The notes: generated by a model from the sequence alone, not told the origin. A DNA stretch of 43,841 bases from Mollicutes bacterium (GCA_012837765.1 DUQO01000043.1:1-43841); one strand, 5' to 3'. Positions 1 to 43,841 are shown, numbered from the stretch's first letter. A program made the numbers and translations.

Positions 1-123
1 AACACCACTAACTATCAAAATACACAAAATCAAGGTATACAATATAACAATGAATTTGTACCACCAGTTTTAGATTTAACTGGTACGCAAACTGAAACTG
101 TAGAAGTATATAAATATAAGTAA
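1..123 (+). CDS. C-terminal end of an unidentified protein (5' truncated)
   Basis: An open frame enters from the left edge in frame 1 and stops at TAA 121-123. It encodes 40 residues, rich in Asn, Gln, Thr and Tyr at first and ending with a hydrophobic/proline stretch (FVPPVLDLTGTQ) and a short basic Tyr/Lys tail. Low-complexity N/Q-rich composition suggests a linker or tail of a surface or secreted protein, but no family can be recognised from this fragment. A strong intrinsic terminator follows immediately, which supports this being a true gene end. Confidence 0.6.
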   Translation, partial: NTTNYQNTQNQGIQYNNEFVPPVLDLTGTQTETVEVYKYK

Positions 124-124
124 T

Positions 125-149
125 AAAAAAGGACTTAGTCCTTTTTTTT
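125..149 (+). terminator. Rho-independent terminator
   Basis: A-tract, GGAC stem, TTA loop, GTCC, then eight T residues. It begins just after the stop codon of the truncated first gene and separates it from the tsaE promoter. Confidence 0.85.
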
Positions 150-199
150 GTTCAATAATGTTAAGTATTATTAGTGGAAACTAAAAGCTCATAAAGTGG

Positions 200-229
200 T
201 TGTATAAACTAATTTTAAAATGCTATAAT
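200..229 (+). promoter_or_regulatory. Promoter of the tsaE operon
   Basis: TTGTAT at 200-205, an 18-nt spacer, and TATAAT at 224-229 preceded by TGC, giving an extended -10. The tsaE start lies about 17 nt downstream. Confidence 0.6.
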
Positions 230-245
230 ATAATAGGTGATGATT

Positions 246-698
246 ATGGAATATAAAATAACAACAAGAAATGAATTAGAAACAATTGCAATAGCACAAA
301 ACATTGAAGCTGAAAAATTTCCTGATATGATCATTTGTCTTGAAGGTGATTTGGGCAGTGGTAAAACAGTATTTACAAAAGGATTCGCTTCATCTTTAGG
401 GATAGATGAAAGTATTACATCTCCAACATTCAATATTATAAAGGAGTATACTACGGGAGAAGCTCCTCTTTATCATATGGATGTGTATCGTTTAAATGGC
501 GATGTAAGTAACCTTGGTTTAGAGGAATACTATAAAAAAGGTGGGATTGTTATTATTGAATGGGCAGATACAATTGAACAATACTTACCTGAAGAACGTT
601 TAGATATAAAGATAAAAATTATTGATGAAGATACACGAGTCCTTATTTTCAAACCTCATGGTAAAATTTATGAGGATATATGTGAGGCTGTACTATGA
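246..698 (+). CDS. tsaE: TsaE, ATPase of the t6A tRNA modification complex
   Basis: TsaE is the ATPase partner of TsaB/TsaD in making N6-threonylcarbamoyladenosine at position 37 of ANN-decoding tRNAs. The 150-aa protein has a P-loop GDLGSGKT at residues 34-41, the TsaE hallmark YHMDVYRL in the middle and the IIEWAD motif of this family. An upstream GTG (237) and ATG (240) are in frame, but AGGTGA at 235-240 is well spaced only for the ATG at 246. The stop overlaps the tsaB start by 4 nt (ATGA), so translation is coupled. Length is typical for the family. Confidence 0.93.
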   Translation: MEYKITTRNELETIAIAQNIEAEKFPDMIICLEGDLGSGKTVFTKGFASSLGIDESITSPTFNIIKEYTTGEAPLYHMDVYRLNGDVSNLGLEEYYKKGGIVIIEWADTIEQYLPEERLDIKIKIIDEDTRVLIFKPHGKIYEDICEAVL

Positions 699-1330
699 AG
701 TCTCTTTTTATAGACACTTCAACAAAAACATTAACAATAGCTATATTAGAAAATAATAAATTACTAAGTAACAAAACATCAGAAACAACAAATGAGCATT
801 CTAAATATGCTTTAGATTTATTAAAGAAAGCTTTTGATGAAACTTTAATAAAACCAAATGAAATAGAAAAAATTTTTGTTATAAATGGACCAGGGTCTTT
901 CACAGGAGTACGTATTGGTGTTACTATTGCAAAAACATATGCTTGGGCTTTAGAAAAAAAGCTTGTTCCTATATCAAGCTTATTTGCGCATGCACTAAGT
1001 TACGATGGTTACGATTACTATGTTTCCTTATTAGATGCAAGACGTGGTTTTGTATATGCTGCTATATATGATAGAGAATATAATTTCATTTTAAAAGAAC
1101 AATATATAAGCATAGTTGAATTGAATGGTGCTATTGAGAAATTAAATGGTTCAATCATTATAATAGGGGATATTTCAATAAATTATTCTGAAAGCAGTCC
1201 TCTTGTTTTAGACGTACCTAAAATAATTACGCATTGTAAAGATTATAAAACAGTTCCTGCGCATTCTTTAAAACCTAATTATTTGAAAAGGGTAGAAGCA
1301 GAGGAAAAATTGATGGCGGAAAATAAATGA
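695..1330 (+). CDS. tsaB: TsaB, t6A biosynthesis scaffold protein
   Basis: TsaB is a catalytically inactive ASKHA-fold paralogue of TsaD that dimerises with it for t6A37 synthesis. The 211-aa protein starts with the phosphate-1-like strand FIDTSTKTLTIAI and has the family motif GPGSFTGVRIG near residues 67-77. It overlaps tsaE by 4 nt and rimI by 4 nt, so tsaE, tsaB and rimI form one tightly coupled unit with tsaD following. The C-terminal part is poorly conserved, as usual for TsaB. Confidence 0.93.
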   Translation: MKSLFIDTSTKTLTIAILENNKLLSNKTSETTNEHSKYALDLLKKAFDETLIKPNEIEKIFVINGPGSFTGVRIGVTIAKTYAWALEKKLVPISSLFAHALSYDGYDYYVSLLDARRGFVYAAIYDREYNFILKEQYISIVELNGAIEKLNGSIIIIGDISINYSESSPLVLDVPKIITHCKDYKTVPAHSLKPNYLKRVEAEEKLMAENK

Positions 1331-1737
1331 TAAGAGAATACAAAGAAAAAGACATTGTCTTTATTGAGCAAATAGGACAAGTTATAAATAAAAACTATAA
1401 ATTTAAAACTAACCCCTATACAACATGCTTTGTTTATGAACAGGATGATAAGATTATAGGGTTTGTTATTTTTGCAATAATGTATGAAAAAGCAGAGATA
1501 ATAGATATAGCAGTTTCTGAAGAAGCACAAAGAAAAAGTATAGGAACTAAATTATTAACAACTGCTTTAAAAGAATGCTCTTCAAATAATTGTGAAAGCG
1601 TTACTTTAGAAGTAAGAAATAGTAATAAAAAGGCAATCTCTTTCTATAAAAAAATGGGCTTTAGGGAACTTTCAACCAGAAAGAGTTATTATTATGATGG
1701 AGAAGATGCCTTACTTATGATAAAGATGGTGATGTAA
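1327..1737 (+). CDS. rimI: RimI-like GNAT N-acetyltransferase
   Basis: A 136-aa single-domain GNAT acetyltransferase. The acetyl-CoA binding loop is visible as QRKSIGTKLL around residues 62-71, followed by the typical LEVRNSNKKAISFYKKMGF strand-helix of RimI proteins. RimI acetylates the N-terminus of ribosomal protein S18 in E. coli; the target here is inferred from the family and from its usual position between tsaB and tsaD. It overlaps tsaB by 4 nt and shares one base with tsaD (TAATG). Confidence 0.88.
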   Translation: MIREYKEKDIVFIEQIGQVINKNYKFKTNPYTTCFVYEQDDKIIGFVIFAIMYEKAEIIDIAVSEEAQRKSIGTKLLTTALKECSSNNCESVTLEVRNSNKKAISFYKKMGFRELSTRKSYYYDGEDALLMIKMVM

Positions 1738-2756
1738 TGAAAGATACATATATATTAGGGATTGAATCAAGTTGTGATGAAACGAGTGCTAGTATTGTTA
1801 AAAATGGCAGGGAAGAAATTAGTACCGTTATAGCTACTCAAATGGATATCCATAAAGTTTATGGAGGGGTAGTGCCTGAAATAGCAAGTCGTAATCATGT
1901 TGAGAATATTACAATGGTAATTGAAGAAACACTATCTAAAGCTAATATGAAATTAGAAGACATCGATGCAATTGGAGTTACTCATGGACCAGGTCTTATT
2001 GGTTCATTACTTATTGGGTTGCAAGCAGCTAAAACACTGTCTTTTCTATATGATAAGCCATTGATCCCTGTTCATCATATTGCAGGACATATTTATGCTA
2101 ATAGATTGGTTGATGAATTTAACTTTCCTTTAATTGCTTTAGTCATAAGTGGTGGTCACACCGATTTAATATATATGGCTGGCGACTATTCATTTAAAAA
2201 AATTGGAGGCACTTTAGATGATGCTGTTGGAGAAGCTTATGATAAAGTTGCTAAAATAATGGGATTGGATTATCCTGGAGGACCTATAATTGATGAATTA
2301 TCTAAAAAGGGAGAAGATACTTACGATTTACCTATACCACTTGATGATGATAGTAACAACTTTAGTTTCAGTGGTATTAAAAGTGCTGTGGTAAATTTAG
2401 TACATAATGAAAAACAAAGGGGAAATATTATTCATAAGGAGAACCTTGCAAGATCTTTTCAAGAAAGAGTAATTCATATTTTAACCAAAAAAACAATGCG
2501 TGCTTTAAAGGAAAATAACATATCGACTTTATTACTTGCTGGTGGTGTATCAGCTAATAGTGCGCTTAGGGAAAGATTTACTGAATTGTGTGAAAAAGAA
2601 AATATAAACCTCCTTATTCCTCCATTAAAATATTGCACTGATAATGCTACAATGATTGCCACAGCAGCATATTATGCTTATCAAAAAGGGATAACAAGTG
2701 ATTTACTTTTAAATGCTAAAGCAACAATATCGCTTGAGAAAGAAGGTATTGAATAA
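1737..2756 (+). CDS. tsaD: TsaD, tRNA threonylcarbamoyladenosine transferase
   Basis: TsaD transfers the threonylcarbamoyl group to A37 of tRNA. The 339-aa protein has the N-terminal GIESSCDETSAS motif, the metal-binding histidines in PVHHIAGHIYA, the glycine-rich GPGLIGSLLIG segment, and LLLAGGVSAN with a late NAT motif (TDNATMIA), all expected of the ASKHA transferase. Length is normal. It is the fourth gene of the operon, and a pilin-like gene begins 1 nt after its stop. Confidence 0.96.
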   Translation: MKDTYILGIESSCDETSASIVKNGREEISTVIATQMDIHKVYGGVVPEIASRNHVENITMVIEETLSKANMKLEDIDAIGVTHGPGLIGSLLIGLQAAKTLSFLYDKPLIPVHHIAGHIYANRLVDEFNFPLIALVISGGHTDLIYMAGDYSFKKIGGTLDDAVGEAYDKVAKIMGLDYPGGPIIDELSKKGEDTYDLPIPLDDDSNNFSFSGIKSAVVNLVHNEKQRGNIIHKENLARSFQERVIHILTKKTMRALKENNISTLLLAGGVSANSALRERFTELCEKENINLLIPPLKYCTDNATMIATAAYYAYQKGITSDLLLNAKATISLEKEGIE

Positions 2757-2757
2757 T

Positions 2758-3126
2758 ATGAAAAACAAAGGGTTTACAATGGTGGAATTACTATCTGTAA
2801 TAATAATATTAGGAATTATTTTATCGATGGTTACAATAGGTGTTAACTCATATTTAAATAAATCACAGGAAGCATCATTTAACACATTGGTTGAATCGAT
2901 TAAGGCATCTACAGAATTATATCTAGCAGATAATAGTTATAAATATCCAGAGTTAGAAACACCGGGTTCTGTTTTTGAAATAGAGCTGAAGGAATTAGTT
3001 GAAAAAAATTATATTACATCAAAATTAACGGATGAACGAAAAAAGCAACCAATACCTCTTACAACCAAAATATCTATTACAGTAATTGCTACTGACAACA
3101 TAAAAATTGATTTTCTATATGAATAA
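2758..3126 (+). CDS. Type IV pilin-like (pseudopilin) protein
   Basis: The 122-aa protein begins MKNKGFTMVELLSVIIIL, a class III prepilin leader: a short basic leader, Gly at -1, Phe at +1, Glu at +5, then a hydrophobic helix of about 20 residues. It would be processed and methylated by a prepilin peptidase and assembled into a pilus or competence pseudopilus. The rest is a small soluble domain with no Cys pair. It lies 1 nt after tsaD, so it depends on the upstream promoter. A longer in-frame start at 2713 lies inside tsaD and would bury the leader, so ATG 2758 was chosen. ComGC-type, general pseudopilin or surface filament roles cannot be told apart. Confidence 0.8.
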   Translation: MKNKGFTMVELLSVIIILGIILSMVTIGVNSYLNKSQEASFNTLVESIKASTELYLADNSYKYPELETPGSVFEIELKELVEKNYITSKLTDERKKQPIPLTTKISITVIATDNIKIDFLYE

Positions 3127-3159
3127 AAGTTCATTAATAATATTTAATGAACTTTTTTT
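3127..3159. terminator. Bidirectional Rho-independent terminator
   Basis: Arms AAGTTCATTAA and TTTAATGAACTT around a short AT loop, with T-tracts on the plus strand and A-tracts giving U-runs on the minus strand. It sits between the convergent pilin-like gene and ABC permease gene. The permease stop codon (3134-3136) lies inside the hairpin. Confidence 0.8.
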
Positions 3160-3922
3160 CTGTCATTACAATTATATAATAAATTATAATCGACAAACAG
3201 CAAAGCAAAATGATTCCAGTCATAACAAGATTTAAATTAAACACTTGAGATCCATACATTATTAAATATCCTAAACCTTCTTTTGATACTAATAATTCTC
3301 CCATAATTACACCAATAAGTGACATACTAATGTTAATTTTTAAAATATTGAAGATTGTTTTAATATTGCCAGGTATTACGAGATTAGTAAATATTTGCCA
3401 TTTACTAGCTTTAAAACTCTTTAATAATTTTATTCTACTTTCATCTGTATTACTGAATCCATGGTAGGCATTAATGATAGTAATGATAACAGAAATCAAT
3501 AGTGCCATAACTATAATAGAATTCATATTAGCGCCTACCCATATAATAAGAATAGGTCCTAATGCTACTTTTGGTAAACTATTTAAAATGGTAAGATAAG
3601 GACTTATCACTCTTGCAGTAAAATTGTTCCACCACATGAGTGATGCTATTATTAAACCTATAAGAGTTCCTATGAAAAAACTTATAATTGTTTCGTAAGC
3701 AGTAATAAAAATATGCTTAAATAAATTTCCTTCCTTATATAAAGATATTATAGTTTTGACTACGTTGCTAGGGCTTGATGTAAGAAAAGTATTAATTAAA
3801 TTATAATGACTTGCAATTTCCCATAAAACTATAAAAAGAATGAATACAATGATTTGAGTAATTAACACTAATCTATTTTTTTTCTTTATTTTTTTTAAAT
3901 AAACTTTATGTTCTTCAGACAT
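3134..3922 (-). CDS. ABC transporter permease, NitT/TauT (SsuC-like) family
   Basis: A 262-aa integral membrane protein of the BPD_transp_1 family with about six hydrophobic segments. The EAA-type loop that contacts the ATPase is near residues 155-180 (LLKSFKASKWQIFTNLVIPG). It is the last gene of a minus-strand operon in the order binding protein, ATPase, permease, and overlaps the ATPase gene by 8 nt. The partner genes make it part of an importer of small organic molecules. The substrate cannot be read from the permease. Confidence 0.9.
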   Translation of the reverse strand: MSEEHKVYLKKIKKKNRLVLITQIIVFILFIVLWEIASHYNLINTFLTSSPSNVVKTIISLYKEGNLFKHIFITAYETIISFFIGTLIGLIIASLMWWNNFTARVISPYLTILNSLPKVALGPILIIWVGANMNSIIVMALLISVIITIINAYHGFSNTDESRIKLLKSFKASKWQIFTNLVIPGNIKTIFNILKINISMSLIGVIMGELLVSKEGLGYLIMYGSQVFNLNLVMTGIILLCCLSIIIYYIIVMTEKKFIKYY

Positions 3923-4664
3923 TGATATCCAAATCCTCCCATATCATTTTGTAATATGTATTAAATTGTTCATGAGTTCTCTTATCTGAAGGAGTTGTAT
4001 TATCATTAAATTTGATTTTATAAACATTTTTAATTTTAGCAGGTCTTTTACTTAAGACAATAACTGTGTCTGCCATACTTATTGCTTCGCCTATATCGTG
4101 TGTTACCATTATGGTTGTTTTCTTTTCCTTTTTAATTATTTCATACACATCATTTGAAACTTCTAGTCTAGTTTGATAATCAAGTGATGAGAATGCTTCA
4201 TCTAAAAGAAGAATATCAGGGTTTATAGCTAAAGTTCTAATTAAGGCGACACGTTGTCTCATACCGCCTGATAGTGACGATGGATAAGAGTTAATAAAGT
4301 CGCCCAATCCATAAGTCTTTATTAAAGAAATAGTTCTTTCTTTTGTTTCTTTATTTAAATTTCCATTTATCTTTAAACCTAAAAGAGCATTATCTAATAC
4401 AGACAACCAAGGAAGTAAAGTATCGTTTTGCAACATATAACCAATTACTGCATCTTTTTTATTAAACAATATTTTTCCACCTGATTTTTTTTCAATACCG
4501 CATAAAATAGAAAGTATTGTTGATTTACCACAACCTGAAGGACCCACTATAGCAATAAAAGATGAATCATCTACATTGAAACTAAAGTCTTTAACTGCTT
4601 CTATCTCGCCGTTAACTGTATGATAACGTTTGTTTAGTTTGACAATTTTTAATATTTCCTTCAT
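3915..4664 (-). CDS. ABC transporter ATP-binding protein, SsuB/TauB-like
   Basis: A 249-aa ABC ATPase with Walker A GPSGCGKST near residues 41-49, a Q-loop (MLQND), signature LSGGMRQR, Walker B ILLLDEAFSSLD and H-loop MVTHD. The best family fit is the nitrate/sulfonate/taurine/thiamine-precursor group. It lies 12 nt after the binding-protein gene and overlaps the permease gene by 8 nt. It would power uptake through the permease from the cytoplasmic face. Confidence 0.93.
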   Translation of the reverse strand: MKEILKIVKLNKRYHTVNGEIEAVKDFSFNVDDSSFIAIVGPSGCGKSTILSILCGIEKKSGGKILFNKKDAVIGYMLQNDTLLPWLSVLDNALLGLKINGNLNKETKERTISLIKTYGLGDFINSYPSSLSGGMRQRVALIRTLAINPDILLLDEAFSSLDYQTRLEVSNDVYEIIKKEKKTTIMVTHDIGEAISMADTVIVLSKRPAKIKNVYKIKFNDNTTPSDKRTHEQFNTYYKMIWEDLDINV

Positions 4665-4676
4665 AAGAAAATTCCT

Positions 4677-5666
4677 CTACTTTGAGAAGGAATTGTCAAT
4701 TAATTTATCAAATGGTGCCTTTTTATCTAGTTCATTAGCGCTAATCATTATTTCTTGTAAATGGTTAAATGATTGTTCGGTTAATTTTGTTGTTTTCCAC
4801 CATGAATCTTGGTCTTTATATCTTTTTACAACTTCAATTAATTCATTTAATGTTAAGTCTGGAAAAAATTTATATATGCTGTTTGCAATTTCTTCATTAC
4901 TTTTCTTATGTACAAAATCAAGTCCCTTTTGTATCGCTTTAGTGAATCCTTCGATTACCTTAGGATTATCTTTTATATAACTTTTTTTAGCATGGTATGC
5001 TGTGTATGCAATTTCACCACCTAATTGTCCAATTGACGCTACAACATGACCATAACCTTGTTTTTCAATTTGTAATGCAACTGGTTCAAATAATGTAACA
5101 AAGTCGCCTGTTCCCCCTATAAAAGCGCCTTGCATCGCAGCAAAAGCAATACTAGTATCAATTGTTAGATCCTTCTTAGGGTCAATTCCGTGTTGTTTTA
5201 AAGCCCATTCAAACGTCATCTCAGGCATACCGCCTTTACGTCCACCAATTACATATTTTCCTTTTAAATCTTTTAATGTAAAATTATCAAATTTTTTACG
5301 TGATACTAAAAATGATCCGTCTCTTTTGGTAAGTCCTGCAAAAGTGATTAAATAGTCTTTTTCTCCACTGTTGTAAACATATATTGTTGCTTCTGGTCCA
5401 GAAAATCCAATTTGAACATCACCAGATAAAACCGCGGCAGCTACTTTGTCAGCCCCTGGTGTTAATATTAGTTCTATATCTAATCCTTCTTCTTCGAAAT
5501 AACCTTCGCTAAGTGCTACATATTGTGGAGCGTAAAAAACACTGTGTGTTACCTCGGCTAATTTAATTTTAGTTTTATTGCTATTCTTGGCATTGTTGAA
5601 AATAAGTATAGAACCAGCAAGCATAATTCCAACAAGAATAACAACAGATGTAATAAATTTTTTCAT
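4677..5666 (-). CDS. ABC transporter substrate-binding protein, NMT1/SsuA-like
   Basis: A 329-aa protein with an N-terminal hydrophobic segment (about residues 5-24) and an NMT1-type periplasmic-binding fold, typified by FYAPQYVALSEGYFEEEGLD, LSGDVQIGFSGPEA and VIGGRKGGMPEM. The lipobox position reads MLAGS with Ser where lipoproteins have Cys, so it is probably held by an uncleaved N-terminal helix rather than a lipid. The family includes binders of sulfonates, nitrate, riboflavin and thiamine pyrimidine precursors; the ligand here is undetermined. A strong Shine-Dalgarno, AAGGAGG, precedes the ATG. Confidence 0.88.
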   Translation of the reverse strand: MKKFITSVVILVGIMLAGSILIFNNAKNSNKTKIKLAEVTHSVFYAPQYVALSEGYFEEEGLDIELILTPGADKVAAAVLSGDVQIGFSGPEATIYVYNSGEKDYLITFAGLTKRDGSFLVSRKKFDNFTLKDLKGKYVIGGRKGGMPEMTFEWALKQHGIDPKKDLTIDTSIAFAAMQGAFIGGTGDFVTLFEPVALQIEKQGYGHVVASIGQLGGEIAYTAYHAKKSYIKDNPKVIEGFTKAIQKGLDFVHKKSNEEIANSIYKFFPDLTLNELIEVVKRYKDQDSWWKTTKLTEQSFNHLQEIMISANELDKKAPFDKLIDNSFSK

Positions 5667-5690
5667 TCTAAAACCTCCTTTTTCTATTGC

Positions 5691-5696
5691 ATTATA
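5691..5696 (-). promoter_or_regulatory. -10 element for the ABC transporter operon
   Basis: On the minus strand this reads TATAAT and lies 25 nt upstream of the binding-protein start. No convincing -35 is seen. The 129-nt gap to rsmI is shared by two divergent transcripts and is too short to hold a full riboswitch plus both promoters. Confidence 0.4.
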
Positions 5697-5731
5697 TTCT
5701 CTAAAAAAGAATGAGTGATTAGAATAAACAG

Positions 5732-5759
5732 TTAAAAGTATTTAGATATAGTGTATAAT
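5732..5759 (+). promoter_or_regulatory. Promoter of rsmI
   Basis: TTAAAA at 5732-5737, a 16-nt spacer and a perfect TATAAT at 5754-5759 preceded by GTG. It lies 37 nt upstream of the rsmI start. Confidence 0.5.
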
Positions 5760-5795
5760 AACTAAAGAAGCAAATAAAAAGGAATGAGGTTTATT

Positions 5796-6677
5796 ATGAA
5801 CGGAAAATTATTTGTAGTAGCAACACCAATTGGGAATTTAAAAGATATTAGTCAAAATGCTATTGAAACTTTAAATGTATCAGATTTAATTGCAGCAGAG
5901 GATACAAGAGTAACGATCAATTTGCTAAGACATTTTGATATTAAAACAAAATTGGTCTCATATCATAAATTTAATGAAAAAATGCAAAGTCAAAAATTGA
6001 TTGAAGAAATGATGAAAGGAAAAAATATTTGTCTTGTTACGGATGCTGGTACACCATGCATATCTGATCCAGGTAGTATTCTTGTAAGAGAAGCTATAGA
6101 TAGGGGGATAGAAGTAATTGGAATTCCAGGACCAAGTGCTGTTATAACAGGATTATCTATTTCTGGTTTTGATATTTCATCTTTTTCCTTTTATGGTTTT
6201 TTAGCAAAAGAAAAAAAGAAATTTAATGAGGCTTTAAATAACATTAAAAATGATAGTTCTAAGATTGCCGTAATATATGAATCCCCTAAAAGAGTGGTTA
6301 ACACACTAAAGCAGATAACAGAAACATTAAACAATCCTAAAGTTTGTGTGTGCAATGATTTAACTAAAAAATTTGAAAAAAAATATTATGGTTCATGTGA
6401 CGAAGTAATAGAAATGCTAAATAATAATCAAAATCATGAATTAGGTGAATATGTAATAATTATAGAAAAAAATGAAATGACATTTACAACAGAATATACT
6501 ATTTTATCGATTGAAGCCGATTTAGTTGATGCTATGATTAAAAATAACTGTACCATGAAAGAAGCTATAAAAATTGTGTCTAGTAATCGAAAAAAAGCAA
6601 ACAGCAAAAGTGAAGTTTATGAAGCTTCGTTGAAAGTTAAAGAGATGTTTTTGGATAATATTGACAAAAACAAATAA
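5796..6677 (+). CDS. rsmI: RsmI, 16S rRNA (cytidine-1402 2'-O) methyltransferase
   Basis: RsmI 2'-O-methylates C1402 in the decoding centre of 16S rRNA using S-adenosylmethionine. The 293-aa protein starts with KLFVVATPIGNLKDIS and carries the family segments AAEDTRVT, LVTDAGTPCISDPG and GIPGPSAVITGLSISG of the tetrapyrrole methylase fold. An in-frame ATG at 5784 has no room for an SD, whereas ATGAGGT at 5784-5790 is 5 nt before ATG 5796. The C-terminal 70 residues are the variable RsmI tail. It appears monocistronic. Confidence 0.93.
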   Translation: MNGKLFVVATPIGNLKDISQNAIETLNVSDLIAAEDTRVTINLLRHFDIKTKLVSYHKFNEKMQSQKLIEEMMKGKNICLVTDAGTPCISDPGSILVREAIDRGIEVIGIPGPSAVITGLSISGFDISSFSFYGFLAKEKKKFNEALNNIKNDSSKIAVIYESPKRVVNTLKQITETLNNPKVCVCNDLTKKFEKKYYGSCDEVIEMLNNNQNHELGEYVIIIEKNEMTFTTEYTILSIEADLVDAMIKNNCTMKEAIKIVSSNRKKANSKSEVYEASLKVKEMFLDNIDKNK

Positions 6678-6699
6678 AGTGGTATGATTTTGTTGCTTT

Positions 6700-6705
6700 T
6701 ATAAT
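6700..6705 (+). promoter_or_regulatory. Candidate -10 box before the CCEGH-motif gene
   Basis: TATAAT, 26 nt before the TTG start at 6731. TTGACA at 6661-6666 is too far upstream to be its -35, so only the -10 is proposed. Confidence 0.35.
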
Positions 6706-6730
6706 ATTTTTTGTAAGGGGGAAAAGAAAC

Positions 6731-7393
6731 TTGGAAGGTAAAAAAATAAAAGGTCATATATCATTTGAAGAAATTTGTAGAAACAAGGAATATTATGTAC
6801 CAATAATAAAAGACAATAATAAAATTTTAGAAGAGATAATAAATTATTGTGTTGATAAATATTTGGTTGATAGAAGTATTGAAACATATCAATGCTGTGA
6901 AGGACACGATTACTTTGATACTTTTGTAATGTTTAATGTTCCAAGGGAAAGTGATCAATATATTTATAGTATTTTAAATTGTATAAATCAAATTTATGGT
7001 TCTAGGTATGCAATAGGACAAAATCGTGTAGAAGGTAAAATCTTACTTGATGTTAGATTACAATATTACTCAAGAGAATATGCAAATGAATTTTTGTCAG
7101 CTGTTAAAGAGGGGCTTGTAAATTATAAAAAACATAAACTTTCTACCACTGAGGAAAAAAATATGGTGCATATCATAAGAAACTTATATTTACCAAATAA
7201 AGAATTAATATTTCAAAAATGTCACGATAATGAATATTTATTATTACAAGCACCTTTTGATGGTAAGTCTTTAGTAAATAAATTAACAGAGAAAATTGAA
7301 ATTTTTACCAAAAAAGAGTTAAGTAATTTAAATGTTGATGATTTCAAAGGAAACAATGGAATTCAAAGAACAAAAAAAGCCTATAAAATTTAA
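6731..7393 (+). CDS. Conserved-looking protein of unknown function with a Cys-Cys-Glu-Gly-His motif
   Basis: A 220-aa soluble, charged protein with no signal peptide or membrane segment. It starts at TTG 6731, 9 nt after AAGGGGG; no ATG or GTG is as well placed. I do not recognise the family. The most distinctive feature is QCCEGHDYFD around residues 56-65, which could bind a metal through Cys/His, with further cysteines at about 40, 84 and 163 (YCVD, NCIN, KCHD). It stands alone between rsmI and pcrA with its own terminator. A nucleic-acid or metal-related role is speculation. Confidence 0.7.
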   Translation: MEGKKIKGHISFEEICRNKEYYVPIIKDNNKILEEIINYCVDKYLVDRSIETYQCCEGHDYFDTFVMFNVPRESDQYIYSILNCINQIYGSRYAIGQNRVEGKILLDVRLQYYSREYANEFLSAVKEGLVNYKKHKLSTTEEKNMVHIIRNLYLPNKELIFQKCHDNEYLLLQAPFDGKSLVNKLTEKIEIFTKKELSNLNVDDFKGNNGIQRTKKAYKI

Positions 7394-7411
7394 TTGTTAT
7401 AGGTTTTTTAT
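7373..7411 (+). terminator. Rho-independent terminator overlapping the gene end
   Basis: AAAAAGCCTATAA pairs with TTATAGGTTTTTT around an AT loop. The stop codon of the upstream gene (7391-7393) lies in the loop. Confidence 0.75.
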
Positions 7412-7437
7412 TGTTGTTCAAATTTTTTTGTAATACA

Positions 7438-7446
7438 TGGTATACT
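7438..7446 (+). promoter_or_regulatory. Extended -10 promoter of pcrA
   Basis: TGGTATACT lies 25 nt upstream of the pcrA start. No clear -35 hexamer is visible at the expected distance, as expected for an extended -10 promoter. Confidence 0.4.
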
Positions 7447-7471
7447 TATAAAGTAGAAAGTAAGGTGTGGT

Positions 7472-9571
7472 ATGGATTTATCAAAATTAAATGACAAACA
7501 AAAAGAAGCAGTAAAACATATAGATGGACCTCTTCTTATATTAGCTGGAGCAGGTAGTGGCAAGACTCGTGTACTAACGAATCGTGTGGCGTATCTAATC
7601 AATGAAGTAGGGATAAATCCGCGTAATGTTTTAGCTATAACATTTACTAATAAAGCAGCAACAGAAATGAAAGAAAGAATTTTTTCAATTATTGGTGATA
7701 CAGCATTACAAGTGCAAATCTCAACATTTCATTCTTTTGGGTATCGTATTGTAAGGGAAAATTATCACTTATTAGGTTTAGATAAAAACTTTACTATTTT
7801 AGATGAAAGTGATTCTGTAATTATTATTAAGAAAATTTTAAAAGATATAAATTTAGATCCTAAACAATATAATCCTAAAGCTATAAAAAGTGCAATAAGT
7901 GGAGCTAAAAATGTTTTAATGAATGCAGAAGAATATAGCCGTTTTTCAAATACTCCTTGGGATGAAATAGTTATAAAAGTATATCGTATATATGAAGAAA
8001 CATTGAAAAAGAGCAATGCTGTAGACTTTGATGATTTACTGATGCTTCCTATTCATTTGTTTAAAAGAAATTCTGAGGTTTTAGAAAAATATCAAGAAAG
8101 ATATAAGTACATTTTAATTGATGAATATCAAGATACTAATGAAGCACAATATAAATTAACTAAAATGATTGGTGCTAAATATAGGAATGTTTGTGTTGTA
8201 GGAGATGGAGATCAAAGTATTTATTCATTCAGAGGTGCCAATTATAACAACATTTTAAACTTTGAGAAGGATTATAATAATGCAAAAGTAATTTTGCTAG
8301 AAGAAAATTATCGTTCAACTAAAACAATTTTAAACGCTGCTAATGAAGTAATCAAAAAGAATAAGATTCGTAAAGATAAAAATCTTTGGACATCTAATGA
8401 GGAAGGGTCTAAAATAAAATATTATCGTGCATATGACGAGAAAGATGAAGCTCATTATGTGACTTCTAATATTAAACAATTGCATAGTGAAGGTATTCCA
8501 TATGAAGAAATGGCTGTTTTGTATCGAACAAATGCCCAATCTCGTGTATTAGAAGAACATTTTATGTTAGAAAATATACCCTATAAAGTAGTAGGAGCAT
8601 ATGCTTTTTATAATCGCAAAGAAATCAAGGATTTAATTGCATATTTAAAGCTTATTTATAACGATAAAGATGATGTTAATTTAATAAGGTGTATAAATGT
8701 TCCAAAAAGAGGAATAGGTGCTAAAACAACCGATAAACTCCAAATGAAAGCAGATGTTGAAAAAGTAAGTATTTACGAAGTTATTGATGGTGGGAAAGAA
8801 TTAATATTTAAAAATTTAATTGAAGATTTTAAACAAAAAGCTTCGGAAAGTAGTTTGACAGAATTAGTTGAATATGTAATAAATAAAAGTGGTATGAAGC
8901 AAGAACTACTTAATGAAAAAAGTATCGAAGCTAATATAAGATTGGAAAACTTAGATGAATTTAAATCTATTGCTATGGCTTTTGAAGAACATAATGGAGT
9001 TGTTTCGCTTGAAGAGTTTTTAATGCAGATTAGTTTGGTCAGTAATAGTGACGATACAAAAGATGAAAGAGAAAAAGTTTCACTTATGACAATGCATGCA
9101 GCTAAGGGATTAGAGTTTGATGTTGTATTTGCTGTTGGCCTTGAAGAGGGAATTATGCCACACACAGGTTTTGATGCCTCAAAATCTGATATTGAAGAAG
9201 AACGTAGGCTTTTTTACGTTACAATTACAAGAGCTAAAAAACATTTGTTTTTAGTTAATGCTAGAATGCGTTTACTCTTTGGGGATCGCAGTATAAGAGA
9301 AGAAAGTAGTTTTATTAAAGAAATTGAAGAAGAACATATAGAATTTCAAAATAAAAAACGAGAAGAAATTTCAACTATCAATAAAGAGGATAAGTTTTAT
9401 ACGGAAGATGTCGACTTTAACCAAGGAGACATAATTGTTCATGATGATTTTGGTGAAGGTGTCATAATAAATGTTGAAAAAAGTATAATAACTGTTTCCT
9501 TTGCATATCCTCATTTAGTTAAAAAATTATTAAAAAAACATAAAAGTATTAAAAAGAAGCAAGTTATTTAA
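7472..9571 (+). CDS. pcrA: PcrA/UvrD-type ATP-dependent DNA helicase
   Basis: A superfamily 1A 3'-5' helicase used in repair, plasmid rolling-circle replication and clearing RecA or stalled polymerase. The 699-aa protein has Walker A GAGSGKT at residues 26-32, AITFTNKAA (motif Ia), ILIDEYQDTN (Walker B), GDGDQSIYSFRGA (motif III), ENYRST (IV), LMTMHAAKGLEFD (V) and VTITRAKK (VI). The C-terminal 50 residues form the Tudor-like RNA polymerase-binding domain of PcrA (HDDFGEGVIINVE). SD is AAGGTG before ATG. ligA follows, the common pcrA-ligA pairing, but with its own promoter. Confidence 0.96.
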   Translation: MDLSKLNDKQKEAVKHIDGPLLILAGAGSGKTRVLTNRVAYLINEVGINPRNVLAITFTNKAATEMKERIFSIIGDTALQVQISTFHSFGYRIVRENYHLLGLDKNFTILDESDSVIIIKKILKDINLDPKQYNPKAIKSAISGAKNVLMNAEEYSRFSNTPWDEIVIKVYRIYEETLKKSNAVDFDDLLMLPIHLFKRNSEVLEKYQERYKYILIDEYQDTNEAQYKLTKMIGAKYRNVCVVGDGDQSIYSFRGANYNNILNFEKDYNNAKVILLEENYRSTKTILNAANEVIKKNKIRKDKNLWTSNEEGSKIKYYRAYDEKDEAHYVTSNIKQLHSEGIPYEEMAVLYRTNAQSRVLEEHFMLENIPYKVVGAYAFYNRKEIKDLIAYLKLIYNDKDDVNLIRCINVPKRGIGAKTTDKLQMKADVEKVSIYEVIDGGKELIFKNLIEDFKQKASESSLTELVEYVINKSGMKQELLNEKSIEANIRLENLDEFKSIAMAFEEHNGVVSLEEFLMQISLVSNSDDTKDEREKVSLMTMHAAKGLEFDVVFAVGLEEGIMPHTGFDASKSDIEEERRLFYVTITRAKKHLFLVNARMRLLFGDRSIREESSFIKEIEEEHIEFQNKKREEISTINKEDKFYTEDVDFNQGDIIVHDDFGEGVIINVEKSIITVSFAYPHLVKKLLKKHKSIKKKQVI

Positions 9572-9590
9572 CTAGCTTTTTTCTTTTAAA
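9557..9590 (+). terminator. Rho-independent terminator after pcrA
   Basis: AAGC-A-AGTT pairs with AACT-A-GCTT around an ATTT loop, followed by a T-rich run. The pcrA stop codon lies within the hairpin. Confidence 0.65.
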
Positions 9591-9603
9591 TGCAATGCTT
9601 TTT

Positions 9604-12098
<2,495 letters not shown>

Positions 12099-12122
12099 TT
12101 TGTGCCTCCTTTCTTACGTGAT

Positions 12123-12151
12123 ATAGTATTTTTCCGTATTGGAAAATACAA
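12123..12151 (-). promoter_or_regulatory. Promoter of comK overlapped by an inverted repeat
   Basis: On the minus strand: TTGTAT (12151-12146), a 17-nt spacer and TACTAT (12128-12123). The spacer and both hexamers coincide with a near-perfect dyad at 12126-12149 (GTATTTTTCC, 5-nt loop, GGAAAATAC), so a protein binding there would control access to this promoter. Confidence 0.6.
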
Positions 12152-12158
12152 TTCCTCT

Positions 12159-12176
12159 ATTTTACATAGGTAAAAT
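12159..12176. promoter_or_regulatory. Perfect inverted repeat upstream of the comK -35
   Basis: ATTTTAC, ATAG, GTAAAAT: 7-nt perfect arms with a 4-nt centre, 8 nt upstream of the comK -35 and next to a second dyad in the promoter. A-tract/T-tract arms resemble, but do not exactly match, ComK AT-boxes (AAAA-N5-TTTT). Autoregulation is an inference. Confidence 0.45.
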
Positions 12177-12217
12177 GCGAAAATTGACTTATTTTGTCGA
12201 AGTTGATAAATATAAAT

Positions 12218-12252
12218 AAAAAAACAGAAAAGTTTATATTTTTTCTGTTTTT
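12218..12252 (-). terminator. Terminator of the metallopeptidase-like gene
   Basis: AAAAACAGAAAA and TTTTCTGTTTTT form a long AT-rich stem with one CAG/CTG core. Read on the minus strand it ends in a T-tract, 13 nt after the stop of the 12265-13167 gene, and insulates comK from it. Confidence 0.65.
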
Positions 12253-12264
12253 GTAGAATCATTT

Positions 12265-13167
12265 TTATTTTAGTAACGTTTTAACAATTCGATTTTGATT
12301 TAGTATATCATAAAATTCTTCAGCTTTATTTTGTTCTGCATTTTTCTTCTCAAACCATTCATTTAGTTTTAATTGAATATTTATTGAAGTTATAGTTGGT
12401 AGGGAACTAAACTCATGATAATATTGTAACATTCTATCATTTGCAACTATAAAATCTATTATGTCCTCTCTGTCACTATACTTTTCAAAATACTTTATTA
12501 ACCCTGGTAAATTAGAAGTGAAATATAATCTTTCCATTTCCTTAGGATCATCGAAGAATAATTCAAGCATTCTAGCAATTCGAACTTGAGCTTTGTATGA
12601 TTTTCCATCTTTATTAAAATATCTTCTAGTTAATAACTCAGTATAACCTTCATTGATTGCACGACCAATAGATGCTCCATCTTTAAGTTGCCAAAAACCG
12701 CTAAGTAATGTATTGGTTTTTTCGTCATAAATTGTTGAAGCGAGATGAAGAAGCTCGTGTTCAATTGAGGATTTTGCTGAGTAACTTAATTTGTTGTTTC
12801 GGCCGTTATATGAACCTCCCATTCCCATGATGCGTAACATAGGACTTTGTACAACTTCTACTGTTTTAAGATTTTTATAAAGTGTTTGTAAATTGTGAAA
12901 ATCAACATTTTCTTCAAGTACCCTAATTGCCTCCTTTAATAGTTTTAACTCTGACATTTTGATACGATTTCTTTCTGCTCTTAACTCTCTAGCTGTCAAT
13001 TGCTTTGTATCTGGCAGCTTATCAACTAACAATCTCTCTTCAAATTTTGATAGTTTATACAGGTTATTTTTATGAGTAAATACATTCCCACAATAAAGAC
13101 CGCCAGCAATTGTAATTAAGTTTTGAGCCATTTCGGCCAATACTTTTCCTAATTCTACTTCATTCAT
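12265..13167 (-). CDS. Putative HExxH zinc metallopeptidase-like protein
   Basis: A 300-aa soluble protein with no signal peptide. It has a clear zinc motif HELLH around residues 137-141, and about 35 residues later INEGYTELLTRRYF, which provides a Glu in the pattern of gluzincins (HExxH plus downstream E). A charged helix-rich segment follows. I do not recognise a named family. Cytoplasmic localisation and the HELLH...EGYTE spacing recall small regulatory or phage-type metalloproteases, but that is a guess. SD AAGGTGG precedes the ATG. It is monocistronic, with its own promoter and terminator. Confidence 0.7.
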   Translation of the reverse strand: MNEVELGKVLAEMAQNLITIAGGLYCGNVFTHKNNLYKLSKFEERLLVDKLPDTKQLTARELRAERNRIKMSELKLLKEAIRVLEENVDFHNLQTLYKNLKTVEVVQSPMLRIMGMGGSYNGRNNKLSYSAKSSIEHELLHLASTIYDEKTNTLLSGFWQLKDGASIGRAINEGYTELLTRRYFNKDGKSYKAQVRIARMLELFFDDPKEMERLYFTSNLPGLIKYFEKYSDREDIIDFIVANDRMLQYYHEFSSLPTITSINIQLKLNEWFEKKNAEQNKAEEFYDILNQNRIVKTLLK

Positions 13168-13194
13168 ATACTATAACCACCTTAAGTAAGAGGT

Positions 13195-13223
13195 ATTATA
13201 TAACAAATTACCATTATTTACAA
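13195..13223 (-). promoter_or_regulatory. Promoter of the metallopeptidase-like gene
   Basis: On the minus strand: TTGTAA, a 17-nt spacer and TATAAT, 27 nt upstream of the ATG. The hexamers and spacing are the same as for the LCP gene promoter at 29362-29390. Confidence 0.65.
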
Positions 13224-13266
13224 CTAGAAAATTGCCATAATTAACCATATATCAAAAAATAATAAA

Positions 13267-13296
13267 TTAACAAAAAAGATGTTAGTATGTTATAAT
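13267..13296 (+). promoter_or_regulatory. Promoter of the gatCAB operon
   Basis: TTAACA, an 18-nt spacer and TATAAT with an extended -10 (TGTTATAAT), 37 nt before the chosen gatC start. Confidence 0.65.
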
Positions 13297-13333
13297 ATTA
13301 TAATGTATAAATGTATAAGAAATGAGGGATACA

Positions 13334-13627
13334 ATGAAATCTTTGCCAAAGGAAAAAGTGTTATATGTTGCTGATTTAGGTAAAATAAGCATCAGTGAAG
13401 ATGAAATTGAAAAATTTGGTTATGGTCTTAAACAAATACTAGACGAAATTGAAAAAATTAATCAAGTAGATCTTAAAACTGATGAAATATTAATATCACC
13501 AACAGATAACAAAAATGTTTATCGTGATGATGAAGTGTTAGATATGATTACAATTGAAGATGCTTTAAAAAATGCTCCTAAAACAAAAGGTAATTTTGTA
13601 GAAGTGGTGAGGGTTGTCAATGACTAA
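13334..13627 (+). CDS. gatC: GatC, Asp-tRNA(Asn)/Glu-tRNA(Gln) amidotransferase subunit C
   Basis: GatC wraps around GatA and stabilises the GatCAB complex, which amidates mischarged Glu-tRNA(Gln) or Asp-tRNA(Asn). The 97-aa protein has the typical ADLGKISISEDEIEKF start and a C-terminal DDEVLDMITIEDALKNAP segment with a VVRVV end. An upstream ATG at 13322 lacks a ribosome site, whereas GAGGG is well placed for ATG 13334. The end overlaps gatA by 8 nt. Confidence 0.9.
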   Translation: MKSLPKEKVLYVADLGKISISEDEIEKFGYGLKQILDEIEKINQVDLKTDEILISPTDNKNVYRDDEVLDMITIEDALKNAPKTKGNFVEVVRVVND

Positions 13628-15071
13628 ATATTTAGATTTATCTTTAATTGAAATAAACGATTTATTAAAAACCAAAAAAATAAAACCTATTGATTTAGTT
13701 AACGAAGCGTTTATCCGCATCGAACAAAACAAAGATTTGAACTGTTTTATAACATTAAATAAAGAAGAAGCTGTAAAAAAGGCTATGGAATTAGAAAATG
13801 AAGAAGTTGACAATGTTCTTTTTAGTATACCTATTGTTATAAAGGATAATATTGTAACAAAGGATTTAAGAACAACATGTGCATCTAAAATGTTAGACAA
13901 TTTTATTCCAGTATATGATGCAACGGTTATTGAAAAAATAAAGAATAAAAATATGATTATTATTGGTAAAACTAATATGGATGAATTTGCTATGGGTTCA
14001 TCAAATCAAACTAGTTATTATGGTCCTGTTTTAAACCCTTGGAACAAATCGAAGGTATCGGGAGGTTCAAGTGGTGGATCTGCTAGTGCTGTTTCATCAC
14101 GCATTGTACCATTTGCCTTAGGTTCTGATACAGGTGGATCAATTCGTCAACCAGCAGCGTTTACAGGTGTTGTTGGTTTAAAACCGACTTATGGTCGCGT
14201 TTCTAGATATGGTCTTGTAGCTTTCGCTTCCAGTTTTGATCAAATAGGCCCAATGACTAGAAATGTTTTTGAAAATGCTCTTTTATTAAACGCTATCGTA
14301 GGACATGATGAAAAAGATATGACTAGTTCGAAAAAGGAAGTAGAAGATTTTACACGTTTAATAGGTGAAGATGTGCATGGTATGAAAATTGCTATACCAA
14401 ATTATTACATGAGCGATACAGTAAACAAGGAAATAAAAAACCGCATCCTTTATGTCATTGATCTATTAAAAAGTAAAGGGGTAACCTTTGAATACATAGA
14501 TATTGATTATATTAAATATTCTGTTCCTTTATATCAAATAATCGCTTTAGCTGAAGCTTCTTCTAACTTGGCGCGTTTTGATGGTGTAAGATATGGATAT
14601 CGTACAAATAACTTTAATAACTTAGACGAATTATATAAAAACACTAGAGCAGAAGGTTTTGGGGATGAAGTAAAGCGAAATATAATGATTGGTTCGTATG
14701 TGTTAAGTGGAACAAATATAAAAACATATTATGATAAAGCTTTAAAGATGAGAAAAGCTATTAGTGATAGTTTGGATGAAATACTATCAAAATATGATTT
14801 AATAATTGGTCCTACTACAACGACAACGGCTTATAATTTAGGTGAAGGACAAGATGATGCAGTAAAAAGTTTCCTTGATGATATGCTTACTATTCCTGCT
14901 AATATGGCAGGGCTTCCAAGCATGAGTTTACCAATTGGTTTTGATAATGATGGAATGCCAATTGGTATGCAAATTATTGGAAAAAAATTTGATGAAGCTT
15001 TGATTTATAAATTAGCAGCAGCAGTCGAAAAAGAACTTAATCTTGATTTAGATAATAAAGGAGGAAAGTAA
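13620..15071 (+). CDS. gatA: GatA, glutamyl-tRNA(Gln) amidotransferase subunit A
   Basis: GatA is the amidase that releases ammonia from glutamine for transfer to the mischarged tRNA. The 483-aa protein carries the amidase signature: catalytic Lys in PIVIKDNIVT, the glycine/serine stretch VSGGSSGGSASAVSS, and the nucleophile region GSDTGGSIRQPA. A TTG two codons upstream is in frame, but GTGAGGG is spaced for ATG 13620. It overlaps gatC by 8 nt and is followed by gatB after 1 nt, with SD AAGGAGG inside the gatA end. Length is normal. Confidence 0.95.
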   Translation: MTKYLDLSLIEINDLLKTKKIKPIDLVNEAFIRIEQNKDLNCFITLNKEEAVKKAMELENEEVDNVLFSIPIVIKDNIVTKDLRTTCASKMLDNFIPVYDATVIEKIKNKNMIIIGKTNMDEFAMGSSNQTSYYGPVLNPWNKSKVSGGSSGGSASAVSSRIVPFALGSDTGGSIRQPAAFTGVVGLKPTYGRVSRYGLVAFASSFDQIGPMTRNVFENALLLNAIVGHDEKDMTSSKKEVEDFTRLIGEDVHGMKIAIPNYYMSDTVNKEIKNRILYVIDLLKSKGVTFEYIDIDYIKYSVPLYQIIALAEASSNLARFDGVRYGYRTNNFNNLDELYKNTRAEGFGDEVKRNIMIGSYVLSGTNIKTYYDKALKMRKAISDSLDEILSKYDLIIGPTTTTTAYNLGEGQDDAVKSFLDDMLTIPANMAGLPSMSLPIGFDNDGMPIGMQIIGKKFDEALIYKLAAAVEKELNLDLDNKGGK

Positions 15072-15072
15072 A

Positions 15073-16494
15073 ATGGCATTAATTCCAACAATTGGTATAG
15101 AAGTTCATGTTGAATTAAAAACCAAATCGAAAGTATTTTCACCATCTCTTAACGCTTATGGTGAAATTGCTAATAGTAAAACTAATGTTAGCGATTTAGG
15201 TTATCCAGGTACTTTACCAACTTTAAATAAAAAAGTTATCGATTTAGCTATAAAAGCTTGTTTCGCGACAAACTGTCACATCACTCCTAAGATTTATTTT
15301 GATCGTAAAAACTATTTTTATCCTGACCTATCCAAAGGTTATCAAATAACACAAGCAGCTACTCCTATTGGATATGATGGATATATAGAAATAGAAGTAA
15401 ATGGAAAAGTTAAAAAAATAGGTATTGAACGTCTTCACATTGAAGAAGATACAAGTAAAAGTATTCACGAAGGAGATTCCACTTTACTTGATTTTAATAG
15501 AGCAGGGGTTCCTTTAATTGAAATTGTTACTAAACCAGTAATAGAAAGTGCTGAAGAAGCTGTTTTATATTTAGAAAAACTACGTGAAGTACTTCTTTAT
15601 GCAGGAGTAAGTGATGTCAAAATAGAAGAAGGAAGTATGAGATGTGATGCTAATGTATCATTAAGAGAAAGTGATAGTGATGTGTTAGGTGTTAAAACCG
15701 AAATAAAAAACATTGGTTCTATCTCAAGTGTTAAAGCTGCAATAAATTATGAAATAGATCATCAAAAACAAATGTTAGAAAAAGGAGAAAAAATTACTGT
15801 GCAAACAAAACGATATGATGAAAAAAGGGAAATGACAATTCTTATGAGAACTAAAGAATCAAATACAGATTATCGTTATTTTCCAGAGCCAGACATTCCT
15901 TATATATATATAGATGAATATTGGATAAATGATATAAAAGAACAAATGCCTATAATGCCTGACAAATTAAGAGGAAAGTATAAGACGTTAAGTATTAGCG
16001 ATGTAGCAATCAATGCCTTAATTGCACATAAAGAGCTTACTTTTTTCTTAGAAAAGGTTATGGATAAAAAGGTTAACCCTGTAATCAGTGCTAATCTTTT
16101 AACAGGTGATGTACTTATGTTTTTAAATAAGCATAATATTACAATAGATGAAACAAAACTTGCTGTTGATAATTTTGCTAGTTTAGTAAACCTTATTGAT
16201 ACTGGTGAAATTTCTTCAAAAATGGGTAGAGAATTATTAAGTGATTTGATTACCGATGGTGGAAATGTAGAGGAACTACTAAAAACTAAGGGAATGAAAC
16301 TAATTAGTGATGAAGAAACAATCAAAAAGTTAATTGAAGAAGTAATATCAGATAATGTAGAAGTTGTAAATGATTATAAAAATGGTAATGAAAGAGCCTT
16401 TAAATATTTAATAGGTCAAGCGATGAAAAAGAGTCGTGGTCAAGCAAATCCAAAAATTTTGAATGAATCTTTATTGAGAGAATTAAATAAATAA
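15073..16494 (+). CDS. gatB: GatB, Asp/Glu-tRNA amidotransferase subunit B
   Basis: GatB is the kinase subunit that activates the tRNA-bound Glu/Asp and then amidates it. The 473-aa protein starts IGIEVHVELKTKSKVFS and contains YFDRKNYFYPDLSKGYQIT, IERLHIEEDTSKS, DFNRAGVPLIEIVT, SMRCDANVSLR and the C-terminal YqeY-like tRNA-binding tail (FKYLIGQAMKKSRGQANP). Presence of gatCAB implies indirect aminoacylation for Gln and/or Asn in this organism. A flavodoxin gene follows 20 nt later with no terminator in between. Confidence 0.96.
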   Translation: MALIPTIGIEVHVELKTKSKVFSPSLNAYGEIANSKTNVSDLGYPGTLPTLNKKVIDLAIKACFATNCHITPKIYFDRKNYFYPDLSKGYQITQAATPIGYDGYIEIEVNGKVKKIGIERLHIEEDTSKSIHEGDSTLLDFNRAGVPLIEIVTKPVIESAEEAVLYLEKLREVLLYAGVSDVKIEEGSMRCDANVSLRESDSDVLGVKTEIKNIGSISSVKAAINYEIDHQKQMLEKGEKITVQTKRYDEKREMTILMRTKESNTDYRYFPEPDIPYIYIDEYWINDIKEQMPIMPDKLRGKYKTLSISDVAINALIAHKELTFFLEKVMDKKVNPVISANLLTGDVLMFLNKHNITIDETKLAVDNFASLVNLIDTGEISSKMGRELLSDLITDGGNVEELLKTKGMKLISDEETIKKLIEEVISDNVEVVNDYKNGNERAFKYLIGQAMKKSRGQANPKILNESLLRELNK

Positions 16495-16514
16495 CAAAAA
16501 TAAGGAGTATTACA

Positions 16515-17006
16515 ATGAAAATAGGTATAGTAGTTTATTCACAAACAGGAAACACTTTATCTGTTGCATCTAAACTTTATGAAGAATTAAAACAAGAGGG
16601 TAATAAGGTATCACTTATAAGGGTAGAAGCAAAAAGAAGCATAAAACAAAATGTCTTTGAAATCATAAAAACACCAAATGTTGAAGAATATGATATAATT
16701 GTTTTTGCATCTTTTGTAGAAGCTTTTCGTTTAAATCCTGTAATGAAAAAATACTTAGAAAATATTGAAACTCTAAAAAATAAAAACATCTTTGTCTTCA
16801 TAACCCAAATGCTACCATATACTTGGTTAGGAGGTAATCAAACTCTTAAACAAACGATCAATATATGTGAGCAAAAAGAAGGTAATATTATTGGTAGTGG
16901 TATAATAAATTGGAAAAACAAATTACGTGACGAAAAAACACATGATCTTATAGATAAAATAGTGAGTCAATTAAAAGGAATAAAACAACATGAAAAAAAG
17001 CACTAA
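16515..17006 (+). CDS. Flavodoxin-family protein
   Basis: A 163-aa flavodoxin-fold protein that would bind FMN non-covalently as an electron carrier. The phosphate-binding loop is SQTGNTLSVA at residues 9-18, after the first strand MKIGIVVY. The next strands (DIIVFASFVEAF and KNIFVFITQ) and the mid-chain loop MLPYTWLGGNQT follow the fold. It has TAAGGAG as SD and lies in the same transcript as gatB by spacing. Its end overlaps the start of an FMN-binding membrane protein by 17 nt, so the two are translated together. Confidence 0.85.
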   Translation: MKIGIVVYSQTGNTLSVASKLYEELKQEGNKVSLIRVEAKRSIKQNVFEIIKTPNVEEYDIIVFASFVEAFRLNPVMKKYLENIETLKNKNIFVFITQMLPYTWLGGNQTLKQTINICEQKEGNIIGSGIINWKNKLRDEKTHDLIDKIVSQLKGIKQHEKKH

Positions 17007-17391
17007 AGTAATCTTAAGTATCTTTATAATAGCGTTTATCTTAATTTTTCTTACTGTGAAAATTATTATGTCTCAAGTTGAAAGTAATTTAAATGCATTA
17101 CTTAATGCAAAAATAAAGAAAATAAATCTTAACTCAATAGAAGACGGAAAATACTTTGGTAGTTATGAAGTGGTTCCAATAGCAGTAGAAGTTTTTGTAA
17201 CTGTATCAGATCATCAAATAAGTAAGATAGAAATTGTTGAACATGAAAACGGACAAGGCACTCCTGCTGAAGCAATTATAGATAGGGTTATTGAAAACCA
17301 ATCATTAGAGGTGGATGTTATTGCAGGAGCTACCTATAGTAGTAAAGTTATATTAAAAGCTATCGAAGATGCACTAGACAATGCGTACTAA
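16990..17391 (+). CDS. Membrane-anchored FMN-binding domain protein
   Basis: A 133-aa protein with one N-terminal membrane helix (residues 7-27) and an exported FMN_bind domain like those of NqrC/RnfG and PplA. The domain shows DGKYFGSYEV, the substrate strand ISKIEIVEHENGQG, and DVIAGATYSSK, close to the D-x-x-(S/T)-G-A-T consensus in which an ApbE-type flavin transferase links FMN to the Thr. Here Ala precedes Gly instead of Ser/Thr. It overlaps the flavodoxin gene, suggesting an electron path from cytoplasmic flavodoxin to an outside flavoprotein, which is inference. No apbE is in the window. Confidence 0.82.
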   Translation: MKKSTKVILSIFIIAFILIFLTVKIIMSQVESNLNALLNAKIKKINLNSIEDGKYFGSYEVVPIAVEVFVTVSDHQISKIEIVEHENGQGTPAEAIIDRVIENQSLEVDVIAGATYSSKVILKAIEDALDNAY

Positions 17392-17405
17392 AATAATTGT
17401 GTAAA

Positions 17406-17434
17406 TTGAACAAACCAGTTATTTATAGTATAAT
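17406..17434 (+). promoter_or_regulatory. Promoter of the 17454-20782 operon
   Basis: TTGAAC, a 17-nt spacer and TATAAT, 19 nt upstream of the first ATG. It marks the start of a new unit after the FMN-binding gene. Confidence 0.7.
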
Positions 17435-17453
17435 AAGTTGAGGAGAGTAAAAA

Positions 17454-17894
17454 ATGAAAATAATAAAGAAATATAAATGGTTTATTTTAGGTTTCTTCAT
17501 TCTTTTAGCAATCATCGCCGTTTGGCTAGGCAAGGATTTGCTTTTGAATATAGATGGTGCATTGTATGGCCATAGATTGGAAGGAATTGAAGATGTACCT
17601 ATAACAAATGAAACTAAAAAGGAAATTTCTGATTTTCTTTCGAGTACAGAGGGTGTAGAAAAGGTAAAAATTTATGTACATGGTAAGATACTCAATATTA
17701 TTATTTGGGTAGATGATACAATGACAGTGGATAAAGTAAAAGAAATTTCTAATGCTGCATTAGAAAAATGTAGTGAAGAACAAAAATCTTTTTATGACAT
17801 TTCATTCCTCATTGATTATGCAAAAGAAACAGAAGATAAAAAATTCCCTATGATAGGTAATAAAAATAAAAACAGTAAGCAGATTGTTTGGTAG
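17454..17894 (+). CDS. Single-pass membrane protein of unknown function
   Basis: A 146-aa protein with an N-terminal basic stretch, one membrane helix (about residues 8-32) and an exported or cytoplasmic domain of about 110 residues with alternating strands and helices (GVEKVKIYVHGKILNIIIWV, then a helix rich in Lys/Glu). No family is recognised. A tail of Asn/Lys residues ends the protein. SD TTGAGGAG precedes the ATG. It is the first gene of an operon with the GGDEF-like receptor, 11 nt upstream of it, so a role in the same membrane signalling or envelope process is plausible. Confidence 0.75.
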   Translation: MKIIKKYKWFILGFFILLAIIAVWLGKDLLLNIDGALYGHRLEGIEDVPITNETKKEISDFLSSTEGVEKVKIYVHGKILNIIIWVDDTMTVDKVKEISNAALEKCSEEQKSFYDISFLIDYAKETEDKKFPMIGNKNKNSKQIVW

Positions 17895-17905
17895 TAGGTG
17901 ATAAA

Positions 17906-19939
17906 ATGAAAGGCAAAAAAAGTACTAAGTGGCTTATAATAGTTTTAGCAATATTAATTGTTACTGCCAGTATAATTTTGTATAATACTTTTAATACAGA
18001 AGGTCCAAAAGATGGTGTTAAACTTAATCTTTTTGAACAACGTTGGATACAAAATAATAAAAATAAAATTATTAACATCTCAATTCCAAATAATATACCA
18101 GTCTTCAGTTACGAAGGTAGTGGTATAGCCTTTTCCTTTTTAAATTTCTTTGAAGAGGGAACGGAATTAGAATTAAACAAAGTGCCATATATTGAATTGG
18201 ATGATAGCACAGCTAATAGTATAAGAATTCTTAGAAATAGCCAAAAAACAAGTAATAAAGATTTATTGTTTTATTTAGATAATTATGTTTTAGTAAGTAA
18301 AACTCAGGTCGTTAAAAAACCTGTGGATCAATTGACTGGAACAATAGGTGTTTTAGATATAGACTTTAATGATGTTTCATCATATTTGGTTGGTAACAAA
18401 TTAACTTTTACAAGAGTTGACGATATTGACAATTTAATTTTAATGTTAAATGAAGGTGAAGTTGATTATATAATCGTACCTGAATTGTTATATCTAGATG
18501 TGATAATTGAAAATGATTTTTATATTATTAATACATTAAACAATTTATCGTTAAAGTATGTTTTAACTCTTTCTGAGGATGGTGGAAACTTAAACGATAT
18601 TATAAAAAAATATTATAAAGAATGGACTAATAACTATCTAGCTGACAATTATTACACCGAGTTATTAAATTTATATACATCTATTAAACAAATAGATGAT
18701 AAAAGCAAGACCGATTTTAAAAGTAAAAGATATATCTATGGTTATGTTGAAAATCCACCTTATGAAGTTAACAAGAATGGTGAATTGGCTGGTTTAAGTG
18801 GTGAATTTATTAAATCCTTTACAGCTTTTTCCGAAATTGAATTTAACTTTAAAAGATATGAAAATGTTAAAGAATTAAATAAAGCATTAGAAGAAGGTAA
18901 AATTGATATAGCTCTAAATTATCATGATTTAAATACAGCTAATACATATAAAACAGTAGATATATTATATAGCGACTATATTATTCTAGTAAAAGATGGA
19001 AATTACATTATAGATACAATTAAATCTCTTGAAGGAGAAACGATTTATACTCTAAAGGATTCTAAATTGTCTAGTTATATTAGCAAAAATAGTAGATTTA
19101 ATGTTAAAGAAGTAGATAGAATAGAATTGTTAAAAAACAGAAATCTTATTTTAATGGATTATAAAACATATACATATTATAAAAATGATTATTTTAACGA
19201 TTATAATGTTGTATATCAAAACAAAATAGATACTAATTATGGATATGTAATAAAGAAAAAAGATATAAATGATGTATTTTATAATGTTTTCAATTATTAT
19301 ATATCGACCTTAAATCATAAGCAGTATGAAAATGTGGGTATAAAAAAAATAATGACTAAAGCCTTTTATATAGATTTATCATTATTATGGCTTTATGTTA
19401 TATTGATTCCTATCTTTATTGGTTTAATGATTCTTATTGTGAGAAAAAGAAAAAAGATAATTAAAGTAAGAAACGATATTAAATTAAAATACATAGATCC
19501 TTTAACATCTCTTAAAAACAGATATTATTTAAATACTAATATTGCAAAATGGGAAGAGAATAAGATATATCCACAAGCAATAATAGTAATTAATATCAAT
19601 AATTTAAAAGATATTAATGACGCTTATGGTTATGAAGGCGGCGATCAACTTATAAAAGCAGCTGCTAACATACTTATAAATAATCAAATTGAAAAAACGG
19701 ATATAATAAGAACAGATGGTAATGAATTTGTTATATACATGGTTGGTTATGAAGAAAGCGCTGTTATAGCTTATGTTAGAAAACTATATCGTTTACTAAA
19801 AGATTTACCATATGAATACGGTGCATCATTAGGATATAGTATGATTGAGGATGATATAAAAACAATAGAAGATGCTATTAATGAAGCTATCTTAGATATG
19901 ATAACTAATCGTGAAGCGAAACAAAATAATGATATTTAG
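17906..19939 (+). CDS. Receptor with tandem solute-binding domains and a degenerate GGDEF domain
   Basis: A 677-aa protein: membrane helix at about 8-29, two SBP_bac_3-like modules outside the membrane (about 40-265 and 280-485; the second begins YGYVENPPYEVNKNGELAG), a second helix at about 490-514, and a C-terminal GGDEF-type domain (518-677). The domain has DPLTSLKNRYYLN and INDAYGYEGGD, keeping the GTP-contact Asn and Asp, but the signature loop reads TDGNEF instead of GGDEF and the first metal Asp is Asn (VININNLK). It is therefore probably not an active diguanylate cyclase and may sense GTP or a cyclic dinucleotide. Starts at TTG 17888 are possible, but AGGTGA fits ATG 17906. Confidence 0.82.
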   Translation: MKGKKSTKWLIIVLAILIVTASIILYNTFNTEGPKDGVKLNLFEQRWIQNNKNKIINISIPNNIPVFSYEGSGIAFSFLNFFEEGTELELNKVPYIELDDSTANSIRILRNSQKTSNKDLLFYLDNYVLVSKTQVVKKPVDQLTGTIGVLDIDFNDVSSYLVGNKLTFTRVDDIDNLILMLNEGEVDYIIVPELLYLDVIIENDFYIINTLNNLSLKYVLTLSEDGGNLNDIIKKYYKEWTNNYLADNYYTELLNLYTSIKQIDDKSKTDFKSKRYIYGYVENPPYEVNKNGELAGLSGEFIKSFTAFSEIEFNFKRYENVKELNKALEEGKIDIALNYHDLNTANTYKTVDILYSDYIILVKDGNYIIDTIKSLEGETIYTLKDSKLSSYISKNSRFNVKEVDRIELLKNRNLILMDYKTYTYYKNDYFNDYNVVYQNKIDTNYGYVIKKKDINDVFYNVFNYYISTLNHKQYENVGIKKIMTKAFYIDLSLLWLYVILIPIFIGLMILIVRKRKKIIKVRNDIKLKYIDPLTSLKNRYYLNTNIAKWEENKIYPQAIIVININNLKDINDAYGYEGGDQLIKAAANILINNQIEKTDIIRTDGNEFVIYMVGYEESAVIAYVRKLYRLLKDLPYEYGASLGYSMIEDDIKTIEDAINEAILDMITNREAKQNNDI

Positions 19940-19948
19940 GGGACTGAT

Positions 19949-20782
19949 ATGTTAGACAATGTAAAAAAGTTGTATAATAACATAAAAAAAATAAACGAAA
20001 AACCTATAATGAGCATTTTGCCTGGTCAACTTGCTTTCTTTTTTGTACTGTCAATTCCACCTCTTATATCACTAGTAGGTATAATAGGAAGCGCTTTATC
20101 AGTATCAACTGAAAGTTTTATCAATTTTATTAATGCTTCATTTCCAGCGTCTACAAGTAGTTTGATTATACCAATTATTGAAGGTACAGGTATTAATTTT
20201 AGTTTAATTGCTTTCATAATTGGTTCGTTACTAATGGTTTCAAAAGGCGCTAATGCAATTATAGTTACTTCAAATGTATTATATGATGTTTATGAAGATG
20301 ATAAAATTAAAAGACAAATAAAATCGTTGTTTTTGGTTATAATGTTAGTAATCCTTTTAGCATTTATCATTATTGTTCCAGTATTTGGGGATACTATTAT
20401 GTCGCTATTAGGAAATATAAAACAACTTGAAAATATTTTTGAAGAATTAATGTTTGTTTACAATGCTATAAAATTGCCTATATCATTCATTTTTATTTAT
20501 TTTGCAATAAAATTAATATATACTATTGCACCAGATAAGTCAGTAAAAAGTAAGGAAGTAACTTATGGTGCTTTATTCACAACGCTATTTTGGATAATAA
20601 GCACTAATTTTTATACATATTATGTAACAAAATTTGCAAAGTATGATGTTTTTTATGGTAATATCGCTAATTTAATAATTCTTCTACTATGGATTTATTT
20701 GTTGTCTTACATTTTTGTTCTAGGCATGGCTTTAAATGCTGGTACATATTCCCTGGAATTAAAATCAAAAAAAGGCAAATAG
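19949..20782 (+). CDS. YihY/BrkB-family inner membrane protein
   Basis: A 277-aa integral membrane protein with about six hydrophobic segments, matching the YihY/virulence factor BrkB (UPF0761) family: the N-terminal ILPGQLAFFFVLSIPPLISL, a KGANAIIV turn and the late FWIISTNFYTYYVTKFAKYD and NLIILLLWIYLLSYIFVLG. The family was once called ribonuclease BN, which is not supported; its function is unknown. SD AGGGGA precedes the ATG, 9 nt after the GGDEF-like gene, so it is the last gene of that operon before a terminator. Confidence 0.85.
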   Translation: MLDNVKKLYNNIKKINEKPIMSILPGQLAFFFVLSIPPLISLVGIIGSALSVSTESFINFINASFPASTSSLIIPIIEGTGINFSLIAFIIGSLLMVSKGANAIIVTSNVLYDVYEDDKIKRQIKSLFLVIMLVILLAFIIIVPVFGDTIMSLLGNIKQLENIFEELMFVYNAIKLPISFIFIYFAIKLIYTIAPDKSVKSKEVTYGALFTTLFWIISTNFYTYYVTKFAKYDVFYGNIANLIILLLWIYLLSYIFVLGMALNAGTYSLELKSKKGK

Positions 20783-20845
20783 TAATAATGAATGCATAAA
20801 GCATTCTATCAATAGACTATATTCATGTAGATCTATTAATTAGAT

Positions 20846-20875
20846 AAAGTGGTTGTGAAGACCACTTTTATTTTG
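20846..20875 (+). terminator. Rho-independent terminator
   Basis: AAAGTGGT, a 7-nt loop and ACCACTTT, then TATTTT. It ends the 17454-20782 operon and overlaps the -35 of the next promoter. Confidence 0.8.
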
Positions 20876-20900
20876 AAAAAAAATAAATTAGTGATATACT
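20873..20900 (+). promoter_or_regulatory. Promoter of the LtaS-like gene
   Basis: TTGAAA, a 16-nt spacer and TATACT, 25 nt before the ATG. The -35 lies in the T-tail of the preceding terminator. Confidence 0.6.
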
Positions 20901-20925
20901 TATATAGAACTATTTGGAGGACTAT

Positions 20926-22953
20926 ATGAGGAGACTAACAGATTTATTAAAGAATATAAAACTAAAATTTAATTATAAGCAATATGTTCGAACTAACATA
21001 TTGTTCTTTACTACAACCTTTTCATTGTTAATAAATGCTATATTGATAAGAATAATGACGGTTGGAAATTTTCTAGAAGTAAAACCAGTTGTAGCAGATT
21101 TTGCAATTATCCTTGTTTTATTATCTCCGGCATATTTATTAAAACCTAAAAAACAAATAATATATTTTACAATTATATCAATTTTGATGACCACAATATG
21201 TGTTATAAATAGTATGTATTTTACATATTATTCTTCTTTTGCGTCAGTATCTTTGATAAGTACATCCCTGCAAGTCATAAATGTAGCGGAAGCGGTGACG
21301 GAAAATGTCATGCAACTTAGGGATTTTATTTATTTGTGGCAACCCATAGTTGTATTGTTTGTTCATTTTAATTTAATTAAGAAAAACTATTATCGTATTG
21401 TTGAAAAAGTAGAAAAGGGTAAACAAAGATTGTTAGGAACATTTATAACAGGCCTTGTTATGATAGGAATCTTTTTTTCAACTTTAACAGCACTTGAAAT
21501 AGGACGTTTTTCAAATCAATGGAATAGAGAATTTCTAGTTATGAAATTTGGTATTTATACCTATCAATTAAATGATATTGTAAGAAGTTTAGAGCCTAAA
21601 ATAACAGCAGCCTTTGGATATGATGAAGCTGTTCGCGAAATACGACAATATTATGAGGAAAATAAAAGAGACATCAAAACAAATAAGTATACTAATATAT
21701 TTAAAGGTAAAAACCTACTTATGATTCATGCTGAAAGTATTCAACAGTTTGTTATGGATTTGACCTTCAATGGTGAAGAAGTTACTCCTAATTTAAATAA
21801 GCTTGCTAAAGAAGGAATGTTTTTTTCTAACTTCTATAGTCAAGTAGGAGTAGGTACTAGTAGTGATACAGAATTTACATTAAGTACATCACTTATGCCA
21901 TCCACAAATGGTACTGTCTTTGTTAGTTATTGGGATCGTGAATATATTACTATTCCAAAATTATTAAAAGAAAAGGGCTATTATGCATTTAGTATGCATG
22001 GTAATAAAGGTGATATGTGGAATCGTTTGGTTATGCATAAAGAATTAGGATACGACCGTTTCTTTAATCGTAATGATTATGAAATTGATGAAGTGATTGG
22101 TTTTGGTTTATCTGATAAATCTTTTTTTAGGCAATCAATAGAAAAAATTAAGACTATATCTAATAAACATTCTAAATATTACGGAACATTAATAATGTTA
22201 AGTAATCATACCCCATTTGATGATCTTGATAAATATGGTGAGTTTCCTGTTGATTATAAGATAAATATAGTGAACGAAGATGGGATTGAAGAAGAAATAA
22301 CAAGACCTTATATGGAAGGGACCTCTATGGGAAACTATTTAAAATCAGTTCACTATGCAGATGCTGCAATAGGAGAGTTTATTGCTGGTTTAGAAACAGA
22401 AGGGTTACTTAAGGATACAGTAATTGTAATATATGGTGATCACGATGCTAGATTGCCTAAAAAGGACTTTATTAGACTTTATAATTATGATCCATATACT
22501 GATACAATGAAAGATGTAAATGACCCTACATATAGATCGTTTGATTATTATGAATATGAATTAAATAGAAAAGTACCATTGATTATTTGGTCAAAGGAAA
22601 AGATGCTTAAAACAGAAGTATCTGAAATGATGGGGATGTATGATGTTCTACCAACATTAGGTAATATGTTTGATTTTAGAAGTGAGTATCAACTTGGAAA
22701 TGATATCTTTAGTGTAGATAATAATGTTGTAATCTTTCCAAATGGGAATTGGCTCACCAAAGATATATACTATAACAATCAAAAACAAGAATTTAAACTG
22801 CTCAATGATAGTGCAGTTGTGTCACAAGAATATATCAATAAATTTTCTAAAATAGCATACGATAAAATAAATGTTTCAAATAACATTATTTTGTTTGACT
22901 ATATTAGAAAATCAAAAGAAACAGAAAAATTGTTAGAAACATATAAGAACTGA
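20926..22953 (+). CDS. LtaS-family phosphoglycerol transferase (lipoteichoic acid synthase-like)
   Basis: A 675-aa enzyme with five predicted N-terminal membrane helices (residues about 20-215) and an extracellular sulfatase-fold domain. LtaS polymerises glycerol phosphate from phosphatidylglycerol on a glycolipid anchor. Visible motifs are MIHAESIQQF (first metal Glu), GVGTSSDTEF at the nucleophile loop (S. aureus LtaS has GQGKTSDSEF, so the aligned nucleophile is Ser, not Thr), SMHGNKGDMWNR and YGDHDARLP (metal Asp-His). SD TTGGAGG fits ATG 20926. The family member could also be a glycolipid primase or another phosphoglycerol transferase. A membrane-anchored protein follows in the same unit. 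Confidence 0.87.
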   Translation: MRRLTDLLKNIKLKFNYKQYVRTNILFFTTTFSLLINAILIRIMTVGNFLEVKPVVADFAIILVLLSPAYLLKPKKQIIYFTIISILMTTICVINSMYFTYYSSFASVSLISTSLQVINVAEAVTENVMQLRDFIYLWQPIVVLFVHFNLIKKNYYRIVEKVEKGKQRLLGTFITGLVMIGIFFSTLTALEIGRFSNQWNREFLVMKFGIYTYQLNDIVRSLEPKITAAFGYDEAVREIRQYYEENKRDIKTNKYTNIFKGKNLLMIHAESIQQFVMDLTFNGEEVTPNLNKLAKEGMFFSNFYSQVGVGTSSDTEFTLSTSLMPSTNGTVFVSYWDREYITIPKLLKEKGYYAFSMHGNKGDMWNRLVMHKELGYDRFFNRNDYEIDEVIGFGLSDKSFFRQSIEKIKTISNKHSKYYGTLIMLSNHTPFDDLDKYGEFPVDYKINIVNEDGIEEEITRPYMEGTSMGNYLKSVHYADAAIGEFIAGLETEGLLKDTVIVIYGDHDARLPKKDFIRLYNYDPYTDTMKDVNDPTYRSFDYYEYELNRKVPLIIWSKEKMLKTEVSEMMGMYDVLPTLGNMFDFRSEYQLGNDIFSVDNNVVIFPNGNWLTKDIYYNNQKQEFKLLNDSAVVSQEYINKFSKIAYDKINVSNNIILFDYIRKSKETEKLLETYKN

Positions 22954-22963
22954 GGTGAACAAA

Positions 22964-23569
22964 GTGAAGAAAAAGTTAATACTAATTATATTGATTATAA
23001 CACTATCAATTTTAACGTTTCTTTTAATAATAAAATATGTTAGAAAAAATAATGTCGAAGATGAAGCAAAGATAATAAATAAGATTGAGGAATATGGATA
23101 TGTTCTTGAAGATAACATGCCAAAACTTCATAAAACATATTTTGATGAGTTAGTAGAACTTTTAAATAAAACAGATATTGATGAAGAAAAGTATGCTAAT
23201 TTGGTCGTTAAACTGTTTATAAGCGATTTTTATAATATTGAAAATAAAATAACTAAAAATGATGTGGGTGGTTTGCAATATATTCACAGCACCATTAAAG
23301 ATAACGTAGCTTTGAATGCTAGAAACACCATTTATAAATATATAGAAAATAATATTGACGGTAAAAGAACACAAGAATTACCAAAAGTAACAGATGTAAA
23401 TATAGTTGATACAAAACAAGTAACATATACATATGGTGATCAAAGGGATGAAAAAGCATATATAGTAAAAGTAAGTTGGAAATATAAAGCTGATTTAGGA
23501 TATCAAAAGGAAGCTTCTATTACACTTGTACATGAAGGAAAAAAACTTAGTATCGTTGAATTAAAATAA
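22964..23569 (+). CDS. Membrane-anchored protein of unknown function
   Basis: A 201-aa protein with an N-terminal hydrophobic helix (residues 4-24) and an extracytoplasmic domain. The domain is helical in its first half and ends in a beta-rich section (TYTYGDQRDEKAYIVKVSWK, KEASITLVHEGKKL). No family is recognised; the fold pattern recalls small NTF2-like domains but that is uncertain. It uses a GTG start at 22964 placed 5 nt after AGGTGA, 10 nt after the LtaS-like gene, with which it is cotranscribed. It may assist the LtaS-like enzyme, by context only. Confidence 0.72.
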   Translation: MKKKLILIILIITLSILTFLLIIKYVRKNNVEDEAKIINKIEEYGYVLEDNMPKLHKTYFDELVELLNKTDIDEEKYANLVVKLFISDFYNIENKITKNDVGGLQYIHSTIKDNVALNARNTIYKYIENNIDGKRTQELPKVTDVNIVDTKQVTYTYGDQRDEKAYIVKVSWKYKADLGYQKEASITLVHEGKKLSIVELK

Positions 23570-23585
23570 TAAATAGTTATATTAA

Positions 23586-23615
23586 AGAAAGTACTTATTT
23601 AAATAAGTGCTTTTT
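23586..23615 (+). terminator. Rho-independent terminator
   Basis: AAGTACTTA and TAAGTGCTT (one G-U pair) around TTTAAA, followed by TTTTTT. It closes the LtaS-like operon. Confidence 0.75.
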
Positions 23616-23678
23616 TAGACATTAGTTGACATAAAACCTAGCATTTTAACGCCACTTATTTCTTTAAACTAACTTTTT

Positions 23679-23687
23679 TGTTATAAT
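23679..23687 (+). promoter_or_regulatory. Extended -10 promoter of the dockerin/cohesin operon
   Basis: TGTTATAAT, 54 nt upstream of the glucosaminidase start. TTGACA at 23626-23631 is too far upstream to pair with it. Confidence 0.55.
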
Positions 23688-23701
23688 TATTATGAGGAAT
23701 A

Positions 23702-23717
23702 ATGTAATCTGTTACAT
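23702..23717. promoter_or_regulatory. Perfect inverted repeat in the 5' leader of the dockerin/cohesin operon
   Basis: ATGTAA, TCTG, TTACAT: 6-nt perfect arms, about 15 nt downstream of the -10 box and between the expected transcription start and the Shine-Dalgarno. It is placed like an operator; no regulator is identified. Confidence 0.4.
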
Positions 23718-23741
23718 ATATTTTAAAGGAAGGTGGCGCGT

Positions 23742-25775
23742 ATGAGAAAGATTAATGATATTTTTCATAAGATAATTTCTTTTGTGTTATCTTTTTCGTT
23801 TTGTTTATCATCCTTTGCTAATCCTATAAAAGCGTATGCTCAAACGATTACTAAATCAATTGTAAACGATAATCATATTAGGGTAAGAACAGGAGCAGGC
23901 ACAACGTTTTCTATTGTTCAAGTTGATGGAAAAGACCTTAAACTTAATGCCGGACATGTTGTTACTGTTTTAAGTGAAATTGAAAATCCTAGCGATAGTA
24001 ATTGTGAATCTAGAATATGGAAAAACATAGAGTTTATATATGATAGCAAGTCTTACAATGGATATATGTGTGGCGATTACATTACAACCACTGTATACGA
24101 ACCAATTGATGACAGTGATTTTGATGCTTATTTAATTAATGAGGGGTTTCCTGAAAGTTATTGGGCACAATTAAAAGAATTACATGCTATGCATCCAAAT
24201 TGGAAATTTAAGGCTATAAAAACAGGAATTAGTTGGAAAACGATAGTTGATAACCAAAGTGCTGCAACAGGAAAAAGTTTAATTCAGACCTCTTATGACG
24301 GATGGAAAAACATAGATACATATATTTACAGCACTAATAAATTTAGAGATGATTATCGTGGTGGTGGACCAGGTTGGTATGCTGCAAGCAGAGAAATTGT
24401 ATCTTATTACCTAGATCCAAGAAATTTCTTATCAGAAATTGATGTATTTATTTTCGAAAGAACATCATATGATCCAAGTAATCATACATTAGAAGGTGTT
24501 GAACGAATATTAAAAGGAACATGGATGGAAAACAAAATTGTTGAAGGAACTACGAAGACTTATGCACAGGTATTTATAGATGCTGCAATAGATTCTCAAG
24601 CAAGTCCTTATTTTTTAGCATCTCGTGTAATTCAAGAACTAGGGCGTTCTACACCAAGTTCTATTATTTCAGGTACAATAGCAGGATATGAAGGGTATTA
24701 CAATTATTATAATATCAATGCAACAGGTTCATCTGTTCCTTCAGAAATAATTGCCAGAGGTTTAAATTATGCAAAAAGTAAAGGTTGGGATAGCAGGTAT
24801 AAGGCAATTCTAGGTGGTGCTAAATGGATAGCTGATGGTTATATTAATATTGGGCAAGATACCCTTTATACTCAAAAATGGGATATAGTAGGAGATTTAT
24901 TTTCTCATCAATATATGCAAAATATTCAAGCTCCTGCAAGCGAAGTTACCTCTGTATATCGAAGTTATTTAGAAATGGGAATTATCGATATAGGCTTTAT
25001 TTTTAACATTCCTGTATACGATGACATGCCGTCATCGCCAGTTCCGTTACCTAGTAAAGAAAACCCTATTTCTTATTTAAGTTCTATCTCAATTAACAAC
25101 AATAGTTTAACAACATTTAGTTATGATAAAGATACATATCATTATACCGTTTCTTCTGACGCATCAACTATTGATATTAAAGCTCTACCAAAAATTAATG
25201 GTGCAAAGGTAACTGGAACAGGCATTATAAACTTGGAAGATGATGTGACTAATATTGAACTTGTTGTTACAGCGTTGAATGGTAATCAAAAGACCTATAA
25301 AATTATAGTTACTAAGAGTGCTGAAGTTAATGCCAACATTGACGAGGTTATGGTTAATAGTGGAATGAAGTATGATGATAACTTTATATGGGGATTAGAA
25401 CTTGGAACTCATTCAAGCGTTTTGATAAATAACATAAAAAACGTTAATGCCAATACTAATGTTTCAATAATGAATAGTCAAGGAACACCAAAAAAAGAAG
25501 AGAAGATGTCTACTGGTGACAAAATAATAATATCAATAAATAATGAGACCAAAACATATGATTCAGTAGTATATGGTGATGTAAGCGGAGATGGGGAAAT
25601 TACAGTATTAGATTTATTGAAAGTTCAAAAGCATATCTTAGGATCTGCAAAACTTAATAGTTCAAGTAGTTACTATAAAGCAGCGGATGTAAGTAAAGAT
25701 TCAAATATTACAGTATTAGATTTATTGAAAATTCAAAAACACATCTTGGGTTCTAGCCCTATTTCACAATCATAG
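23742..25775 (+). CDS. Secreted glucosaminidase with C-terminal type I dockerin
   Basis: A 677-aa secreted protein. The signal peptide is likely cleaved after AYA at residue 33. An SH3b-like domain follows (about 38-115), then an endo-beta-N-acetylglucosaminidase (LytD-type) domain at about 130-405 (SPYFLASRVIQELG, GYEGYYNYYNINA), which cuts peptidoglycan glycan strands. A cadherin-like beta-sandwich sits at 444-525, a linker module at 526-608, and a dockerin at 609-677 with two nearly identical F-hand repeats (DVSGDGEITVLDLLKVQKHI and DVSKDSNITVLDLLKIQKHI) bearing calcium-ligand Asp residues at positions 1, 5 and 12. SD AAAGGAAGG supports ATG 23742. The cohesin partner is the next gene. Confidence 0.9.
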   Translation: MRKINDIFHKIISFVLSFSFCLSSFANPIKAYAQTITKSIVNDNHIRVRTGAGTTFSIVQVDGKDLKLNAGHVVTVLSEIENPSDSNCESRIWKNIEFIYDSKSYNGYMCGDYITTTVYEPIDDSDFDAYLINEGFPESYWAQLKELHAMHPNWKFKAIKTGISWKTIVDNQSAATGKSLIQTSYDGWKNIDTYIYSTNKFRDDYRGGGPGWYAASREIVSYYLDPRNFLSEIDVFIFERTSYDPSNHTLEGVERILKGTWMENKIVEGTTKTYAQVFIDAAIDSQASPYFLASRVIQELGRSTPSSIISGTIAGYEGYYNYYNINATGSSVPSEIIARGLNYAKSKGWDSRYKAILGGAKWIADGYINIGQDTLYTQKWDIVGDLFSHQYMQNIQAPASEVTSVYRSYLEMGIIDIGFIFNIPVYDDMPSSPVPLPSKENPISYLSSISINNNSLTTFSYDKDTYHYTVSSDASTIDIKALPKINGAKVTGTGIINLEDDVTNIELVVTALNGNQKTYKIIVTKSAEVNANIDEVMVNSGMKYDDNFIWGLELGTHSSVLINNIKNVNANTNVSIMNSQGTPKKEEKMSTGDKIIISINNETKTYDSVVYGDVSGDGEITVLDLLKVQKHILGSAKLNSSSSYYKAADVSKDSNITVLDLLKIQKHILGSSPISQS

Positions 25776-25783
25776 GAGGCAAT

Positions 25784-27136
25784 ATGAGACATAAATTTTT
25801 AACTTTTCTATTTATTTTATTAACAAGCTTTGGAATAGCCGTAACAAAAGCAGAAGCTGCAAGTGCAACCATTAGTGTTACCGCTTCACCGACAAAAGTG
25901 GTGGTAGGAAACACGGTAACTGTAACAGTGAAACTATCTTCAGCATCCTCATTAGGTGCATGGAACTTCGATGTTATGGCATCTTCTAATTTGACACTTA
26001 CATATAGTTCTTTTCAAAATTCATTATATGTAGCTGATGTTGCGTCTTCTACTAATCAAAAATCAAAAACATATACTTTTAAATTTAAAGCTAAATCAAG
26101 TGGAACAGCAACTGTTGCAATAAAAAATTCATATGTATTAGATTATGATGAAAACGTTATGTCTACAACCAATGGCTCTAGAACTATTTCAATTATTACA
26201 CAAAAGCAATTGGAAGATTCGTATAGTAAAAACAATAATTTAGCAAGCCTTTCAATACAGGGAGCTACTTTATCACCTGAGTTTAATAAAGACGTATTAG
26301 AATATACAACTGAATTACCACCAGAAACTACTAAAATAAATATTGAAGCTTCAGTAGAGGATAAAAAGGCAAGTGTTGCTGGTGTAGGCGAAATAGATGT
26401 AACAGATGGCAATAATCGTCTTGAAGTAAAAGTTACAGCTGAAAATGGTACTGTTAAAACATATGTTATCAATGCAGTAGTCAAAGAATATAATCCAATT
26501 GAAGTAAAAATAGGAGAATCAAAATATACTGTTGTTAGAAAAAAAGCAATGTTAGAAGCGCCAAGAAATTACACTGAAACAACGATAACTATGAACGATG
26601 AACAAATACCTGCATTTACAAATGAAATAACTAAATTTACCTTGATAGGTTTAAAAGATAGTGAAGGTAATATTGATTACTATATTTATGATCAATCTAA
26701 TGATACATATACTTTATATATGGAATTATCTTTTGATAAACTTGTTTTTTATCCTATGGAAGTGGATGCTAAAGATATTTCAAAGGAATACAAAAAGACT
26801 TCTGTTCTTTACGGAGACCAAGAAGTAGAAGCTTACAAAATAAAAGCAAGTTCTCGTTTTGCTCTATTATATGGTATGAATGTTGAAACAGGGGAAAAGG
26901 CATATTATTTATTTGATACAAAAGATAACACTTTACAATATTACAATTCTGAAGAAATGGATATATTAAACAAAGAAAACAACAAATTTTTTGTTGCAAT
27001 AATTATTTTAGGAGTAGTATCACTTCTATCAATAATTCTTAATATTCTTCTTTTAATTGTTATGTATAAAGAAAAAAAGACAAGAAAAGTTTCTAAAATG
27101 AATAAAAAGAATAATAAAAACACTTCTAATCAATAG
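25784..27136 (+). CDS. Membrane-anchored cohesin-like scaffold protein
   Basis: A 450-aa exported protein. The signal peptide ends after AEA at residue 25. A cohesin-type beta-sandwich spans about 27-139 (ISVTASPTKVVVGNTVTVTV, SLGAWNFDVMAS, and the strands ending GSRTISII). A cadherin-like beta-sandwich follows (about 150-232), then a region of unknown fold, one membrane helix at about 402-427 and a Lys/Asn-rich cytoplasmic tail. It would display a dockerin-binding domain on the cell surface. It starts 8 nt after the dockerin-glucosaminidase gene with SD ATAGGAGG, so the pair is cotranscribed. Binding between the two is inferred from domain type, not shown. Confidence 0.83.
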   Translation: MRHKFLTFLFILLTSFGIAVTKAEAASATISVTASPTKVVVGNTVTVTVKLSSASSLGAWNFDVMASSNLTLTYSSFQNSLYVADVASSTNQKSKTYTFKFKAKSSGTATVAIKNSYVLDYDENVMSTTNGSRTISIITQKQLEDSYSKNNNLASLSIQGATLSPEFNKDVLEYTTELPPETTKINIEASVEDKKASVAGVGEIDVTDGNNRLEVKVTAENGTVKTYVINAVVKEYNPIEVKIGESKYTVVRKKAMLEAPRNYTETTITMNDEQIPAFTNEITKFTLIGLKDSEGNIDYYIYDQSNDTYTLYMELSFDKLVFYPMEVDAKDISKEYKKTSVLYGDQEVEAYKIKASSRFALLYGMNVETGEKAYYLFDTKDNTLQYYNSEEMDILNKENNKFFVAIIILGVVSLLSIILNILLLIVMYKEKKTRKVSKMNKKNNKNTSNQ

Positions 27137-27150
27137 GAGTGTTTTTATTA
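27113..27150. terminator. Bidirectional Rho-independent terminator
   Basis: AACACTTCT and AGGAGTGTT (one G-U pair) around AATCAAT, with A-tract on the left and T-tract on the right. It ends the cohesin gene and, on the minus strand, the LCP gene. Confidence 0.75.
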
Positions 27151-27161
27151 TATTGAACCAT

Positions 27162-29339
27162 TTAATCTGTTTCCTCATCAATTTCAGGAGGGGGTTCAAC
27201 TTCTTTTTCATATGAATAGTATTCTATAATCATTGTTTTATTAAGGACATCGTAAATTTGTTTTCCAATTAAGTCTTTAGTTTGAGAAACAACTTTATTA
27301 TTGTCTTCTTCTACTTCTGTTGAAACCTTTTTTAAAGTAATGATAAATGGAAAATATGTTATATTCTTTTTCCATGCATTTACTTCGTTTATTGTTTTAT
27401 CACTAAAATCAGGTATTGTACAAAGTTCATTATCTTTATCTTCTTCGCTTGTACAGTCAATTTTAACGTTTTGAACAGGGTCCTTTTTCTTAATTATGTT
27501 TAATGTAATTCCAGTTGTTTTGTTAACTAATGATAATAATGAGTTAGCAGGAATACTTTGATATGTAATTTGACCTTCTTTATATTTTTCTTCACTTGAT
27601 TCCACAGTGTTAAAATTAATTGTAATGCCTTTACTATTACCCCAATTAGTAGCTTGTTCCTTTGTGTACCCTGTGAAGTCTGGAACTAATTGTATTTTAG
27701 CTTCGTTATAAACGCCGTTCCCAATAATTGGTTCAACATAAGGCGTGTTTATTGAAAAGGAAAAGGTTTTAATAATTGTTGGATTTTTTAGACCAAGATT
27801 GATCTTCATTGCTTCTACAATCTCGTTTAAACTACCCTTATAATATATTTGATTCGACAAGTTTATTTTTGATCTTTCATCATATATATATTGTCCGTAT
27901 GTCTTTAATTGTAACTTTTGAAAAGTTATAACATCACCATCAGCTTGTGATTTAGATATAATACTTTTACCAACATTATAGAAAGACAATATTTGATTGG
28001 TTGTAAGGTTTGTATCCATACTTTTTTCTAGTAAATCTAATATTTCATAAAGTTTATTTATATCTCGAATATCTTTTATTTTATTAGCCAGAGCTCTAAT
28101 TACTAACTGTTGATTTTGTCCACGCACAATGTCGCTTCTTTCACCTTGGTTCCATTGTGGTCCACATGCCTTTGGCCATGTGTGGCGATTTCTAGTAAGT
28201 GCTAAAGCTTGTTCTCCATTTAAGGTTTGTATTCCTTTTTCTACGTATACAGTATTTGCGCCCCACTGACGTCTACTATTTTGTTCACAAAAACTATATG
28301 GAACATCTACTTGAATACCACCAACTGCATCAACTAATTTGACCAGTCCTGTAAAATTTATTTTAACATAGTAATTAATATCTATATTCATAAAGTTCTC
28401 AACTGTTTTTATGACACACGATTCACCACTCCACCCAGAGTGTGTTATCTTATTTTGAATATGATTCTTCATACACATTATAGGTACAAAAGTATCTCTT
28501 GGAATACTTACCATGGTAGCATTTAAGGTTTTAGGGTTAAAAGTTAAAAGCATAATTGTGTCAGCATTAAATGATGTAGGAAGACCTTCTAAATCATCAT
28601 CAGATGATTGAACACCTAATATAAGCATGGTAAAAGGATCTTTAATGCTTACATTGTAATTATTCGAAATGTTTTCTTGTTTTTCCATTACTTTGGTTTT
28701 GGTAATAAGAACTTTTGTTGTTTCGCTAATATTTCCGAAATGTTCAATTGAACCATATGTTGATGCATACTGACTTGATATAAAAATTGCATCGATATTC
28801 TCATCGTATAAATCATTTAGCATCAATATAAAATTATCATATTGTACAAGACTGTTTTTATCAATGTTCTTCTCTTTAATAATTTCTTGACTTATCACAT
28901 AACCTTCGATACTATTAGTATCTTTAATAATTCCTATTTTTTTATTTTTTAAGTTATCAATATCTATATTTGTTTTAGATAGAGCAACTAAACTAGTACC
29001 ATATGTAACTTTACTCTTATTCATGTTGCTGATTGAAGAATAGGCTTTATCGATGTAATGACCACCTATAGTAAATACAATGGTCAAAAGTAAAAAAGGT
29101 ATTGTAAATAAAATAGCATGTTTCTTTTTTCCTTTTTTAATTATTTTGATGGATAGAAAAAAACCTAAAATAATTAGACCAACAATAAAAGCAATACCAC
29201 AAAAACGAAGGGTATCTTCAATACCGTTTAATTTTAATATATTATATATAAGGAAAAGAGAACTAAAACCAAACAAAATTATAGTTAATATAGTTAAACT
29301 TTTCATTACTTTTAAAATACTTATAGTTTTCTTGCTCAT
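27162..29339 (-). CDS. LCP-family protein with solute-binding-like and PASTA-like modules
   Basis: LCP (LytR-CpsA-Psr) enzymes transfer wall teichoic acid or other glycopolymers from lipid carriers to peptidoglycan. This 725-aa protein has three membrane helices near the N-terminus (about 8-88). A module resembling a truncated solute-binding protein follows (about 95-215; KKIGIIKDTNSIEGYVISQE). The LCP domain spans about 235-450, with MVSIPRDTFVP, DAVGGIQVDVP and LTRNRHTWP. Two C-terminal PASTA-like repeats come last (about 545-620 and 640-725; VPDFTGYTKEQATNWGNSKG, IPDFSDKTINEVNAW). PASTA domains bind wall fragments or glycan. Start ATG 29339 is 6 nt after GGAGG. It has its own TTGTAA-17-TATAAT promoter. 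Confidence 0.85.
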   Translation of the reverse strand: MSKKTISILKVMKSLTILTIILFGFSSLFLIYNILKLNGIEDTLRFCGIAFIVGLIILGFFLSIKIIKKGKKKHAILFTIPFLLLTIVFTIGGHYIDKAYSSISNMNKSKVTYGTSLVALSKTNIDIDNLKNKKIGIIKDTNSIEGYVISQEIIKEKNIDKNSLVQYDNFILMLNDLYDENIDAIFISSQYASTYGSIEHFGNISETTKVLITKTKVMEKQENISNNYNVSIKDPFTMLILGVQSSDDDLEGLPTSFNADTIMLLTFNPKTLNATMVSIPRDTFVPIMCMKNHIQNKITHSGWSGESCVIKTVENFMNIDINYYVKINFTGLVKLVDAVGGIQVDVPYSFCEQNSRRQWGANTVYVEKGIQTLNGEQALALTRNRHTWPKACGPQWNQGERSDIVRGQNQQLVIRALANKIKDIRDINKLYEILDLLEKSMDTNLTTNQILSFYNVGKSIISKSQADGDVITFQKLQLKTYGQYIYDERSKINLSNQIYYKGSLNEIVEAMKINLGLKNPTIIKTFSFSINTPYVEPIIGNGVYNEAKIQLVPDFTGYTKEQATNWGNSKGITINFNTVESSEEKYKEGQITYQSIPANSLLSLVNKTTGITLNIIKKKDPVQNVKIDCTSEEDKDNELCTIPDFSDKTINEVNAWKKNITYFPFIITLKKVSTEVEEDNNKVVSQTKDLIGKQIYDVLNKTMIIEYYSYEKEVEPPPEIDEETD

Positions 29340-29361
29340 CTTCAACCTCCATGCCTATATA

Positions 29362-29390
29362 ATTATAAACTAAAAGAAATGTTATTACAA
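29362..29390 (-). promoter_or_regulatory. Promoter of the LCP gene
   Basis: On the minus strand: TTGTAA, a 17-nt spacer and TATAAT, 22 nt upstream of the LCP start. The remainder of the 347-nt divergent gap to rpsJ (29391-29526) holds no gene or clear structure. Confidence 0.7.
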
Positions 29391-29526
29391 TAAATATGTT
29401 TTAAAGTTTACTCATTTCTTCTTATACATATATTATATAATCCAATTATTTCATTGATACCACTAAAAAATGTATTTAACAAAAATTAAAGGGAATGTAT
29501 AAAATGAAGAAATATCATTTTTTCTC

Positions 29527-29556
29527 TTGCATTTCATATAATGTTTTTGGTATAAT
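29527..29556 (+). promoter_or_regulatory. Promoter of the S10-spc-alpha ribosomal protein operon
   Basis: TTGCAT, an 18-nt spacer and TATAAT with an extended TGG (TGGTATAAT). A second TATAAT at 29537-29542 could act as an alternative -10. Transcription should start near 29563. Confidence 0.75.
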
Positions 29557-29563
29557 TAGTTTC

Positions 29564-29686
29564 GTGTGACTGCTTAGATGTGCAAGGTTGCTGATACACC
29601 AGGTTAAGTTGTTCAACTAAACATTGGTTTTTCAGGTAATTTGTACGGAGCAAGTCTATACTAGATATAGGCGAAGGAGGAATATT
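29564..29686 (+). promoter_or_regulatory. Structured 5' leader of rpsJ, probable ribosomal protein autoregulatory element
   Basis: About 123 nt of untranslated leader, GC-richer than the flanking DNA and able to fold. A GTGT/ACAC helix closes the first segment. TTAAGTT/AACTAA form a hairpin within the bracketing CCA/TGG. Just before the Shine-Dalgarno a 7-bp hairpin at 29654-29672 (GTCTATA, CTAGA, TATAGGC) precedes AAGGAGG. Ribosomal protein leaders for S10-type operons usually bind L4 or another encoded protein; which one would act here is not visible. Confidence 0.55.
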
Positions 29687-29992
29687 ATGGCAAGTAAAGT
29701 TCGTATTAAGTTGAAAGCTTATGATCACAGAATTTTAGATCAAGCTGCTATTAAGATTGTAGAATCAGTTAAAAGAACTGGTGGAACAGTTAGTGGTCCA
29801 GTACCATTACCAACTGAAATTCAAAAATATACAATTTTAAGAGCAGTACATAAATACAAAGATTCTCGTGAACAATTTGAAAGAAGAACTCACAAAAGAC
29901 TTATTGACATCAATAATCCAAGCAAGGAAACAATTGAGGGATTAACTCATATTGATTTACCTAGCGGTGTTGATATTGAAATTAAATTATAA
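29687..29992 (+). CDS. rpsJ: 30S ribosomal protein S10
   Basis: A 101-aa S10 (also NusE in antitermination) and the first gene of the supercluster. It starts [20 protein letters not shown] and ends with the typical [12 protein letters not shown]. Upstream in-frame codons from 29624 are part of the leader; AAGGAGG is 6 nt before the ATG. tuf, which often precedes rpsJ in Firmicutes, is not here; instead an LCP gene lies divergently upstream. Confidence 0.97.
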
Positions 29993-30012
29993 TAAAAAAT
30001 AGGAGGAAAAAT

Positions 30013-30819
30013 ATGAAAGGAATCTTAGGCCGAAAAATAGGGATGACACAAGTATTTACAGAAGAAGGTAAATTAATTCCTGTAACGGTAATTGAAGCAG
30101 AACCTAATATAGTAACACAAATCAAAAGTAAACAAACTGATGGTTACGATGCAATTCAATTAGGTTTTTCTACAAAAAGAGAAAAGTTAAGTAACAAACC
30201 AGAAAGAGGTCATGTTGCTAAAGCAAACACAACGCCTAAGCGCTTCTTAAGAGAAATTAGAGGTGTCGATATATCAAAATACACATTAGGTCAAGAAATC
30301 AAAGTTGATATTTTTGAAGTAGGTGAAGTAGTTGATGTAACAGGCACTAGTAAAGGCAAAGGTTTTCAAGGTGTTATAAAACGCTATAATTTAGCAAGAG
30401 GACCTATGGGTCACGGATCACAATACCATCGTGGTGTTGGATCAATGGGTAGTATGAGACCTATGCGTGTATTTAAAGGTAAAAAATTACCAGGACATAT
30501 GGGTCATGAAACAGTTACTATTCAAAACCTTGAAGTTGTATCTGTAGATTTAGAAAACAACATTATATTAATTAAGGGAAATGTTCCAGGAGCAAAAAAG
30601 TCATTAGTAATCATTAAAACATCTACTAAAAAGCCAACTGTTAAAAGGGAAGCTCCTAATTTAAAAACTTATGTTGAAGAAGTATCAGAAACTACTGAAC
30701 CAACAGATGAGGTTGTAGTAGAAGATACAGTAACAGAAGAAACAGTTGCAGAAGATGCAAATGAAGATGCTTTAGCTTCAGTAAACGAAGAATCATCACA
30801 AGAAAGCGAAGAACAATAA
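30013..30819 (+). CDS. rplC: 50S ribosomal protein L3 with acidic C-terminal tail
   Basis: L3 helps organise the peptidyl transferase region. The 268-aa product has the standard body through [14 protein letters not shown] (about residue 205), including the central [20 protein letters not shown] segment. About 57 extra residues follow, very rich in Glu, Asp, Thr and Val ([18 protein letters not shown]). The usual length is about 205-215 residues. The tail is in frame, has no stop or frameshift, and the next gene's SD follows it, so it is likely real. SD TAGGAGG precedes the ATG. Confidence 0.95.
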
Positions 30820-30859
30820 TCACTTTGGTGGTTAGTTTGTGATGAAAGGAGGAAACAAG

Positions 30860-31483
30860 ATGTTAAAAGTAGCTCTTTTAAATATAAAAGGTGAAAAAGT
30901 AAAAGATATAGAGTTAAATGAAAGTATTTTTGGTATTGAACCAAATGATACAGTTATTTATAACGCAGTTGTTTTAGCGAGGGCTTCGTTCAGACAAGGA
31001 ACAGCAAAAGTTAAAACACGTAGTGAAGTTCGTGGTGGTGGCAGAAAGCCATGGCGTCAAAAGAAAACAGGTAACGCTAGACAAGGATCTATTCGTGCTC
31101 CACAATGGAGAGGCGGAGGTATAGTGTTTGGCCCAGCACCTCGTAGCTTCAGCAAAAAAATGAACAAAAAAGAACGCAAGTTAGCTCTTAAATCAGCATT
31201 ATCTTATAAAGTGTCTGATAAGGAATTGATAGTGGTTGATAACTTAGCAATCACTTCTTCAAAAACAAAAGACATGATAGAAGTATTGAATAATTTAAAA
31301 ATTGATAAACCAGCATTAGTTGTTGTCAAGGAATTAACTGATAACCTAATCCTAGGTACAAGAAATTTAGCTGATATTAAAGCTATTACTGCAGAAGAAG
31401 TAAATACATATGATGTACTTGCTTATGATTATTTATTAATAGCAGAAGATGCTATACAAGTATTAGAGGAGGTGCTTGCATAA
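30860..31483 (+). CDS. rplD: 50S ribosomal protein L4
   Basis: A 207-aa L4 that lines the exit tunnel and in E. coli represses this operon. It has the conserved [20 protein letters not shown] loop and the [12 protein letters not shown] segment that extends into the tunnel. The in-frame ATG at 30842 lies upstream of AAAGGAGG, so ATG 30860, 6 nt after that SD, is chosen. The 40-nt gap to rplC is the longest between ribosomal genes here. Confidence 0.95.
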
Positions 31484-31484
31484 T

Positions 31485-31763
31485 ATGAAAGAATATTTTG
31501 ATATCATAAAGGCGCCAATCATTACTGAAAAAAGTAATAACATTGCATCTGATGATCGTAAATATGTTTTCAAAGTAGATGCAAGGGCAAATAAGACCCA
31601 AATAAAACAAGCGATCGAAAATATATTTAAAGTGAAAGTAGAGTCTGTTAATACGATCAATGTAAAACCTAAGAAAAAAAGAGTTGGTCGTTATGCAGGT
31701 ATGACTAATAAATATAAAAAAGCCATCGTTACTTTAGCTGTAAATAATAAGATCGATCTATAA
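31485..31763 (+). CDS. rplW: 50S ribosomal protein L23
   Basis: A 92-aa L23 that sits at the exit tunnel and docks trigger factor and SRP. It begins [18 protein letters not shown] and has the [19 protein letters not shown] and [15 protein letters not shown] motifs. Start ATG 31485 was chosen by alignment, although its SD (AGGAGG 31467-31472, in the rplD end) is somewhat far; TTG 31476 is the alternative. Confidence 0.94.
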
Positions 31764-31774
31764 GGAGGATGTAT

Positions 31775-32605
31775 ATGCCAGTTAAGAATTATAAACCAAT
31801 TACGCCTGGAAGAAGAGGCATGAGTACTCTTGTAAACACTGAGATTACTAAAAGTACTCCTGAAAAGAGTTTGGTTGTAACAATTACAAAAACAGGCGGT
31901 CGTAATAATCAAGGAAAAATTACTGTAAGACATAGAGGTGGCGGGGCTAAACGTAAATATCGTATTATCGATTTCAAACGTAATAAATTTAATGTTGAAG
32001 GAACCGTTACTGCTATTGAATATGATCCAAACAGAACAGCAAATATAGCTCTTATTACATATAAAGATGGTGAAAAAAGATACATCTTAGCACCATTAAA
32101 TATTAAAATAGGAGACAAAATTATTAGTAGTGACAATGCTGATATTAAAATTGGTAATTCATTACCACTAATGAACATACCAGTAGGTACTACTATTCAT
32201 AATATTGAATTAAAGCCTGGTAAGGGCGGTGAATTAGCTAGATCAGCTGGTAGTAGTGCTCAAATCTTAGGACGCGAAGGTAAATACGTTTTAGTAAGAC
32301 TAAAAAGTGGAGAAATGCGTAATATTCTAGGAACTTGCCGCGCAACTATAGGTGAAGTAGGTAATACTGATTACGAATTAGTAAAAATAGGTAAAGCAGG
32401 TCGTGCACGTAATATGGGTATAAGACCAACTGTTCGTGGTTCAGTTATGAACCCTAATGATCACCCTCATGGTGGTGGTGAAGGTAAGGCTCCAATAGGA
32501 CGCGCTCAACCAATGACACCTTGGGGTAAACCAGCTTTAGGATTAAAGACACGTAAAAACAAAAAAGCTTCATCAAAGCTAATTGTTAAACGTCGTACTA
32601 AATAA
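31775..32605 (+). CDS. rplB: 50S ribosomal protein L2
   Basis: A 276-aa L2, needed for peptidyl transferase activity and subunit association. It has the N-terminal [35 protein letters not shown], and the C-terminal [20 protein letters not shown] containing the conserved His. An earlier ATG at 31769 directly abuts AAGGAGG, so ATG 31775 is used. Length is normal. Confidence 0.96.
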
Positions 32606-32620
32606 AGAAAGGGTGAAATA

Positions 32621-32884
32621 ATGGCAAGAAGTATTAAAAAGGGACCTTATGTTTTTGATAGGCTACTAGCTAAAATCGAAAAGTTAAATGCAGAAAATAA
32701 AAAAGAAGTCATCAAAACATATTCTCGTAGATCAACAATTTTTCCATCTTTTGTCGGACATACAATTGCAGTACATAACGGGAAGGAATTTATACCTGTT
32801 TATATTACTGAGGATATGGTTGGTCATAAATTAGGTGAATTTTCACCAACACGTAAATTCACTGGACATGGCGGAAATAAATAA
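32621..32884 (+). CDS. rpsS: 30S ribosomal protein S19
   Basis: An 87-aa S19 of the head of the 30S subunit. It starts [16 protein letters not shown] and has [20 protein letters not shown] and [26 protein letters not shown] lies 6 nt upstream. The end is separated from rplV by 29 nt. Confidence 0.96.
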
Positions 32885-32913
32885 GTTTGGTATTATTCGG
32901 AAGGAGGACTACT

Positions 32914-33252
32914 ATGGAAGTACGTGCGATAGCTAAAGGTGTTAGAATATCAGCTGACAAAGCTAGACTTACTATGAATCTTATTCGTGGTAAGAGCGTT
33001 ATAGAAGCTCGTAATATATTAAAAAATTTACATAATAAAGCTTCTAGAATTATCATAAAAGTATTAGATTCTGCTGTTGCAAATGCAGAAAACAATAATG
33101 GATTAAAAAGAGAAAATTTATATATTCACAAATGTCACATAGATGAAGGCTCTGTTATAAAAAGAGTAATAATAGATTCAAGAGGTCATACTGGCCGTAA
33201 CGATCACAAAACTAGTCATATAACAATTGTTGTGGCTGAAAAACAAGTATAG
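32914..33252 (+). CDS. rplV: 50S ribosomal protein L22
   Basis: A 112-aa L22 with [19 protein letters not shown] at the start and the tunnel hairpin region ([16 protein letters not shown]). The frame is open from 32887, but AAGGAGG supports the ATG at 32914. It is followed by rpsC after 13 nt. Confidence 0.96.
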
Positions 33253-33265
33253 GGAGGTGTATCTG

Positions 33266-33949
33266 ATGGGTCAAAAAGTTAGTCCGATTGGACTTAGAAT
33301 AGGTATAAATAAAGATTGGCAAGCTAAATGGTACGCACCTAAAAATGAAGTTGGTGCTACATTAAAAAAAGATATTAAGATTCGTGAATTTTTAAATGAA
33401 CGATTAAAAGATGCTGCTATATCGGACATTATTATTGAAAGAAGAAAAAATAATACTGAAATCCTTCTTCACACTGCTAAGCCAGGTATCGTTATTGGAC
33501 ATGGGGGATCAGAAATTGAAAAATTAAAGAAGGAACTAACAGCATTGATCGGCGAAAATATTAGAATTTCAATTATTGAAATAAAGAAACCAGATTTAGT
33601 AGCTCAAATAGTAGCAGATAATATTGCACGTCAAATAGAGGGTAGAGTATCTTTTCGTATAGCTCAAAAACGCGCTATTAGAAACACTATGAAAGCCGGT
33701 GCTAAAGGTATTAAGACACTTGTATCTGGTCGCTTAGGTGGAGCTGAAATGGCTCGTAGCGAAGGCTATACTGAGGGAACCATTCCTCTACATACTTTAA
33801 GAGCTAATGTTGATTATGCAACAAGTGAAGCACATACAACATTTGGTCTTATTGGTGTAAAGGTATGGATCTATAAAGGTGAAATTCTCCCAAGCAAGCA
33901 AAAAAAGGGAGGTAATAACAATGTTGATGCCAAAAAGAACGAAATATAG
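33266..33949 (+). CDS. rpsC: 30S ribosomal protein S3
   Basis: A 227-aa S3 with an N-terminal KH type II domain ([20 protein letters not shown]) and the C-terminal domain ([20 protein letters not shown]). AGGGAGGTG precedes ATG 33266; the longer open frame starting at 33227 lies in rplV. Its end overlaps the rplP start by 29 nt in another frame, which implies translational coupling. Confidence 0.96.
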
Positions 33950-34352
33950 AAGACCTCATCGTATTAGATATGAAGGTAAAGCAAAAGGAAACACAAAATT
34001 ACAATTTGGTGATTATGGTTTAATGGCAAAAGAAGGTGCTTGGATTACATCTAATCAAATTGAAGCAGCTCGTGTAGCTATGAATCGTTATATGCAACGA
34101 GGTGGTAAAGTGTGGGTAAATATATTCCCTCATTTAGCACTAACAAAAAAACCTCTTGAAACTCGTATGGGTAAAGGAAAAGGTGCACCTGAAAGTTGGG
34201 TTGCTGTTGTAAAAGAAGGCAAAATTATGTTTGAAGTAGCAGGAGTATCTGAACCCGTTGCAAGAGAAGCATTAAGATTAGCAATGCACAAATTGCCAAT
34301 TAAATGTAAGTTTATAAAAAAGGAAACTGGTGGTGAAAGCAATGAAGGTTAA
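33921..34352 (+). CDS. rplP: 50S ribosomal protein L16
   Basis: A 143-aa L16 near the A-site tRNA elbow. It starts [19 protein letters not shown], the canonical L16 N-terminus, with GGGAGG inside rpsC as SD. A further in-frame start at 33879 is ruled out by this. The [19 protein letters not shown] segment is present. It ends inside rpmC (11-nt overlap). Confidence 0.96.
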
Positions 34353-34539
34353 TGAAATTAGAAACTTAACCACTGAGGAAATTATTAAAAAAATAGATGA
34401 AACAAAGGAAGAATTGTTTAATTTACGTTTTAAACAGGCTAGCGGGAGTTTAGAAAAGCCTCATCGCATAAACGAATTAAGAAAATTAATTGCGAGAGCT
34501 AAAACGGTCATTCGTGAACGTGAACTAAAGAAAGATTGA
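34342..34539 (+). CDS. rpmC: 50S ribosomal protein L29
   Basis: A 65-aa L29 near the tunnel exit. [20 protein letters not shown] and the [16 protein letters not shown] helix-turn are typical. GTG codons at 34330 and 34333 are in frame, but they are part of the ribosome-binding stretch (GGTGGTGA) and the ATG at 34342 fits both spacing and family. Confidence 0.93.
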
Positions 34540-34553
34540 GGTGTTAAGTCCTA

Positions 34554-34808
34554 ATGAAAAAGAAAAATCAAATAATTGGTAAAGTAATAAGCGATAAAAA
34601 TGACAAAACAATTACAGTTGTTGTAGAAACATATCGTAAAGATAGTTTATATGGTAAACGTGTTAAATACACGAAGAAATATACAGCTCATGATGAAGCT
34701 AATGTTGCTAAAGTAGGCGACAAGGTTTTACTTGAAGAAACTAGACCATTATCTAAAATGAAACGCTTTCGTTTAGTTAAAGTTTTAGAAAAAGCTGTAA
34801 TTCTATAA
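34554..34808 (+). CDS. rpsQ: 30S ribosomal protein S17
   Basis: An 84-aa S17 that binds early in 30S assembly. It has [19 protein letters not shown], the [13 protein letters not shown] loop, and a [20 protein letters not shown] segment. It is preceded by a weak SD (GAGGTG) in the gap after rpmC. Confidence 0.95.
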
Positions 34809-34840
34809 TCTTATAAACTCTTAAGGAGGAGGTATTTAAT

Positions 34841-35209
34841 ATGGTTCAGCAAGAAAGTCGTTTAAAAGTAGCTGATAACTCAGGGGCTCGTGAACTTTTA
34901 GTAATTAGAGTTCTTGGAGGAAGTAAAGTAAGATCAGCAAATATAGGAGATGTTGTTGTTGGTACAGTCAAAAAAGCGCTTCCAAATGGAACTATCAAAG
35001 ATGGTAAAGTCGTTAAAGCGGTTATCGTTAGAACCAAACAAGGTGTTAGAAGAGATGATGGTTCATATATAAAATTTGATGATAATGCTTGCGTTATCAT
35101 CAAAGATGACAAAACACCAGTAGGTACGCGTATCTTTGGTCCTGTTGCTCGCGAATTACGCGATAAAGAATATATGAAAATTGTATCTCTAGCAACAGAA
35201 GTGTTATAG
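34841..35209 (+). CDS. rplN: 50S ribosomal protein L14
   Basis: A 122-aa L14 at the subunit interface; starts [19 protein letters not shown] and ends with [25 protein letters not shown] is the strongest SD in the neighbourhood, and a 32-nt gap separates it from rpsQ. Confidence 0.96.
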
Positions 35210-35219
35210 GAGGTGTCTT

Positions 35220-35531
35220 ATGAAATTTAAAACAGGAGATAAAGTAAAAATCATTGCTGGTAAAGATAAAGGTAATATAGGTCGTATCAGCAAAGTATTA
35301 AGAAAAGAAAACAAGGTTATTGTTGACGGTCTTAATTTAGTAAAAAAACACATAAAACCTAATGCTAATAATCAAACTGGTGGCATCGTTTCTGTCGAAG
35401 CTCCAATTGATGCATCTAACGTTATGTTTTATGATGACAAAACAAACAAAGTAACTCGCAAAAGAGTAGATAATAAAGATAAAGACGCAAAAAAAGCTGC
35501 CCCTAAAAAGGCTAATAGTAAAAAAGACTAG
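35220..35531 (+). CDS. rplX: 50S ribosomal protein L24
   Basis: A 103-aa L24 with the KOW motif in FKTGDKVKIIAGKDKGNIG, an assembly initiator protein. The last 20 residues form a lysine/alanine-rich tail (DKDAKKAAPKKANSKKD) beyond the usual fold. SD AGGAGG overlaps the end of rplN. Confidence 0.95.
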   Translation: MKFKTGDKVKIIAGKDKGNIGRISKVLRKENKVIVDGLNLVKKHIKPNANNQTGGIVSVEAPIDASNVMFYDDKTNKVTRKRVDNKDKDAKKAAPKKANSKKD

Positions 35532-35546
35532 AGAAGGAGGGTAATT

Positions 35547-36086
35547 ATGAACCACCTAAAAGAGAAGTATAAAAAAGAGGTTATTCCTAGTTTAACAAAT
35601 AAATTTAAATATAAAACAGTAATGGAAGTTCCTAAGATCGAAAAAATTGTTATCAATATTGGTGTAGGAGATGCTGTAGCTAATAGTAAATTGTTGGAAG
35701 CGGCATTACGTGATCTAGAACTTATTTCAGGTGCTAAGCCAGTGGTTACGAAAGCTAAAAAATCAATTGCTGGGTTTAAGTTAAGAACTGGTATGCCGAT
35801 TGGTTGTAAAGTTACTTTAAGAGATAAAGAAATGTATACTTTCCTAGAAAAATTAATTAGAGTTGTGCTACCTCGCGTTCGTGACTTTAGAGGTTTATCG
35901 CCTAAATCATTTGACGGCAGAGGGAATTATACAATAGGTATAACAGAACAACTAATTTTTCCAGAAATAATTTATGATGATGTCGTTAAGGTTCGTGGTA
36001 TGGATATCAATATTGTTACTACGGCTAAAACGGATGAAGAAGCATTACAATTATTAATCGATATGGGTGTTCCTTTTAGAAAATAA
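35547..36086 (+). CDS. rplE: 50S ribosomal protein L5
   Basis: A 179-aa L5 that binds 5S rRNA and tRNA at the P site. It has [40 protein letters not shown], and [30 protein letters not shown] is 7 nt upstream. Confidence 0.96.
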
Positions 36087-36096
36087 GGAGGATAAA

Positions 36097-36282
36097 ATGG
36101 CAAAAAAAAGTTTAATTATCAAGGCTAAAAGACCTAAAAAGTTTAAAGTACGTGAATATACTAGATGCGAACGTTGTGGCAGACCACGCGCTGTTATGAG
36201 TGATTTTAACTTATGTCGCATTTGTTTTAGAGAACTTGCGTATAAAGGACAAATTCCAGGAATTAAAAAGTCTAGTTGGTAG
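36097..36282 (+). CDS. rpsN: 30S ribosomal protein S14, zinc type
   Basis: A 61-aa S14 of the short type (S14 type Z). Two CxxC pairs, RCERCGRP and LCRICFRE, form the zinc ribbon. Open frame upstream to 36067 is within rplE; TAAGGAGG fits ATG 36097. This zinc type is the housekeeping form in Firmicutes. Confidence 0.95.
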
Positions 36283-36303
36283 AAAAATGGAAGGAGGATA
36301 TTT

Positions 36304-36702
36304 ATGGTAGTAACCGATCCAATCGCAGATATGCTAACAAGAATTCGTAACGCTAATCAAATGCGTTATAAAGAAGTATCAATGCCTAATTCAAGATTAA
36401 AACATGAGATCGCTAAAATTTTAAAAAGCGAAGGTTTCATTCAAAGTTATAAAGTTGAAAAAGGCGATGTTCAAGATAACTTAATTTTGATATTAAAATA
36501 TGGTCAAAAGAAAGAAAGAGTAATAACTGGCTTAAAGAGAATATCTAAACCAGGATTACGTGTATATGCTAAAGCAGATGAAATTCCTACCGTTTTAAAC
36601 GGTTTAGGTATTGCTATTATTTCAACATCAAAAGGTTTAATGACAAATAAACAAGCTCAAAAAGAACGTTTAGGTGGAGAAGTTTTAGCATACATTTGGT
36701 AA
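36304..36702 (+). CDS. rpsH: 30S ribosomal protein S8
   Basis: A 132-aa S8, a primary 16S rRNA binder and in E. coli the spc-operon repressor. It starts [19 protein letters not shown] and ends with the [20 protein letters not shown] motif and IW. SD GAAGGAGG precedes the ATG. Confidence 0.96.
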
Positions 36703-36726
36703 CAATTACATAAGGAGGAGTTAAAT

Positions 36727-37266
36727 ATGAGTCGTATTGGAAATAGAATACTTACAATACCAGAAAATGTTACGGTTGAATTAAATGATCGTACTCTTAC
36801 TGTTAAAGGACCTAAAGGTACCTTATCACTTGACATGCCTACTGATGTAATTGTTGAGATTGATGATAAAAATATAACAGTAAAGAGAACAAATGAAGAA
36901 AAAAGTACAAAAGCCCTTCATGGTACTTTAAACTCGCATATTCAAAATTTATTGATAGGTGTAAGTGAAGGTTACCAAAAGGGTCTAGAAATTATCGGTG
37001 TTGGATATCGTTTCAATGTACAAGGTCAAAACCTTGTTATTAATGCAGGATATTCAAATCCAAAAACACTTGAAATTCCAAGCAATTTAACAGTAGAAGC
37101 AATTAGTACTACTGAAATCGTTGTTAAAGGAATAGATAAGCAAGCTGTAGGCGAATTTGCTGCCGTAATTAGAAAAGTAAGAAAACCTGAACCATATAAA
37201 GGTAAAGGTATTCGTTATAAAGGTGAACATGTCCGCCGTAAAGAGGGCAAAAAAGCCACTAAATAA
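36727..37266 (+). CDS. rplF: 50S ribosomal protein L6
   Basis: A 179-aa L6 near the sarcin-ricin loop, with two repeats of the fold and the C-terminal [19 protein letters not shown] signature. It starts [26 protein letters not shown] is 7 nt upstream. Confidence 0.96.
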
Positions 37267-37283
37267 AAGAAAGGAAGTCTATT

Positions 37284-37646
37284 ATGATTAAAAAAGAATC
37301 AAGAAATGATGCGAGAAAACGAAGACATGAACGCATTAGAAAAAATGTTAATGGAACATCTTTAGTCCCAAGATTAAATGTCTTTAGATCAAATAAAAAC
37401 ATCTTTGCTCAAATCATTGATGATGAAAAAGGTATTACACTTGTTAGTGCTTCATCATTAGACAAAGACTTAAATATACAAAATGGTAGCAATTTAGAAT
37501 CTGCCAAATTAGTTGGCGCCTCTATTGCTAAAAAAGCTAAAGAAGCTAAAATAAGTAAAGTCGTATTTGATAGAGGTGGTTATCTATATCATGGTCGTGT
37601 TAAAGCTTTAGCTGAAGCGGCACGCGAAAACGGCTTAGAATTTTAA
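37284..37646 (+). CDS. rplR: 50S ribosomal protein L18
   Basis: A 120-aa L18 that binds 5S rRNA. The basic N-terminus ([18 protein letters not shown]) and [20 protein letters not shown] at the end are typical. SD AAAGGAAG. Confidence 0.96.
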
Positions 37647-37658
37647 AGGAGGGTAACA

Positions 37659-38168
37659 ATGGAAGAAAGAAGAAGAAAACCTCAAGAAAAAGAATTTGAA
37701 GAAATCGTCATTGATGTAAAGCGTGTTACCAAAGTAAGCAAGGGTGGAAGGCAATTCCGTTTTGCTGCTACTGTAGTTGTTGGTAATAGAAAAGGCTTAG
37801 TTGGACTTGGAACTGGTAAAGCAAATGAAGTACCTGACGCTGTTAAAAAAGCAATCAGCAAAGCTAATAAAAACGTTATTAAAGTACCTATTATTGATGG
37901 AAGAACTATTTCGCATGAAGCTTACGGTGTAAGCGGTGCAGCTAAAGTATTGATAAAACCTGCTAAAGCTGGTAACGGTGTTATTGCTGGAGGACCAGTA
38001 AGAGCTGTTTTAGAGTTAGCTGGTATCAGCGATGTTATTTCTAAATCACTTGGCTCTAACACAAAAATTAATATGGCAAGAGCTACTATTAATGCTCTTA
38101 AGTCTCAAAAAACAGTTGAAGAGATTGCAGCTTTAAGAGGTAAAACAGTAGAGGAGATTTTAGGATAA
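37659..38168 (+). CDS. rpsE: 30S ribosomal protein S5
   Basis: A 169-aa S5 of the decoding centre, with its double-stranded RNA-binding fold ([20 protein letters not shown]) and ribosomal S5 C-domain ([17 protein letters not shown]). Its TAA shares one base with the rplO ATG. rpmD, which normally lies between them, is missing. Confidence 0.96.
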
Positions 38169-38611
38169 TGAAATTACATGAATTAAGATACAGCGAAGGT
38201 GCTGTAAAAGAACGTAAGAGATTAGGCCGAGGATCTAGTAGTGGTACTGGTAAAACAAGTGGTAAAGGACATAAAGGCCAAAATGCCAGAAGTGGCGGAG
38301 GTGTAAGACCAGGCTTTGAAGGTGGTCAATTACCATTATTTAGACGTATTCCAAAAAGAGGTTTTAGTAATGCAGCTTTTAAAATTAGATACGCAACTAT
38401 CAATGTTGAAGATTTAAATAGATTTGAAAATGATACTGTTGTATCACCTGAATTGTTAAAAGAAATAGGTATGGTTAAAAATCAATTAGATGGTATTAAG
38501 ATTTTAGGAAATGGGGTTCTTTCAAAGAAATTAACTGTAAGAGCACACAAATTTTCTAAAAAAGCTCAAAAGATTATAGAAGCAGCTGGTGGAAAAGCAG
38601 AGGTGATTTAA
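38168..38611 (+). CDS. rplO: 50S ribosomal protein L15
   Basis: A 147-aa L15, starting [20 protein letters not shown] with the glycine/arginine-rich [20 protein letters not shown] stretch. It overlaps rpsE by one base (TAATG), with the GAGGAG-type SD inside the end of rpsE. It is followed by secY after 1 nt. Confidence 0.96.
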
Positions 38612-38612
38612 A

Positions 38613-39869
38613 ATGTTTGCATTGTTAAAGCAAATATTTAGCCGAAAAAATAAGGATGTAAAACAAAGAGTATTTTTTACTTTGTTTGCCTTATTTATCT
38701 TTAAATTAGGAACAATGATACAAGTTCCAGGAACTACTTCAATAACTAAAGATTTAGGTTTTTTAGAACTAATGGATGCTATGGGTGGTGGTGCATTTAA
38801 GCAATTTTCAATTTTTGCTTTAGGAGTAACACCATATATATCAGCATCTATCGTAACTCAGTTATTGCAAATGGATATTATTCCATATTTTTCAGACCTT
38901 GCTAAACAAGGACCATCTGGCAGGATGAAAATAAATAAGATCAATCGTTACTTAGCGATTATACTTGCCTTTTTACAAGGTTATATTTTCTCCCTTGCTT
39001 TCATACCAAGTGGTTCAGGAGCATTAGAATATATGAGAATAGCTGTTATTTTAACAGCAGGAACAGCATTTGTCTTATGGTTATCAGATCAAATTACTCA
39101 AAAAGGAATAGGAAATGGTGTGTCACTAATCATTATGGCAGGTATTGTTATGACTACACCAACTATGTTTGTAGATGCTTTTAGAGAAATGGTTGTTACG
39201 CAAAGTGCACAATCTTTAATATTAGGAATTGTATCATTTATTATTTTTGTAATTGTCTATCTTGCTATAATTATTGGTGTTATTTATGTTCAACAATCAG
39301 AACGAAGAATACCAATACAATATACTAATAAAACAACTAGCGCATATGGAGCAAAACAAAGTTATATGCCAATAAAGTTAAATTCAGCCGGTGTAATGCC
39401 TGTTATATTTGCTTCGATGATAGTTTCAATTCCATCTGCTATAGCACAATTTACAAAAAATGAAGATATGTTATTATTTGTCCAAAAATATTTAAATTAT
39501 AATACCGTAGTAGGATTTGTCTTATATATGTTATTAATTATTTTCTTTGCATATTTCTATACATTTATGCAAATGAAACCAGAAGAAATGGCATCAAACT
39601 TTCAAAAACAAGGTGGTTATATCCCTGGAATTAGACCGGGAAAAGATACTGCTTCTTATATTAAGCAAGTTTTATCTCGTTTGACTATTATTGGTGCTAT
39701 ATTCTTAATGATAATAGCAGGACTACCAATTCTTTTCTCAAATCTATCTAGTTTAAGTACAAATGTTACAATTGGTGGAACTGGATTATTAATAGTTGTT
39801 GGTGTTGCTTTAGAAACATACAATCAACTTGAAAGTATTTTACTTACAAGAAATTATGGAGGAAAATAA
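38613..39869 (+). CDS. secY: Preprotein translocase subunit SecY
   Basis: SecY is the central channel of the Sec translocon. The 418-aa protein has ten predicted membrane helices, the plug region near FKLGTMIQVPGT, and the long cytoplasmic loops carrying QQSERRIPIQYTNK and FQKQGGYIPGIRPG. It is somewhat shorter than B. subtilis SecY (431 aa) but complete. SD AGAGGTG lies in the rplO end. It exports the signal-peptide proteins seen elsewhere in the window. Confidence 0.96.
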   Translation: MFALLKQIFSRKNKDVKQRVFFTLFALFIFKLGTMIQVPGTTSITKDLGFLELMDAMGGGAFKQFSIFALGVTPYISASIVTQLLQMDIIPYFSDLAKQGPSGRMKINKINRYLAIILAFLQGYIFSLAFIPSGSGALEYMRIAVILTAGTAFVLWLSDQITQKGIGNGVSLIIMAGIVMTTPTMFVDAFREMVVTQSAQSLILGIVSFIIFVIVYLAIIIGVIYVQQSERRIPIQYTNKTTSAYGAKQSYMPIKLNSAGVMPVIFASMIVSIPSAIAQFTKNEDMLLFVQKYLNYNTVVGFVLYMLLIIFFAYFYTFMQMKPEEMASNFQKQGGYIPGIRPGKDTASYIKQVLSRLTIIGAIFLMIIAGLPILFSNLSSLSTNVTIGGTGLLIVVGVALETYNQLESILLTRNYGGK

Positions 39870-39871
39870 TA

Positions 39872-40528
39872 ATGGATAACATTATATTAATTTCTGCTGC
39901 TGGTGCTGGTAAAGGTACGCAAGCTAAATTATTAAAAGAAAAATATAATTTAACTAATATTTCAGTAGGTGAATTATTTAGAAGCATTGCTAAAACAGGC
40001 GGTGAATTAGGTAAACACATTGCTGAATTACAAAAAGCAGGTGTTCTTATCGAAGATAAATTAACTTTAGAAGTAGTGTTAGATAGGTTAGAAAAACCTG
40101 ATTGTGCTAATGGATTTATCTTAGATGGGTATCCAAGGAACTTAGAGCAAGCTAAAATGTTTGATGAAGCAGTAAAAGGAACATTTAAAGAAGTTTCAAC
40201 AGTTATTTTACTTGAAGTACCTAAAGAGATTTTGATGCAAAGAATAACTGGAAGAGTGAATTGCAGTAGTTGTGGCGAAATTTATAATGAATACTTTGAT
40301 GAATTTAAAAAACCTGGATACTGCAACAAATGTGACGGCGATCTTTATAAAAGAGATGATGATAACGAGGAATCATTTAATCGAAGATATAATACTTTTA
40401 TGACAACGGTTCAAGATGCGATTCAATACTATAAAGAAAAAGGTATTCTTCATGTTGTTGATGCTAGTATTAGTAAAGATTATACCTTTTCTCAAATCCA
40501 AAAAATTATAGAGGGTAAAAATGATTAG
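39872..40528 (+). CDS. adk: Adenylate kinase with zinc-type lid
   Basis: Adk interconverts AMP + ATP and 2 ADP. The 218-aa protein has the P-loop ISAAGAGKGTQA (most family members read GPPGAGKGT, so two Ala replace Gly-Pro/Pro residues), the AMP-binding FILDGYPRNLEQA, and a long lid with CSSCG and CNKCDGDL, giving a four-Cys zinc site typical of Gram-positive Adk. SD GGAGG is 7-8 nt before the ATG. The end overlaps map by 8 nt. Confidence 0.95.
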   Translation: MDNIILISAAGAGKGTQAKLLKEKYNLTNISVGELFRSIAKTGGELGKHIAELQKAGVLIEDKLTLEVVLDRLEKPDCANGFILDGYPRNLEQAKMFDEAVKGTFKEVSTVILLEVPKEILMQRITGRVNCSSCGEIYNEYFDEFKKPGYCNKCDGDLYKRDDDNEESFNRRYNTFMTTVQDAIQYYKEKGILHVVDASISKDYTFSQIQKIIEGKND

Positions 40529-41267
40529 CATTAAGAGTCAAAGGGAAATTGAACTCTTAAAAAAAGCAGGTAATATTGTTTATAAAACACATCAATATTT
40601 AAAACAATATATAAAACCCGGTATTACAACCAATGAGTTAAATGAACTAGCAGAAAAATATATCATAAGTCTTGGTGCTACACCATCATTTAAAGGTTTT
40701 GAAGGATATCCAGCAGCTATATGTACATCAGTCAATGATGAAGTTGTGCATGGACTTCCAAGTAACTACAAATTAAAAAATGGTGACATAATAGGCATTG
40801 ATATTGGAGCTTGTTATAAAGGATATCATGGAGATTCAGCATGGACTTATGCTATTGGAGAAATAAGTGCGGAAAAAGCATATCTGTTAGAACATACAAA
40901 GCAAGCTTTATTTGAAGGATTAAGCCAAGTAAGAGAAGGCAATTACATAGGTGATATAGGAAACGCTATAGAACAATATGCGACTAAACATAAATTAAGT
41001 GTTGTAAGGGAACTTGTTGGTCATGGCGTTGGCACCAGTATTCATGAAGATCCTGATGTTCCTAACTATGGCAGGCCAAAAACAGGACCTCGTTTAAAAG
41101 AAGGAATGGTTATTGCTATAGAACCAATGCTTAATTTAGGAACAAGAAGAGTTGCAATATTAGATAATAAATGGACTATAGTAACTCAAGATGGCAGTCC
41201 TTCAGCTCATTTCGAGCATACCATTTTAGTAACGAAAAATGGATATATAGTATTAACAGGAGAGTGA
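40521..41267 (+). CDS. map: Methionine aminopeptidase, type I
   Basis: Map removes the initiator methionine from nascent proteins. The 248-aa protein has the metal ligands in [18 protein letters not shown] (two Asp), [14 protein letters not shown] (His), VIAIEPML (Glu) and HFEHTILV (Glu). SD GAGGG falls inside the end of adk, which overlaps by 8 nt. infA follows after 4 nt. Confidence 0.96.
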
Positions 41268-41271
41268 TAAA

Positions 41272-41490
41272 ATGGCTAAAAAAGATACTATCGAAGTTGA
41301 TGGTAAAGTATTAGAGGTTTTAAAGGGTGGTGTATTCAAAGTTGAATTACCAAACAAGCATACCGTAATTGCTCACGTTTCTGGTAAAATCCGAATGAAT
41401 AACATACGCATTTTACCAGGTGATACGGTAACTCTTGAATTATCACCTCTTGATTTAACACGTGGGCGAATAACATGGAATAAAAGGTAA
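41272..41490 (+). CDS. infA: Translation initiation factor IF-1
   Basis: A 72-aa OB-fold IF-1 that occupies the ribosomal A site at initiation. It has [40 protein letters not shown], and the [17 protein letters not shown] ending. Gene order infA-rpmJ-rpsM-rpsK-rpoA-rplQ is conserved in Bacilli. Confidence 0.96.
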
Positions 41491-41500
41491 GGAGGATAAT

Positions 41501-41614
41501 ATGAAAGTATCAGCATCAGTCAAACCGATCTGCGATAAATGCAAAGTAATAAAAAGAAAAGGAAAAATTAGAATTATTTGTGAAAATCCAAAGCACAAGC
41601 AAAGACAAGGTTAG
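41501..41614 (+). CDS. rpmJ: 50S ribosomal protein L36
   Basis: A 37-aa L36 too short for usual ORF listings, found between infA and rpsM. It begins [20 protein letters not shown] and ends [10 protein letters not shown]. The zinc ribbon has Cys11, Cys14, Cys27 and His32, the C+ form. SD TAAGGAGG is 6 nt upstream, and its stop overlaps the SD of rpsM. Confidence 0.93.
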
Positions 41615-41625
41615 GAGGTGTGTAA

Positions 41626-41994
41626 ATGGCACGTATTAAGGGTGTAGATTTACCAAACGAAAAGAGAATCGAAATAGCACTTACCAGTATTCATGGTATA
41701 GGAAAAAGTTTATCAAAAACAATTTTGAATAACGTAAATGTAGATCTTGATAAGAAAACAAAAGATTTAACAGATGACGAAATAACTCGCATTCGTGATG
41801 AAATTTCTAAACATTTAGTTGAAGGGGATTTAAGACGCGAAGTTAACATGAACATTAAAACACAAATGGAAATCGGAAGTTATCGTGGAATCCGTCATCG
41901 TAGAAGTTTACCAGTTAGAGGTCAAAGAACAAATCGTAATGCAAGAACACGTAAGGGCCGCGGTAAAGTTGTAGCTAACAAAAAGAAAAACTAG
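41626..41994 (+). CDS. rpsM: 30S ribosomal protein S13
   Basis: A 122-aa S13 in the head of the 30S subunit. It has [19 protein letters not shown], the HhH-like [14 protein letters not shown], and the C-terminal [20 protein letters not shown] with a basic tail. SD TAGGAGGTG overlaps the rpmJ stop. Confidence 0.96.
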
Positions 41995-42020
41995 TTAATA
42001 ATTGAAAAGGAGGTTATGAA

Positions 42021-42404
42021 ATGGCATATAAACCAAGAAAGCGTAAGGTTAAAAAGAATATACCTGAAGGATATGCGCACATCAAATCTACGCAAAATAA
42101 TACAATTGTAACAATTACTGATAAAGATGGCAACACTATTAGTTGGGCTGCATCTGGAACAGTCGGTTTTAAAGGAGCTAAAAAAGACACCCCATATGCT
42201 GCAGGTATGGCTGCTGAAGCAGCAGCTAAAGTTGCAATGGAATCAGGAGTACAAAAAGTAGAAGTTTTTGTAAAAGGATTAGGACCTGCCCGTGAGACGG
42301 CTATGAGACAATTACAAGCAACAGGTTTGGAAGTAACAGCAATAAATGATATTACACCAATTCCACATAATGGTTGTCGTCCTCCAAAACGTCCTCGTAA
42401 CTAA
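42021..42404 (+). CDS. rpsK: 30S ribosomal protein S11
   Basis: A 127-aa S11 of the 30S platform. It has [40 protein letters not shown], and [15 protein letters not shown] at the end. SD AAAAGGAGG is 9 nt upstream. Confidence 0.96.
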
Positions 42405-42424
42405 AAGAAAAGGAGTGATTTATA

Positions 42425-43456
42425 GTGTCAAATAAAACCACAGATGTTTCTAATAACACTGAATTGAAATTATCAGTTAACCTTGAATATGTTGAGGCTA
42501 ATGATAATAGTTTAACTTATGAGAAATCACAATATAAAATAACAGAATATGTTGAAAATAATTTTTACGGCAAGTTTGAAATTGAACCACTAGAAAGAGG
42601 ATTTGGTAGAACTTTAGGTAATGCACTTAGAAGAGTGATGCTATCTTCTTTACCAGGGGATGCTATTAGAAGCCTTCAAATTGATGGCGTAATGCATGAA
42701 TTTCAAGCAATAGAAGGTGTTGTCGAAGATGTAACATCTATTATTCTTAATTTAAAAAGAGTAGTAGTTAAAAAACATGTTGAAGAAGATGTTGTAATTA
42801 AAATCAGCGCTAATGGTGAAGGTATCTTAAAAGCTGGAGATTTAGCAAAAAGTCCAGATATTGATATTATGAATCCGGATCAAGAAATACTTACCATTGC
42901 TAAAGGCGGGAAAGTTGATATGGAACTTACTGTTGGAAGAGGTAGGGGCTATGTTACAGCTGATGAAAACAAACAATATTTAACTGATAAAATTGGGGTA
43001 ATAGCAATTGATTCATTGTATTCTCCAATTGAAAGGGTTAATTATGAAGTTGAAAGTGCTCGTGTTGGACAAGATGACAGTTATGATAAGTTAGTTTTAG
43101 AAGTATGGACTAATGGTGCTGTTTTACCACAGGATGCAATTAAACAAGCAGCAAGTATTTTAATCACTCATTTAGAAAGAATAGATGATCCAGAATTTAC
43201 GGATGCTATTAAAATGTTGATGAAGAAAAGTAATGATGATCCAAAACAAAAGGTATTAGAAACGCCAATTGAAGAATTAGAGTTATCGGTTAGAGCCTAT
43301 AACTGTCTAAAAAGGGCATCAATAAATAATGTTCAAGATTTAATTAGCAAAACAGAAAACGAAATGAGAAAAATTAGAAACCTTGGTAAAATTTCTTTAG
43401 AAGAAGTTGTTAACAAGGTAAAAGAGTTGGGTTTAAGCTTTAAAAGCGAGGATTAG
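42425..43456 (+). CDS. rpoA: RNA polymerase alpha subunit
   Basis: A 343-aa alpha subunit that nucleates RNA polymerase assembly and contacts UP elements and activators through its C-terminal domain. The N-terminal domain has [20 protein letters not shown] and [13 protein letters not shown], and the CTD has [19 protein letters not shown] and [18 protein letters not shown]. It uses a GTG start with SD AGGAG 6-12 nt upstream. About 28 residues precede the point where B. subtilis RpoA begins to align, and this extension is Asn/Thr/Ser-rich and unlike the known protein. Confidence 0.95.
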
Positions 43457-43470
43457 TAAGGAGGGATATT

Positions 43471-43812
43471 ATGGCTTATCGCAAACTAGGTGTAGATAGT
43501 AAACATCGTCGTTCGATGCTAGCTAATCTAACAATCGATTTAATAAAAAATGAAAAGATTAAAACTACAGAGCAAAGAGCTAAAGAAGTCCGTAAAATGT
43601 TTGATAAGATGATATCTTATGGCAAGGATGGAAGTTTAGTGGCAAGACGTAAGGCCATTGCTTTCTTACATAATGATAGTGAAGTTGTAAAAAAAGTGTT
43701 TGATGACCTAGCTAAACGTTATGAAAATAGAAACGGTGGATATACAAGAATTCTAAAACTTGAAGAAAGAAAAGGTGACGATGCTTTAATTGTCATTCTT
43801 GAATTAGTATAA
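43471..43812 (+). CDS. rplQ: 50S ribosomal protein L17
   Basis: A 113-aa L17, the last gene of the cluster. It begins [20 protein letters not shown] and has [10 protein letters not shown]-like RNA-binding character ([20 protein letters not shown]). SD AAGGAGG precedes the ATG. It ends 29 nt before the window edge, where a TATAAT (43825-43830) and an ATG at the very end are visible but cannot be assigned. Confidence 0.95.
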
Positions 43813-43841
43813 AGAATAAAAGTGTATAATTAAGTATTATG

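Follow-up and report, generated by a model that had tools for sequence, protein, structure and literature searches.

A putative minimal cohesin-dockerin tether for a SagB-like glucosaminidase in gut Bacilli with small genomes

Two adjacent genes of a small bacterial genome probably encode a minimal, calcium-dependent cohesin-dockerin tether that would hold a single enzyme at the membrane. They lie on the plus strand of the window, here the whole stretch of 43,841 nucleotides that was analysed (Mollicutes bacterium, GCA_012837765.1 DUQO01000043.1:1-43841), and belong to the 1.0-Mb genome (70 contigs, 94% completeness) of an uncultured member of the Bacilli, which may perhaps be placed in RF39/UBA660-like groups. 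Cohesins and dockerins are famous as parts of cellulose-digesting machines; they are also found in many bacteria without a cellulosome, where their role is mostly unknown. The present case consists of a single plug, a single socket and a single enzyme; it is conserved throughout a large Bacilli family from the gut, whose genomes measure about 1 Mb, and the pair is not peculiar to the genome of the window. A literature search, with most subscription journals outside its scope, found no published account of it.

The first gene, ORF A (23742..25775, plus strand), encodes a protein of 677 amino acids, counted from an ATG at 23742 that is preceded by a ribosome-binding site (AAGGAAGGTGG); a GTG 9 nt 5' of this ATG is an alternative start. 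From the N-terminus it consists of a signal peptide (about residues 1-34) and an SH3-like region, followed by the glucosaminidase, a cadherin-like sandwich and, at the C-terminus, the dockerin. The catalytic domain (24471..25019), of the SagB/Atl-like, GH73 type, resembles the staphylococcal Atl/SagB-type glucosaminidases, with a best E value of 1.5e-13 in a phmmer search of the PDB. NCBIfam SagB matches at E 1e-17 and 64 bits, under its cut-off of 425, and PF01832 has no match in ORF A or anywhere in the genome of the window, so that the enzyme had to be placed via the PDB and NCBIfam. The catalytic residue, Glu299 (codon 24636-24638), is identical in 78 of 78 relatives and, when aligned to the staphylococcal structures, falls on the glutamate of their ETG motif. 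Judged from its sequence, ORF A is a real but diverged glucosaminidase: of the wall glucosaminidase or autolysin of the initial annotation, the glucosaminidase with its invariant glutamate stands, but it is SagB-like and not a canonical PF01832 autolysin. The cadherin-like beta-sandwich (25077..25316, PF12733) is one of only two such domains in the genome, the other being found in ORF B.

The type I dockerin of ORF A (25572..25748) is matched by PF00404 above the cut-off, at E 1.3e-13 to 3e-12, and is the sole dockerin found in a PF00404 search of the whole genome. Its two F-hand loops, at 25578-25613 (DVSGDGEITVLD) and 25686-25721 (DVSKDSNITVLD), both carry acidic calcium ligands, and both repeats have the Asp, Asn or Ser at loop positions 1, 3, 5 and 12 by which a type I dockerin is recognized. 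These ligands are also conserved in the dockerins of more than 220 relatives, with Asp in 100/91% at position 1, 95/88% at position 5 and 100/97% at position 12.

The second gene follows after a gap of 8 nt (25776..25783); its ribosome-binding site, AGGAGG, shares nucleotides with the stop codon of ORF A. ORF B (25784..27136, plus strand) encodes a predicted membrane-anchored cohesin receptor of 450 amino acids. A signal peptide (about residues 1-25) and the cohesin domain are followed by a cadherin-like beta-sandwich (26240..26473, PF12733), by a beta-rich conserved domain that we call Bmid (about residues 239-399; 26498..26980) and by a C-terminal transmembrane helix with a short basic tail (26987..27064). 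The helix is seen in hydropathy as well as in the model, and is common to 76 of 77 relatives. Bmid is defined by alignments, Pfam giving no match for the window copy or its relatives, and it is kept even where a receptor has no cohesin (L195 and L196), as well as in other families of Bacilli. The AlphaFold2 model of ORF B has a mean pLDDT of 91, with values mostly between 83 and 96 over Bmid. Both proteins carry predicted Sec signal peptides, and in the model ORF B shows the cohesin on a stalk above a single membrane helix. A scan for promoters and terminators gave no signal above shuffled sequences. Two other genes of the window may be mentioned. A LytR-CpsA-Psr protein with a C-terminal PASTA domain (27162-29345, minus strand), convergent with ORF B, is a wall-assembly protein adjoining the pair, and a GGDEF diguanylate cyclase with an extracellular region resembling solute-binding proteins (17888-19939, plus strand) is encoded in this 1-Mb genome.

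The identity of the N-terminal domain of ORF B (residues 27-139; 25862..26200), which the initial annotation had called a cohesin by eye, deserves closer attention. The Pfam cohesin model PF00963 has no match to the ORF B of the window, whether ORF B or the whole genome is searched, and in this copy the YD motif that normally follows strand 3 is altered. The family as a whole is recognized: PF00963 matches 11 of 30 ORF B relatives (best E 1e-7), and a profile of this domain by itself, run against the PDB, retrieves cohesins at E 6e-7, nearly the whole match list consisting of cohesins. The fold points in the same direction. Foldseek places the model of the window's own ORF B with 2w1n, 2jh2, 2xdh and 5n5p (E 6e-8 to 4e-5), and the solved cohesins 2xdh and 2vo8 are among the best matches of the model of a relative (L063). 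The N-terminal domain is shorter in other families of Bacilli and is likewise invisible to Pfam, but profile comparison relates these shorter domains to the ORF B family with a probability of 97.6% (E 4.5e-12). By profile, alignment and modelled fold, residues 27-139 are a cohesin, of which the window copy is too diverged for Pfam. A weak cohesin match elsewhere in the genome (C57, E 0.004) was set aside, since it falls short of the cut-off and the family models do not match it.

Most of what the initial annotation had proposed for the two proteins was confirmed in this way, namely the coordinates and the 8-nt gap, the secreted enzyme with its complete C-terminal type I dockerin, the intact calcium ligands, the cadherin-like domain in both proteins, the membrane helix, and the cohesin fold of residues 27-139. 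The cohesin call has to be qualified: it fails with Pfam on the window's own copy, but holds for the family with PF00963 and for the domain with the PDB profile and Foldseek.

The two genes travel together. In the 145 family genomes surveyed, almost every one from a different genus, 90 of 100 matches of the ORF B type have a dockerin directly upstream. The ten exceptions are of several kinds. Two (G110 and G099) do have the upstream dockerin, which the list or Pfam had failed to pick up; three (G142, G015 and G071) have the dockerin gene directly downstream, with an M6 peptidase domain in G142 and G015; one is truncated where its contig begins, another is that of G066, which lacks the dockerin, and the others are partial or distant matches. 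A dockerin is found in 92 of the 93 family genomes that have ORF B, versus 17 of the 52 that do not (Fisher 1e-19); these counts come from incomplete genomes. Eighty loci were fetched from public contigs of uncultured Bacilli, Tenericutes and Firmicutes metagenome-assembled genomes, many of them named after gut samples. In each of the 80, the gene directly preceding ORF B encodes a dockerin, at a distance of -31 to +25 nt, and in 79 of them this gene encodes the glucosaminidase type of ORF A, the remaining one being of the PF01832 type. The flanking genes are otherwise not conserved, the commonest neighbouring gene family being present near only 23 of 78 loci. This adjacency (80/80) far exceeds chance, and the dockerin-cohesin gene pair is a conserved module. 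A search for extra dockerins in relatives, suggested by the initial annotation, found exactly one in 64 of the 109 dockerin-bearing genomes of the family, that of the window included. Three genomes (G044, G020 and G051) have 10 to 12 dockerin matches each, versus one in most of the family.

Whether the dockerin and the cohesin of a pair touch each other was approached by modelling and by covariation. For docking, the in-frame stop of L063 was read as a residue, which gives a fused dockerin-linker-cohesin chain and is a modelling device only. AlphaFold2 folded both domains of this single chain with pLDDT above 90 and left them undocked (pTM 0.55). This result fits the reading that the two domains are not mutual partners, and that the proteins are co-transcribed surface proteins whose modules face other partners, such as other cells, host material or, for the dockerin, a second dockerin; the same may be said of one genus in which a cohesin-like domain is retained although the paired dockerin is missing. 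We consider this reading very improbable. In this genome there is a single dockerin and, above the Pfam cut-off, no further cohesin, and the strict 80/80 pairing, the matched loss described below and the correlated substitutions at a known contact all speak against it.

Mean-field direct coupling analysis of 221 dockerin-cohesin pairs (Neff 178, well-filled columns only) gave six top couplings between the proteins, all of which link cohesin columns 97 and 38/39 with positions 11 and 14 of the two F-hand repeats. The strongest exceed those of 60 random re-pairings and of 40 swaps between near relatives. As proof of pairing the magnitude of these couplings was rejected, since control domains score alike: in a smaller set, the dockerin paired with the non-cohesin domains of the same genes reaches similar z-scores. 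A test that removes deep phylogeny was based on correlated substitutions in 78 to 105 disjoint pairs of close relatives, under four matchings. Dockerin column 54 and cohesin column 40 rank first of 5,537 to 6,555 cells in all four (r 0.53-0.62), with a max-statistic P<0.002 (0/500 shuffles) in three matchings and P 0.008 in the fourth; dockerin column 20 with cohesin column 40 takes the second or third rank in two of them. Columns 20 and 54 are position 10 of the F-hand in repeats 1 and 2, respectively, and the Ser/Thr motif of the dockerin consists of positions 10 and 11. By HMM alignment, cohesin columns 40 and 42 are Asn37 and Asp39 of cohesin 2 of C. thermocellum, which in the window are Ala59 and Asn61 of strand beta-3 (GAWNF, 25955-25969); the numbering of the reference sequence agrees with the residues in the paper on the contacts. 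According to this paper, cohesin residues Asn37, Asp39, Gly123 and Ala125 contact the Ser/Thr motif of the dockerin (PMC5772552). The same test on a smaller, underpowered set of full-length proteins (53 pairs) gave a dockerin-cohesin maximum of P 0.13, whereas P values of 0.01-0.04 were obtained with some of the control domains. The coevolution argument therefore rests on the location of the signal and on the larger set, as the DCA controls behave alike and the smaller set is not significant. The correlated substitutions lend good, if not decisive, support to a direct contact in two orientations.

Within the class, proteins of the ORF B type are present in families f13, f19 and f16 too; outside it, a sample of 392 genomes from the phylum yielded none past E 1e-25. 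Outside the family of the window, the complete loci that have the N-terminal domain show a dockerin-ending gene directly upstream of the Bmid receptor in 15 of 15 cases (L178-L187 and L190-L194). With the dockerin retained, the cargo changes: it can be a PF01832 glucosaminidase, an Amidase_2 or a protein of metallo-beta-lactamase fold, and when all loci are counted, also an M6 peptidase (as in G142 and G015) or an S8 peptidase. A dockerin-bearing subtilase of G507 is separated by one gene from the cohesin protein (L188); this locus (695-6001, minus strand) is a three-gene variant, with the dockerin-ending subtilase, a 349-amino-acid gene, and a cohesin and cadherin-like protein. A second pair was observed in G045 (L203, 247-6098, minus strand), where a Big_2-repeat protein of 1575 amino acids with a different dockerin motif (NMTDLIKLRKYFAG) lies upstream of a 394-amino-acid cohesin protein with a C-terminal hydrophobic segment. 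Tree-based independent pairs that distinguish two putative specificity classes are few, two changing in the same direction and none in the opposite one. The classes would be formed by DLLxxQK dockerins with LGSWE cohesins and by DYVxxKN dockerins with shortened LAG-KF cohesins.

The unrelated cargo bears on a further reading, that the pair does bind but that ORF B activates or gates the enzyme, as an allosteric cofactor or with Bmid as a substrate-presenting scaffold, and is not an anchor only. Bmid is conserved without a Pfam match and is retained in both genomes that lack the cohesin domain and dockerins, and in SagB-SpdC it is the membrane protein that sets the orientation of the active site (PMC10581084). 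An amidase and a metallo-beta-lactamase fold on the same type of receptor argue against an enzyme-specific activator, and this reading seems unlikely to us, if less so than the absence of binding. In the reading as a tether, which we prefer, the cargo would be exchangeable, as the same type of receptor is found with other dockerin-tagged surface enzymes across Bacilli. At a little under even confidence, it may tentatively be suggested that several families of Bacilli share a general one-socket, one-plug type of surface display, in which the receptor is inherited with whichever enzyme has the matching dockerin, in at least two matched specificity classes, and which serves cell-wall and surface enzymes and not fibre digestion.

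The receptors of G484 and G495 begin at the cadherin-like domain, the upstream sequence being too short for a cohesin, and neither genome has a dockerin anywhere. This joint loss of cohesin and dockerin is a natural control that favours pairing. Genus g67 (G066 and G293) took another course: the cohesin-like domain is kept, with the interface motif GSW changed to GYY, while the enzyme ends after the catalytic domain and the dockerin is absent. The dockerin was lost from the enzyme at L200 (1818-4478, minus strand) and L198 (2086-4983, minus strand), and the L200 enzyme has many SH3-like repeats, perhaps a wall anchor in place of the dockerin. It could be imagined that in ORF A, too, the SH3-like and cadherin-like domains localize the enzyme to the wall, the contact through the dockerin being secondary or a vestige. 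The N-terminal SH3-like region of ORF A and the many SH3-like repeats of the dockerin-less enzyme of G066 are in keeping with this; a vestige is not expected, because the dockerin ligands and the pairing are strongly conserved over many genera, and we hold this reading to be quite improbable. The confidences in the tether and in its rivals overlap, because the readings of activation and of wall localization by SH3-like domains also include binding of the pair.

The calcium-dependent pairing as a tether, put forward by the initial annotation, is supported at the level of sequences by the one-to-one pairing, the matched loss in two genomes, the cargo swaps and the correlated substitutions. The tether may be pictured as follows. 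ORF A and ORF B would be co-translated, and the exported enzyme would dock, through its calcium-loaded dockerin, onto the cohesin at the tip of ORF B. Docking is probably possible in either of two orientations, because the recognition residues are identical in the two F-hand repeats. The stalk, made up of the cadherin-like domain and Bmid, would together with the membrane helix fix the distance of the enzyme outside the membrane, near the inner face of the wall. The tethered enzyme would then cut nascent or inner-wall glycan strands and not escape to the medium, in a manner that may be likened to the scaffolding of SagB by SpdC in S. aureus.

Such a system suggests a route other than SagB-SpdC for the retention of a peptidoglycan hydrolase at the membrane. 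Its losses and cargo swaps are natural experiments, by which the role of non-cellulosomal cohesin-dockerin pairs becomes testable. It also calls for caution, since a gut genome with a dockerin and a cohesin need not imply fibre degradation.

In certain aspects, the pair is reminiscent of the type I system of the C. thermocellum cellulosome: the duplicated calcium-binding F-hand dockerin at the C-terminus of an enzyme, the cohesin fold, and substitutions that correlate at the equivalents of the known contact between the Ser/Thr motif and Asn37. It differs in having one cohesin and one dockerin in the genome, no carbohydrate-binding module, a direct membrane anchor and a wall hydrolase as cargo. 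A cellulosome, which has several cohesins on a scaffoldin and a set of dockerin enzymes, or a remnant of one was rejected, given the one dockerin of the genome, the single cohesin domain of ORF B and the absence of a Pfam-level cohesin genome-wide. The best fold matches of the ORF B domain are non-cellulosomal cohesins, from Clostridium perfringens (2jh2, 2w1n and 2vo8) and Archaeoglobus fulgidus (2xdh). The C. perfringens cohesins have been described within glycoside hydrolases, whereas that of ORF B sits on a catalytically silent membrane receptor, the gene of which adjoins that of its presumed partner. The peptidoglycan release complex of S. aureus, where SagB is scaffolded by SpdC (PMC10581084), likewise combines a SagB-related glucosaminidase with a dedicated membrane partner. 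SpdC, however, is a multi-pass integral membrane protein resembling CAAX proteases, while ORF B crosses the membrane once and is built of beta-sandwich domains, and enzyme and partner are here predicted to be joined by a cohesin-dockerin contact; the pair is not SagB-SpdC, because the membrane partner is unrelated. Finally, the mucinolysome of Limousia is an instance of cohesin-dockerin pairs outside cellulose degradation in gut Bacillota (PMC12997984). It comprises multi-cohesin scaffoldins and many dockerin enzymes, in contrast to the one cohesin and one enzyme of the present pair.
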